Shown piece by piece: positions 1 through 40,994 of a DNA stretch of 40,994 nucleotides. The first letter of the stretch is position 1, and the number at the start of each line of letters is the position of its first letter. The notes below the pieces were generated by a model. It was given only the letters and a program-made list of their open reading frames with translations, ran no database searches and was not told the DNA's origin. Origin of the DNA: Pirellulaceae bacterium (lineage in GTDB: Bacteria; Planctomycetota; Planctomycetia; Pirellulales; Pirellulaceae). The stretch covers positions 24,345-65,338 of the forward strand of contig JAKVBY010000036.1 in the NCBI GenBank assembly GCA_022446825.1, in the 5' to 3' direction. A program made the position numbers and the translations under genes.

Positions 1-319
1 CTGCTCTGACGGAGGCCCGCTCTGGGCGTGTTATTTCACTTCTTTCGTGCATCTCACCTTGCTCACAGTGGAAGACGCAAGGCAAATCCTGTCTTCTGCG
101 GCTCTGTAATGACATTTTGGCCATCTGGTCACCACTGATTGTGGCTTTTCTTTCAGCAATCGTCGTGAGGTGAGTAAAGTTGGTTGCGGTAGATTAACCA
201 TCCTTGCTGAAACGGTAGGAAGGCATGCCGATTAGGTGAGCGTGTGGCTCGTTCAAGAGGAAGGCTGTCGTCGCCGGTCAAAGTGTTTTGAGCTGGCAAC
301 GAATTTCATGCCATGTGCT

Positions 320-360
320 GGATCAGCTGCTTGATCCTTCCCTTTTCCGACGGTTCGGAA
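320..360. repeat. Two adjacent short inverted repeats
   Basis: GGATCA-gctgct-TGATCC occupies 320-337, and TTCCGA-cggt-TCGGAA occupies 345-360. Both arms are perfect 6-bp complements. They lie about 125 bp upstream of the lipoprotein epimerase start and just upstream of the promoter-like pair. They could be operator half-sites or an RNA structure from an upstream transcript; neither has a following T-run, so they are poor terminators. Function is unknown. Confidence 0.35.
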
Positions 361-396
361 GCCAAGCATTTACTTGTGCTGCCAGGTAACGGACCC

Positions 397-425
397 TGGA
401 CGCTGCTTGTTGACCACGACATAAT
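397..425 (+). promoter_or_regulatory. Possible sigma70-like promoter for the aldose epimerase gene
   Basis: TGGACG (397-402, 4 of 6 matches to TTGACA), a 17-bp spacer and CATAAT (420-425, 5 of 6 matches to TATAAT) would place transcription start near 432, about 50 bp before the ATG. This is consensus matching by eye only, and planctomycete promoters are poorly constrained. Confidence 0.3.
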
Positions 426-484
426 ATGCCACTCGTGTCGGCGCCTGTTTGTTTGACTTGTTCTCTTACGAAGGAGCTTCCCTG

Positions 485-1879
485 ATGAAGCCTGTTGAAA
501 CGCTCATATTCTGTTGCTTAGCCTTTCCCGTTTTGCTAATTTCCCTGGCATGTAACGTTGAAAAGACAACGAGTGGACCAGCAGCAAAACCAAAATCGGG
601 GTCTCCAGAAGTTGCTGAGGTAGACGCCGAACCTTCCAGCGGTCCGTCCACGCCAGATGCATCTGCGGTGGCAACAGATACAGAAGCTTCCGTAGATGAT
701 TCCAGCGCAAGCGAACAAGGCACTGAACAGGACGCTGAACACGACGCTGAACAGGACGCTGAACAAGACGCTGAACAAGACGCTGAACAAGGCACGGGCC
801 AAGAAGAAAAAGGAACGGGTGTGGAAGGAGAACCGATGTCTGTGATTGTCTCCGACTTCGGAAAAATGCCGGGTGAAGAGGGCCAGCCTATTGAACTCTA
901 TACCTGTACGAATGCGCATGGTTTCGTGTTAGAGATGATGACCTATGGGGCCACCGTCATTACCGTCCAGGTTCCCGATCGCGAGGGGAACGTGAAAAAT
1001 GTCAACATGGGCTTTTCATCGCTGGACGGCTATCTAGGGCAACCCCCCTATTTTGGTGCTACAGTTGGTCGTTACTGCAATCGGATTGCTGGCGGAAGAT
1101 TTACGATCAATGAAGAAGAATTCACACTAGCAACCAACAATGATCCGAATCATCTACACGGAGGGGAAAAAGGATTCGATAAGGTGGTGTGGGATGCCGA
1201 GCAAGTTCAGACGGAAACGGCTGTGGGCGTCAAGTTCACGTATGAGAGTTCAGACGGTGAAGAAGGGTATCCGGGGAATCTCTCTGTAACGGCAATTTAT
1301 TTGCTTGATAACAACAATGAACTTTCGATTGAGCTATCTGCTACTACGGATAAAGCCACACATGTTAATCTCACCAATCATAATTATTGGAACTTGGCCG
1401 GTGCCGGTTCTGGGTCGATTCGTGATCATGTGTTGCTCTTGAATTGCGACCGATATCTTCCTGTTGATGCGACCTCGATTCCTACGGGTGAAGTGGCGGA
1501 CGTTGCGGGAACTATCTATGATTTCACCTCACCGAAACAGATCGGAAAAGAATTAGATCAAGTCGAAGCCGACCCTGTTGGTTACGACCATTGTTGGGTT
1601 TTGCGGGACCATGCTTCCATGGCTCTGGCCGCAGTTTTGTCTGATCCGGCTTCGGGGCGTGTAATGGAGATTCATACAACTCAGCCAGCGATTCAATTTT
1701 ATACAGGCAATTATCTTGACGGTGCCGATGCCAATGGAGGGTATCAGCAGTACGAGGGACTTTGTTTGGAGACACAGCATTATCCGGATTCACCTAATCA
1801 GCCTGACTTCCCTTCGACGTTGTTGAGTCCTGGTGAAACCTACAAGCAAACGACCATTCATCGATTTTATACTCAATAG
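485..1879 (+). CDS. galM: Aldose 1-epimerase (galactose mutarotase), exported lipoprotein form
   Basis: Interconverts alpha and beta anomers of aldoses such as galactose or glucose. The 464-residue protein has the mutarotase landmarks: NHLHGG with His225, the NLTNH motif with His299 (proposed acid) and CLETQHYPDSPN with Glu429 (proposed base). I chose the ATG at 485 over an in-frame start at 449 because AAGGAG (471-476) lies 8 bp before it and the protein then begins directly with a signal peptide ending in a lipobox-like Ser-Leu-Ala-Cys23, an imperfect but plausible lipoprotein site. Residues about 24-120 form an acidic, low-complexity linker (Ser, Glu, Asp, Ala, Gln) containing five perfect or near-perfect DAEQ repeats; the epimerase domain follows. 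Classical GalM is a cytoplasmic enzyme of about 350 residues, so export plus linker is unusual and suggests action on sugars outside the cytoplasm. It is monocistronic by appearance. Confidence 0.9.
   Translation: MKPVETLIFCCLAFPVLLISLACNVEKTTSGPAAKPKSGSPEVAEVDAEPSSGPSTPDASAVATDTEASVDDSSASEQGTEQDAEHDAEQDAEQDAEQDAEQGTGQEEKGTGVEGEPMSVIVSDFGKMPGEEGQPIELYTCTNAHGFVLEMMTYGATVITVQVPDREGNVKNVNMGFSSLDGYLGQPPYFGATVGRYCNRIAGGRFTINEEEFTLATNNDPNHLHGGEKGFDKVVWDAEQVQTETAVGVKFTYESSDGEEGYPGNLSVTAIYLLDNNNELSIELSATTDKATHVNLTNHNYWNLAGAGSGSIRDHVLLLNCDRYLPVDATSIPTGEVADVAGTIYDFTSPKQIGKELDQVEADPVGYDHCWVLRDHASMALAAVLSDPASGRVMEIHTTQPAIQFYTGNYLDGADANGGYQQYEGLCLETQHYPDSPNQPDFPSTLLSPGETYKQTTIHRFYTQ
731..790 (+). repeat. 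12-bp tandem repeat (five units) inside the epimerase gene
   Basis: Five consecutive 12-bp units of the form GACGCTGAACAN run from 731 to 790, encoding Asp-Ala-Glu-Gln four times and Asp-Ala-Glu-His once. The unit length is a multiple of three, so copy-number changes would lengthen or shorten the acidic linker without a frameshift. Confidence 0.9.
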
Positions 1880-1979
1880 CCAGGGAAATCGTCTGAACGG
1901 TCGCGGGCCCTGACGAGATTGGATAGCTTGATCACTGCCTGTGAGACAGCATGGTTTCGAGACGTATTACTGCGAGGTG

Positions 1980-3092
1980 TTACAGGTAGGTCATTAGCCA
2001 GTCATTGATTCGTGATGCTGCGATGGCAGGAATGGAATGTCCCTGTTTGTGATTGAAGAGTCCGATGCGTGCCGGTGTGCCATACAAGTCGTAGACCGGT
2101 TTTGCGCGTTGAATGAACGGCCAACTCATGTCTCCGTCTGCAGAGTCTCCACCGACCAGGAGGAAAGGCCGAGGCGCGATAAGGCCAAGTAGTTGGTGAT
2201 GCTGCAGCTTGAAATTTTCTTCGTTAATCGATTTTCCCAAATACCAGGGGGCATCCCAATTGGAGAAGGTGGTGCTAATGCCTCCTTCACTACTAACGGT
2301 GACTTTGATGCGTTCGTCGAAGGCCGCTAAGTAGAGAACCTCCTTGGCTCCCAGAGAATGGCCAACGGCCCCGATACGATCCATGTCGACGAACTCAAAC
2401 GAAGCTAGGATTTCCACTGCAGCAATCGCGTCGTAGAGCATGCGGGCCATGCCCTTCGATTCGGGTTGTCTTTTCAGGAAACGATTCGCTTCCTGCAGGG
2501 GTGCGATCTTGTCGTTGGTTGGCCAAAGGTAATTGCGCGGGCAGATGGTGACACAGCCTTGTTGCGCCAAGCTGAGGCCAAAAGCCAAGGCGGGGCGACC
2601 CTCGACGCCGGCCGGTTGGCGGATGGAGTGATCGACCGTGGAATGCAATACAACAACGCCGGGTGCCCGGCCATCGATCTGTCGCGGGCGTAGAATATAA
2701 GCCTGAACTTCCTCTTGGTCCTCGACGAAATACCGGACGCGTTCTCGTATGACGCCCCCCAATTCATCGCGTTCGATGACGGATAATTGTGGAGCTTGTG
2801 GTTTTACCCTGGCGAGTGGTCCGAGAAACTCTAGCCAGCGATTCCGTAAGCTTTGGCGTTGCTCCTGCCAGGCAGCAACCGTCGCGATTTGGTGACCATC
2901 TTCTCCGGTCAGTAAGGAAGGCAGGCGCGGAGCGTTTTCTGCTATCTTGCTTGGCGGTTGTTGAAGATCGGCCAGCCAGGGGACATCGCGTGGCAATGGT
3001 TGGTCGTCGGCACGGGCCAAACGCGGTATCATACTGGCTGCGACGGATGCTGCCACAAAGCTTCGTCGTGATAGCGATCCTGAGCGGGACAT
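1980..3092 (-). CDS. Tat-exported alpha/beta hydrolase (dienelactone hydrolase/acetyl esterase-like)
   Basis: A 370-residue predicted esterase. The N-terminus carries a twin-arginine signal (SLSRRSFVAASV, then a hydrophobic stretch and Ala-Arg-Ala), so it is probably exported folded. The hydrolase fold shows the nucleophile elbow GHSLG (Ser246), an acid candidate in GGDSADGD (Asp316) and the catalytic His in KQGHSIP (His352). Substrate is unknown; related planctomycete proteins are usually annotated as acetyl-xylan-esterase or dienelactone-hydrolase-like. The ATG at 3092 is preferred over an upstream in-frame TTG (3101) because an AAAGG lies about 10 nt ahead of it. It is divergent from the SMP-30-like gene, with only 44 bp between the start codons, so the two probably share a control region. 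Confidence 0.85.
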   Translation of the reverse strand: MSRSGSLSRRSFVAASVAASMIPRLARADDQPLPRDVPWLADLQQPPSKIAENAPRLPSLLTGEDGHQIATVAAWQEQRQSLRNRWLEFLGPLARVKPQAPQLSVIERDELGGVIRERVRYFVEDQEEVQAYILRPRQIDGRAPGVVVLHSTVDHSIRQPAGVEGRPALAFGLSLAQQGCVTICPRNYLWPTNDKIAPLQEANRFLKRQPESKGMARMLYDAIAAVEILASFEFVDMDRIGAVGHSLGAKEVLYLAAFDERIKVTVSSEGGISTTFSNWDAPWYLGKSINEENFKLQHHQLLGLIAPRPFLLVGGDSADGDMSWPFIQRAKPVYDLYGTPARIGLFNHKQGHSIPAIAASRINDWLMTYL

Positions 3093-3136
3093 TGTTTCCA
3101 ACCTTTCTTATTTGACCCTTAAGTGAAACCGTCATT
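3093..3136. promoter_or_regulatory. Short divergent intergenic control region
   Basis: The hydrolase and the SMP-30-like gene start 44 bp apart on opposite strands. Promoters for one or both must overlap this gap or the neighbouring 5' coding ends. I could not identify a clear -35/-10 pair or an operator by eye, so this entry rests on gene arrangement alone. Confidence 0.4.
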
Positions 3137-4180
3137 ATGAGTATCAGCCGAGAGAGTTCTAGATTATCACGACGAAAATTTACCAAAGTTCTTACCGCTG
3201 CGGCGGCCAGCAGTAGCCTTGTGGAACCGATGGCTTTGCCTCAAAAGTCATGCCGGGCTGCCACGACCTACGCTGGACTGAATACGGGCCGATATCTCGG
3301 AAAAGCAAAAACGGAAACCAAGGTCAAAGACACGGTTGTCTTTACCGAGGGCCCTGCAATCGATTCAGAAGGAATGGTGTATTTCACGAATGTGCCGGCG
3401 CGCAAAATATTGAAATGGGATCCAGCTGCGCGAGAACTGGGCGTGTTTCGGTTCCCTAGCCACGAAGCCAATGGCCTCCTTTTTGATCCCCAGGGAAACT
3501 TGTTAGCATGCGAAGGCTCGGCCGGACGTGTCACGAGGACGAACCAGGGTACGGGGGAAATCGAGGTGTTGGCCGACGAGTTTGGGGGTTTTCCCTTCGC
3601 GCCGCCTAATGACCTGTGCATGGACCAGCAGGGAAGAATTTATTTTACCTCACGTCCCGGCGCAGAAAATTCTCGGCAAGGTAACGTCAACTCGGTTTAT
3701 CGTATTGACCAGGATGGTTTTGTCGATCAGATCTTGCGTTGGCCAGAGGTGCATATGCCCAACGGTATTGTGATTTCTCCGGACAACCAGACCTTATATT
3801 TGATTGAGGCACATCCGGATGCTGATCATCACCGAGATATCCGTGCCTATGACTTGGCCGTGGATGGGACCGTTTCCAACGGACGTGTGCATATCGATTT
3901 TTATCCCGGCCGCAGTGGTGATGGAATGTGCATTGACGAAGCGGGGAATCTCTATGTAGCTGCTGGCTTGCATGAACTGCGGGGGACGAGCGAAACCCTT
4001 GACACGCGTCCGGGGATCCACGTTATCTCACCACAAGGAAAACTTGTGGGCTATCAGGAGACGCCGGAAGATACCATTACCAATTGCGCATTTGGCGGCG
4101 AGGACCTACGGACCTTATATGTGACGTGTGGTTCCCTGCTCATAAGCATGCGAACTGACATCCCCGGAAAGTTGAATTGA
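3137..4180 (+). CDS. SMP-30/gluconolactonase/LRE-family protein, Tat signal
   Basis: A 347-residue six-bladed beta-propeller of the SMP-30 family, which hydrolyses sugar lactones or related esters using one divalent metal. The metal-ligand positions are all present: Glu71 in FTEGPA, Asn158 in PPNDLC, Asn209 in MPNGIV and Asp262 in GDGMC, matching Glu18, Asn103, Asn154 and Asp204 of human SMP-30. The N-terminus (RLSRRKFTKVLTAAAA) is a twin-arginine signal. Its ribosome-binding site is weak. It is divergent from the alpha/beta hydrolase and both are exported, so they may act together on carbohydrate lactones or esters; this is inference. The exact lactone cannot be predicted. Confidence 0.88.
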   Translation: MSISRESSRLSRRKFTKVLTAAAASSSLVEPMALPQKSCRAATTYAGLNTGRYLGKAKTETKVKDTVVFTEGPAIDSEGMVYFTNVPARKILKWDPAARELGVFRFPSHEANGLLFDPQGNLLACEGSAGRVTRTNQGTGEIEVLADEFGGFPFAPPNDLCMDQQGRIYFTSRPGAENSRQGNVNSVYRIDQDGFVDQILRWPEVHMPNGIVISPDNQTLYLIEAHPDADHHRDIRAYDLAVDGTVSNGRVHIDFYPGRSGDGMCIDEAGNLYVAAGLHELRGTSETLDTRPGIHVISPQGKLVGYQETPEDTITNCAFGGEDLRTLYVTCGSLLISMRTDIPGKLN

Positions 4181-4216
4181 CCCGCTGCGTACCAGTTTTC
4201 AGCCGTAGTTGCGCGG

Positions 4217-5578
4217 TTAGGAGAGCAGTTCGTGTTTGATGGTCCCCGAGGTAATGATTTGGTGCGGCCGGCCGAGGCGGTCGTAGAGTTCACGCCGATG
4301 ATCGATCCCGAGGAGGTGATAGACGGTGGCAATTAAATCACCAGGAGTCATGGGAAGGTCAGCCGGAAAAGCACCGATCTTGTCGCTCGCTCCGTAGACA
4401 AATCCTTGCCGAAATCCTCCGCCGATCATCATCAGCGTGTAGCAGAAATTCCAGTGGTCTCGACCGGCGTCGTTGTTGTTGATCTTGGGAGTGCGGCCGA
4501 AGTCGCCGAGTACGGCGATCATCGTACGGTCCAGCATGCCACGTTGGTCGAGATCTTCGATCAATCCACTGCAGGCGAGATCGAATTGGGGCAGTAAACT
4601 CCCTTTTAATTTATTGAAGTTACTGCTGTGGGTATCCCAAGTTGCATTGGCGTCTGGGGCCCAACTGACTGTGGCAATCCGTGTTCCTGCTTCGATGAGT
4701 CTGCGCGCTAAGAGCACGCTCTGACCATAGATATTGCGACCATAGTTATCACGTATTGCATCCGGTTCTTGTTCGATTCGAAAGGCATTCTGGGTAGCCG
4801 AGGAAGTGAGGATTTGTGCCGCCTGACCTTGAAACCGATTCATGGCGTCAAAACCTTCGCGGTTGACTAAGCGTGCATTCAAACCGGTGAGTAATTCGCC
4901 CCGAGCCGAGAGACGTTCTGCAGAGACATCCTGCTGCAGTGAGAATTCTGGAACAGAAAAATCCAAGGAATTAGGATCCTTGAGAATCCATAGAGGATCG
5001 TAGCCGCGGCCCATAATACCAGCAAAGAAGCCAGGCTGAGGCGGTCCTTTGGCCCCTTCTTTGGTCATGTAAGGTAAGACTGCGTGGGGAACGACCCCAG
5101 GAGGCGAAGGACGCAACAGCGAGCACACGGCACCGGGGTGAGGTCGATCCGTTGGGCGAGCACCACCACCGATCTCCCCACGGTCATGACCGGTGAGCGA
5201 GACATAGACCGCCGCAGCGTGGGCGTTGTTGACGCTGTGATTCATGGACCGGACAAGGGTTGCCTGGTGCATGTGTTTTGATAAGCGGGGCAGGTGTTCG
5301 CAAACAGAGATTCCAGGCAGACTTGACGAGATGGACTGAAACTCCCCCCGCGTTTCTGCGGGAGCTTCTGGTTTCATATCCCACATGTCTAAATGACTTG
5401 GTCCCCCATTAAGGTGAATAATGATGATGGAATCACAGCGTGGGGCAAGGCGTTTTGTGCGCGCGGTTTCGTTGGCTGACAGCAATTCCGGTAGGGTCAG
5501 GCCACCAGCAGTGATTGAGCCAAATCGCAATAACTCGCGACGTGATAGCGTGCGATTCAAATGAGAAGATTGAGTCAT
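4217..5578 (-). CDS. DUF1501 protein (sulfatase-superfamily-like), Tat signal
   Basis: A 453-residue member of the DUF1501 family, which is abundant in planctomycetes and related to alkaline phosphatase/sulfatase folds but without a proven reaction. Recognisable blocks are HLNGGPSHLDMWDMKPEAP near residue 55, the EHLPRLSKHM segment, and the C-terminal GDFGRTPKINNNDAGRDHW block. The N-terminus (LSRRELLRFGSITAGGLTLPELL) is a Tat signal. The frame is open back to 5689, but the ATG at 5578 is chosen because the signal peptide starts there; GGAG lies about 11 nt upstream. It converges on the SMP-30-like gene, with 36 bp between the stops. DUF1501 genes commonly sit beside PSD1/PSCyt cytochrome genes, but here no such partner is adjacent. 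Confidence 0.88.
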   Translation of the reverse strand: MTQSSHLNRTLSRRELLRFGSITAGGLTLPELLSANETARTKRLAPRCDSIIIIHLNGGPSHLDMWDMKPEAPAETRGEFQSISSSLPGISVCEHLPRLSKHMHQATLVRSMNHSVNNAHAAAVYVSLTGHDRGEIGGGARPTDRPHPGAVCSLLRPSPPGVVPHAVLPYMTKEGAKGPPQPGFFAGIMGRGYDPLWILKDPNSLDFSVPEFSLQQDVSAERLSARGELLTGLNARLVNREGFDAMNRFQGQAAQILTSSATQNAFRIEQEPDAIRDNYGRNIYGQSVLLARRLIEAGTRIATVSWAPDANATWDTHSSNFNKLKGSLLPQFDLACSGLIEDLDQRGMLDRTMIAVLGDFGRTPKINNNDAGRDHWNFCYTLMMIGGGFRQGFVYGASDKIGAFPADLPMTPGDLIATVYHLLGIDHRRELYDRLGRPHQIITSGTIKHELLS

Positions 5579-5753
5579 GGTGGACGCAGACTCCGCTAGT
5601 CGTTTTCTAGGGCATCCAGCGGTCCGAATACAACCTTTTGTTTCAGATCGCAATCTCTGTGCTTGCGGGCGGGTCTTGCCTGCAAGCATTGCCCTTCGGG
5701 ATTTCTACCTATTTTAGTCGTAAATATCGTAGTTCGGCAAATCCAACAAGTTT

Positions 5754-7106
5754 TTAATAGCCTAAACCGTGGCCCGCCAGCTCACTCGTTTGCACTGTCC
5801 CGGTGGAAATGTTGAACATACCGGGAAATTGTTGATTCCACCCCTCGTTTCCTGCAGGGCAGTATTGTCGTCCGTTTCCTTCAATGGCCGCGACTGTTGG
5901 GATCCTGGCCGCCAAACTTGCGGAATGGAGAAACGATCGGCCGACACAAGTCAAATCTTGAACGCAGAGGAATAAATTGTATTTTTGTGCCGCGGCCCCC
6001 ATTAATAAGGCTTCGGTTTGGCCCTTGCAGGCCTTCAAGGCAACTCCGGAATAGCCTTGTTCTCGTGCCAAAAGTAATGTTTCAAAATCGACCAGTGATT
6101 CGTCGATGACCACGGGTTTGATTTGAGCCGCTTCATGCATGCGATTTTCAGGATTTGCTCGGAGATCTCGGTGTGTTGGTTGTTCAATGTATTGAACGCG
6201 TTCTAGGGCGCTGGCTGACTGTTCTTGCAGCCGCGCGAGAAAGTCGAGAATGTACTGGACGTTCTCACATTTTTCGTTGAAGTCGAGTGAATAGAACCAC
6301 TCTTGGCAATTGCGTTTTGCTTGGGCTTGCTGTGAAACCATTTCAATATTTGCTACCCGTTCGACATCCCAGTCAAGATCCTCGCCATTCAGTTTAATCT
6401 TCAAGTGCGTGAGTCCGTCGGCCAGAATCCATTCCCCTAGTGTTTCCGGTAATCCATCGTTGATGCGTGTGGAAATGTCACCTTCTGCGAGGGGATCCAG
6501 TGCGCCTACAAGGTGGTAAAGCGGCATGCTTGGTTTCGGAGAACGCAGTGTGTATGCGTCCAAATACTCGCCGCGAAAATCATCGTTGAGAAATTGGCTA
6601 AGGTCGGCATTACAGTAATCCGCCCCCAAAAGGTCGTAAGAGTTTTGGTCGTGGACCTTGCCGAAGGCGTCATGGATGGCTGCTTCGAAGGGACTTGCGG
6701 CGACCATTTGGGCAAGTGTTGGCATTGGTTCGCCTAAGGCATGTTCTACAATCACGTCTTTGGCCAATCCGTCGTAACTTGTCGCGAATTGATGTGTGAT
6801 TTCGATGGGGTGACCAGCTGTTTGGCACTCGTTTGCGGATTGTGCTACACGCAATCCAAATGTTTTCATTGCCGCAAAGGATTCATCGGCAGAAACGTTG
6901 TTACTTGGCCAAGCCCAGACATTTCCGATAGGCATCGACCCTTCACCTGTCGCTCGTTTTCCATCATGAGTTTCTACTTCGACGGCGACATTTAAGAGCA
7001 CGACATCATTGACAACTCGGCCCCCAAATTTAATGGGTGTGCGATAATCAATTTGAACAGTTGTTGCCGAAACTTGTTTTAAGAGGATGTCTGTAGTTGC
7101 TGGCAT
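5754..7106 (-). CDS. Enolase-superfamily protein (mandelate racemase/muconate lactonizing enzyme-like)
   Basis: A 450-residue enolase-superfamily protein that would abstract a proton alpha to a carboxylate. The barrel shows the expected metal ligands Asp275 (SLDFNEK), Glu308 (YIEQP) and Asp335 (VIDES), plus Lys236/Lys238 in HLKIKLNG and Lys358 in VALKACKG as candidate acid/base residues, a pattern closest to the muconate-lactonizing subgroup. It is longer than most family members (about 350-400), with extra sequence around residues 85-200 in the N-terminal half. No signal peptide is seen, so it should be cytoplasmic. It lies 100 bp downstream of the response regulator on the same strand, which could make it part of that transcript. 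The substrate is not predictable. Confidence 0.8.
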   Translation of the reverse strand: MPATTDILLKQVSATTVQIDYRTPIKFGGRVVNDVVLLNVAVEVETHDGKRATGEGSMPIGNVWAWPSNNVSADESFAAMKTFGLRVAQSANECQTAGHPIEITHQFATSYDGLAKDVIVEHALGEPMPTLAQMVAASPFEAAIHDAFGKVHDQNSYDLLGADYCNADLSQFLNDDFRGEYLDAYTLRSPKPSMPLYHLVGALDPLAEGDISTRINDGLPETLGEWILADGLTHLKIKLNGEDLDWDVERVANIEMVSQQAQAKRNCQEWFYSLDFNEKCENVQYILDFLARLQEQSASALERVQYIEQPTHRDLRANPENRMHEAAQIKPVVIDESLVDFETLLLAREQGYSGVALKACKGQTEALLMGAAAQKYNLFLCVQDLTCVGRSFLHSASLAARIPTVAAIEGNGRQYCPAGNEGWNQQFPGMFNISTGTVQTSELAGHGLGY

Positions 7107-7206
7107 GGTTGATTATTTCACTGGAAAGGGATCTCAAAAGTGACGAGCCAATCGTAATCCAACATTGCTCTTGTCTGCAACGGGCATTCGCACCGAGGTC
7201 GGCTGG

Positions 7207-7842
7207 TCAGACGAGTCCTTGGCGAACCGCCCAGACCGCCGCCTGAGTACGGTCTGAAACACCGATCTTGCGGAGAATGTGCTGGACATGCTCTTTCACG
7301 GTCTCATAACTGATCTCAAGCGTTTGTGCAATTTCTTTGTTGGTTAATCCGTGCGTTAGTTGTCGCAGGACCTCGCTCTCACGCTGAGTGAGAGGGACCT
7401 CGACATCGGCGGTGAGACGTGGCGTTGCTAAAGCTCCGGTGACACGTCGTAGTTCTTCCCGGGTCCAGGCACTCTGCCCTGTTGCTGCGGTTTTGATGGT
7501 TTCAATCAAATGCTCTCGAGTAGCCCCTTTTAAGACATATCCAGCAGCACCGAGGGCGACAGCCCGCGCAATGTACGTGGGGTTGTCGTAGGTGGAGAGC
7601 ATGAGAACTGGCAACTCCGGCCGTTCTAATTTGATTCGTCCAAGCGCATTCAAGCCGTCGCCGTCTGGCATACGGATGTCTAGGAGTACCAAGTCGATGC
7701 GCGGATTGTCCATTGCATTCTTCACGGCGTCACTACCGGAGGCGACTTCTGCCAGGATCTCGATCTCGGTTCCTTGCAATAAACTGGCAAGGCCGAAACG
7801 CACCACTTCGTGGTCGTCACAAACGAGTAACTGAATGCTCAT
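7207..7842 (-). CDS. NarL/FixJ-type response regulator
   Basis: A 211-residue two-component transcription regulator. The receiver domain (about residues 1-120) has the acidic pair Asp9-Asp10, phosphoacceptor Asp55 in LLDIRMPDGDG, Thr84 in MLST and Lys105 in YVLKGA. The C-terminal LuxR-type helix-turn-helix (about 145-211) reads LTQRESEVLRQL, then GLTNKEIAQTLEISYETVKEHV. A very strong ribosome-binding site (GGAGGGGG) precedes the ATG. No histidine kinase is encoded anywhere in the window, so it is an orphan here; its kinase must be elsewhere. The enolase-superfamily gene downstream is on the same strand. Target genes cannot be inferred. Confidence 0.95.
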   Translation of the reverse strand: MSIQLLVCDDHEVVRFGLASLLQGTEIEILAEVASGSDAVKNAMDNPRIDLVLLDIRMPDGDGLNALGRIKLERPELPVLMLSTYDNPTYIARAVALGAAGYVLKGATREHLIETIKTAATGQSAWTREELRRVTGALATPRLTADVEVPLTQRESEVLRQLTHGLTNKEIAQTLEISYETVKEHVQHILRKIGVSDRTQAAVWAVRQGLV

Positions 7843-8151
7843 GCCCCCTCCTCACTTATTTTCGAGGTGAAGCGACAGGGCCTCGCCGCTTGTTTCGATC
7901 AAAAGGTTCCCGTGGTTGAAATCCAGAAACGGCGACACGCAGCGGGTTGGTTGTTGGCCGAGAAGAACGCGAACCGTTACTAATGAATCGCGGGCTACTC
8001 TCTAAACTATGACATCTCTAGCTGGGTTTGCCCATACCTCATCCGAGGGGGGTGGGTGCTGAGTATTAATCTGTGGAACACCAAGGAGCGTTTTACTCGC
8101 ATACTTCGAGGTCCTGTAGTTGGCTGCTGGTGATTTTTCTACTGCCGCAGG
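7843..8151. other. Intergenic region between response regulator and DNA glycosylase
   Basis: About 309 bp with no supported gene on either strand. It should contain the minus-strand promoter of the response regulator, but no -35/-10 pair stands out. Confidence 0.5.
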
Positions 8152-8793
8152 TTAATCCATGGTTGATGTCTCACTCGAAGGCAAGTCAATACTTCTCCAA
8201 AGATACCAGCAAGCGACGGTTGTGTAGGGACGCCAAGGTTGGGCGATCCTTTCGCAGGTGCTTTTGTCGGGCAATTGTTTGAGATGGAACTGCCTACGAA
8301 TTGCTGAGCGAATTCCCAGGTCGTCGTACGGTAGCACATCCGGCCGTCCCAAACTTGAAATCAAAAACATCTGGGCAGTCCAACGGCCGATCCCTTTGAT
8401 TTTCAACAGGCTCTGAATCACTTTTTCATCAGAAAGTCGGCCGAGTTGATTCAAACGTAACTCGCCTGCAGCAGTTTGTTGGGCCAGTTCGAAAACATAT
8501 CCCGCTTTCTGTGGAGAGAGACCCGCCGATCGCAACCGACGTGGCGTTAATTTAGAGAGATTTTCTGCAGTGAAATCTTGTGGTGCGATCAAGGCTTCGA
8601 CTCGTTGCTGAATGGTCCGCGCCGCACTGGTAGAGATTTGTTGAGAAATGATCGAGCGTACCAATGCTCGTAGGCGGTTACGCTCGCGCCGAAGCTGACA
8701 AGGTCCAACCTTATCGATGACGCTACGCAAAACTTGGTCTGCGCTACGTAAATGCCGGATTGCAATTTCGACTTGGTGAGTGTCTAGGGGCAT
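8152..8793 (-). CDS. DNA-3-methyladenine glycosylase II-like protein (HhH-GPD, AlkA/MAG type)
   Basis: A 213-residue base-excision repair glycosylase that should release alkylated purines such as 3-methyladenine. The helix-hairpin-helix motif is LLKIKGIGRWTAQMFL (about residues 129-144), followed by the GPD segment VLPYDDLGIRSA, where Asp158 is the catalytic aspartate. No C-terminal four-cysteine iron-sulfur cluster is present, which fits the AlkA/MAG subfamily rather than EndoIII. It also lacks the extra N-terminal beta domain of E. coli AlkA, resembling the shorter yeast Mag1-like enzymes. It lies near a class II photolyase gene, but on the opposite strand, so co-regulation is not shown. 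Confidence 0.9.
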   Translation of the reverse strand: MPLDTHQVEIAIRHLRSADQVLRSVIDKVGPCQLRRERNRLRALVRSIISQQISTSAARTIQQRVEALIAPQDFTAENLSKLTPRRLRSAGLSPQKAGYVFELAQQTAAGELRLNQLGRLSDEKVIQSLLKIKGIGRWTAQMFLISSLGRPDVLPYDDLGIRSAIRRQFHLKQLPDKSTCERIAQPWRPYTTVACWYLWRSIDLPSSETSTMD

Positions 8794-8826
8794 GCAAATC
8801 TCTTGCTTGAATCGCTTAAATAATAA

Positions 8827-9036
8827 CTATTGCGGTGAGAGAAATGCAAAACGGGGTACCGTCACCCCGTTGCTAGTGACCGTTTCAAGAAACATCTCCT
8901 TGGGACGAACCCAAAGTCCTCGGTTTCCATAGCAGGGTTGATAAACAACGAGTTCTTCGTCGGTTTCACTATGTCGAGCGACTCCGATGACGAGGTATTC
9001 GTTGCCTTTGTAATGGCGATATCTTCCAGTTTGCAT
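8827..9036 (-). CDS. DUF1653 family small protein
   Basis: A small cytoplasmic protein of unknown function. The whole domain is visible: TGRYRHYKGNEYLVIG, HSETDEELVVYQ, LWVRPKEMF and VPRFAFL. I use the ATG at 9036 (69 residues, the usual family length, with GGAAAG about 10 nt upstream). The frame remains open to an ATG at 9123, which would add 29 residues outside the family domain and leave only 16 bp to the divergent dehydrogenase start; that longer form is less likely but not excluded. It sits 33 bp upstream of the glycosylase gene on the same strand, so the two are probably cotranscribed. Confidence 0.8.
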   Translation of the reverse strand: MQTGRYRHYKGNEYLVIGVARHSETDEELVVYQPCYGNRGLWVRPKEMFLETVTSNGVTVPRFAFLSPQ

Positions 9037-9139
9037 CAGGCGACTTTCCGGGGTGGTGTAGCTTTGAGCACGAGCCGACAATTTACGCAAGACTCGCGCA
9101 TGCTGTCTAGCGACCGTCGCCATCTGGTATGATGTGCAG

Positions 9140-12103
9140 ATGGATTTAACATTTGCAGCAAGAATTTTTGTCTGTACGGCCTTTTTCTATTGCGCTGGGC
9201 CAAATCCCTGTATTGCCCAGCCTCCCCGCCCGGCCGCCGTCTCCGGCTTGGCAGCGCCGTTGGCCCCCCAGGATGCTTTGGAGGCATTTCAGCTGAACTC
9301 GGATTTTCGCATTGAACTGGTAGCTAGTGAGCCACTCGTTCAAGATCCGGTGGCGATGGCATTTGATGAACACGGCGATCTTTTCGTCGTGGAATTTCCC
9401 GAATTTAACCAATATCAGTTTCCACCTGATGCCCGCCGCTCGGGATGCGTCAAACGTTTGAAAGACGAAGACGGGGATGGAATCTTTGACAGCGCGACGG
9501 TATTTTTGCGGATGCCCTTCACAACGGCTGTGATTTGTTATGGCGGTGGCGTCTTTGTCGGAGCACCGCCTCATGTTTTGTTCTGTAAAGACATCGATGG
9601 AGATGGTGTTGCAGATGAAAAAAAAATCGTCCTGACCGGTTTTGACCGCGACTTTGCTGGCGGTGGTTTGTTGAATTCCTTTCGCTGGGGCTTGGATCAT
9701 CAAATTCACCTGGCCACTGGATTTGCTGGTGGCCAAGTGCGTCGCGCAGAAGTTGCAGGAGCAGAGGCAATTTCGGTCCGACAGCGTGGAATTATTCTCG
9801 ACCCGCGGACGTTGGATTTCGAGGCTACCAGCGGTGGTGGACAGCATGGAATGACTATCAATGACATCGGAGATAAGTTCCTTTGTTCGAACGTCTATCC
9901 TCTGCAGAGATTGGCATTTGATGACCGCTACATCGCACGCAATCCATTTTTTGTACCCCCTCCTGCTGCTCGAGATATTAATGCCGCCGGTCCCTTAGCA
10001 GAGCTGGGTCGCATCAGTCCCCTGGAACCGTGGAGAGTCGACCGTTCCGCAAGTGTCGCTGCGAAAGACTCTGCGAACTCAGAAGCAACACGACCGGGCG
10101 GAGTATTTACATCTGCCAGTGGCATCATGGTTTACCGAGGCCACACTTTTCCAACTAGCTATTACGGTAATCTTTTTGTGGGTGAAGTGGCAAACAACTT
10201 GGTTTATCGAGCAAGGTTAGAATCAAACGGAATTCAGCCCGCGGCTGCGCGCGCGGATTCGGGTCGTGAATTTCTGGCCTCGCGAGACAATTGGTTTCGT
10301 CCCGTACAATTGGGAAATGGACCTGATGGAGCGCTTTATGTGGTCGACATGTACCGGCAATTAATAGAAGGTGCCGCATTCGTTCCTGAAAATTCGTTGT
10401 TGCAGCTCGATCCCAGCGCGGGTACGGAACGCGGACGTATCTATCGCGTGGTCCCGCGAGATCATCCGCGTTTCACGCAACCGCATTTGGAGGAAAGTTC
10501 GGTTAAGCATCTCGTGGAGCTGCTCGAACATCCCAATAGTTGGCATCGGGAGACAGCGGCGAGGCTGTTGATAGAGAGACGCCCAACGAGTGCGATCCCC
10601 GCGCTCAAGGAAATGATGCTAAGCTCGCAAGTGCCGAGATCACGTGTGCTTTCGCTCTATATGTTGCGGAGGTTCGAGGTACTGACAGGAGCGTCCTTGT
10701 TGGTTGCCTTGGCCGACTCGTCGCCGTTGGTGCGTGAACACGCGTTACGATTAGCGGAAGCTGTCGTGTCTTTGTCGCCCCAGCTGCAAACCAAAATGGT
10801 TGCCATGACGGCGGACCCAGACGCTCGAGTGAGATACCAACTTGCTTTTTCTTTGGGCGCGTTTGTGGGCCGTGCAAGGAATGGTGCCTTGGTGAAGCTT
10901 GCTCGGCAGCACTCGGAGAATCAGGATTATTTGGTTGCGATTCAAAGCTCTTTGCGTGAACAAAGTAGCGATGTATTAGCGGCTTTGGTGGCTTTGCCGG
11001 AGGAGGAGGAAAAGTTATTGCGACCCTGGTTACGGCTCCTGGTTCGTCAGATAGCGCGCCAAGGCGAGCGACGGGAAGTGGCCGGCGCTTTGCAGGCGGT
11101 ACAGAAAATCACGGATCATCGTGTGGCTCAAACGTATCAGGAGGAGTTATTGGCGCACTTGGACCGTCAGAAGTTTCGTGAAGTTGAGGGTACCGAGTCA
11201 CTCGACGCACTCGTCACGGAGTTGCTTGGACGTTCTTTGCAGCTGGCGCTCCAGAAAGACATGTCAACGGACCAGCGAGTTCAAGCCATACGCGCTTTGG
11301 CGTGGCTCGATCGTGAGCCACAAGAGTTACGCTCCATCTTTCATCAACTACTCGCACCCGATCAAGCAATCGCCATTCAATTGGCTGCCTGTGATGCCAT
11401 GGGTAATTTTTCTGAGCCCTTTGTGTTCGAACTGCTGCGACTGCACTGGAAACGTTTGACGCCTTTGGTCCGGCGGAGAGCAGGTGCTTTACTTTTGACA
11501 CGAAATTCTTGGGCTTTGGCTCTTTTGGACGCGGTGGAGTCCGGTCTGATTTCACCGCATGACATGAACGCAGCCGAAGTTCAGCAGTTTTTGGCCCGAG
11601 TTGACGGGACGACGAAAGAAAGAATCGCAAAAAATTTTCATTTGCGCTCGGGTGAGGCTCGTCAAAAGATCGTAACCTCCTATAAAGTTGCAGCGAGTCG
11701 TTCCGGCAACCGAGAGGAAGGTCAGAAGGTTTATCGACGTGTTTGTGCTGGCTGTCATCAGGTGCAGGGATTGGGTAAAGAGGTGGGCCCTCCTTTGCGG
11801 GGTCTTCAAACGCGATCTACTGAGAAGCTCCTTATTGATATTTTAGATCCAGGGCGAGAACTGAAACCCCTATTTCAAAATTTCGTTGTTCGTCTCGACG
11901 ATGGTCGAATTTTAACCGGTATGATTCTGCATGAAACGACCAACGGCATACGACTTCAACAAACGGATGGGATGGTGCAGGAACTGTTGCGAACGCGCAT
12001 TGAAGAGATTCGTAGTACCGGCGTGTCGTTCATGCCAGAAGGTTTGGAAAAACAAATTACGGTTGAGGAAATGTCTGATTTACTGGCATTTTTGCGATCG
12101 TAA
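9140..12103 (+). CDS. PVC-type membrane-bound dehydrogenase with HEAT-like region and C-terminal cytochrome c domain
   Basis: A 987-residue exported protein of the Pirellula/Verrucomicrobium-type dehydrogenase family. After a signal peptide comes a soluble-glucose-dehydrogenase-like beta-propeller (about residues 40-440) with the family opening FRIELVASEPLVQDPVAMAF and calcium-binding-like DEDGDG and DIDGDG runs. A helical HEAT-like region spans about 450-840. The C-terminal heme domain has CAGCH at 869-873, a likely axial Met in VSFMPEGLEKQ, and the family segment DDGRILTGMI. Substrate and electron acceptor are unknown; sugar or alcohol oxidation in the periplasm is the usual suggestion. The ATG at 9140 is preferred to an in-frame GTG at 9134; neither has a good ribosome-binding site. 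A paralogue lies at 20426-23434. Confidence 0.92.
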   Translation: MDLTFAARIFVCTAFFYCAGPNPCIAQPPRPAAVSGLAAPLAPQDALEAFQLNSDFRIELVASEPLVQDPVAMAFDEHGDLFVVEFPEFNQYQFPPDARRSGCVKRLKDEDGDGIFDSATVFLRMPFTTAVICYGGGVFVGAPPHVLFCKDIDGDGVADEKKIVLTGFDRDFAGGGLLNSFRWGLDHQIHLATGFAGGQVRRAEVAGAEAISVRQRGIILDPRTLDFEATSGGGQHGMTINDIGDKFLCSNVYPLQRLAFDDRYIARNPFFVPPPAARDINAAGPLAELGRISPLEPWRVDRSASVAAKDSANSEATRPGGVFTSASGIMVYRGHTFPTSYYGNLFVGEVANNLVYRARLESNGIQPAAARADSGREFLASRDNWFRPVQLGNGPDGALYVVDMYRQLIEGAAFVPENSLLQLDPSAGTERGRIYRVVPRDHPRFTQPHLEESSVKHLVELLEHPNSWHRETAARLLIERRPTSAIPALKEMMLSSQVPRSRVLSLYMLRRFEVLTGASLLVALADSSPLVREHALRLAEAVVSLSPQLQTKMVAMTADPDARVRYQLAFSLGAFVGRARNGALVKLARQHSENQDYLVAIQSSLREQSSDVLAALVALPEEEEKLLRPWLRLLVRQIARQGERREVAGALQAVQKITDHRVAQTYQEELLAHLDRQKFREVEGTESLDALVTELLGRSLQLALQKDMSTDQRVQAIRALAWLDREPQELRSIFHQLLAPDQAIAIQLAACDAMGNFSEPFVFELLRLHWKRLTPLVRRRAGALLLTRNSWALALLDAVESGLISPHDMNAAEVQQFLARVDGTTKERIAKNFHLRSGEARQKIVTSYKVAASRSGNREEGQKVYRRVCAGCHQVQGLGKEVGPPLRGLQTRSTEKLLIDILDPGRELKPLFQNFVVRLDDGRILTGMILHETTNGIRLQQTDGMVQELLRTRIEEIRSTGVSFMPEGLEKQITVEEMSDLLAFLRS

Positions 12104-12136
12104 AAGTGCTGTGATGATGCCGGCGAGGAATTCCGG

Positions 12137-13612
12137 ATGACAGGGATTCCCGCACATCGTATTCGATCTGTGGTGCAGCACGCCTTGCGCAGCGATGGTG
12201 ATTATGTTCTTTATTGGCTGGTCGCGAATCGCCGTGGTACCCATAATTTTAGTCTGCAATATGCGGTCGAGTGGGCAAGGAAGTTAGCCAAGCCACTCGT
12301 TCTCTTTGAGCCTTTGTGGCTCGACGATCCGTGGACCACAGACCGTCATTATCAATTTGTCTTGGAAGGGATGGTCGATAATGAGAGGTATTTTGCTGAG
12401 AAACCGGTTACTTATTATCCTTACTTGGAATTGGAGCAAGGCCGAGGGAAAGGGCTGATCGAGGCGTTGGCCAAAAACGCCTGCCTGGTGATTAGCGATG
12501 ATTCGCCATGTTTTTTCTCGCCTCAAGTATTGGAGTCGGTTACCTCGGAGATTTCCGTTCGTTTCGAATTGGTCGATTCGAATGGTCTGTTACCGATGAG
12601 ATCGAGCGAGCGGGTGTTTTCTCGAGCCTTCGATTTTCGCCGGTACCTACAGAAAAATTTGCGTGAGCACTTGAATGATTTTCCGCTAAGTGATCCGCTC
12701 GCCGTCGGCGGCATTCCGCCTAAAGTGTCTTTGCGGCCGCTAATTTATCGGCAATGGCCCATCACAGACCTGAAGCCCTACGCACGCTCCAAGGCATGTC
12801 TCGGGAAGCTCTCGATCGACCACGGTGTCGGTGTGCTCCCGATTCGCGGTGGTACGCACGCAGCAGGTCAGCTATTGCAAGCATTTGTCCAGCACAAACT
12901 GGAACGCTACCTAGAGGTAAGAAACCAACCAGAAGAAAATGTGAGCAGCGGCCTGTCGCCCTATCTACATTTTGGACACATTTCAGTCCACCAGGTATTT
13001 CTCGAGACGGTTAAGCATGCTGGGTGGGATCCAGGTCATTTATCCGAACATGTGAACGGAAGGGCGACGGGATGGTGGGGTCTCCACGACGCGGTAGAGA
13101 GATTTTTAGATCAGCTCATTACCTGGCGTGAATTGGGATACAATTTCTGTGCGTTTTGTCCAGACTATGATCAGTTTGAAACATTGCCCAGCTGGGCTCA
13201 ACAGACTCTGGAGGCGCACGCAGGGGACTCGCGGCCTCATGTTTATTCGTTAGGTGAGTTAGAGAATGCCGGCACGCATGATCCGTTATGGAATGCAGCG
13301 CAACGGCAGTTGCGATCCGAGGGTCGAATTCACAACTACCTGCGTATGTTGTGGGGGAAAAAAATTCTGAAATGGTCCCCTTCTCCACGTCAGGCACTGT
13401 CCCGCATGATTGAGCTCAACAATAAATATGCTCTCGATGGACACAATCCAAACTCTTACAGTGGAATAGGTTGGGTATTGGGGCGTTATGACCGAGCCTG
13501 GGGTCCGGAACGTCAAATTTTTGGAAAAGTTCGCTATATGACCAGCCGAAATACGGCTCGTAAAGTGCGTGTAAAGCATTATCTTCAACGCTACGCAAGC
13601 CACGACCAGTAA
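12137..13612 (+). CDS. phr: Class II deoxyribodipyrimidine (CPD) photolyase
   Basis: A 491-residue flavoprotein that uses light to split cyclobutane pyrimidine dimers. Class II hallmarks are strong in the C-terminal half: LDQLITWRELGYNFCAF, SEGRIHNYLRMLWGKKIL, LNNKYALDGHNPNSYSGIGW and the terminal FGKVRYMTSR. The N-terminal Rossmann antenna domain begins YVLYWLVANRR and follows the class II pattern. The ATG is preceded by GAGGA with a spacing of about 8 nt. It lies 33 bp after the giant dehydrogenase on the same strand, so it may be read from the same transcript. DASH-type and class I cryptochrome motifs are absent. Confidence 0.95.
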   Translation: MTGIPAHRIRSVVQHALRSDGDYVLYWLVANRRGTHNFSLQYAVEWARKLAKPLVLFEPLWLDDPWTTDRHYQFVLEGMVDNERYFAEKPVTYYPYLELEQGRGKGLIEALAKNACLVISDDSPCFFSPQVLESVTSEISVRFELVDSNGLLPMRSSERVFSRAFDFRRYLQKNLREHLNDFPLSDPLAVGGIPPKVSLRPLIYRQWPITDLKPYARSKACLGKLSIDHGVGVLPIRGGTHAAGQLLQAFVQHKLERYLEVRNQPEENVSSGLSPYLHFGHISVHQVFLETVKHAGWDPGHLSEHVNGRATGWWGLHDAVERFLDQLITWRELGYNFCAFCPDYDQFETLPSWAQQTLEAHAGDSRPHVYSLGELENAGTHDPLWNAAQRQLRSEGRIHNYLRMLWGKKILKWSPSPRQALSRMIELNNKYALDGHNPNSYSGIGWVLGRYDRAWGPERQIFGKVRYMTSRNTARKVRVKHYLQRYASHDQ

Positions 13613-13889
13613 TGGAGGGGGTGGGCGTTTCCTGCTACGCTTTGGCAATGGGTGGCGGTAAATTTCACAACTCGCCAGAATACAGCTCGCCGGAAGGCAG
13701 CACACCAGATGACAACGCTCAAGCATGCCTGTAAGTAGGCAGGCAACTGGTAAAGAAAGCTAAGGCGGGCATTCATTGGGTCCTGCGGCGTTTCTTGGAG
13801 GGGCGGAGTCAGATGCGGACTGGCGCAACGGAAAAGGAAAGCAGCAGGAAGCGGTGGCGAGTTGATTTCGGTCAATCGAGGGGAAGATT

Positions 13890-14756
13890 GTGAGCAAAAA
13901 GATCGTTTCTCGACGTGATTTAATGCAGTTAAGTACGGGCTCTGCAGTCACCGTTGCGTTGTCGCAGCAGGTTGTTGCTCTGGACAATCAGGCAGGAACG
14001 AAAAAAATAGAGGCGTCGCAAGTTAAACGGGTTGATCGTCAGTCGGAGCCTTTTCGTACGATGGTGGCTTTGGGAGAGAGTACGACAGCGGGGGGCTGGA
14101 GTACGGATCCTGGACGTTGCTGGGTGGCACAGTTAGGGCTGCTGATTAATGACTTTCAAGAGGCTCCCATGCAGGTGGTTAATTCGGGAATCGGTGCGAA
14201 TGTTATTTCCACGAAAAGTCCTTGTTACGAACATAGTGGCAAACCGGCCGCCAACCAACGCTTGGAAAAACATGTAATTGCACACCGTCCCGATCTGTTA
14301 ATTGTTTCCTATGGGCTGAATGATGCTCGTGGAGGGACACCACTAGAGCTCTTTCAAAGAGAAATGGTTCGGGTCTTGCAGGCTGTGCGGCGGAAAATTG
14401 ACCCGTTGATTATCTTGCCGGGGCCTTACTTCATGACCGATTTTACGGTTGGTGGCGAGCATTGGAGTCATGCGGACTATCAACTTTTTCGAGAATTTAA
14501 TCGTGGGATTGAAGAGGTCGCAGAGCAGCAAAACTGCCTTTATGTTGATTTGCTCGAAGGCTATGCAGAAACCAAGTGGATGATTCATTATGACGGTGTC
14601 CATGCCAACGACCTGGGGCATCGAATTGTGGCTAACCGTATTTTTGAGAAAATTGCGCAGAATTGTTCGGGAGTTGCGCTGAGTACGAAAACAGCAGAGA
14701 AGCAGAGTCCTCGCTGGCGCGACGAATCGGTGCTGAAAGCGGATTATGGATTTTAA
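13890..14756 (+). CDS. SGNH/GDSL-family hydrolase, Tat-like signal
   Basis: A 288-residue secreted esterase/lipase-like enzyme. All SGNH blocks are present: block I ALGESTTAG with Ser64, block II Gly100 in VNSGIGAN, block III GLND with Asn144, and block V DGVH with Asp235 and His238. Block I has GES rather than the common GDS. The N-terminus MSKKIVSRRDLMQLSTG and following hydrophobic stretch resemble a twin-arginine signal. The start is a GTG with GAGGGGA just upstream. Substrate is unknown; polysaccharide deacetylation and lipid ester cleavage are both possible. The 277 bp before it show no gene. Confidence 0.88.
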   Translation: MSKKIVSRRDLMQLSTGSAVTVALSQQVVALDNQAGTKKIEASQVKRVDRQSEPFRTMVALGESTTAGGWSTDPGRCWVAQLGLLINDFQEAPMQVVNSGIGANVISTKSPCYEHSGKPAANQRLEKHVIAHRPDLLIVSYGLNDARGGTPLELFQREMVRVLQAVRRKIDPLIILPGPYFMTDFTVGGEHWSHADYQLFREFNRGIEEVAEQQNCLYVDLLEGYAETKWMIHYDGVHANDLGHRIVANRIFEKIAQNCSGVALSTKTAEKQSPRWRDESVLKADYGF

Positions 14757-14915
14757 GTACAGCCGTGCTGGATCATGTTCAGATCATCACCTGCACGATA
14801 CCGGCAATTCGTCACATTTCGGTTCTTTGGTCGGTTTGTGAGTCTCCGATTAAGCTGCCAGGTAGAGTGGCTCGACACAACCTAATCTCCAATAACCTTC
14901 TGAGAAGATAGTCCT

Positions 14916-17900
14916 ATGAAACTTTGGTGTTCTGAAAAGGTAAGTTTGTTTCAGGCGATAGTCCTCGTGTTCTTCCTTGGTGCGCTGAGGCCTTTGGGGG
15001 CGGAAACGCCCGAGGTGGCCGACCAAAAAACGGGCTCCTCGGATGCTCCCACTGCCTGGAATGTCGAGGCCCCACCGGGTCCACAGAGGGCTCAGGAAAT
15101 CGACGTGACCGAAGGAACCTGGCTGAGCGTGGACGTGAGTCCTGACGGCACTCAAATTGTCTTCGATCTACTCGGTGACCTCTATCTGATGCCGATTGCA
15201 GGTGCCGATGGTAAGCAAGACGTGTTTCCAGTGAAGCTGACCAGTGGAATTGCTTGGGACATGCAGCCCCGTTTCAGTCCAGATGGCAAACGCATCGCCT
15301 TTACCAGCGATCGCAATGGCAAGAGCAAGCTTGCAGGGGATAATATTTGGACGGTTAATTTGCATAACAACATAGTTCGCCAAGTAACCAATGAAACCTT
15401 TCGTCTGGTCAACGGCCCCGCGTGGGCGCCCGATGGTGACTACATCGTGGCTCGAAAACATTTCAGCAGCCGTCGCTCACTCGGAGCGGGTGAAATGTGG
15501 TTGTATCATCGTTTAGGGCACGAGCATGACGCGATGGCCGGGGTGCAACTCACCAAACGCCCCAATGATCAAAAGGATGTCAATGAGCCGGTATTTTCCC
15601 CCGACGGAAAGTATCTCTACTATTCCCAGGATGCGACGGCTGGTGACACCTTCGAGTATGACAAAGATTCAAACAAACAGATTTATGTTGTGAATCGCTT
15701 AGACCTTGAGACGGGTGAGTCAGAGGTCTATCTGAGTGGGCCTGGTGGGGCTTGTCGACCGGTACCTTCACCCGATGGCCGACAAATTGCCTTTGTGCGC
15801 CGTGTCGGTGCCAAAACCGGTTTGCATCTGTTCGATACCGAATCAGGTGGAGTGCGGTTGATTTACGACAAACTCGAGCGGGATATGCAAGAAGCGTGGG
15901 CCATCCACGGAGTTTATCCCAATTTCGCCTGGCTGCCCGACGGCCAGTCTCTGGTGATTTGGGCGCGAGGGAAAATTCGTCGCATCTACCTTGCAGATGG
16001 CTCTGACGAAGTCGTCCCTTTTCGAATCAAAGATGAACGGAAGGTTACCCAGAGTCTTCGCTTTCCGTCAGTCGTGGCTCCGGAGGAATTTGATGTCAAA
16101 ATGTTGCGATGGGTGCAGACGTCACCCCAAGGGGACCGGGTGGCTTTTCAAGCGTTGGGGGCGATTTATTTGCGTGATTTACCGGCAGGAAAACCACGAC
16201 GACTCACCGCTCAGAATGACCATTTTGAATTCTGCCCGAGTTTCTCGTCGGATGGTCGTGCGCTCGTCTATACCACCTGGAATGACGAGCAGTTGGGGAG
16301 TATTCGAGTGGCCTCGTTAGATCCCGATCAGCCGGGAAATGCCCAGGTCAGTGAGCAGCCCGGGCACTATTTGAACCCGGTGTTTTCTCCAGACGGGCAG
16401 ACTCTTGTTTACGAACGAACGGCGGGAGGTTATCTGACTTCGCCGCTCTGGTCGCTTGAACCGGGGATTTATGCGATGCCACGAGTGGGCGGGAAGTCGC
16501 GACGGCTTGCGAAACTCGGTTCGAATCCACAATTTGCAGATCAAAGCGACCGCGTTTATTTTCAGAAATCCCAGAGTGAAAAAACGGCGGACAATCTTCA
16601 GCTTTGTTCCATTGATTTGCAAGGGTTTGAGGAAAGATCGCACTACACTAGCAAATGGGCGACCGACTATCGGCTTTCTCCAGACGGTCAATGGGTGGCT
16701 TTTGTGGAGCGGTTCAATGTCTACGTTGCTCCCTTCGTCAAGGTTGGCGCGACGGTGGAAGTGGGTCCACAGGCCAAGAATTTGCCGACTCGCAGGGTAA
16801 GTGAGCAAGCGGGCGATTGGATTCACTTTTCTCATGACTCCCAACGTTTGCATTGGTCTTTAGGACCGACCTTATTCAGCTGCAATATCGAACAAGCTTT
16901 TGAATTTCCCGATCAGAAGAAAGGCGTCGACAAACGCTTGCCCCTGGAGGAGCTCGAAATTGGTTTTCGCGCAACTCATGCAAATCCATCCGGGAAAATT
17001 GCCTTTGTGGGTGGGCGTTTGGTGACGATGCGTGGGAACGAAGTTATCGAAGAAGGAACTCTGGTTATTGACGCGAACCGGATTGTCGCTCTTGGCAAAA
17101 CTGGCGACGTCGAGGTTCCAGCCGATGCGCAGGTTATCGAACTCGACGGACAAACCGTGCTGCCGGGGTTTGTTGATACGCATGCACATGGCCCGCAATC
17201 GAACCGAGGGATGACTCCACAACGAAACTGGGTCGATTACGCGAGGTTGGCATTTGGTGTTACGACCATTCATGATCCATCAAATGATACCGACAGTATT
17301 TTCGCTGCGAGTGAATTGGCTAAGGCCGGTCGCATTGTGGCGCCGCGGACATTCTCGACGGGGCGGATACTTTATGGAGCTGCCGGTAGTTACAAAGCAG
17401 AAATTGATTCTCTGGAAGATGCCCGGTTTCATTTGAAACGTATGCAGGCGATCGGTGCCTTTTCGGTGAAAAGTTACAATCAACCCCGTCGCGATCAACG
17501 CCAACAAGTCATTGCTGCCGCACGCGAGTTGGGCATGTTGGTGGTTCCCGAAGGCGGATCAACTTTTATGCATAATATGACGATGATTGTCGATGGCCAT
17601 ACGGGGATCGAGCATACGCTGCCGGTGCAAAATGCTTATGACGATGTGATGGATCTTTGGCGAGGTACCCAAGTTGGCTATACCCCGACGCTCAGTGTGG
17701 CCTACGGAGGTATTTCTGGTGAACAGTATTGGTACGAAGTCGATGACTTGTGGCTGCATCCGCGTTTGCGAGAATTTCTCCCACCGCACGTGCTCAATCC
17801 GCGTTCCCGGCGTCGCCATAAATCGCCTCAGGAAGACTATAATCATATTCGCGTGGCGGGCATCGCTCGCCAGCTCGTGGAAGACGGTGGTTTGGTGCAG

Positions 17901-18332
17901 GCAGGTGGTCATGGACAGTTGAATGGGATTTGCACGCATTGGGAAATGTGGAGTTTTGTGCAAGGTGGTATGACTCCTCTACAGGCCTTACGCTGTGGGA
18001 CGCTCTTGGGGGCAAAGTATTTAGGATTAGACGCAGACATTGGCTCCCTCGAGGTTGGGAAACTAGCCGACATTGCGGTCTTGGAAGTCGGTTACGATCC
18101 GACCAAGGACATCCGCGATTCGGAACGAATTCATTATGTGGTCGTCAACGGCCGTGTTTTCGATGCACGTCGGATGAATGAAATTGGTAGCCCGGCACCT
18201 CGGGCGCCTTTCTATTGGGAGCGATCGGGTCATGGAATCGGCGTGGGCCTCACAGAGATTTCCGGTTGTGGTTGCCAAAGACTGGGCGGGGCAACGAGTT
18301 GGTGGAATCAGGGGAACCGGGGCGGCCCGTAA
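14916..18332 (+). CDS. TolB-like (PD40) propeller fused to an amidohydrolase domain
   Basis: A 1138-residue exported protein. After a signal peptide (hydrophobic core VLVFFLGAL) residues about 65-650 hold repeated WD40-like PD40 blades (for example FSPDGKRIAF, FSPDGKYLYY and PSPDGRQIAF), the propeller type seen in TolB. From about 690 an imidazolonepropionase-like amidohydrolase follows, with the metal motif FVDTHAHG (His756, His758), later His residues in DGHTGIEH, and the closing ADIAVLEV segment with a beta-strand domain. It should hydrolyse an amide or lactam outside the cytoplasm, perhaps a peptide-like compound recognised through the propeller. The position usually holding the last metal-ligand Asp lies near VQAGGHGQLNG, where the equivalence is unclear. 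The ATG has GAGAAG about 8 nt upstream. Confidence 0.85.
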   Translation: MKLWCSEKVSLFQAIVLVFFLGALRPLGAETPEVADQKTGSSDAPTAWNVEAPPGPQRAQEIDVTEGTWLSVDVSPDGTQIVFDLLGDLYLMPIAGADGKQDVFPVKLTSGIAWDMQPRFSPDGKRIAFTSDRNGKSKLAGDNIWTVNLHNNIVRQVTNETFRLVNGPAWAPDGDYIVARKHFSSRRSLGAGEMWLYHRLGHEHDAMAGVQLTKRPNDQKDVNEPVFSPDGKYLYYSQDATAGDTFEYDKDSNKQIYVVNRLDLETGESEVYLSGPGGACRPVPSPDGRQIAFVRRVGAKTGLHLFDTESGGVRLIYDKLERDMQEAWAIHGVYPNFAWLPDGQSLVIWARGKIRRIYLADGSDEVVPFRIKDERKVTQSLRFPSVVAPEEFDVKMLRWVQTSPQGDRVAFQALGAIYLRDLPAGKPRRLTAQNDHFEFCPSFSSDGRALVYTTWNDEQLGSIRVASLDPDQPGNAQVSEQPGHYLNPVFSPDGQTLVYERTAGGYLTSPLWSLEPGIYAMPRVGGKSRRLAKLGSNPQFADQSDRVYFQKSQSEKTADNLQLCSIDLQGFEERSHYTSKWATDYRLSPDGQWVAFVERFNVYVAPFVKVGATVEVGPQAKNLPTRRVSEQAGDWIHFSHDSQRLHWSLGPTLFSCNIEQAFEFPDQKKGVDKRLPLEELEIGFRATHANPSGKIAFVGGRLVTMRGNEVIEEGTLVIDANRIVALGKTGDVEVPADAQVIELDGQTVLPGFVDTHAHGPQSNRGMTPQRNWVDYARLAFGVTTIHDPSNDTDSIFAASELAKAGRIVAPRTFSTGRILYGAAGSYKAEIDSLEDARFHLKRMQAIGAFSVKSYNQPRRDQRQQVIAAARELGMLVVPEGGSTFMHNMTMIVDGHTGIEHTLPVQNAYDDVMDLWRGTQVGYTPTLSVAYGGISGEQYWYEVDDLWLHPRLREFLPPHVLNPRSRRRHKSPQEDYNHIRVAGIARQLVEDGGLVQAGGHGQLNGICTHWEMWSFVQGGMTPLQALRCGTLLGAKYLGLDADIGSLEVGKLADIAVLEVGYDPTKDIRDSERIHYVVVNGRVFDARRMNEIGSPAPRAPFYWERSGHGIGVGLTEISGCGCQRLGGATSWWNQGNRGGP

Positions 18333-18546
18333 GCAACTGTGTCTCTGAGCAACTGGGCGGGAGTGTAAAAAATAATACCGGCAATCGTATGAAATGATCT
18401 GCAATTTAGTCGTCATTTCGGCAGTGGGTGTGGCCCAAGGAAGAGGTTGTCCGGCACCATTTCCCGTTTGCTTTTGGCGCACCGCTCGGCGCAGAAGTGA
18501 ATTTGCTGTGAAATAAGGACTTTTCGTCTGAGGGTTTAAGTAAAGG

Positions 18547-20298
18547 GTGACCGTGAGTTTCAGTCGACGTATTTGGAAATTGTTGCGGCACGATCGTCGT
18601 CTAATGATGTGGTCCGTATTTTTTGGACTGCTGTTTACCGGTCTGGGAATCATTCCGCCACTCTTGGTAGGGCGAATGATCCGCTGGATTCAATCCGAGG
18701 CCCCGGTCCGCGATTTCTTTTTGCTGGGGGGAGTGTTAGCAACGATTTACTTGTTACGCGGTGTAACACGCTATTTTTACGGGGTAACTTCGCACATTGC
18801 CGCATTTCGGACCCTGCATCGCTTGACCAATGAAACGTATGCGCATCTGCAAAAAATGTCGCCAGCCTTTGTCAATCGTCAGCATACGGGAAATCTAGTG
18901 GCACGATCGCTGGGGGATGTTGAGGCCGTAGAAGATTTTATCGCGCATGGAATTCCAGAAACGATGCTGGCCATTGTCATTCCGGTCACGATGAGCATCG
19001 TGTTATTTTTAATTCATTGGCAACTGGCACTTATTTCGCTGTTGCCACTACCCTTCATCGCGACGGCCGTGTTTGTGATCGCGTCGCGGACGCGAAATCA
19101 TTGGCGCGGTACGCGGCGCAGGTTTGCCGAAGTTCAGGCCAGGATTCAGGATCATTTATCGGGTTTGACGGTCATTCAATCGTTCGTGCAGGAAACGGAG
19201 CAAGCACGTAAGGTGCGGATCCAAAGCGCCGATTACCGAGACACCATGATCTACGCAAACAAGTGGTCATTGGTGCCTGCGGGTATCATTGAAGCAGCCA
19301 GCGGCGCCGGTTTGGTATTGATCGTCTGTGCGGGATCCTGGATCGTCAGGCCCGCCACGGACGCGACAAGTTTGCCGGTTGAGGTTGCCGATTTGGTCGT
19401 GTTCCTGATGTATCTGGGGCAGATATTTTTACCCTTTTTGCGACTGGCGAATTTAACCGAGAATTTACAGAAGGCAGCGGCCAGTGCCGAGCGTGTTTTT
19501 GAACTGTTGGATACCAAGCCGACCATCGTAGATCATCCCCAAGCAGCGGTTCCGGCAACTTCCAAATTCGATCTGGAATTTGCCAACGTGAGCTTTGGGT
19601 ATCAATCCGATCAGTCCGTATTACGGGAGGTCTCTTTTCGGGTGGAGGAAGGCGAAACGGTTGCTTTGGTCGGTATGACCGGAGTAGGCAAAACGACTGC
19701 CTGTCACCTGATCGTGCGATTTTATGACGTGGATGAGGGAGTGATTCGCTTGGGCGGGACGGATGTGAGAAACTTGCCGCTCGAGTACCTGCGTCATCAG
19801 GTAGCTATGGTTTCGCAGGATGTCTTTTTATTTCACGGGACCATTGGCGACAATTTACGGTTTGGAAAGCCCACGGCGACTGAGGAGGAACTCGCGGCCG
19901 CAGTGCAAGCTTCGCAGTCTCAAGAATTTATCGATTTATTGCCTCAGGGGTTGGACACAATCGTCGGGGAACGTGGGGTGCGGCTGTCAGGTGGACAAAA
20001 ACAACGTGTTTCGATCGCTCGCGCCCTGCTCAAAGACGCACCTGTCCTATTGTTGGACGAGGCCACCAGCGCGGTTGATTTGGAAACGGAAAACTGCATC
20101 AAGCGAGCGCTTGCTCGGGTGACTGCGGGCCGCACAGTGATTGTTGTGGCGCATCGACAATCTACCATCATGGCAGCTGATCGACTCGTCGTCCTCGAGC
20201 AGGGACGCGTTGTCGAAACCGGTAACTATGACGATTTGATGGATGCCGGCGGACTCTTTGCGAGACTTTGTCAACGGAACGAAGATGCCTTAATATAG
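18547..20298 (+). CDS. ABC exporter half-transporter (fused membrane and ATPase domains)
   Basis: A 583-residue type IV ABC exporter half-molecule, expected to work as a dimer in the inner membrane. Six hydrophobic segments lie in residues 15-320 (for example WSVFFGLLFTGLGIIPPLLV). The ATPase domain has Walker A GMTGVGKTT (Lys382), the signature LSGGQKQR from residue 480, Walker B VLLLDEATSAVD (Asp504, Glu505) and the H-loop AHRQST. It is of the MsbA/MdlB multidrug or lipid type; the cargo cannot be told. The start is ambiguous between GTG at 18547 and GTG at 18553; the latter has AAAGGG 5 nt upstream. It stands alone, about 214 bp after the amidohydrolase fusion. Confidence 0.93.
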   Translation: MTVSFSRRIWKLLRHDRRLMMWSVFFGLLFTGLGIIPPLLVGRMIRWIQSEAPVRDFFLLGGVLATIYLLRGVTRYFYGVTSHIAAFRTLHRLTNETYAHLQKMSPAFVNRQHTGNLVARSLGDVEAVEDFIAHGIPETMLAIVIPVTMSIVLFLIHWQLALISLLPLPFIATAVFVIASRTRNHWRGTRRRFAEVQARIQDHLSGLTVIQSFVQETEQARKVRIQSADYRDTMIYANKWSLVPAGIIEAASGAGLVLIVCAGSWIVRPATDATSLPVEVADLVVFLMYLGQIFLPFLRLANLTENLQKAAASAERVFELLDTKPTIVDHPQAAVPATSKFDLEFANVSFGYQSDQSVLREVSFRVEEGETVALVGMTGVGKTTACHLIVRFYDVDEGVIRLGGTDVRNLPLEYLRHQVAMVSQDVFLFHGTIGDNLRFGKPTATEEELAAAVQASQSQEFIDLLPQGLDTIVGERGVRLSGGQKQRVSIARALLKDAPVLLLDEATSAVDLETENCIKRALARVTAGRTVIVVAHRQSTIMAADRLVVLEQGRVVETGNYDDLMDAGGLFARLCQRNEDALI

Positions 20299-20309
20299 GT
20301 AGCACTTTA

Positions 20310-20322
20310 GGGGCAATGCCCC
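20310..20322. repeat. Small GC hairpin after the ABC exporter gene
   Basis: GGGGC-aat-GCCCC is a perfect 5-bp stem with a 3-nt loop, 11 bp after the exporter stop codon. No T-run follows, so it may stabilise the 3' end rather than terminate transcription. Confidence 0.3.
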
Positions 20323-20425
20323 AGGATTGTGGAAACCGAGGCAGTTGCTTGCACGTGTCGGAATGAAACGCTTGAGCATTTGTTTGTTTACCTAAAATCG
20401 CAGAATTTTTTTGAGGTTGCATGTG

Positions 20426-23400
20426 ATGAAGATCCCTCATTGGCTGGTGTTGCTCGTCCTGTTGGGGAATGGAGGGCAATCGGGTTTACGACTCCAGGCA
20501 GAGGGAGAGCAAGACCAACCTGAACCGACGATTGCAGAACGAGCCTCACGCCTTCCGAAAGTGCTCCCTAAATCCCCGCAAGAATCTTTGGCCGAGATTG
20601 AATTGCATGAGGAGTTTGAGGCGGTCTTGGTGGCTGCAGAACCGTTGATCAAAGATCCGGTGGCCATCGATTTTGATGAGAGCAGCCGAATGTTTGTGGT
20701 TGAATTGCCACCGTACAACGGTTACGCCGTAGAAGGCTTTCAAACCAAAGGATCGATTCGCATGCTGGAGGATACCGATGCGGACGGTCTTTTTGACAAG
20801 AGCACGCTTTACGCCGAAGGGCTGAATTATCCAACGGCGCTCGCCTGTTGGAACGGCGGAGTGTTTGTGGGCGACGCACCTGATTTGCTGTATCTCAAGG
20901 ATACGAATGGGGATGGCCGGTCGGATGAGCGGCGCGTTGTGTTTACCGGGTTTGGTTCAGACAAAGCGGGGGAAGCCCATTTGAATTCGATTCGCTGGGG
21001 TTTTGATAATCGTTTTCATCTGTCGACGAATTTATCGGGTGGTGATGTTCGCGTGGCAGGCGTTCCCCAGGAGCAGGCGATCTCAGTACGCGGGCGCGGC
21101 TTTGTATTTGATCCGCGTAACTTGGAGCGGTTTGCGTTGACCAGCGGCGCAGGACAGCATGGGATGAGTATGGATGACTGGGGCCGCAAGTTCGTATGTC
21201 AAAATAGCGTCCCGGCGCAGACACTCATGTATGACGATCGTTACATTGGCCGCAATCCCTACTTGGTTGCGCCGCCAGTAGCCTTGGATATCGTCCCGGA
21301 TGGAAAGTTCACCAAACTTTTCCGTGTCAGCGGTGTGGAGCCCTGGCGGCAACTTCGTACCGAATTGCGCAAGAATGGAAAGTTTCAGGGCTCGGATGAA
21401 GGTGGTAAGCCGTTTGGTTTTTTTACGGGGGCCACGGGAGTTACCATCTATCGTGGCGACGCTTGGCCTGAGGAGTACCGCGGAAACCTGTTGGTGGGAG
21501 ACGTGGCCAATAACCTTATTCATCGCGCGCGGATCGAAACCAATGGCCTGCAGCTGACGGCTATGCGGGTGGACCACGGACGAGAATTTTTGGCATCTCG
21601 CGACATCTGGTTTCGCCCCGTGCAGTTTGCAAACGCGCCCGACGGTACTTTGTATGTCCTGGATATTTACCGCGGTTTGATTGAAGGCGCGGCCTTCTTG
21701 CCCCCAGAATTTCTTGAGTTTGTCGATCCGATCAGCGGTAATGACCGCGGCCGCATTTATCGCCTGCAGCCGCGTGGGTTTGCCGTGACGGGCTTACCAA
21801 GGCTGGGCGACCTGGCGACCGTCGAGCTAGTCCCTCTACTGGACCACCGCAATGGTTGGCATCGCGACACGGCGTCACGACTGATCTATCGGCGTCAAGA
21901 TACTGCGGCAATTGCTCCGTTGTTAGAACTTGCCACGGCAGGTGAGCTCGCAGAAGGCCGTATGTCCGCCCTTTATTCGTTGGCGGGATTACGGGCTTTG
22001 CATGAGTCTGTTATTGCCCAGGCTTTGCGAGATCGATCGAGTATGGTGCGCGTGCACGCGCTGCGTCTGAGCGAAGGAATGCTAGTGGATTCCGCCCAGC
22101 TCGTGAATCAACTTTGCAATATGACCGACGATGAGGAAGTTGCAGTGCGTTACCAATTGGCCTTTTCCTTAGGTGCGGCGAACGGTGTGCAACGAAATGA
22201 GGCGTTGGCAAAGCTCGTGATGGGCGATGCGGGGAACGACTGGATGCGGATGGCTGTGCTGAGTTCGCTCCAGAGAGGAGCAGCCGAAGTGTTCCAGCAG
22301 CTGGTGGAGAATCGTCCATTTTGTGACTCCGAGCGCGGCCGTAAATTTTTGTTGGCTTTGGCCAAGCAGGTGGGATCGGCGAATCGTACAGATGAAATCG
22401 CTGTAATCCTGCGCTTTCTCAGTCTTGCAGATGCTGAGCAAAAGCAACTGGCCGAAGCGTTGGTTGCTACCTTGGCAGAGCAGCTGCAAGGAGAAGATCG
22501 CGAACGTATGTTGACGGCGTCGGGGGGAACTGCGGGGCGGTTGCTGGAAGTTTTGTTACAGGAAGCCCTCCAAACTGCCAGGGATCTGTCCCAGCCATTG
22601 GCAGCCCGTACGCAAGCAATCCGAGGCTTGCGTTTGTCAGGTTGGGAAGATGTGCAGGACGCTTTTCAAGATTTATTCGATTTGCAACAACCGTTGGAAG
22701 TGCAAATGGCGGTCGTGGAATCCTTGGCTGAGTACAACGAAGCTGCTGTGGCGGATCTTTTGTTAAATGCTTGGGGCGGGTTGAGCCCCCAACTCCGCCG
22801 GCGGGCTCTGGAAACACTCCTCTCTCGAGTTGCTTGGATTGATCGCTTATTGGATGACGTGGAAGAGGGAGTGCTACCACGTGCTGATCTCGACCCGGCT
22901 AGAGTGGAATTGCTCAAGGGACATCCTGTAGAAGCGATCGCTCAGCGAGTACGGAAACTGTTTTCCACAGCGGTGCTGTCGGACAGAGCACGTGTGCTAG
23001 AGGATTATCAGGTGGCGCTTGACTTGGTCGGTGACGCCGCACAGGGCAAGGTGATTTTTAAGAAAGTTTGTGCGACGTGTCATCGACTGGAGGGCGTCGG
23101 AGTCGCGGTTGGCGCTGATCTGCGCGGGATTCGAAATCGGGGCATGGCTGCGGTGATGTTGAATATTCTGGATCCTAATCGCACGGTCAAGCCTCGATTT
23201 CAATCGTATGTTCTCGCAACTGACGATGGCCGTATCATGACAGGTATGATTGAATCCGAAAACGCCAACAGTTTGACCATTCGCCAGTCGGACGGCAAAC
23301 AAATGACGCTGCTGCGCAATGAGGTGGAAGAACTGAGGAGTACAGGAGTGTCGTTCATGCCGACCGGGCTGGAAAAACAAATCAAGCCGCCAGAGATGGC

Positions 23401-23434
23401 CGATCTTTTGGCTTATCTTGAATCCCTGCTGTAG
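20426..23434 (+). CDS. PVC-type membrane-bound dehydrogenase, second copy
   Basis: A 1002-residue paralogue of the protein at 9140-12103, with the same order: signal peptide (IPHWLVLLVLLG), propeller (opening FEAVLVAAEPLIKDPVAIDF), HEAT-like helical region and C-terminal cytochrome. The heme motif is CATCH at 882-886, with likely axial Met in VSFMPTGLEKQ. Calcium-like runs DTDADG and DTNGDG are present. The ATG at 20426 is chosen because GAGG (20413-20416) lies 9 nt upstream; in-frame TTG and GTG codons precede it. It converges on a DUF1501 gene, with 49 bp between stops. Substrate is unknown. The two copies align along their whole length by eye, indicating an old duplication rather than a recent one, since they differ at many positions. 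Confidence 0.92.
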   Translation: MKIPHWLVLLVLLGNGGQSGLRLQAEGEQDQPEPTIAERASRLPKVLPKSPQESLAEIELHEEFEAVLVAAEPLIKDPVAIDFDESSRMFVVELPPYNGYAVEGFQTKGSIRMLEDTDADGLFDKSTLYAEGLNYPTALACWNGGVFVGDAPDLLYLKDTNGDGRSDERRVVFTGFGSDKAGEAHLNSIRWGFDNRFHLSTNLSGGDVRVAGVPQEQAISVRGRGFVFDPRNLERFALTSGAGQHGMSMDDWGRKFVCQNSVPAQTLMYDDRYIGRNPYLVAPPVALDIVPDGKFTKLFRVSGVEPWRQLRTELRKNGKFQGSDEGGKPFGFFTGATGVTIYRGDAWPEEYRGNLLVGDVANNLIHRARIETNGLQLTAMRVDHGREFLASRDIWFRPVQFANAPDGTLYVLDIYRGLIEGAAFLPPEFLEFVDPISGNDRGRIYRLQPRGFAVTGLPRLGDLATVELVPLLDHRNGWHRDTASRLIYRRQDTAAIAPLLELATAGELAEGRMSALYSLAGLRALHESVIAQALRDRSSMVRVHALRLSEGMLVDSAQLVNQLCNMTDDEEVAVRYQLAFSLGAANGVQRNEALAKLVMGDAGNDWMRMAVLSSLQRGAAEVFQQLVENRPFCDSERGRKFLLALAKQVGSANRTDEIAVILRFLSLADAEQKQLAEALVATLAEQLQGEDRERMLTASGGTAGRLLEVLLQEALQTARDLSQPLAARTQAIRGLRLSGWEDVQDAFQDLFDLQQPLEVQMAVVESLAEYNEAAVADLLLNAWGGLSPQLRRRALETLLSRVAWIDRLLDDVEEGVLPRADLDPARVELLKGHPVEAIAQRVRKLFSTAVLSDRARVLEDYQVALDLVGDAAQGKVIFKKVCATCHRLEGVGVAVGADLRGIRNRGMAAVMLNILDPNRTVKPRFQSYVLATDDGRIMTGMIESENANSLTIRQSDGKQMTLLRNEVEELRSTGVSFMPTGLEKQIKPPEMADLLAYLESLL

Positions 23435-23483
23435 CCCTTATCCAGCAACCACAGCCAAGCCAAGTTTGAAGACGCGGTCACGC

Positions 23484-24920
23484 CTAGGTAAACGTAATCG
23501 GGTTGCCGTAATAAATTTGATGTGGACGATCGAATTCATCATGCCAGGCGGCTGTGGCTGGAATTCCTAACGCGTGAAAAATGGTGGCGGCGAGAGCTTC
23601 GGGCGTTTGAGGAGCGGCTGCGGGATAGGCTCCTTCTGCATCGGAGGCGCCCACCACCACGCCTCCCGGAATGCCGCCGCCGGCGACGAAGACCGATTGG
23701 ACGGCTCCCCAATGGTCGCGACCGGGAAGCTTGGCGTTGATTTTGGGAGTACGCCCCATTTCACCGCACATGACGACGAGGGTCTCCTCGAGCATGCCGC
23801 GATCGGCAAGGTCGTCGATTAAAGCGGACACGCATTGATCGGTCGGAGGTAGCAGGCAGTCACGCAATAAGGGGAAGTTGTTATCGTGGGTATCCCAGGA
23901 TTCGTTATTTCCCAGATTGACTTGGACGAAATTCACACCAGTTTCGACGAGTTGTCTGGCCATGATCAAAGACCACCCAAATGAATTGCGACCATAGCGA
24001 TCCTGGATGCTCGAATCGACCGCATGTACGTCAAAGGCTCGACGGACAGCCGGGCTTGTTAGCAGAGAAATAGAAGCTTGTCGTTGTCGGTCGAACGATT
24101 GTACCTCGGCAGCGGTTTCCAGTTCACGACGTTGCTCGTCGAGCAGCTGATGCAGTTGAACTCGCGAGGCGATTCGCGAAGTGTCGATGCCGTGGGGGAG
24201 TGTTAAGTTGGGGGCATCGAACCGCAAATTGTCATTTTGTTCGCGGCCGCGAACAAAATGGAATTCATAATCGGGAAACGCTCCGTAGGATTTGGCATTG
24301 AAGGGCGAGGCCTCGATGAACCAGGGGTCTCGGTGGCTTCCCATGGTTCCGGCAAATTGTCCCGGAATGATTCGTCCGGTGCGGTGAATCAGACGTTCTG
24401 GAAGTACCACAGCAGGTGGCAGATTGTGGTTGCGCGGCGGGACCGCGTCGCCTACGATGGAGGCGATCGAGGGCCAATCAGAAGCTTGCGGTTTATTACC
24501 GTTGAATCCTGGTGGTAAAGGGGTCCGACCTGATTGCATCACCATGTGACCCGCGGAATGGCCGTTGTAAGGTGTCGTCAGCGACCGAATCAGACTCCAA
24601 TGGGGGCTACGAGCTGCCAGCATGGGCAGGTGTTCACAGATTTGCAATCCTGCCGTCTTGGTTGCAATCGGTTTGAATTCACCGCGAATTTCTGCCGGTG
24701 CCGAAGGTTTGGGGTCGAAGCTGTCGTGCTGTGCGAGACCACCCGAAAGGAAGATGAAAATGATTGATTTTGCTTGACCAGCTGCCGGCGCTAGGGCGAC
24801 ACGATCTGCGGCTTGTAAGGCCTCGGCATGATTCATGCCAAGGCCGACCAGGCCCAGAGAGCCCGCTTGCAGCATGGTACGACGGTCAAAAGCCGGATGA
24901 TGAGGTACCCACGTTTTCAT
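23484..24920 (-). CDS. DUF1501 protein, Tat signal, second copy
   Basis: A 478-residue DUF1501 protein. The blocks are FIFLSGGLAQHDSFDPKPSA, QICEHLPMLAAR, GHSAGHMVMQSGRTPLPPG, and GEMGRTPKINAKLPGRDHW. The N-terminus (AFDRRTMLQAGSLGLVGLG) is a twin-arginine signal. GAGG lies about 9 nt before the ATG. It belongs to the same family as 4217-5578 but is clearly divergent: the segment HMVMQSGR replaces VYVSLTGH, and it is about 25 residues longer. It converges with the cytochrome dehydrogenase, so it is not in an operon with it. Biochemical function is unknown; export together with cytochromes is the common planctomycete context. Confidence 0.9.
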   Translation of the reverse strand: MKTWVPHHPAFDRRTMLQAGSLGLVGLGMNHAEALQAADRVALAPAAGQAKSIIFIFLSGGLAQHDSFDPKPSAPAEIRGEFKPIATKTAGLQICEHLPMLAARSPHWSLIRSLTTPYNGHSAGHMVMQSGRTPLPPGFNGNKPQASDWPSIASIVGDAVPPRNHNLPPAVVLPERLIHRTGRIIPGQFAGTMGSHRDPWFIEASPFNAKSYGAFPDYEFHFVRGREQNDNLRFDAPNLTLPHGIDTSRIASRVQLHQLLDEQRRELETAAEVQSFDRQRQASISLLTSPAVRRAFDVHAVDSSIQDRYGRNSFGWSLIMARQLVETGVNFVQVNLGNNESWDTHDNNFPLLRDCLLPPTDQCVSALIDDLADRGMLEETLVVMCGEMGRTPKINAKLPGRDHWGAVQSVFVAGGGIPGGVVVGASDAEGAYPAAAPQTPEALAATIFHALGIPATAAWHDEFDRPHQIYYGNPITFT

Positions 24921-25133
24921 TAGACAGCCTCAATCCTTCCCGCAAGGGAGGTGAATTTCCATGTCCCCAAGAAAAAATTTTCGACTCGCAGTTGTTCGTC
25001 TCGCATTTGTCCGACCGCCGACCGGCGTAGCGCTAGTGCTGGGCTGCTCTTCACTGCCCACTGCTACCCCGAGCACGACGACCAAGTTTACCTTAAAATA
25101 CACCTCGCTTCAGATTATCTCAACAGAATTTTT

Positions 25134-26690
25134 ATGGATCACGACATGCTCAGCGAGCGATGGGACGCAATTGTTATTGGTGCCGGCCATAACGGTTTGG
25201 TTTGTGCTGCCTATTTAGCCAAAGCTGGTATGCAGGTACTGGTGCTTGAACGTAGTCATCGCATTGGCGGAGCCAGTATAACGGAAGAATTGGTACCTGG
25301 TTGTCAGTTTTCCACGTTCGCCTATAACGCCAACGGTCCGGGCCCCAAAATTTGTCGCGAACTAGAAATTCCTGCCGCAGCGATTGAAGTCGTCTCCCCC
25401 AATCCAACAATGTTTTTTCCCTTTCCGGATGGCGATCATCTGCTGTTGTGGGCAGATGAGAAAAAAACACTCGCCGAGCTGAGTCGATTCGGTCCACGTG
25501 AAGCGGAGGGGTATATTGCTTATCAGCGGTTGATGCAAGCGGGAAAGCAAATTGCCAAAGATTTTTTCTATCAGCCGCCGCCCACGACACAGCAACTCTA
25601 CGACCGTTATGAAGGTACTGAGTTTGCAGTTGCTTTGGAGGCGATGCTCACCCGCAGCCATTGGGAAGTACTTTGCGACCATTTTGAAAATGATAAGGTG
25701 CGGGTTGCGCTGGCGCGGGCAGATGATGTGGGCTATCCGACAACCGTCGGCTCACTTTTGGCTGAAGTTGTGGAGTCGGCCAATGATGGTGTGGGGGTAC
25801 AGGGACTTGCGGGTATCCCTCGAGGGGGCATGGGAAGTATTACCGCGGCTTTGGCAGCGGCCGGTCGAAGGTTCGGAGTCGAGATCCGGACGGAATCACC
25901 AATCGAGCAAATCCTGGTGGAGCACGGTTCTGCGGTGGGAGTACGACTCGTCGGAGGCGAAATCGTTCGAGCGGCTCGTGTGATTTCCAATGCAGACCCC
26001 AAGCGGACGTTCCTGAAACTTTTGGACCGGAATGAACTAAGCAGCACCTTTCACGCGCAAGTAGCCCAGCTGAAAACTTTGGCAGGCAACATGAAATACC
26101 ACGCTGTCTTAAAGGGCTTGCCTCGGTTCACGGCCCTACCGGACCATCTTGCCGACGATCCACGTGCCATTGCGGGGGTGCGCATCGCTCCGCAGCTGGA
26201 ATATTTTGAGCGTGCTTGGCGCGATTGTTTAGCGGGGATCCCGTCTCGGGAACCGGTGTTAAGCCTCCAGTTGCCCACGGCTTATCTGCCCGAGTTAGCG
26301 CCTCCAGGAAAACATCTTTTTGGTGCGTGGGTTCGTTATGGCCCACAAGAATTGCAGGAAGGGACCTGGGAGACGTGGCGGCCACAAGTGATCGAGTCGA
26401 TTTTGAGTATTTTGGAAACGTATGCGCCCGGTTTTCGTGATTTGATTGAGTGGCAACGGCTCTACACGCCTGCCGATATTCAAAAGGAAACTGGCATCAC
26501 GGGGGCCAGTATTCGGCACCTCGATATGACCCTTGACCAAATGCTTCATCAGCGTCCCTTACCTGCCTGGTCTGCCTATCAAACTCCGCTCGAGGGCCTC
26601 TGGTTGTGTGGGTCTGGAACACATCCCTGCGGGTCTGTGACGGGCGCTCCGGGGCATAACGCAGCTCAGGCCATTCTGCAAAAACGATGA
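25134..26690 (+). CDS. FAD-dependent oxidoreductase of the phytoene desaturase/PYROXD2-like family
   Basis: A 518-residue flavoprotein. The dinucleotide-binding motif is VIGAGHNGLVCAAYLAKAG (Gly16, Gly18, Gly21), followed by the acidic end of strand 2 (VLERSHRIGGA). The C-terminal FAD motif is LWLCGSGTHPCGSVTGAPGHN. This matches the CrtI-like amine-oxidase/phytoene-dehydrogenase superfamily, particularly the PYROXD2 branch rather than true carotenoid desaturases; no other carotenoid gene is nearby. The frame is open from 24951, but residues before 25134 have no recognisable domain, so I start at ATG 25134; another ATG at 25146 is possible. There is no clear ribosome-binding site for either. 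It is divergent from the DUF1501 gene. Confidence 0.88.
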   Translation: MDHDMLSERWDAIVIGAGHNGLVCAAYLAKAGMQVLVLERSHRIGGASITEELVPGCQFSTFAYNANGPGPKICRELEIPAAAIEVVSPNPTMFFPFPDGDHLLLWADEKKTLAELSRFGPREAEGYIAYQRLMQAGKQIAKDFFYQPPPTTQQLYDRYEGTEFAVALEAMLTRSHWEVLCDHFENDKVRVALARADDVGYPTTVGSLLAEVVESANDGVGVQGLAGIPRGGMGSITAALAAAGRRFGVEIRTESPIEQILVEHGSAVGVRLVGGEIVRAARVISNADPKRTFLKLLDRNELSSTFHAQVAQLKTLAGNMKYHAVLKGLPRFTALPDHLADDPRAIAGVRIAPQLEYFERAWRDCLAGIPSREPVLSLQLPTAYLPELAPPGKHLFGAWVRYGPQELQEGTWETWRPQVIESILSILETYAPGFRDLIEWQRLYTPADIQKETGITGASIRHLDMTLDQMLHQRPLPAWSAYQTPLEGLWLCGSGTHPCGSVTGAPGHNAAQAILQKR

Positions 26691-27288
26691 TGCCACGCGT
26701 CTGTTGGAGCGATTCGAGCTAAGAAGAATTGAGAAGACGATAGGGTTCTGGAAAGATTGTTGTGGCAGTCTGTCGGCTGGCTTTGCCAGGCCGAGTGGCA
26801 TGCGTCGATTCTGGCGAAGTGTTTTGTCCGTGTTTTTATTGCCGACTGATGATGGCCGAGTGGCTTGCGAGGAATCCGGTTTCATAGCGAGGGGCGAGGG
26901 AGCCAGCAAAGAAAGCAGGTCTCCCGCTCTACGGGTCTACAGGTGTCGTTGGTCAGCCGAAAGGATGGTTGGAAACGCTGGAGGTTGTGTTTGCTCCTCG
27001 GGGTCGGATGGCGAGAAAAAATATGCACAAAGGTGGGAACTCTTTGTTTGCGTGGCGCGTCTAGAATTTAGAGCTGGTTACGTGCGGTTCGTGGAGAGGA
27101 CTGCTTTGACATGTGCTCGCATTCAAGCAATCAAAGATTTTTGGCCCAAAACATGTGCTGCCGTTTGGGTAACAGAATCGCTTGCAGGGATTTGTCGTGA
27201 GTGGTAGGAACTTTCACCAGGAAACTTGCTCCGTACATTCTTCCGTACGACAGTTCGTTCGATCTTGAAAAAAACAAGGAGCGCCTTT
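26691..27288. other. Intergenic region before the serpin gene
   Basis: About 598 bp. An open frame of 167 codons (26704-27207) exists, but its product is rich in Arg and Cys, has no domain or signal and no ribosome-binding site, so I do not call it a gene. The string GGCCGAGTGGC occurs twice (near 26791 and 26852). TTGACA at 27106-27111 has only a poor -10 partner. The last part should hold the serpin promoter. Confidence 0.4.
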
Positions 27289-28623
27289 ATGCGCTGGTTT
27301 TTAATTTGTTCTTTTTTTCTGGCATGCGTTGTTGGTTGTGACTCAGAATCTCCGCCTTTTCTCTCAACGGAAATCCCATTTTGGAATGAGCCGGATCTGG
27401 ATGTGACGATTTGTGATTTTCAACCAAGCCCTCCGAGCGATGCGGACTTGGAAGTTGCTTCGTCCGTAGGAGATGTCGTGGACGTTGCTCCTGTTGTGGA
27501 GGGTGGCAATCGATTTGCTCTGGACCTCTACCGACAGCTTCGTGAACAAGAAGGAAACCTCTTCTTTTCTCCGGCGAGTAGTTCGATTGCCTTAACGATG
27601 GCGCTGGCAGGCGCTTCTGGGAAGACGGCTCAAGCAATGAGGTCAACGTTGCATTTACAGATGCCCGAGGTCGAAATTCATCGAGTGATGCGACAGTTGC
27701 AATCTGCTTGGTCGCAAGCAAAGCAAAATCAGCCGGTTCAACTTCACATAGCAAGTCGCTTATGGGGAGACGATCGCCAGAATTTTTTAACGCCGTTTCT
27801 GGAAGTTACACGCCGGCAATATGATGCTCCCTTAGCACGTTTAGACTTTCGTCAGAGCGAAAACGCCCGCGAAGAAATCAACGACTGGACCGAACAGCAG
27901 ACCCAAGGCAAGATTCGAGATCTGATTCCGTCGGGAGCCATAAACACCGATACCCGCTTGGTATTGACGAATGCCATTTACTTTCAAGGGAACTGGTCGA
28001 CGGCCTTTAAGAAAAAAAGAACTCTTCTGAGGCCGTTTTATGTGACTCCGGAGGATAAGGTGCAAGTTCCCATGATGCAGCAAATCGGAAGATTTCATTA
28101 TGGCGAAAATGACGATCTTCAAATTTTGGAACTCCCCTACGGAGAAGGGGAAGTCTCCATGTTTGTCTTACTGCCGCGAAAGCGAGACGGTCTCAAGTCA
28201 GTCGAAGAAAAACTCAGCACAGAAAGCGTGAAGAAGTGGATCGGTCGTATGCAACCGAGAACCGACGTGCGCGTGTTTCTTCCCAAATTTAAACTGACGG
28301 CAGAATTGAATCTCGTGAAGGCCCTCGGCGCCTTGGGCATGACTTCAGCTTTTGATGAGCGAACAGCGGATTTTTCGGGCACCACAGGAAACCGTGACCT
28401 TTATATTTCTGCAGTGTTACACAAAGCATTTGTCGATGTTCACGAGGAAGGTACGGAGGCCGCAGCGGCGACGGGAATCGTTTTGAAAACCCGCTCTCTA
28501 GCTCCTGGAAAACCTAAGGAATCTCCCGTGTTTCGCGCGGACCATCCATTTGTGTTTCTCATTCGGGACAATATGAACGATGCGATTTTGTTTTTGGGGA
28601 GAATGGAGAAACCACCAACGTAA
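27289..28623 (+). CDS. Serpin-family protease inhibitor, lipoprotein
   Basis: A 444-residue serpin, a suicide inhibitor of serine (or cysteine) proteases. The ATG at 27289 is chosen over the open frame from 27226 because GGAG (27278-27281) sits 7 nt upstream and a lipoprotein signal follows immediately (lipobox Val-Val-Gly-Cys17, with Asp at +2). Serpin signatures are TNAIYFQGNW, ELPYGEGEVSMFVLLP, LPKFKLTAELNL and HPFVFLIRDNMNDAILFLG. The reactive-loop hinge HEEGTEAAAATG is fully canonical (Gly at P15, Thr at P14, four Ala at P12-P9), so the protein should be inhibitory. Counting from P15 places P1-P1' at Arg402-Ser403, predicting trypsin-like targets. Inferred role: guarding the cell envelope against proteases of competitors, predators or the host. 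No protease gene adjoins it. Confidence 0.93.
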   Translation: MRWFLICSFFLACVVGCDSESPPFLSTEIPFWNEPDLDVTICDFQPSPPSDADLEVASSVGDVVDVAPVVEGGNRFALDLYRQLREQEGNLFFSPASSSIALTMALAGASGKTAQAMRSTLHLQMPEVEIHRVMRQLQSAWSQAKQNQPVQLHIASRLWGDDRQNFLTPFLEVTRRQYDAPLARLDFRQSENAREEINDWTEQQTQGKIRDLIPSGAINTDTRLVLTNAIYFQGNWSTAFKKKRTLLRPFYVTPEDKVQVPMMQQIGRFHYGENDDLQILELPYGEGEVSMFVLLPRKRDGLKSVEEKLSTESVKKWIGRMQPRTDVRVFLPKFKLTAELNLVKALGALGMTSAFDERTADFSGTTGNRDLYISAVLHKAFVDVHEEGTEAAAATGIVLKTRSLAPGKPKESPVFRADHPFVFLIRDNMNDAILFLGRMEKPPT

Positions 28624-29270
28624 GGTCATTTTTGGGCTAAGGCTTGGGAGCGTTTTGTTCATCATTTTTTGGGGGGCCGTTTTCGCCCGGGGCTACTGGA
28701 ACTTGAAACGTTGGTGTTTTGGCGGCCCTTGCGTGCAGACCAACGGGGACTGGCTGGCCACGGGTAGCGGTAGCTTTGGGTGTGGTCTGGCGGGAGTCAA
28801 CCTGAGTCCCATTGACGCGAATTCAGTACGCTCGATGGCGTCAACGAAAGACGGTATTCGGCCTGCAAACAATGGTCGAAGCTCCACCGAGTAGGCCTCG
28901 GTTTCTGCAAGTTGACACCCTGGTGTTGAGAGCCCCTGGTGTTGAGAGACCCTGGGTAGTGAGACCCTGGGTAGTGAGACAACGCAGTTGCTGCTCTTGG
29001 AGAGGCCTTTGAGAATAAGCAAATTCACTCTGCGGAACATGCAATCGTGCATGCAGTGACGGTTTCTTTAAAAAGGGCTGACTTTCGGGTGCAGAAGTCG
29101 TCGAGGTTCATTAGGAGCGGCGATACGTACTTGTCGAGGGGCTCTCTTTGCGTTTATGCTGCGAACCTAGGTGAGGCTGAGTACCTCTGTCTCAAAACCT
29201 GTTCCTCGCGAATGGGTGCCCCTGGCACGGTTTGTCGTGTTCGACCGGTCTTTTCTTCGGCAGGAAGCGA
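28624..29270. other. Intergenic region between serpin and deoC
   Basis: About 647 bp without a supported gene. The only clear structure is the tandem repeat at 28918-28978. Short open frames overlapping the serpin end and the repeat have no ribosome-binding site or recognisable product. Confidence 0.45.
28918..28978. repeat. Minisatellite: four imperfect 15-17-bp units in two variants
   Basis: CCCTGGTGTTGAG occurs at 28918-28930 and 28934-28946, followed by CCCTGGGTAGTGAG at 28950-28963 and 28965-28978. The first two and the last two units form sub-pairs, as expected from unit duplication followed by local re-duplication. The array is intergenic and not a dispersed element. Confidence 0.8.
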
Positions 29271-29948
29271 ATGTACACCTCTACTCGAGAAGTTGCCCGC
29301 ACAATCGATCATTCGCTCCTTGGCCCCACGATGATCATTGATGAATTGGAGCAGGGCTGTCGGCTGGCAATCGACTATGGTGTGGCAAGTGTTTGTATCA
29401 TGCCTCATTATTTGAAACGTTGTGCTGAGTTATTGGCTGGCAGCGATGTTAAGGCCAGTACAACCATTGGCTTTCCTCATGGTGGGCATACCACCGCAAT
29501 CAAACGTGCCGAAGCCCAGCAGGCGCTGGCGGATGGCTGCCAGGAACTGGACATGGTGGTCAATGTCGGTCGCGTCCTCAGTGATGACTGGGATTATGTT
29601 ACGGCAGAGATTAAGGCGGTGATTCAAATAACGCATGATGCCGGCCAAAAGGTGAAAGTCATTTTTGAAAATTGTTATCTCGAAGAACGGCACAAAATTC
29701 GACTTTGTGAAATCTGTTCCGAATTAAATGCGGATTGGGTGAAGACTTCTACAGGCTATGGTAGCCAAGGGGCAACTTTTGCGGACGTCCAACTGATGGT
29801 GGAAAACACGCCGCCGCAGGTTGAGGTAAAAGCTGCCGGAGGTATTCGAGATCTAGACACCCTCTTGAAATTCCTTGAATTGGGTGTGACGCGGGTTGGC
29901 GCAAGTCGTACCCAGGAACTCTTGGACGAGTTTAAGACGCGTCTTTGA
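29271..29948 (+). CDS. deoC: Deoxyribose-phosphate aldolase
   Basis: A 225-residue cytoplasmic class I aldolase that cleaves 2-deoxyribose-5-phosphate into glyceraldehyde-3-phosphate and acetaldehyde in deoxynucleoside breakdown. The Schiff-base lysine is Lys158 in WVKTSTGYGSQGAT, the second active-site lysine is Lys187 in EVKAAGGI, and Asp94 lies in ELDMVVNVG. The ATG at 29271 is preferred to the open frame from 29232 because AGGAAG lies just upstream and the family N-terminus (TIDHSLL) follows directly. No other nucleoside-catabolism gene (deoA, deoB, deoD) is adjacent. Confidence 0.96.
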   Translation: MYTSTREVARTIDHSLLGPTMIIDELEQGCRLAIDYGVASVCIMPHYLKRCAELLAGSDVKASTTIGFPHGGHTTAIKRAEAQQALADGCQELDMVVNVGRVLSDDWDYVTAEIKAVIQITHDAGQKVKVIFENCYLEERHKIRLCEICSELNADWVKTSTGYGSQGATFADVQLMVENTPPQVEVKAAGGIRDLDTLLKFLELGVTRVGASRTQELLDEFKTRL

Positions 29949-30278
29949 TTACTCTGCGGTTTCCATGCTTTTGCTTCCTGGGCAGTTCGTATTTGTGGAC
30001 CAGAAGCCGCGAAGTACTTTTCCTTTGTGCCGTGGCTGCGCTTGTGGTCGTTCCGTTTCAAGACGAACTGCTGTCATTGGTGCTGCTGCCGTGGAATCTC
30101 GAGAAGTGCTAGCGAGAGGTGGGTTTCTATTATTTCCGTAGAACCGACCTGAAGTCTGTTGCTTATCAAGTCGATCATACAATCATCAAATTTTACGTCG
30201 GCGGTGTGGGGGATGCCGCCGCCGGCGTTTTTTCAGATTTCAGAACGACATGCCAGATCACAGGAAGGGATTTCCGGG
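29949..30278. other. deoC-cysK intergenic region and cysK leader
   Basis: About 330 bp. It has no supported gene and ends with the intrinsic terminator at 30196-30233 and the cysK ribosome-binding site (AGGAAGGGA, 30262-30270). TACAAT at 30178-30183 resembles a -10 element but has no good -35 partner. I do not recognise a known riboswitch class. Confidence 0.5.
30196..30233 (+). terminator. Intrinsic terminator between deoC and cysK
   Basis: The arms CGTCGGCGG (30196-30204) and CCGCCGGCG (30219-30227) pair over 9 bp with one G-U, enclosing a 14-nt loop, and are followed immediately by six T (30228-30233). This is a textbook rho-independent terminator on the plus strand. It is 248 nt after the deoC stop but only 45 bp before the cysK start, so it either insulates cysK from deoC or works as an attenuator in the cysK leader. 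Confidence 0.8.
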
Positions 30279-31223
30279 ATGCATATTTACGGTGACAACT
30301 CGGAAGCAATCGGTCGAACACCGCTCGTTCGGATCAATCGACTGGCTAGTGGTTTAGGGGTCAACTTATTGGCGAAGGTCGAAGGTCGTAATCCTGCCTT
30401 TAGTGTTAAATGTCGCATTGGTGCTGCGATGATCTGGGAAGCGGAGAAGCAAGGTTTGTTGACTGCGGGGATGCGCGTTGTCGAGCCCACGAGTGGCAAT
30501 ACAGGGATTGCGTTGGCCTATGTATGTGCGGCACGAGGTTACCAGCTTACTCTGACGATGCCAGATACCATGTCGGTCGAACGACGCCTGATGTTAGGTA
30601 GCTTTGGTGCGTCGTTAGTTTTAACCCCGGGTGCTCAGGGAATGCAGGGTGCGATCGACAAAGCCGCGGAGATTGCTGCGCAACCAGGATTTTTTCTACC
30701 CCAGCAATTCCAAAATCCAGCCAATCCTGACATCCATTTTAAGACGACCGGCCCCGAGATATGGGAGGATACGGAAGGCACGGTCGATGTGCTGGTCTCC
30801 GGGGTGGGGACTGGTGGCACGATCACCGGAGTATCTCGCTACATCAAAGGGGAAAAAGGGCACGCTTTACAGTCGGTGGCCGTGGAACCGGCGAATAGTC
30901 CAGTCCTGGCTGGGGGGGTGATCGGTAAACATAAAATCCAAGGGATTGGAGCGGGTTTCATCCCGAAGGTCCTCGACCTTTCGATGATTGACGAGATTGT
31001 TCCGGTGACAGACGAAGAGGCGTTTGAAATGTCTCCACGGTTGGCAAAAGAAGAAGGCATCAGTTGCGGGATTAGTTCTGGGGCTGCTATGGCGGCCGCG
31101 CTGAAAATCGCTGCACAGCCAAATTTCGCCGGCAAAACGATTGTCGTGGTGCTGCCTGATTCAGGCGAACGTTATCTTTCGACGGCCCTGTTTGACGACG
31201 TGAAAAAAAGCCAAGCAGCCTAA
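30279..31223 (+). CDS. cysK: Cysteine synthase A (O-acetylserine sulfhydrylase)
   Basis: A 314-residue cytoplasmic PLP enzyme that makes L-cysteine from O-acetylserine and sulfide. The cofactor lysine is Lys44 in [15 protein letters not shown], nearly identical to the E. coli CysK context; the substrate loop [12 protein letters not shown], the phosphate cup GTGGTITG and the C-terminal CGISSGAA motif are all present. The frame is open from 30159, but the ATG at 30279 fits the family N-terminus ([15 protein letters not shown]) and has AGGAAGGGA upstream. The C-terminus lacks extra domains, so it is not a cystathionine-beta-synthase. cysE is not nearby. Its transcript apparently has to pass the terminator just upstream. 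Confidence 0.97.
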
Positions 31224-31235
31224 CGACACGTTCTT

Positions 31236-31252
31236 GGCAAACCGGCTTTGCC
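31236..31252 (+). terminator. Weak hairpin downstream of cysK
   Basis: GGCAAA-ccggc-TTTGCC is a perfect 6-bp stem with a 5-nt loop starting 13 nt after the cysK stop. There is no T-run, so termination would need Rho or another factor. It could equally be an RNA-stability element. Confidence 0.3.
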
Positions 31253-31459
31253 CTGCGGGGGAGTCTTCGGTTCGCACACGCTTAAAAGGTGTTCTTGTTA
31301 CGTGGCGATGAAGGCCGTCGTTGCCGAGCGACAATCGCCAAGGGCCCTTCGCGTCTTCAGAGGTCTGGCGCTCGGATGCCGAGTCGCGAGCCAGAAGATA
31401 ACCTTTGGGGTTGAGTTAGATACCACGAATAGTTTCTGCTGTGTGTCCAGCGGTCTTAT

Positions 31460-31488
31460 TTGACAAGCGTCTCGATTCAACGAATAAT
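31460..31488 (+). promoter_or_regulatory. Sigma70-like promoter upstream of the selenoprotein gene
   Basis: TTGACA (31460-31465, 6 of 6) is separated by exactly 17 bp from AATAAT (31483-31488, 5 of 6). Transcription would begin near 31495, giving a leader of about 310 nt before the GTG at 31807. This is the best consensus promoter I found in the window. Confidence 0.55.
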
Positions 31489-31500
31489 CGGCCAACGAAT

Positions 31501-31517
31501 GTCGCTCGGAGAGCGAC
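31501..31517. repeat. Perfect inverted repeat at the predicted transcription start
   Basis: GTCGCTC-gga-GAGCGAC forms a 7-bp stem with a 3-nt loop immediately after the predicted start site. It could be a 5' stabilising hairpin in the mRNA or an operator for a dimeric regulator. No T-run follows. Confidence 0.45.
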
Positions 31518-31806
31518 AAAACCCGTCCTGCTGGTGACATTCAATGCTGCTGATGACAGGTGTTGTTTTGTTTTCCGCTTGGTTTCCATTTCAACGCAAT
31601 GACGGTTTTGTTGAAAAAAGTCGGGCCGTCTCCCGAGTCAATGACACTCTGGCTGCCAGAGATGACAAGGACTTGCATTGTGAACTTTGCATCCAAGTAT
31701 CGAAGATGATTTGGCGACGGGCTGCAGCTCTGAAGAGAGGGGAACTTTCTGGATGCTTAGATTTGCAAATTCCACGCTAAATCAGTGCTTTATGGAGGGG
31801 TTCTCT

Positions 31807-33648
31807 GTGTTCGATGTTAAATTTTGTTTCGTTTTGTGTTTGGCGTTGGCGCTGACAGTGCCGTCGTTTGCACAGCCCAGAGGTTTTGCCGGACGAGAAT
31901 CAAACGGTAGTTTGCTCGAAATCGGTTCGACGTTGCCCGCAGTTAAGTTATTGGACGAGCAAGGTAAGGAATTTTCGACATCCGACCTGGGTGGCCAATA
32001 TGCGGTGCTCGTCTTTGGCTGCTTGACATGACCGCCTTTTCTCCGAAACGTCCCCAGTTTGGAGACGGTTGAACGTGATTTCGCGCCTCAAGGCGTCAAG
32101 TTCTATTACATCTATAAAGCCCTGGCTCACCCTGGGGCCAGTGGTTATATCACACCATTCACTCAAGCCGAGAGACTGATGCATGTGGCCGAGGCAAAGC
32201 ATCAGCTTGGTTCGCGAATTGACTGGTTGTGCGACACGATGGCGAACGACGCCAAGCATGCTTGGGGGGACGCGCCGAATTCGGAGTTTGTAATCGATCC
32301 GGCAGGCAAGATCGTGGTATCGCGTCGCTGGAGTCAACCAGATGAACTGCGACGCGATTTGGAAAAGCTCGTGGGGGAAGTTGAAAACCCCACCACGATC
32401 GCAGACCTTGGCATGCAGCCGCTCAAGGCACCACAAACTGCGCCCATGGGCGTTGTGCCCCGATTGGAGTTGCCCGGGAGGATGCACGCCCTCCGGGTCG
32501 AACGCGCCCCGCTGGTTGACGATGCGATCAGCGAGCCGTTGTATGTGAAACTGCGAGCCGAACTCGACCCAGAATATGAAAATGCGGCCGTTGGAAAACT
32601 CTATTTCGGCTTCTTTCTCGACCCACTCTACAAGGTCCATTGGAATAACGAGGTTGCCGCGGTCACTTATACAGTGGAACCCCCTGCGGGATTGGAAGTC
32701 ACTCCACTGCGTGGCGAGGGGCCGCAAGTGACAGAAAAGGCGGATGCGGATCCTCGTGAATTCCTACTTGAAATTTCAGGGGAATCGGAGGAACCAATGA
32801 AGGTCATTGTGCAATATTTTGCGTGTGACGATGCCGAGACCTTCTGTAAACCTGTTACCCAGCATTATCTGGTTTCACTGCAACGAGATCGCGACGGCGG
32901 GTCGCGGCGCACTGGACGAGGTCGGTCCCCCGGCTTTGCCGGTGGACCTCGGCCAAGCCGGCCGGAGTTTGGCGCTCGAGAAGGTTTGTCATTCGATTCG
33001 CAGATGCGGCGAGGAGTCACTGGAGATGAAGGACGTCGCAAGCGGCTGAAGCAAGCCATTGCCGTGTTTCGCGACTTTGATGCGGATCGAGATGGCACAC
33101 TGGATGCTGAAGAGTTTTCTCCCCTCGAGAATATACTTATTGACGTCGACACGAGCGGAGACGGGTTGGTTTCACTTCGCGAGTTGATGGATGTTCTCAA
33201 CCGAGTGAGTGTGCGATCGAGTCCGCAACCTGAGCGTCATGAAACGAGTCGTGTTTTATTGGCCACCATGGACCTGGATGGCGACGGTGTGCTGGCAGCG
33301 GAGGAACTCGTGCAGGCAGGTGATTCACTCCTGCAACTCGATCGCGACAAGGATGGTGAGATTTCTGCGGATGAGTTGGAATCAGCTACTCGAATGACCG
33401 ATGAGAGTCACCCGCCGCGTTCCTCCGACAATGGCAGGGCCAACCGTTTCGGGACCTTAGAGCGTCTGGACCGCAATGGCGATGGAAAAATCACCAAAGA
33501 GGAAGTGCCCGAACCGATGCAGCGTCGCTGGGACCGCATGGATCGTGACGGCAACGGTTTCTTGGATCAGGACGAACAGGCTTTTGTCGCTGAGCGGTTA
33601 CGGAAAGCCACGCGAGGCCAACGTCCGCAGCGACCTACGAGCGACTAG
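31807..33648 (+). CDS. Putative deiodinase-like selenoprotein with six EF-hands (in-frame TGA = Sec75)
   Basis: Read through the TGA at 32029-32031, this is one 613-residue exported protein. The GTG at 31807 follows GGAGGGG (31794-31800) and begins a signal peptide (FCFVLCLALALTVPSFA). Residues about 36-190 form a thioredoxin-fold domain with Cys72-Leu-Thr-Sec75-Pro-Pro-Phe, His108 in ALAHP and the segment CDTMANDAKHAWG followed by FVIDPAGKIV; this order matches iodothyronine deiodinases (T-U-P-P-F, EAHP, DxMxNxAxxAYG, and a final GKIV strand). Residues about 215-360 resemble a DsbD-alpha-like sandwich with Cys340 and Cys347. Six canonical EF-hand loops follow, at 425-436, 448-459, 489-500, 512-523, 555-566 and 579-590. 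A SECIS-like hairpin follows the TGA. Inferred role: calcium-linked extracytoplasmic redox or reductive dehalogenation chemistry. Alternatives are a nonsense-mutated gene or a sequencing error, but the motif and hairpin make Sec much more likely. Confidence 0.82.
32029..32031 (+). other. In-frame TGA predicted to encode selenocysteine (Sec75)
   Basis: Both flanking frames are the same frame (the downstream open stretch continues directly with Pro-Pro-Phe-Leu-Arg), and homologous active sites place Cys or Sec exactly here. Recoding needs SelA, SelB, SelD and tRNA-Sec, none of which is encoded in this window. Confidence 0.82.
32032..32068 (+). promoter_or_regulatory. Candidate bacterial SECIS element
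   Basis: TCTCC (32040-32044) pairs with GGAGA (32061-32065) and AAAC (32046-32049) with GTTT (32057-32060), with G32045 bulged. The 7-nt apical loop GTCCCCA (32050-32056) begins with GU and lies 18 nt after the TGA. CCG (32032-32034) can also pair with CGG (32066-32068). Bacterial SECIS elements lie just after the UGA, inside the coding region, and typically have a small loop with a G in its first two positions at about 16-37 nt distance, so all features fit. Confidence 0.75.
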
Positions 33649-33903
33649 ATCCTTGGTGTCATTATGGTATGCCTGGAAGTCCCGACTGGTTGTTATGACT
33701 TCCAGCGCATGCTGGGAACCTCGCTCGAATCATCGAGCTGCGGGCGGCTGAGGAAAATATCGAGGGCTGGCTGGTTTTCGTGCCGACAGCGGGTTGTGCG
33801 TGGCTGGTGACGAAGCCGCTTTCTCAAGATAGCCCAATTTTGCAGGCCGAGTTGACTGGACGCTTTCCGTTATTGGGTTGGGGAAACACTTGGCCTGTCG
33901 TAA
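33649..33903. other. Intergenic region between convergent genes
   Basis: A 255-bp gap between the convergent selenoprotein and PQQ-propeller genes. It contains one strong inverted repeat (33669-33710, listed next) and no supported gene. Confidence 0.4.
33669..33710. terminator. Long inverted repeat downstream of the selenoprotein gene
   Basis: CTGGAAGTC (33673-33681) and GACTTCCAG (33697-33705) are perfect 9-bp complements. ATGC (33669-33672) and GCAT (33707-33710) extend the stem to 13 bp with one bulged C. The loop is 15 nt. No T-run follows on either strand, so intrinsic termination is uncertain; a Rho-assisted or bidirectional terminator role is plausible from its position between convergent genes. 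Confidence 0.5.
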
Positions 33904-35199
33904 TTAAGGTGATTCAATACAGAATAAGTGTTGAGCGGACCGTATCAAGAGCGCGGAATGCATCACACCGTAGGAGGCGAGCGTTCGTTCACCAAGGTCG
34001 TTGACGGCGACTTGGTTGAAGTTGGTGTCCGCGTCCACTACGGTTGCGGTCCCATTTTCACTCTGGAAATAGATCCGCCCGTCGGCGTAAAGCGGAGATG
34101 CGGAAAACCCGTCGTTTCCTTCCGATTTCTCTAGGCGTTCCTGCCAGTGCACTTCTCCGGTTTGGGCATTGAGACAACTCGCCACGCCGTTGTCGGAAAC
34201 CATATATAACTCATCGTTAACAACGAGAAGAGAGGGCGTGTGAGGGACACGCTTGTTAATTTCCCATGCAACATGGCTTTCGGTGACATCACCGTTTCCA
34301 TCCGGTCGGATCGCTAGTAGATTGGGGGAGCCATAGCCGGTACAAACATAGACGAGCCCATGGGCAAAGACGGGACGCGGAATGACGGAGTAACCTTCCC
34401 CATAATTGCAACGCCAAATTTCATGACCATCTTGTGGGTCGAATGCACAGACGCAACCGCTGCCCGGACTGATGACCTGAGTTTGATCGTTTACCTGGAT
34501 CACCAGCGGGGTTGTAAAGGAGAACGAGCGACTGGCGTCGGTGATTCGGTCTACCTTCCAGTCGATCTCTCCGGTTTCTTGATTTAAGGCGACCACAAAC
34601 GGAGATTCTCCGCCGTCACAACTAAAAATAACTTTGCCATCGACCAAGACTGGAGAGCCCCCATTGCCGTGAACCGGGGGATATTGGATGGAGTCGTTTT
34701 TCCAGACAAGGTCGCCAGCGGTCGTTACGCAGGCCGTTCCCTGATGTCCAAAATGAACAAAAACGCGATCTGCCGACAGGATGGGCGTTGGGCTGGCATG
34801 GCTATTTTTTCCGTGAATTCCTGGGGCGGTCGACCCATCTTGGCGGAAGAGCGATACCTCCTTTACAAGTTGGCCATTTTTGGCTTCGACGACGAGGAGC
34901 GTCAATTCCATGTCGTTGGTTTCACTCTCTTCGACAGGAACGGCTGCGGTTAAATAAATCTGTCCATCTTGCACGACAGGAGACGACCAGCCTTGGCCCG
35001 GGATCGCAGTTTTCCACGTCACGTTCGTGTCATTATTCCACAGGGTAGGTAGTCCCTTGGCAGTCGAATGACCATTGCCTAGAGGACCACGGAATTGAGT
35101 CCAATCTTCTGCGGTGACCGCCTGGGTAAAGAAGCCAACAGAGATCAGGAGAGCATAAAGTGAGCGGGGTCGCGCAAGTGGTGTCATGGTTGAGCTCAT
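33904..35199 (-). CDS. PQQ-like beta-propeller repeat protein (BamB-like), exported
   Basis: A 431-residue secreted beta-propeller. A signal peptide (YALLISVGFFTQAVTAED) is followed by QFRGPLGNGHS, a planctomycete-typical opening, and by blades with PQQ-type strands such as GWSSPVVQDGQIYLT, GGSPVLVDGKVIFSC, ALNQETGEIDWKV and LNAQTGEVHWQ. Similar folds occur in BamB and in quinoprotein dehydrogenases, but no heme or clear PQQ-binding disulfide is visible, so an enzymatic role is not supported; a binding or scaffolding role is likely. A second in-frame ATG lies at 35187, and neither start has an ideal ribosome-binding site. It lies 86 bp downstream of the tandem hydrolase gene on the same strand and may be cotranscribed with it. 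Confidence 0.85.
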   Translation of the reverse strand: MSSTMTPLARPRSLYALLISVGFFTQAVTAEDWTQFRGPLGNGHSTAKGLPTLWNNDTNVTWKTAIPGQGWSSPVVQDGQIYLTAAVPVEESETNDMELTLLVVEAKNGQLVKEVSLFRQDGSTAPGIHGKNSHASPTPILSADRVFVHFGHQGTACVTTAGDLVWKNDSIQYPPVHGNGGSPVLVDGKVIFSCDGGESPFVVALNQETGEIDWKVDRITDASRSFSFTTPLVIQVNDQTQVISPGSGCVCAFDPQDGHEIWRCNYGEGYSVIPRPVFAHGLVYVCTGYGSPNLLAIRPDGNGDVTESHVAWEINKRVPHTPSLLVVNDELYMVSDNGVASCLNAQTGEVHWQERLEKSEGNDGFSASPLYADGRIYFQSENGTATVVDADTNFNQVAVNDLGERTLASYGVMHSALLIRSAQHLFCIESP

Positions 35200-35285
35200 G
35201 TCCTGTGGGTGGTAAGGGGTCAGTATCGGATGGGACCATCAGCGTAAGCCGTCGATCGTTTCGTTGCAAGAGATTTTGGTCGCCC

Positions 35286-37373
35286 TTAGTCGAATTGCAC
35301 CGGTGGTTGTCCGAGCGTGACCGCGAGATCGTTCACTTCTGCGAGCTCTTTTTTTAAACGATCTGTGGCTGCAGCAAAATGTAGATGCTTGGGGAATGCA
35401 AGTGCTGACAAATGCTTGATGTCGAATTGCTGAAGCAGCCCAAAACAAAATAATTCTGGTTGTTGGTCGACGCGCAGACCGGTTTCAATGATTTGTCGCA
35501 GAGAAGCCAGGGAGTTATGGATCGAAATGCCCTGGATTACATCGGTGTCAAAGGCTGACGCAACGAGCGCGATGAGCCCTGTTCTAGGACCCAAGGCGTG
35601 TACTTTGGGGGCCGACAAGCCGCGTTCTTGGGTGATCCAGCGTGCCACGGCGCAGACCTGTGTTACCTGGATGCTTAGAGGACGGTCTCCCACCGTTGCG
35701 ATGAGCAACGCATGGAGGAAATCGCGTTCGGCTATTTGGGATTCGCCGAAATAGAATGGGTCGACTGCAAAGACATGGTAGTTGTTGTTAAGCCAATGTT
35801 GGATCTCCTGAGAAGTGCTCGCCTTGCCCGTATCCGCCAGAAGAAGCACCGCGCCTTTGCTCGTGGGAGAAGTGAATTCGACAACTGGTAGGGTCCACTC
35901 ATTGCCGACCCGTAATTTCCAGGAGGTGGCTTGGACGAGCCGATGTTTTACCGTCCTAACTTGTTTTGCCGAGACGCTGCAGTCAGGATCACTAGGGACA
36001 AGCTGGGCCAAGCGGTCTCGCGATTGTTCTTGCCAGCCAGTAAAGTCACCTCGATTTTGGGGAATTCCCTCTCTTGGTAGGTTCTCGCTAAGGTTTTGGG
36101 CTAAGGTTTGAAGAGTATTATTATTGGCCGGCAGCGGCACCTCGAGCTCGCTACGTGTTTTTAGTTCTGCGGTCGATTCAATTTCGGTGGTCGTGAGGTG
36201 GGCGCTTTGCGGTAAGGTGAAATGCTTGCTCAGCAGTCGGTAGAACGCTTCTCGATTGTCACGACCAAAATTGTGGTTGCCTGGTGTATGATTGACATGC
36301 TGTTCGAGATTTTGCGGTTTGCCCAGTAATCGGTAAATCGGTTGCGCTGCTCGTAGGAGTGGCGGCAGCGTATAACCGGCTTCAAAGCAGCAGTCGTCAC
36401 GGGCATTGTATGTCAGTAAGGCTGGGCGTGGGGCGAGCAGCGCGGTCAAATGGGTGTAGTCTGCGATGGTTGCCAGGTCACAAGGGGTCTGCTCTGAATC
36501 TCCCAGATCTTTGTTGTGTTCGAGGCGAGTTAAAAAACTTGAATAGCCCGCGACCGGGTTGCAGAGTGTCACGCGTGTATCCAAGGCACTGAGCAAAATC
36601 GTTTGCCAACCCCCTCCCGATAAACCTGCAACTGCGACTTGCGATGTGTCGGCCTGAGGATGATTTAAGAGCACGTCGAGTCCACGCTGCATGGCCAAAA
36701 AGAAAGGAGCTAACCCACTCGTGCCACAGAGGTCCAATTGATTCATCAGATAATGATTGTATTCGGGCGCATTCAATTGCCCGGTTCCGAGCCATTCGAC
36801 GTTCAACGCCAGTAGACCCCGTTTGGCTAAATTAATGCAGCGGAGTTGTTTGTAGGGGATCGCTTTGCCCATGCGCGTTTCGTGTCCGTTAACATTCAGT
36901 ACGACGGGTATTTGGCCATGGAGCTGTAGCGGTTCGTAAAGCAATGCTGGAATCCAGAGACCGGGAAGGGCTTCGAAACGCAACTTCCTGATCCGGTAAT
37001 CTTCACCACTGCTGAGAGTGTCGAGCCATTCGACCGAGGTAGTCGCGGTTCTCCAGCGGGCCGCCTCACCGCGGAAAACTACGTCATCTAAGAGTTGCTG
37101 TCTCATCGTTGTGGAAAATGTATTCCATTCGGACACTGTTTTGACGACCGGCATGACCGGAATGCGACGCTGTACAAACGCCTTGACTTCGAGCTGAGTG
37201 GTTTCCGTGGTAAGAATCGGTTGTGCGAGAAATTCAAACAAAAAGTCATCTGGGGTGTTTTCCTGTCGCGGCGGCTCTTTCGAGTGAATGGTCGAGGCGA
37301 CCAGCAGTAGGATGGTGAGCGTCCCAGGCGAGGGCGACAGCCGCAGTAGAGATAGACCAGGCAATGCGGGCAT
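35286..37373 (-). CDS. Tandem alpha/beta hydrolase with a degenerate second domain, exported
   Basis: A 695-residue exported hydrolase. A hydrophobic signal segment (LTILLLVASTIHS) precedes a complete alpha/beta hydrolase domain (about residues 90-385): nucleophile elbow AGLSGGGW (Ser252), acid in NARDD (Asp326 or Asp327) and His367 in TPGNHNFG. It resembles planctomycete acetyl-esterase-like proteins. Residues about 480-695 appear to be a second hydrolase domain (GAVLLLADTGKAS, HVFAVDPFYFGES) in which the elbow reads ALGPRTG, with Arg597 where Ser is expected, so it is probably inactive. A strong AAGGAG lies 6 nt before the ATG. Likely substrates are ester groups on polysaccharides, but this is inference. 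Probably in an operon with the PQQ-propeller gene. Confidence 0.82.
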   Translation of the reverse strand: MPALPGLSLLRLSPSPGTLTILLLVASTIHSKEPPRQENTPDDFLFEFLAQPILTTETTQLEVKAFVQRRIPVMPVVKTVSEWNTFSTTMRQQLLDDVVFRGEAARWRTATTSVEWLDTLSSGEDYRIRKLRFEALPGLWIPALLYEPLQLHGQIPVVLNVNGHETRMGKAIPYKQLRCINLAKRGLLALNVEWLGTGQLNAPEYNHYLMNQLDLCGTSGLAPFFLAMQRGLDVLLNHPQADTSQVAVAGLSGGGWQTILLSALDTRVTLCNPVAGYSSFLTRLEHNKDLGDSEQTPCDLATIADYTHLTALLAPRPALLTYNARDDCCFEAGYTLPPLLRAAQPIYRLLGKPQNLEQHVNHTPGNHNFGRDNREAFYRLLSKHFTLPQSAHLTTTEIESTAELKTRSELEVPLPANNNTLQTLAQNLSENLPREGIPQNRGDFTGWQEQSRDRLAQLVPSDPDCSVSAKQVRTVKHRLVQATSWKLRVGNEWTLPVVEFTSPTSKGAVLLLADTGKASTSQEIQHWLNNNYHVFAVDPFYFGESQIAERDFLHALLIATVGDRPLSIQVTQVCAVARWITQERGLSAPKVHALGPRTGLIALVASAFDTDVIQGISIHNSLASLRQIIETGLRVDQQPELFCFGLLQQFDIKHLSALAFPKHLHFAAATDRLKKELAEVNDLAVTLGQPPVQFD

Positions 37374-37470
37374 GACTCCTCCTTATCGTTGTGGACCGAA
37401 TCTCAGTGAACCAAAATGTTCGAGGGGATTATACATGGAGCTGGGGGTTGGCTGGTAAGAGCCCGCCGCA

Positions 37471-39189
37471 CTAGCGTGGTGACAAGAGTGAGGTAATTGC
37501 GGATAGGTCTGCGGTAGGTAAGTCTAGTTCGGCGGTTTTTTCACGGGTGAGGAAGACACTGGTACCATTGCGGATATGCCAAAACATTTGGCGGTCTACC
37601 GGTCCATGCGTATCGGAATAAACACAACGCCAAAGACCTTGGGTTAAATTGGTAAGAAATCCGGGTTGCCGGGCAGAGAAGAGAAGCAAGGTGTTATTGT
37701 CGACTACGATCGCTGGTATTTCGCGTTTCCCTGTTGCGTCGGGAGTAATTTCTCGCGTGAGGTTGTCGATGACTGCTGGGTCGAAGGTCGCAATTTGATT
37801 TCGAATTTGCAAATATCGCTGCAGCGTCTCGCGGGTGTGGGTTTCGAGTCTGGCATCCACAAAAATCCGTTTCTCTGGCCCCAGATGATAAAGGCAGACC
37901 GCTGCTTGTCCTTCGTGGGTTGCGTAGATATGTTTTGGCATTCCCGTTTGAGAGAGAAACTTGGCAGCGTCGTGTCCGAACCATGCTGCTTCACCGAAGC
38001 CGAAATGTCGCCGTATTGCAGCGCGACGCGTTTGGTGATAAATGCCCGTTGGGAGGCTTATCATAAAACCTGCCAGCAACGCTGCTACGAACCAACGTAG
38101 AATCTGGGGAAGGTTGGAACGGTTGCTTTCCCTTGAGTTTGTCTGCACCAACGCGGTGATGTCCGAAATATTGGCTGTCAAGATGGCCCCAGCGACGATG
38201 GCAAAGAGAACACTGTTGCGCGACATCTGCCAGGTTAGGTAGGTGAACGCCATGAATAGCAACAACCGATACAAACGAAGTGCACGACGCAAAAAAAGCC
38301 AAGCGAAGGTCCCGCAGCATGCCGTAAAGAGGCATGCCAGCAACAGTATGGTGAGATCTTGGAATGCGCCGAGTCCGAACTCGGAAATAAACTCACCGGT
38401 ACCACGAAACTCGGCACTGTAACGCCGATAAAAAGCTCGATGAGGACCGCTGACTCGTTGAAAGAGTGTGTAAGGCAGGAGGGTGCCCTGTACGCCGTAG
38501 GGATTGGCAAGACTAGCCACCAGAGTCGTGACGTAGGACGCGATGAGTGTTTTGGTGGGGATGTAGGCTGTGGCTCGTTCGGCTTGCCGCGCGGTGGCGA
38601 AGAAGTCTATGCCAAAGCATGCCATCACCACGAACTGCAAGACAAAGAGGCCCTGCACGTTGACCCATATTAATTGCAGGAGGGGTAAGAACCAGAGGTA
38701 GCGAGGCTTTTCCTCCGCTCGAGAAAAAATCCAGAGTGTGGCGGCGAGCAAAAGGAGGCTGACAACCTCAGGGCGAACGTAGTAGCGGCCCGCAAAGATG
38801 AGGAGTGAGGGTACCCAGAGGCCTACCAGCAACCAACTGGGAAGAGCTTTGCTGCGGAGGGACAAACAGAACGCAAATGTCGCGCTGCCCAGGAAAGATT
38901 TGGCTAGGATCAGTGCCGCAGAGCCACCCACTCCCCACAGTGCGACGGCGGCAAGTTGAAATCCCCAATGGAGGTCGGTCCAGGGCGCACTCGGGTTGGT
39001 GAAGGTAAACCAATCGGTTTGAGGTACTTCACCGCGTTCCCAAATCAATTGGCCGGTACGCAAGTGCCACCAAATGTCGCCGTTGCTGAGATCGAAACAT
39101 CCCAACAGAAAAGTCAGAAGCAGAAGGCTGACTTTCCAGAAATGGTCGGCTGGTGATGGCGTGATCGGTGGTTCGGCAGCTGGCGACAA
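37471..39189 (-). CDS. Polytopic membrane protein (GT-C-glycosyltransferase-like)
   Basis: A 572-residue integral membrane protein with about ten hydrophobic segments (for example VSLLLLTFLLGCF, LLVGLWVPSLLIFAG, FVVMACFGIDFF and LTILLLACLFTACCGTF). The first long loop contains GDIWWHLRTGQLIWERGEVP and DWFTFTN, a pattern seen in uncharacterised membrane proteins resembling GT-C glycosyltransferases, whose first extracytoplasmic loop carries an acidic residue; the match is by architecture only. A soluble C-terminal region (about residues 400-572) follows. The best start is TTG at 39189, since no ATG precedes the first membrane segment and a stop lies three codons upstream; no ribosome-binding site is evident, so the true start is uncertain. 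Function is unknown. Confidence 0.75.
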   Translation of the reverse strand: MSPAAEPPITPSPADHFWKVSLLLLTFLLGCFDLSNGDIWWHLRTGQLIWERGEVPQTDWFTFTNPSAPWTDLHWGFQLAAVALWGVGGSAALILAKSFLGSATFAFCLSLRSKALPSWLLVGLWVPSLLIFAGRYYVRPEVVSLLLLAATLWIFSRAEEKPRYLWFLPLLQLIWVNVQGLFVLQFVVMACFGIDFFATARQAERATAYIPTKTLIASYVTTLVASLANPYGVQGTLLPYTLFQRVSGPHRAFYRRYSAEFRGTGEFISEFGLGAFQDLTILLLACLFTACCGTFAWLFLRRALRLYRLLLFMAFTYLTWQMSRNSVLFAIVAGAILTANISDITALVQTNSRESNRSNLPQILRWFVAALLAGFMISLPTGIYHQTRRAAIRRHFGFGEAAWFGHDAAKFLSQTGMPKHIYATHEGQAAVCLYHLGPEKRIFVDARLETHTRETLQRYLQIRNQIATFDPAVIDNLTREITPDATGKREIPAIVVDNNTLLLFSARQPGFLTNLTQGLWRCVYSDTHGPVDRQMFWHIRNGTSVFLTREKTAELDLPTADLSAITSLLSPR

Positions 39190-39647
39190 AATGATCTAGG
39201 TCCGAATGAGGGGAAACCTTTGTGAAAACTCTCTTATCCGTATCAGCATGAATTGAGAACTTGATTCTGATGGAATTTGTGCCTCTTGTCACTCGGTGTG
39301 AGTCGCTGTCGTTTCCCGGCACGGGCCAAGAAGTGGAAATTGACGCAAATTATCGAGACCCACGGAGAGATAGCCAACATACTCCCTTGCGATGTCTTTA
39401 GGGTACGGTGTGCTTTGGTTGCGGTAGGGGCAGGACAAGTTGAGTAGCAATGACATGTAGTGTAACTACTGCAAAACCGCTTGATTTTCGGAAGGTAGGT
39501 CTGGTTACGAAACGAAATGGAAAAATCCCCTGGAAAGGATACCTAATGCAGCCAGGGTATCCTGGGATTTCGTTGAGTGATGGTGTTGTCGCTTGCAGCG
39601 TTCATCTGCTGTGACAACCGACCACCAAAGCTAATAGTGATCGTAAG
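39190..39647. other. Intergenic region between membrane-protein and STAS genes
   Basis: About 458 bp without a supported gene. It holds the strong minus-strand hairpin at 39521-39570 and a small GTAGT-gta-ACTAC hairpin near 39457-39469. Confidence 0.45.
39521..39570 (-). terminator. Terminator-like hairpin downstream of the STAS gene
   Basis: AGGATACC (39536-39543) pairs perfectly with GGTATCCT (39556-39563), and AAATCCC (39523-39529) with GGGATTT (39564-39570), with a 6-nt bulge on one side, giving 15 bp in total. On the minus strand the stem ends in GGGATTTTT, a short T-run, about 78 bp after the STAS stop, so it fits an intrinsic terminator for that gene. Confidence 0.6.
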
Positions 39648-40085
39648 TTAAGAGCCAGCGTCGAGGGGATGGTCCTGGTCTGTTGACGTATTTCCATCTT
39701 CTTCCGCATCGGCGTGCAGGTTCACTGACTCGAGTGCTTCCCGCGCCGCTTCTACGGTGGGGTACACTTCGAAAACGTTGCCGATCAGTTTAAGGATTTG
39801 AAACGCTTGGTGTACGGGAGATGCCATGCCCGCTAATTTGAGGTCCCCACCGCTTTGCCTAATTTCTCGTTGAGCGGTTACTACGGAATTGATGATTGAC
39901 GTCGGGCAAAATTCGACATCCCCAAAGTCAAGTACAACGGTGTTGTCACCGACATTGCGCGCAAAGCCAACGAGTTCCGTGTGCAGCTCGGTTAACCGTT
40001 GATGTTCCATGGGTTCGCTGGTTCGCAGGTGAACCACGTTGACGTCATCATATTGATCGACGTCGAGGTGTTTGGAAACACGCAT
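39648..40085 (-). CDS. STAS-domain protein (anti-sigma-factor antagonist-like)
   Basis: A 145-residue cytoplasmic STAS-domain protein. The strand-helix pattern TVVLDFGDVEFCPTSIINSVV, then GGDLKLAGMASPVHQAFQILKL and VFEVYPTVEAAREAL, matches SpoIIAA/RsbV-type antagonists. The loop CPTSII, where partner-switching proteins carry a phosphorylatable Ser, has Thr and Ser side by side, so phosphorylation is possible but unproven. The C-terminal tail (about residues 125-145) is acidic and disordered. No anti-sigma kinase or sigma factor gene lies in the window. No strong ribosome-binding site precedes the ATG. Confidence 0.88.
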   Translation of the reverse strand: MRVSKHLDVDQYDDVNVVHLRTSEPMEHQRLTELHTELVGFARNVGDNTVVLDFGDVEFCPTSIINSVVTAQREIRQSGGDLKLAGMASPVHQAFQILKLIGNVFEVYPTVEAAREALESVNLHADAEEDGNTSTDQDHPLDAGS

Positions 40086-40585
40086 GGTGGAAGTACTTCG
40101 TTGTGAGGTTCTGCAAATCGATTTGTTAGTGACAGTCTATAGTTGCCTATTCGAACACGCAACCTGCGAGGTATTCGTTTTGGATAGTCACCTGCGGACA
40201 GGTACCCGTGGACGGGCAAATTCTTTTTTAGCGGCGTTCCGTGTGCTTGAGCGTTGATATGGTCGATGATGGCTGACAATAATCCTAGTTCGTTGGTCAT
40301 GCGAACGAGGTTTCCTGACGAGTCCACGCGTCGATCTCCCAAATGATCTCGAGTCGCGGCCCAGTGAAAACCAGGCGGTTCGTCATGTTGACACATGGTT
40401 TGGGTGGTAAACGCGCGCGCTATCGGGATGTCGCTTAGATTGGGTATGCCGGTTTTGTTAGATCGGATTGTTCCGTCTCAGCATTGTCGCAAATGAAACT
40501 TAAATTTGTTGAGTTGTTGCCAAATTTGCGACCTATGAACCCGGTGATGAGGCAAGTCTAGAGCAAGAGCAGTTTCCGTAAGGCT
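40086..40585. other. Intergenic region upstream of the STAS gene
   Basis: About 500 bp with no supported gene. A 134-codon minus-strand frame (39992-40396) overlaps the STAS start in another frame and has no recognisable domain or ribosome-binding site, so I do not call it. The STAS promoter should lie here; TATAGA-like sequence around 40137-40142 (minus strand) is a weak -10 candidate only. Confidence 0.4.
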
Positions 40586-40705
40586 TTAAGTTTCGAACCG
40601 ATTGGTGTCTCGCAGATTAGGCTCTTGCACAGGGAGTAGCGCGCTGATGGTTGCGTAACCACCGGCAATGAATCCTAAAGTCAGCAAAATGTGGATTAAT
40701 AGCAT
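40586..40705 (-). CDS. Possible 39-residue single-pass membrane peptide
   Basis: This short frame begins with ATG and encodes MLLIHILLTLGFIAGGYATI, a single hydrophobic helix of about 20 residues, followed by a polar tail ending NLRDTNRFET and a TAA stop. A GAGAG lies about 8 nt upstream. I recognise no family. The layout (transmembrane helix, short charged tail) is typical of small membrane proteins, but an ORF of this length can arise by chance, so confidence is modest. Confidence 0.4.
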   Translation of the reverse strand: MLLIHILLTLGFIAGGYATISALLPVQEPNLRDTNRFET

Positions 40706-40994
40706 GACCGCTCTCGGCACAGCTGGGAAATGAAATAAGATTCTGTTTTCGATCTGTGCGTTTTCGATCTATGTGCGACGCAAAAAATGTGCCAAATGGA
40801 CAGAAATCGTAAGGAGGTTTATCCGACGCTTGCGATTCCCTCCGCCGTTACTCTCTGTGACCTCCTGTCCGTCTACCAAAGTATGGATTTCATAAGAAAA
40901 CAAGGTTTCCGTCGGATAGGAGAAGGATAAGGAAAGTGTGTCGAGGCCGAGTCAGACGGAATTCTCGAAAGGGTTGAGGCCTAATCTTCAAGCG
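40706..40994. other. Terminal intergenic region
   Basis: About 290 bp with no gene visible. It contains a direct repeat, GTTTTCGATCT at 40745-40755 and 40760-40770, upstream of the possible small membrane ORF. A gene starting beyond the window cannot be assessed. Confidence 0.4.

What the first reader, a model, noticed from the sequence alone, without database searches (positions are those of the whole stretch)
31807..33648. Deiodinase-like selenoprotein hidden as two ORFs
Seen: two open stretches lie in one frame, separated by a single TGA (32029-32031). The residues around it read Gly-Cys-Leu-Thr-[TGA]-Pro-Pro-Phe. Established: iodothyronine deiodinases carry Sec in a Thr-Sec-Pro-Pro/Ser-Phe context, and bacterial relatives often have Cys there. 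The downstream AHP motif and DTMxNxAKxAxG segment also match the deiodinase fold in order. Inference: standard gene callers will have split this into a short N-terminal fragment and a start-less C-terminal protein, hiding a selenoprotein. Motif Cys72-x-x-Sec75 combines a thioredoxin-type resolving Cys with the deiodinase-type Sec, so it may have oxidoreductase as well as dehalogenase potential.
Basis: partly seen in the sequence, partly recalled or inferred. Interest (0 to 1): 0.95.

Follow-up and report, generated by a model that had tools for sequence, protein, structure and literature searches.

The report
Planctomycete selenoprotein split by a TGA
One bacterial gene that looks like two is almost certainly a single gene for a probably exported redox protein that carries the rare amino acid selenocysteine; it is distantly related to the enzymes that process thyroid hormone in animals and is fused to a possible built-in electron-donor domain and a calcium-binding tail.

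Summary
Observation confirmed; selenoprotein reading strongly supported. TGA 32029-32031 splits one conserved frame (GTG 31807 to TAG 33648, 613 aa). 54 loci, window included, carry TGA at this place; 18 homologues carry Cys. The genome has selA, selB, selC and selD. In sampled relatives selA is found in 30 of 34 TGA-type and 0 of 15 Cys-only genomes. A hairpin 18-36 bases after the TGA shows synonymous covariation in TGA genes (95.7% of cells paired; Cys genes 50.8%). In one distant relative the gene follows selD-selB-selA-tRNA-Sec.

The first domain is a thioredoxin fold whose Sec aligns on the deiodinase Sec. The next resembles DsbD_N, with a conserved Cys pair; the tail has EF-hands. Likely role (inferred): a selenium-based thiol or peroxide reductase outside the cytoplasm, perhaps linked to its own DsbD_N-like domain. 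Deiodinase activity is unsupported, and Cys72 is not the thioredoxin resolving Cys.

Bacterial deiodinase-like selenoproteins are known since 2005. A 2021 paper reports deiodinase-like/EF-hand and Prx-like/PF11412 selenoprotein fusions separately. The CxxU form joining all three I found in no text seen: a new variant of a known kind.

The parts
31794..31800 (+). Shine-Dalgarno-like GGAGGGG, 6 bases before GTG 31807
   Evidence: read directly
31807..33648 (+). whole selenoprotein gene, 613 aa with Sec75, stop TAG
   Evidence: conserved across the TGA in 54 loci
31807..31875 (+). signal-peptide-like N-terminus (MFDVKFCFVLCLALALTVPSFAQ)
   Evidence: read by eye; no signal-peptide program was available
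31921..32370 (+). thioredoxin-fold, deiodinase/AhpC-TSA-like domain
   Evidence: PF00578 33.1 bits, PF00837 25.6 bits; model mean pLDDT 88.4; Foldseek ResA TMt 0.80-0.87, deiodinase 2 TMt 0.77
32020..32022 (+). Cys72 codon, first residue of Cys-x-x-Sec
   Evidence: invariant in the 29 rows of A2
32029..32031 (+). TGA read as selenocysteine, Sec75
   Evidence: TGA in 54 loci, Cys in 18 homologues; aligns on the deiodinase Sec position
32049..32067 (+). SECIS-like hairpin; stem 32049-32056 with 32060-32067 and a C/A mismatch, apical loop GTT 32057-32059
   Evidence: 95.7% of cells paired, 30 cells changed on both sides, 0/500 shuffles for these; two other measures do not exceed the shuffles; Cys homologues 50.8%
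32452..32910 (+). DsbD_N-like beta-sandwich domain
   Evidence: PF11412 in 13 of 17 members at E<=1, best 1.4e-5, window 0.19; weak Foldseek hits to DsbD N-terminal domains
32824..32826 (+). Cys340 codon, first Cys of the DsbD_N-like pair
   Evidence: invariant in A1 and A2
32845..32847 (+). Cys347 codon, second Cys of the pair
   Evidence: invariant in A2, over 90% in A1
33049..33600 (+). EF-hand tail
   Evidence: PF00036 77.1 bits, 6 stretches; extent taken by eye from the matches

Best explanation
The locus is one gene for a probably exported selenoprotein. Shown by comparison: the UGA at 32029 is conserved as a sense codon in a genome with a complete bacterial Sec system, with a conserved hairpin just downstream; reading it as selenocysteine is the only reading I know that fits. 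The first domain is a thioredoxin fold distantly related to deiodinases, with Sec at the catalytic place. Inferred: Sec75 attacks an oxidised substrate outside the cytoplasm (a disulfide or a peroxide), may form a Se-S bond with Cys72, and the Cys340/Cys347 pair of the fused DsbD_N-like domain takes or supplies the electrons, as in the periplasmic relay of DsbD (recalled). The EF-hand tail binds calcium and may stabilise or place the protein. My odds: selenoprotein 0.97; deiodinase-related thioredoxin fold 0.9; thiol or peroxide redox role 0.7; relay through the DsbD_N-like domain 0.5.
For: 54 loci with TGA at the same place and 18 homologues with Cys there. selC 69.1 bits, selB 370.7 bits, selA 560.2 bits, selD 275.3 bits in the own genome. 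Codon type tracks selA: 28 of 32 TGA-type and 0 of 14 Cys-only genomes of the order sample (Fisher p 1.3e-8), and 2 of 2 against 0 of 1 in the phylum sample. Hairpin with synonymous covariation, 50.8% paired in Cys homologues, 3 of 7 pairs left in the Cys form of G758. In L105 the gene follows selD, selB, selA and tRNA-Sec on one strand. Cys72, Sec/Cys75, Cys340 and Cys347 invariant in 29 chosen members, 9 of them Cys forms. Sec aligned on deiodinases 3 and 2. DsbD_N in 13 of 17. EF-hands. A 2021 survey reports a Prx-like selenoprotein fused to PF11412.
Against: No experiment. Two TGA genomes (G231, G285) have no selA or selB at the thresholds used; G231 has tRNA-Sec, G285 none of the three. 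By Rfam's own cut-off (47 bits) 2 of 14 Cys-only genomes also have a tRNA-Sec match (48.6 and 49.4 bits); I read these as other tRNAs without testing it. The 18 Cys forms of the tree are one clade, so the association rests on few independent events (G758 adds one). In the hairpin test two measures do not beat the shuffles: pairs changed on both sides (158/500) and further pair types (368/500); the stem was drawn from these same sequences; RNAalifold scores it weakly (-1.57 kcal/mol); the window alone folds more stably another way, -13.8 against -7.8 kcal/mol. The window's DsbD_N score is weak (12.2 bits, cut-off 25), no fold match is under E 1e-3, and a profile search of solved-chain sequences with this domain found no DsbD. 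The relay is untested. A simple EF-loop motif is lacking in the tail of 23 of 50 TGA rows and 18 of 18 Cys rows.
Confidence: 0.75

Rival explanations
1. A thiol peroxidase (peroxiredoxin-like): Sec75 is the peroxidatic residue and Cys72 resolves it; the other domains only serve recycling or location.
For: AhpC-TSA is the best-scoring Pfam family of the first domain (33.1 bits, cut-off 26) and hits 28 of 29 members. A 2021 survey reports a Prx-like selenoprotein, with U/CxxC, fused to PF11412.
Against: The PxxxTxxU motif given for peroxiredoxins in PMC13188914 is not present: Cys72 stands at the Thr place and there is no Pro at the Pro place (sequence). ResA-type folds rank above peroxiredoxins in the structural search.
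Confidence: 0.25
2. A reductive dehalogenase, a bacterial deiodinase proper, acting on iodinated or brominated compounds.
For: Sec, the Thr before it, the following Pro-Pro-Phe, the AHP His and, in deiodinase 3, the DTM-N segment align with deiodinases.
Against: Score far below the deiodinase_rel cut-off (77.5 of 250 bits), while the same genome has a canonical member (403 bits). The acidic residues before AHP in deiodinases 3 and 2 (EEAHP, DEAHP) are replaced here (KALAHP). The conserved Cys pair of the second domain points to thiol exchange (inference).
Confidence: 0.1
3. Two genes, a pseudogene or a sequencing error: the TGA is a real stop.
For: Only that table 11 stops there, and that G231 and G285 show no selA or selB.
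Against: TGA at the same place in 54 loci, Cys at that place in 18 others, conserved protein on both sides, full Sec machinery, covarying hairpin.
Confidence: 0.02

Closest known systems
Bacterial deiodinase-like selenoproteins (PF00837; PMC1088965; NCBIfam NF038285)
   Same: Thioredoxin fold, Sec at the aligned place, both Sec and Cys forms, function unknown; fusion of deiodinase-like selenoproteins to EF-hands was reported in 2021 (PMC9402790)
   Different: Far below NF038285's cut-off; Cys at -3 (CxxU) where the 2022 and 2026 inventories list UxxC; DsbD_N-like domain; a canonical deiodinase-like TGA gene exists separately in the same genome (C94)
Prx-like selenoprotein fused to PF11412 (there called DsbC), ocean metagenomes, PMC9402790
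   Same: A peroxiredoxin-like Sec or Cys domain joined to the same Pfam family in one selenoprotein; may be the nearest relative in print
   Different: Reported with U/CxxC, here CxxU with Phe at the +3 place; no EF-hands or deiodinase kinship mentioned for it; its sequences and figure were not held, so identity could not be tested
Animal iodothyronine deiodinases 2 and 3 (9h48, 4tr3)
   Same: Aligned Sec and AHP His; Foldseek TMt 0.77 and 0.71
   Different: 21-23% identity over the match; acidic residues before AHP replaced; these chains (183-193 residues) are too short to hold the second domain or the EF-hand tail
ResA/TlpA thiol-disulfide oxidoreductases and the DipZ C-terminal part (2hyx)
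   Same: Best Foldseek hits by E-value; DipZ also joins a thioredoxin domain to a beta-sandwich (recalled)
   Different: Phe at the second CxxC place, Sec at the first; DipZ superposes poorly as a whole (TM about 0.4, rmsd 14)
DsbD N-terminal domain (PF11412; 3pfu, 1vrs)
   Same: Beta-sandwich with two closely spaced Cys near its C-terminal edge (Cys in DsbD recalled)
   Different: Weak score, C-x6-C in the window, fused to a Sec-thioredoxin domain

Membership tests
Bacterial selenoprotein | in-frame TGA conserved with coding sequence on both sides and Cys in homologues | tested here: met
   54 TGA loci, 18 Cys homologues; codon-position pattern
Bacterial selenoprotein | selA, selB, selC and selD in the genome | tested here: met
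Bacterial selenoprotein | SECIS-like hairpin after the TGA with a G in a small apical loop (feature as given in PMC1088965) | tested here: met
   control; caveats in the Against line; SelB binding not testable
Bacterial selenoprotein | selenium shown in the protein | not testable with these tools
   needs 75Se labelling or mass spectrometry
Iodothyronine deiodinase family (PF00837) | Pfam gathering score | tested here: inconclusive
   25.6 bits whole protein, 27.2 bits for residues 28-365, cut-off 27
NCBIfam NF038285 deiodinase_rel | curated cut-off 250 bits | tested here: not met
   77.5 bits, 43.5 for residues 28-365
Iodothyronine deiodinase family (PF00837) | Sec and AHP His aligned | tested here: met
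   Sec/Cys and His invariant in A2
Iodothyronine deiodinase family (PF00837) | deiodinase activity | not testable with these tools
   needs an assay
Peroxiredoxin (AhpC-TSA, PF00578) | Pfam gathering score | tested here: met
   33.1 bits, cut-off 26
Peroxiredoxin (AhpC-TSA, PF00578) | PxxxTxxU/C motif (as given) | tested here: not met
   Cys at the Thr place, no Pro at the Pro place
ResA/TlpA thioredoxins | CxxC with both residues | tested here: not met
   Sec at the first place, Phe at the second
DsbD_N (PF11412) | Pfam gathering score | tested here: not met
   window 12.2 bits, cut-off 25; 13 of 17 members hit at E<=1, best 1.4e-5
DsbD_N (PF11412) | two Cys near the C-terminal edge (recalled as the redox pair of DsbD) | tested here: met
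   Cys340 and Cys347 invariant in A2

The most novel reading that the evidence does not exclude
A selenoprotein family, seen here mainly in Planctomycetota, that packs a CxxU Sec-thioredoxin module of deiodinase kinship, its own DsbD-alpha-like reductant domain and often a calcium-binding tail into one exported chain: a self-contained, possibly calcium-tuned seleno-redox relay outside the cytoplasm. In some lineages it may be a main client that keeps the Sec system, since codon type tracks selA and in one genome the gene lies at the end of the sel cluster.
Probability: 0.3. Interest if true: 0.75.

Novelty: new variant of a known kind. Interest (0 to 1): 0.5.

Why it matters
It adds a divergent multi-domain branch to the deiodinase-like selenoproteins, whose role in bacteria was left open in 2005 (PMC1088965), and gives a concrete test: a fused candidate electron partner. 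It also offers a natural comparison of Sec and Cys forms, with change of the hairpin and absence of selA in the Cys-only genomes sampled.

Tried and rejected
Sequencing error, pseudogene or two genes: rejected. Cys72 as a thioredoxin-type resolving Cys: rejected on the alignment. Conserved neighbourhood: of 13 flanking window ORFs tested, none recurs in more than 3 of 25 loci. Among neighbour ORFs of 29 stretches the largest cluster is a long upstream ORF in 7 loci (L058-L061, L063, L066, L079), not identified; other clusters of neighbours printed have 3 or 4 loci. In some searches the query labelled selA was, by mistake, a piece of selB, so selA itself was not sought there; its place in L105 comes. 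Rfam at gathering threshold found nothing in the window. No plasmid match. The PDB search with the whole protein mostly returns EF-hand proteins, with deiodinase 3 at E 3.8e-4. The careful tree did not finish; only the quick tree is used. One structural library was not available.

Dropped or not inspected: of the 49 matching order genomes, G176, G306 (TGA) and G308 (Cys) are distant relatives and left out of the counts. Of the 32 TGA-type genomes 29 were read at the codon; G303, G335 and G261 rest on the table's stop count, and G261's match is in two pieces with an added TAG. L076, L078 and L079 are cut at contig ends. The scan is pattern-based and not exhaustive.

Full report
Observation. The frame 31807-33648 is interrupted once, by TGA 32029-32031, in Gly-Cys-Leu-Thr-[TGA]-Pro-Pro-Phe.

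One gene, conserved across the TGA. In a draw of 396 genomes of the order, 49 match residues 30-374 of P0001 at E<=1e-10. A pattern-based scan of the genome collection gave 26 loci. Of 56 loci L026-L081 (L026 is the window), 54 have TGA at the aligned place; one (L053) has Cys; one (L081) was a weak short match and was dropped. Of 20 further loci L082-L101, 17 family members have Cys (TGT or TGC) in GCLTCP. The other three are distant relatives: two TGA and one Cys. The 18 Cys forms make one clade in the quick tree (SH-aLRT 97).

Sec machinery. The own genome (153 contigs, 94% complete) has selC (69.1 bits, anticodon TCA), selB (370.7 bits), selA next to it on C77 (560.2 bits) and selD (275.3 bits).

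The codon tracks the machinery. Of the 396 order genomes, 125 have selA at E<=1e-60. Of the 49 matching genomes, 32 are TGA-type (G212 has a TGA and a Cys copy), 14 Cys-only and 3 distant. selA is in 28 of 32 and 0 of 14 (Fisher p 1.3e-8). Three of the 32 were not read at the codon; among the 29 read it is 27. Of the four TGA genomes without selA, G303 and G335 have selB and G231 and G285 do not; none of the 14 has selB at E<=1e-55 (22 genomes searched). tRNA-Sec at 63 bits or more is in 29 of 32 TGA genomes and 0 of 14 Cys-only ones; two of those 14 have matches of 48.6 and 49.4 bits, just over Rfam's cut-off of 47. G285 is the one TGA genome with none of the three. In a draw of 392 genomes of the phylum, 4 match at E<=1e-20: the own genome, two TGA forms with selA (G669, G732), and a one-contig genome, G758, with TGC in FGCLTCPPSMWN, 3 of 7 stem pairs left and no selA at E<=1e-20.

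Sel cluster. In L105 (G669), on one strand: selD 9200-8217, selB 8106-6205, selA 6110-4740 (converted), tRNA-Sec 4682-4587, then the family member 4296-3319. selB and selD were not found in the 29 stretches (selA not sought there; L102, the same G669 gene with short flanks, is one of them).

Hairpin. On 47 distinct TGA stretches, the two column pairs with the highest corrected mutual information among all tested are 20-38 and 23-35 (0-based from the T of TGA), both at third codon positions and mostly C-G or U-A; the third, 27-30, is not a stem pair. Seven stem pairs: 95.7% of cells paired, 30 cells changed on both sides and a covariation score of 0.314, each with 0 of 500 shuffles as high; pairs changed on both sides (158/500) and further pair types (368/500) do not exceed the shuffles; sliding the partner by 1-3 columns gives 24-55% paired. 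The stem was drawn from these sequences, and shuffles do not remove relatedness. In 18 Cys homologues the same pairs give 50.8%, two of them never formed. Local folding energy is -7.0 on average in 54 TGA rows and -2.9 in 18 Cys rows. Loop columns G29 and T30 are invariant in 47 of 47. RNAalifold found five of the seven pairs by itself at -1.57 kcal/mol. The window alone folds more stably another way.

Domains. Signal-like N-terminus (by eye). Domain 1: AhpC-TSA 33.1 bits, T4_deiodinase 25.6 (cut-off 27), NF038285 77.5 (cut-off 250); tail: EF-hands 77.1. In the 29 chosen members of A2: AhpC-TSA 28, Redoxin 26, T4_deiodinase 25, DsbD_N 5 at E<=0.1; NF038285 29 at E<=0.01. The profile finds deiodinase 3 first among solved chains (E 9.6e-6). 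The alignment puts Sec on its active-site residue and on the first Cys of ResA's CxxC. Cys72 lies on a Gly of ResA, and on a Cys of 2ywi, a protein of unknown function. The model of P0001 residues 28-365 has mean pLDDT 88.4 and pTM 0.83. Foldseek: DipZ C-terminal part first by E-value (TM about 0.4), ResA (TMt up to 0.87), deiodinase 2 (0.77), deiodinase 3 (0.71). Domain 2 alone: pLDDT 87.6; DsbD_N in 13 of 17 members at E<=1, best 1.4e-5, window 0.19. Foldseek hits to DsbD N-terminal domains (3pfu, 1jzd, 1l6p, 1vrs) lie among other beta-sandwiches at E 0.0059 or worse, none under 1e-3; a profile search of solved-chain sequences found no DsbD. Cys72, Sec/Cys75, Cys340 and Cys347 are invariant in A2. 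By a simple pattern an EF loop is in the tail of 27 of 50 TGA rows and 0 of 18 Cys rows.

Mechanism (inferred). Four conserved redox residues in two domains suggest that Sec75 acts on an oxidised substrate outside the cytoplasm and that Cys72 and the Cys340/347 pair pass electrons. Direction, donor and substrate are unknown. Deiodinase chemistry is not excluded but has no support beyond kinship.

Known and new. Bacterial deiodinase-like selenoproteins, with Sec and Cys forms and a suggested redox role, were reported in 2005 (PMC1088965, passages) and again in 2008 (PMC2398784, passages). A 2021 ocean survey reports new selenoprotein fusions: deiodinase-like with EF-hand, and a Prx-like protein with U/CxxC fused to PF11412 (PMC9402790, passages and section 10). 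So both kinds of fusion are in print, separately, and the second could be a relative of this family; figures and sequences were not held. A 2022 review lists deiodinase-like with UxxC (PMC9312934, passages). A 2026 review lists 119 families; I read its Table 1 (PMC13188914, section 7 parts 1 and 2, and passages): deiodinase-like PF00837 with UxxC, and no entry for a CxxU deiodinase-like protein with DsbD_N or EF-hands. The NCBIfam scan of the window at E<=1 gave five models (NF038285, XopAW, lanmodulin, PRK12309, PRK03147), none over its cut-off. Selenoproteins in planctomycetes were described in 2016 (PMC4807772, passages and section 17); its table S9 could not be opened, so a member could be listed there. 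Text searches with selenoprotein, selenoproteome, selenocysteine or bacterial deiodinase and planctomycete, deiodinase, Rhodopirellula, pirellul, EF-hand, DsbD or thioredoxin terms gave listings; besides the papers named here I opened none, so absence from print is not shown. In PMC12013277 the terms sought gave no passage; PMC1242214 passages showed no such family.

Noticed in passing
L001 624-2009 minus (own genome, C94): A second in-frame-TGA gene: a canonical deiodinase-like protein (PF00837 123.4 bits, NF038285 403.1 bits) with EF-hands before the domain and FGSFT-TGA-GPY; a 7-bp hairpin follows the TGA. This fits the deiodinase-like/EF-hand fusion reported in 2021.
   Followed up: partly
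L002 1402-2151 minus (own genome, C66): A Cys form of the deiodinase-like family (FGAYACSPF; PF00837 101 bits) in the same genome.
   Followed up: partly
L105 3319-9200 minus (G669): selD-selB-selA-tRNA-Sec followed by this selenoprotein gene on one strand.
   Followed up: partly
L104 (G758): TGC in place of TGA in a Sec-like setting, 3 of 7 stem pairs left, no selA in a one-contig genome: a likely natural Sec-to-Cys change.
   Followed up: yes
L025 (own genome, C132): selD lies in a 742-aa open frame with an N-terminal stretch that looks by eye like an NADH-dehydrogenase-type flavoprotein; Ndh-SelD fusions are known (PMC2398784).
   Followed up: no
window 27226-28623 plus: A bacterial serpin (PF00079, 406.7 bits).
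   Followed up: no
G300 C146:13141-15465: Two TGA-type copies side by side on one strand.
   Followed up: no
L068, L069, L072, L076: TGA-type members in bins labelled Acidobacteriota or Terriglobia and Gammaproteobacteria; transfer or misbinning not told apart.
   Followed up: no
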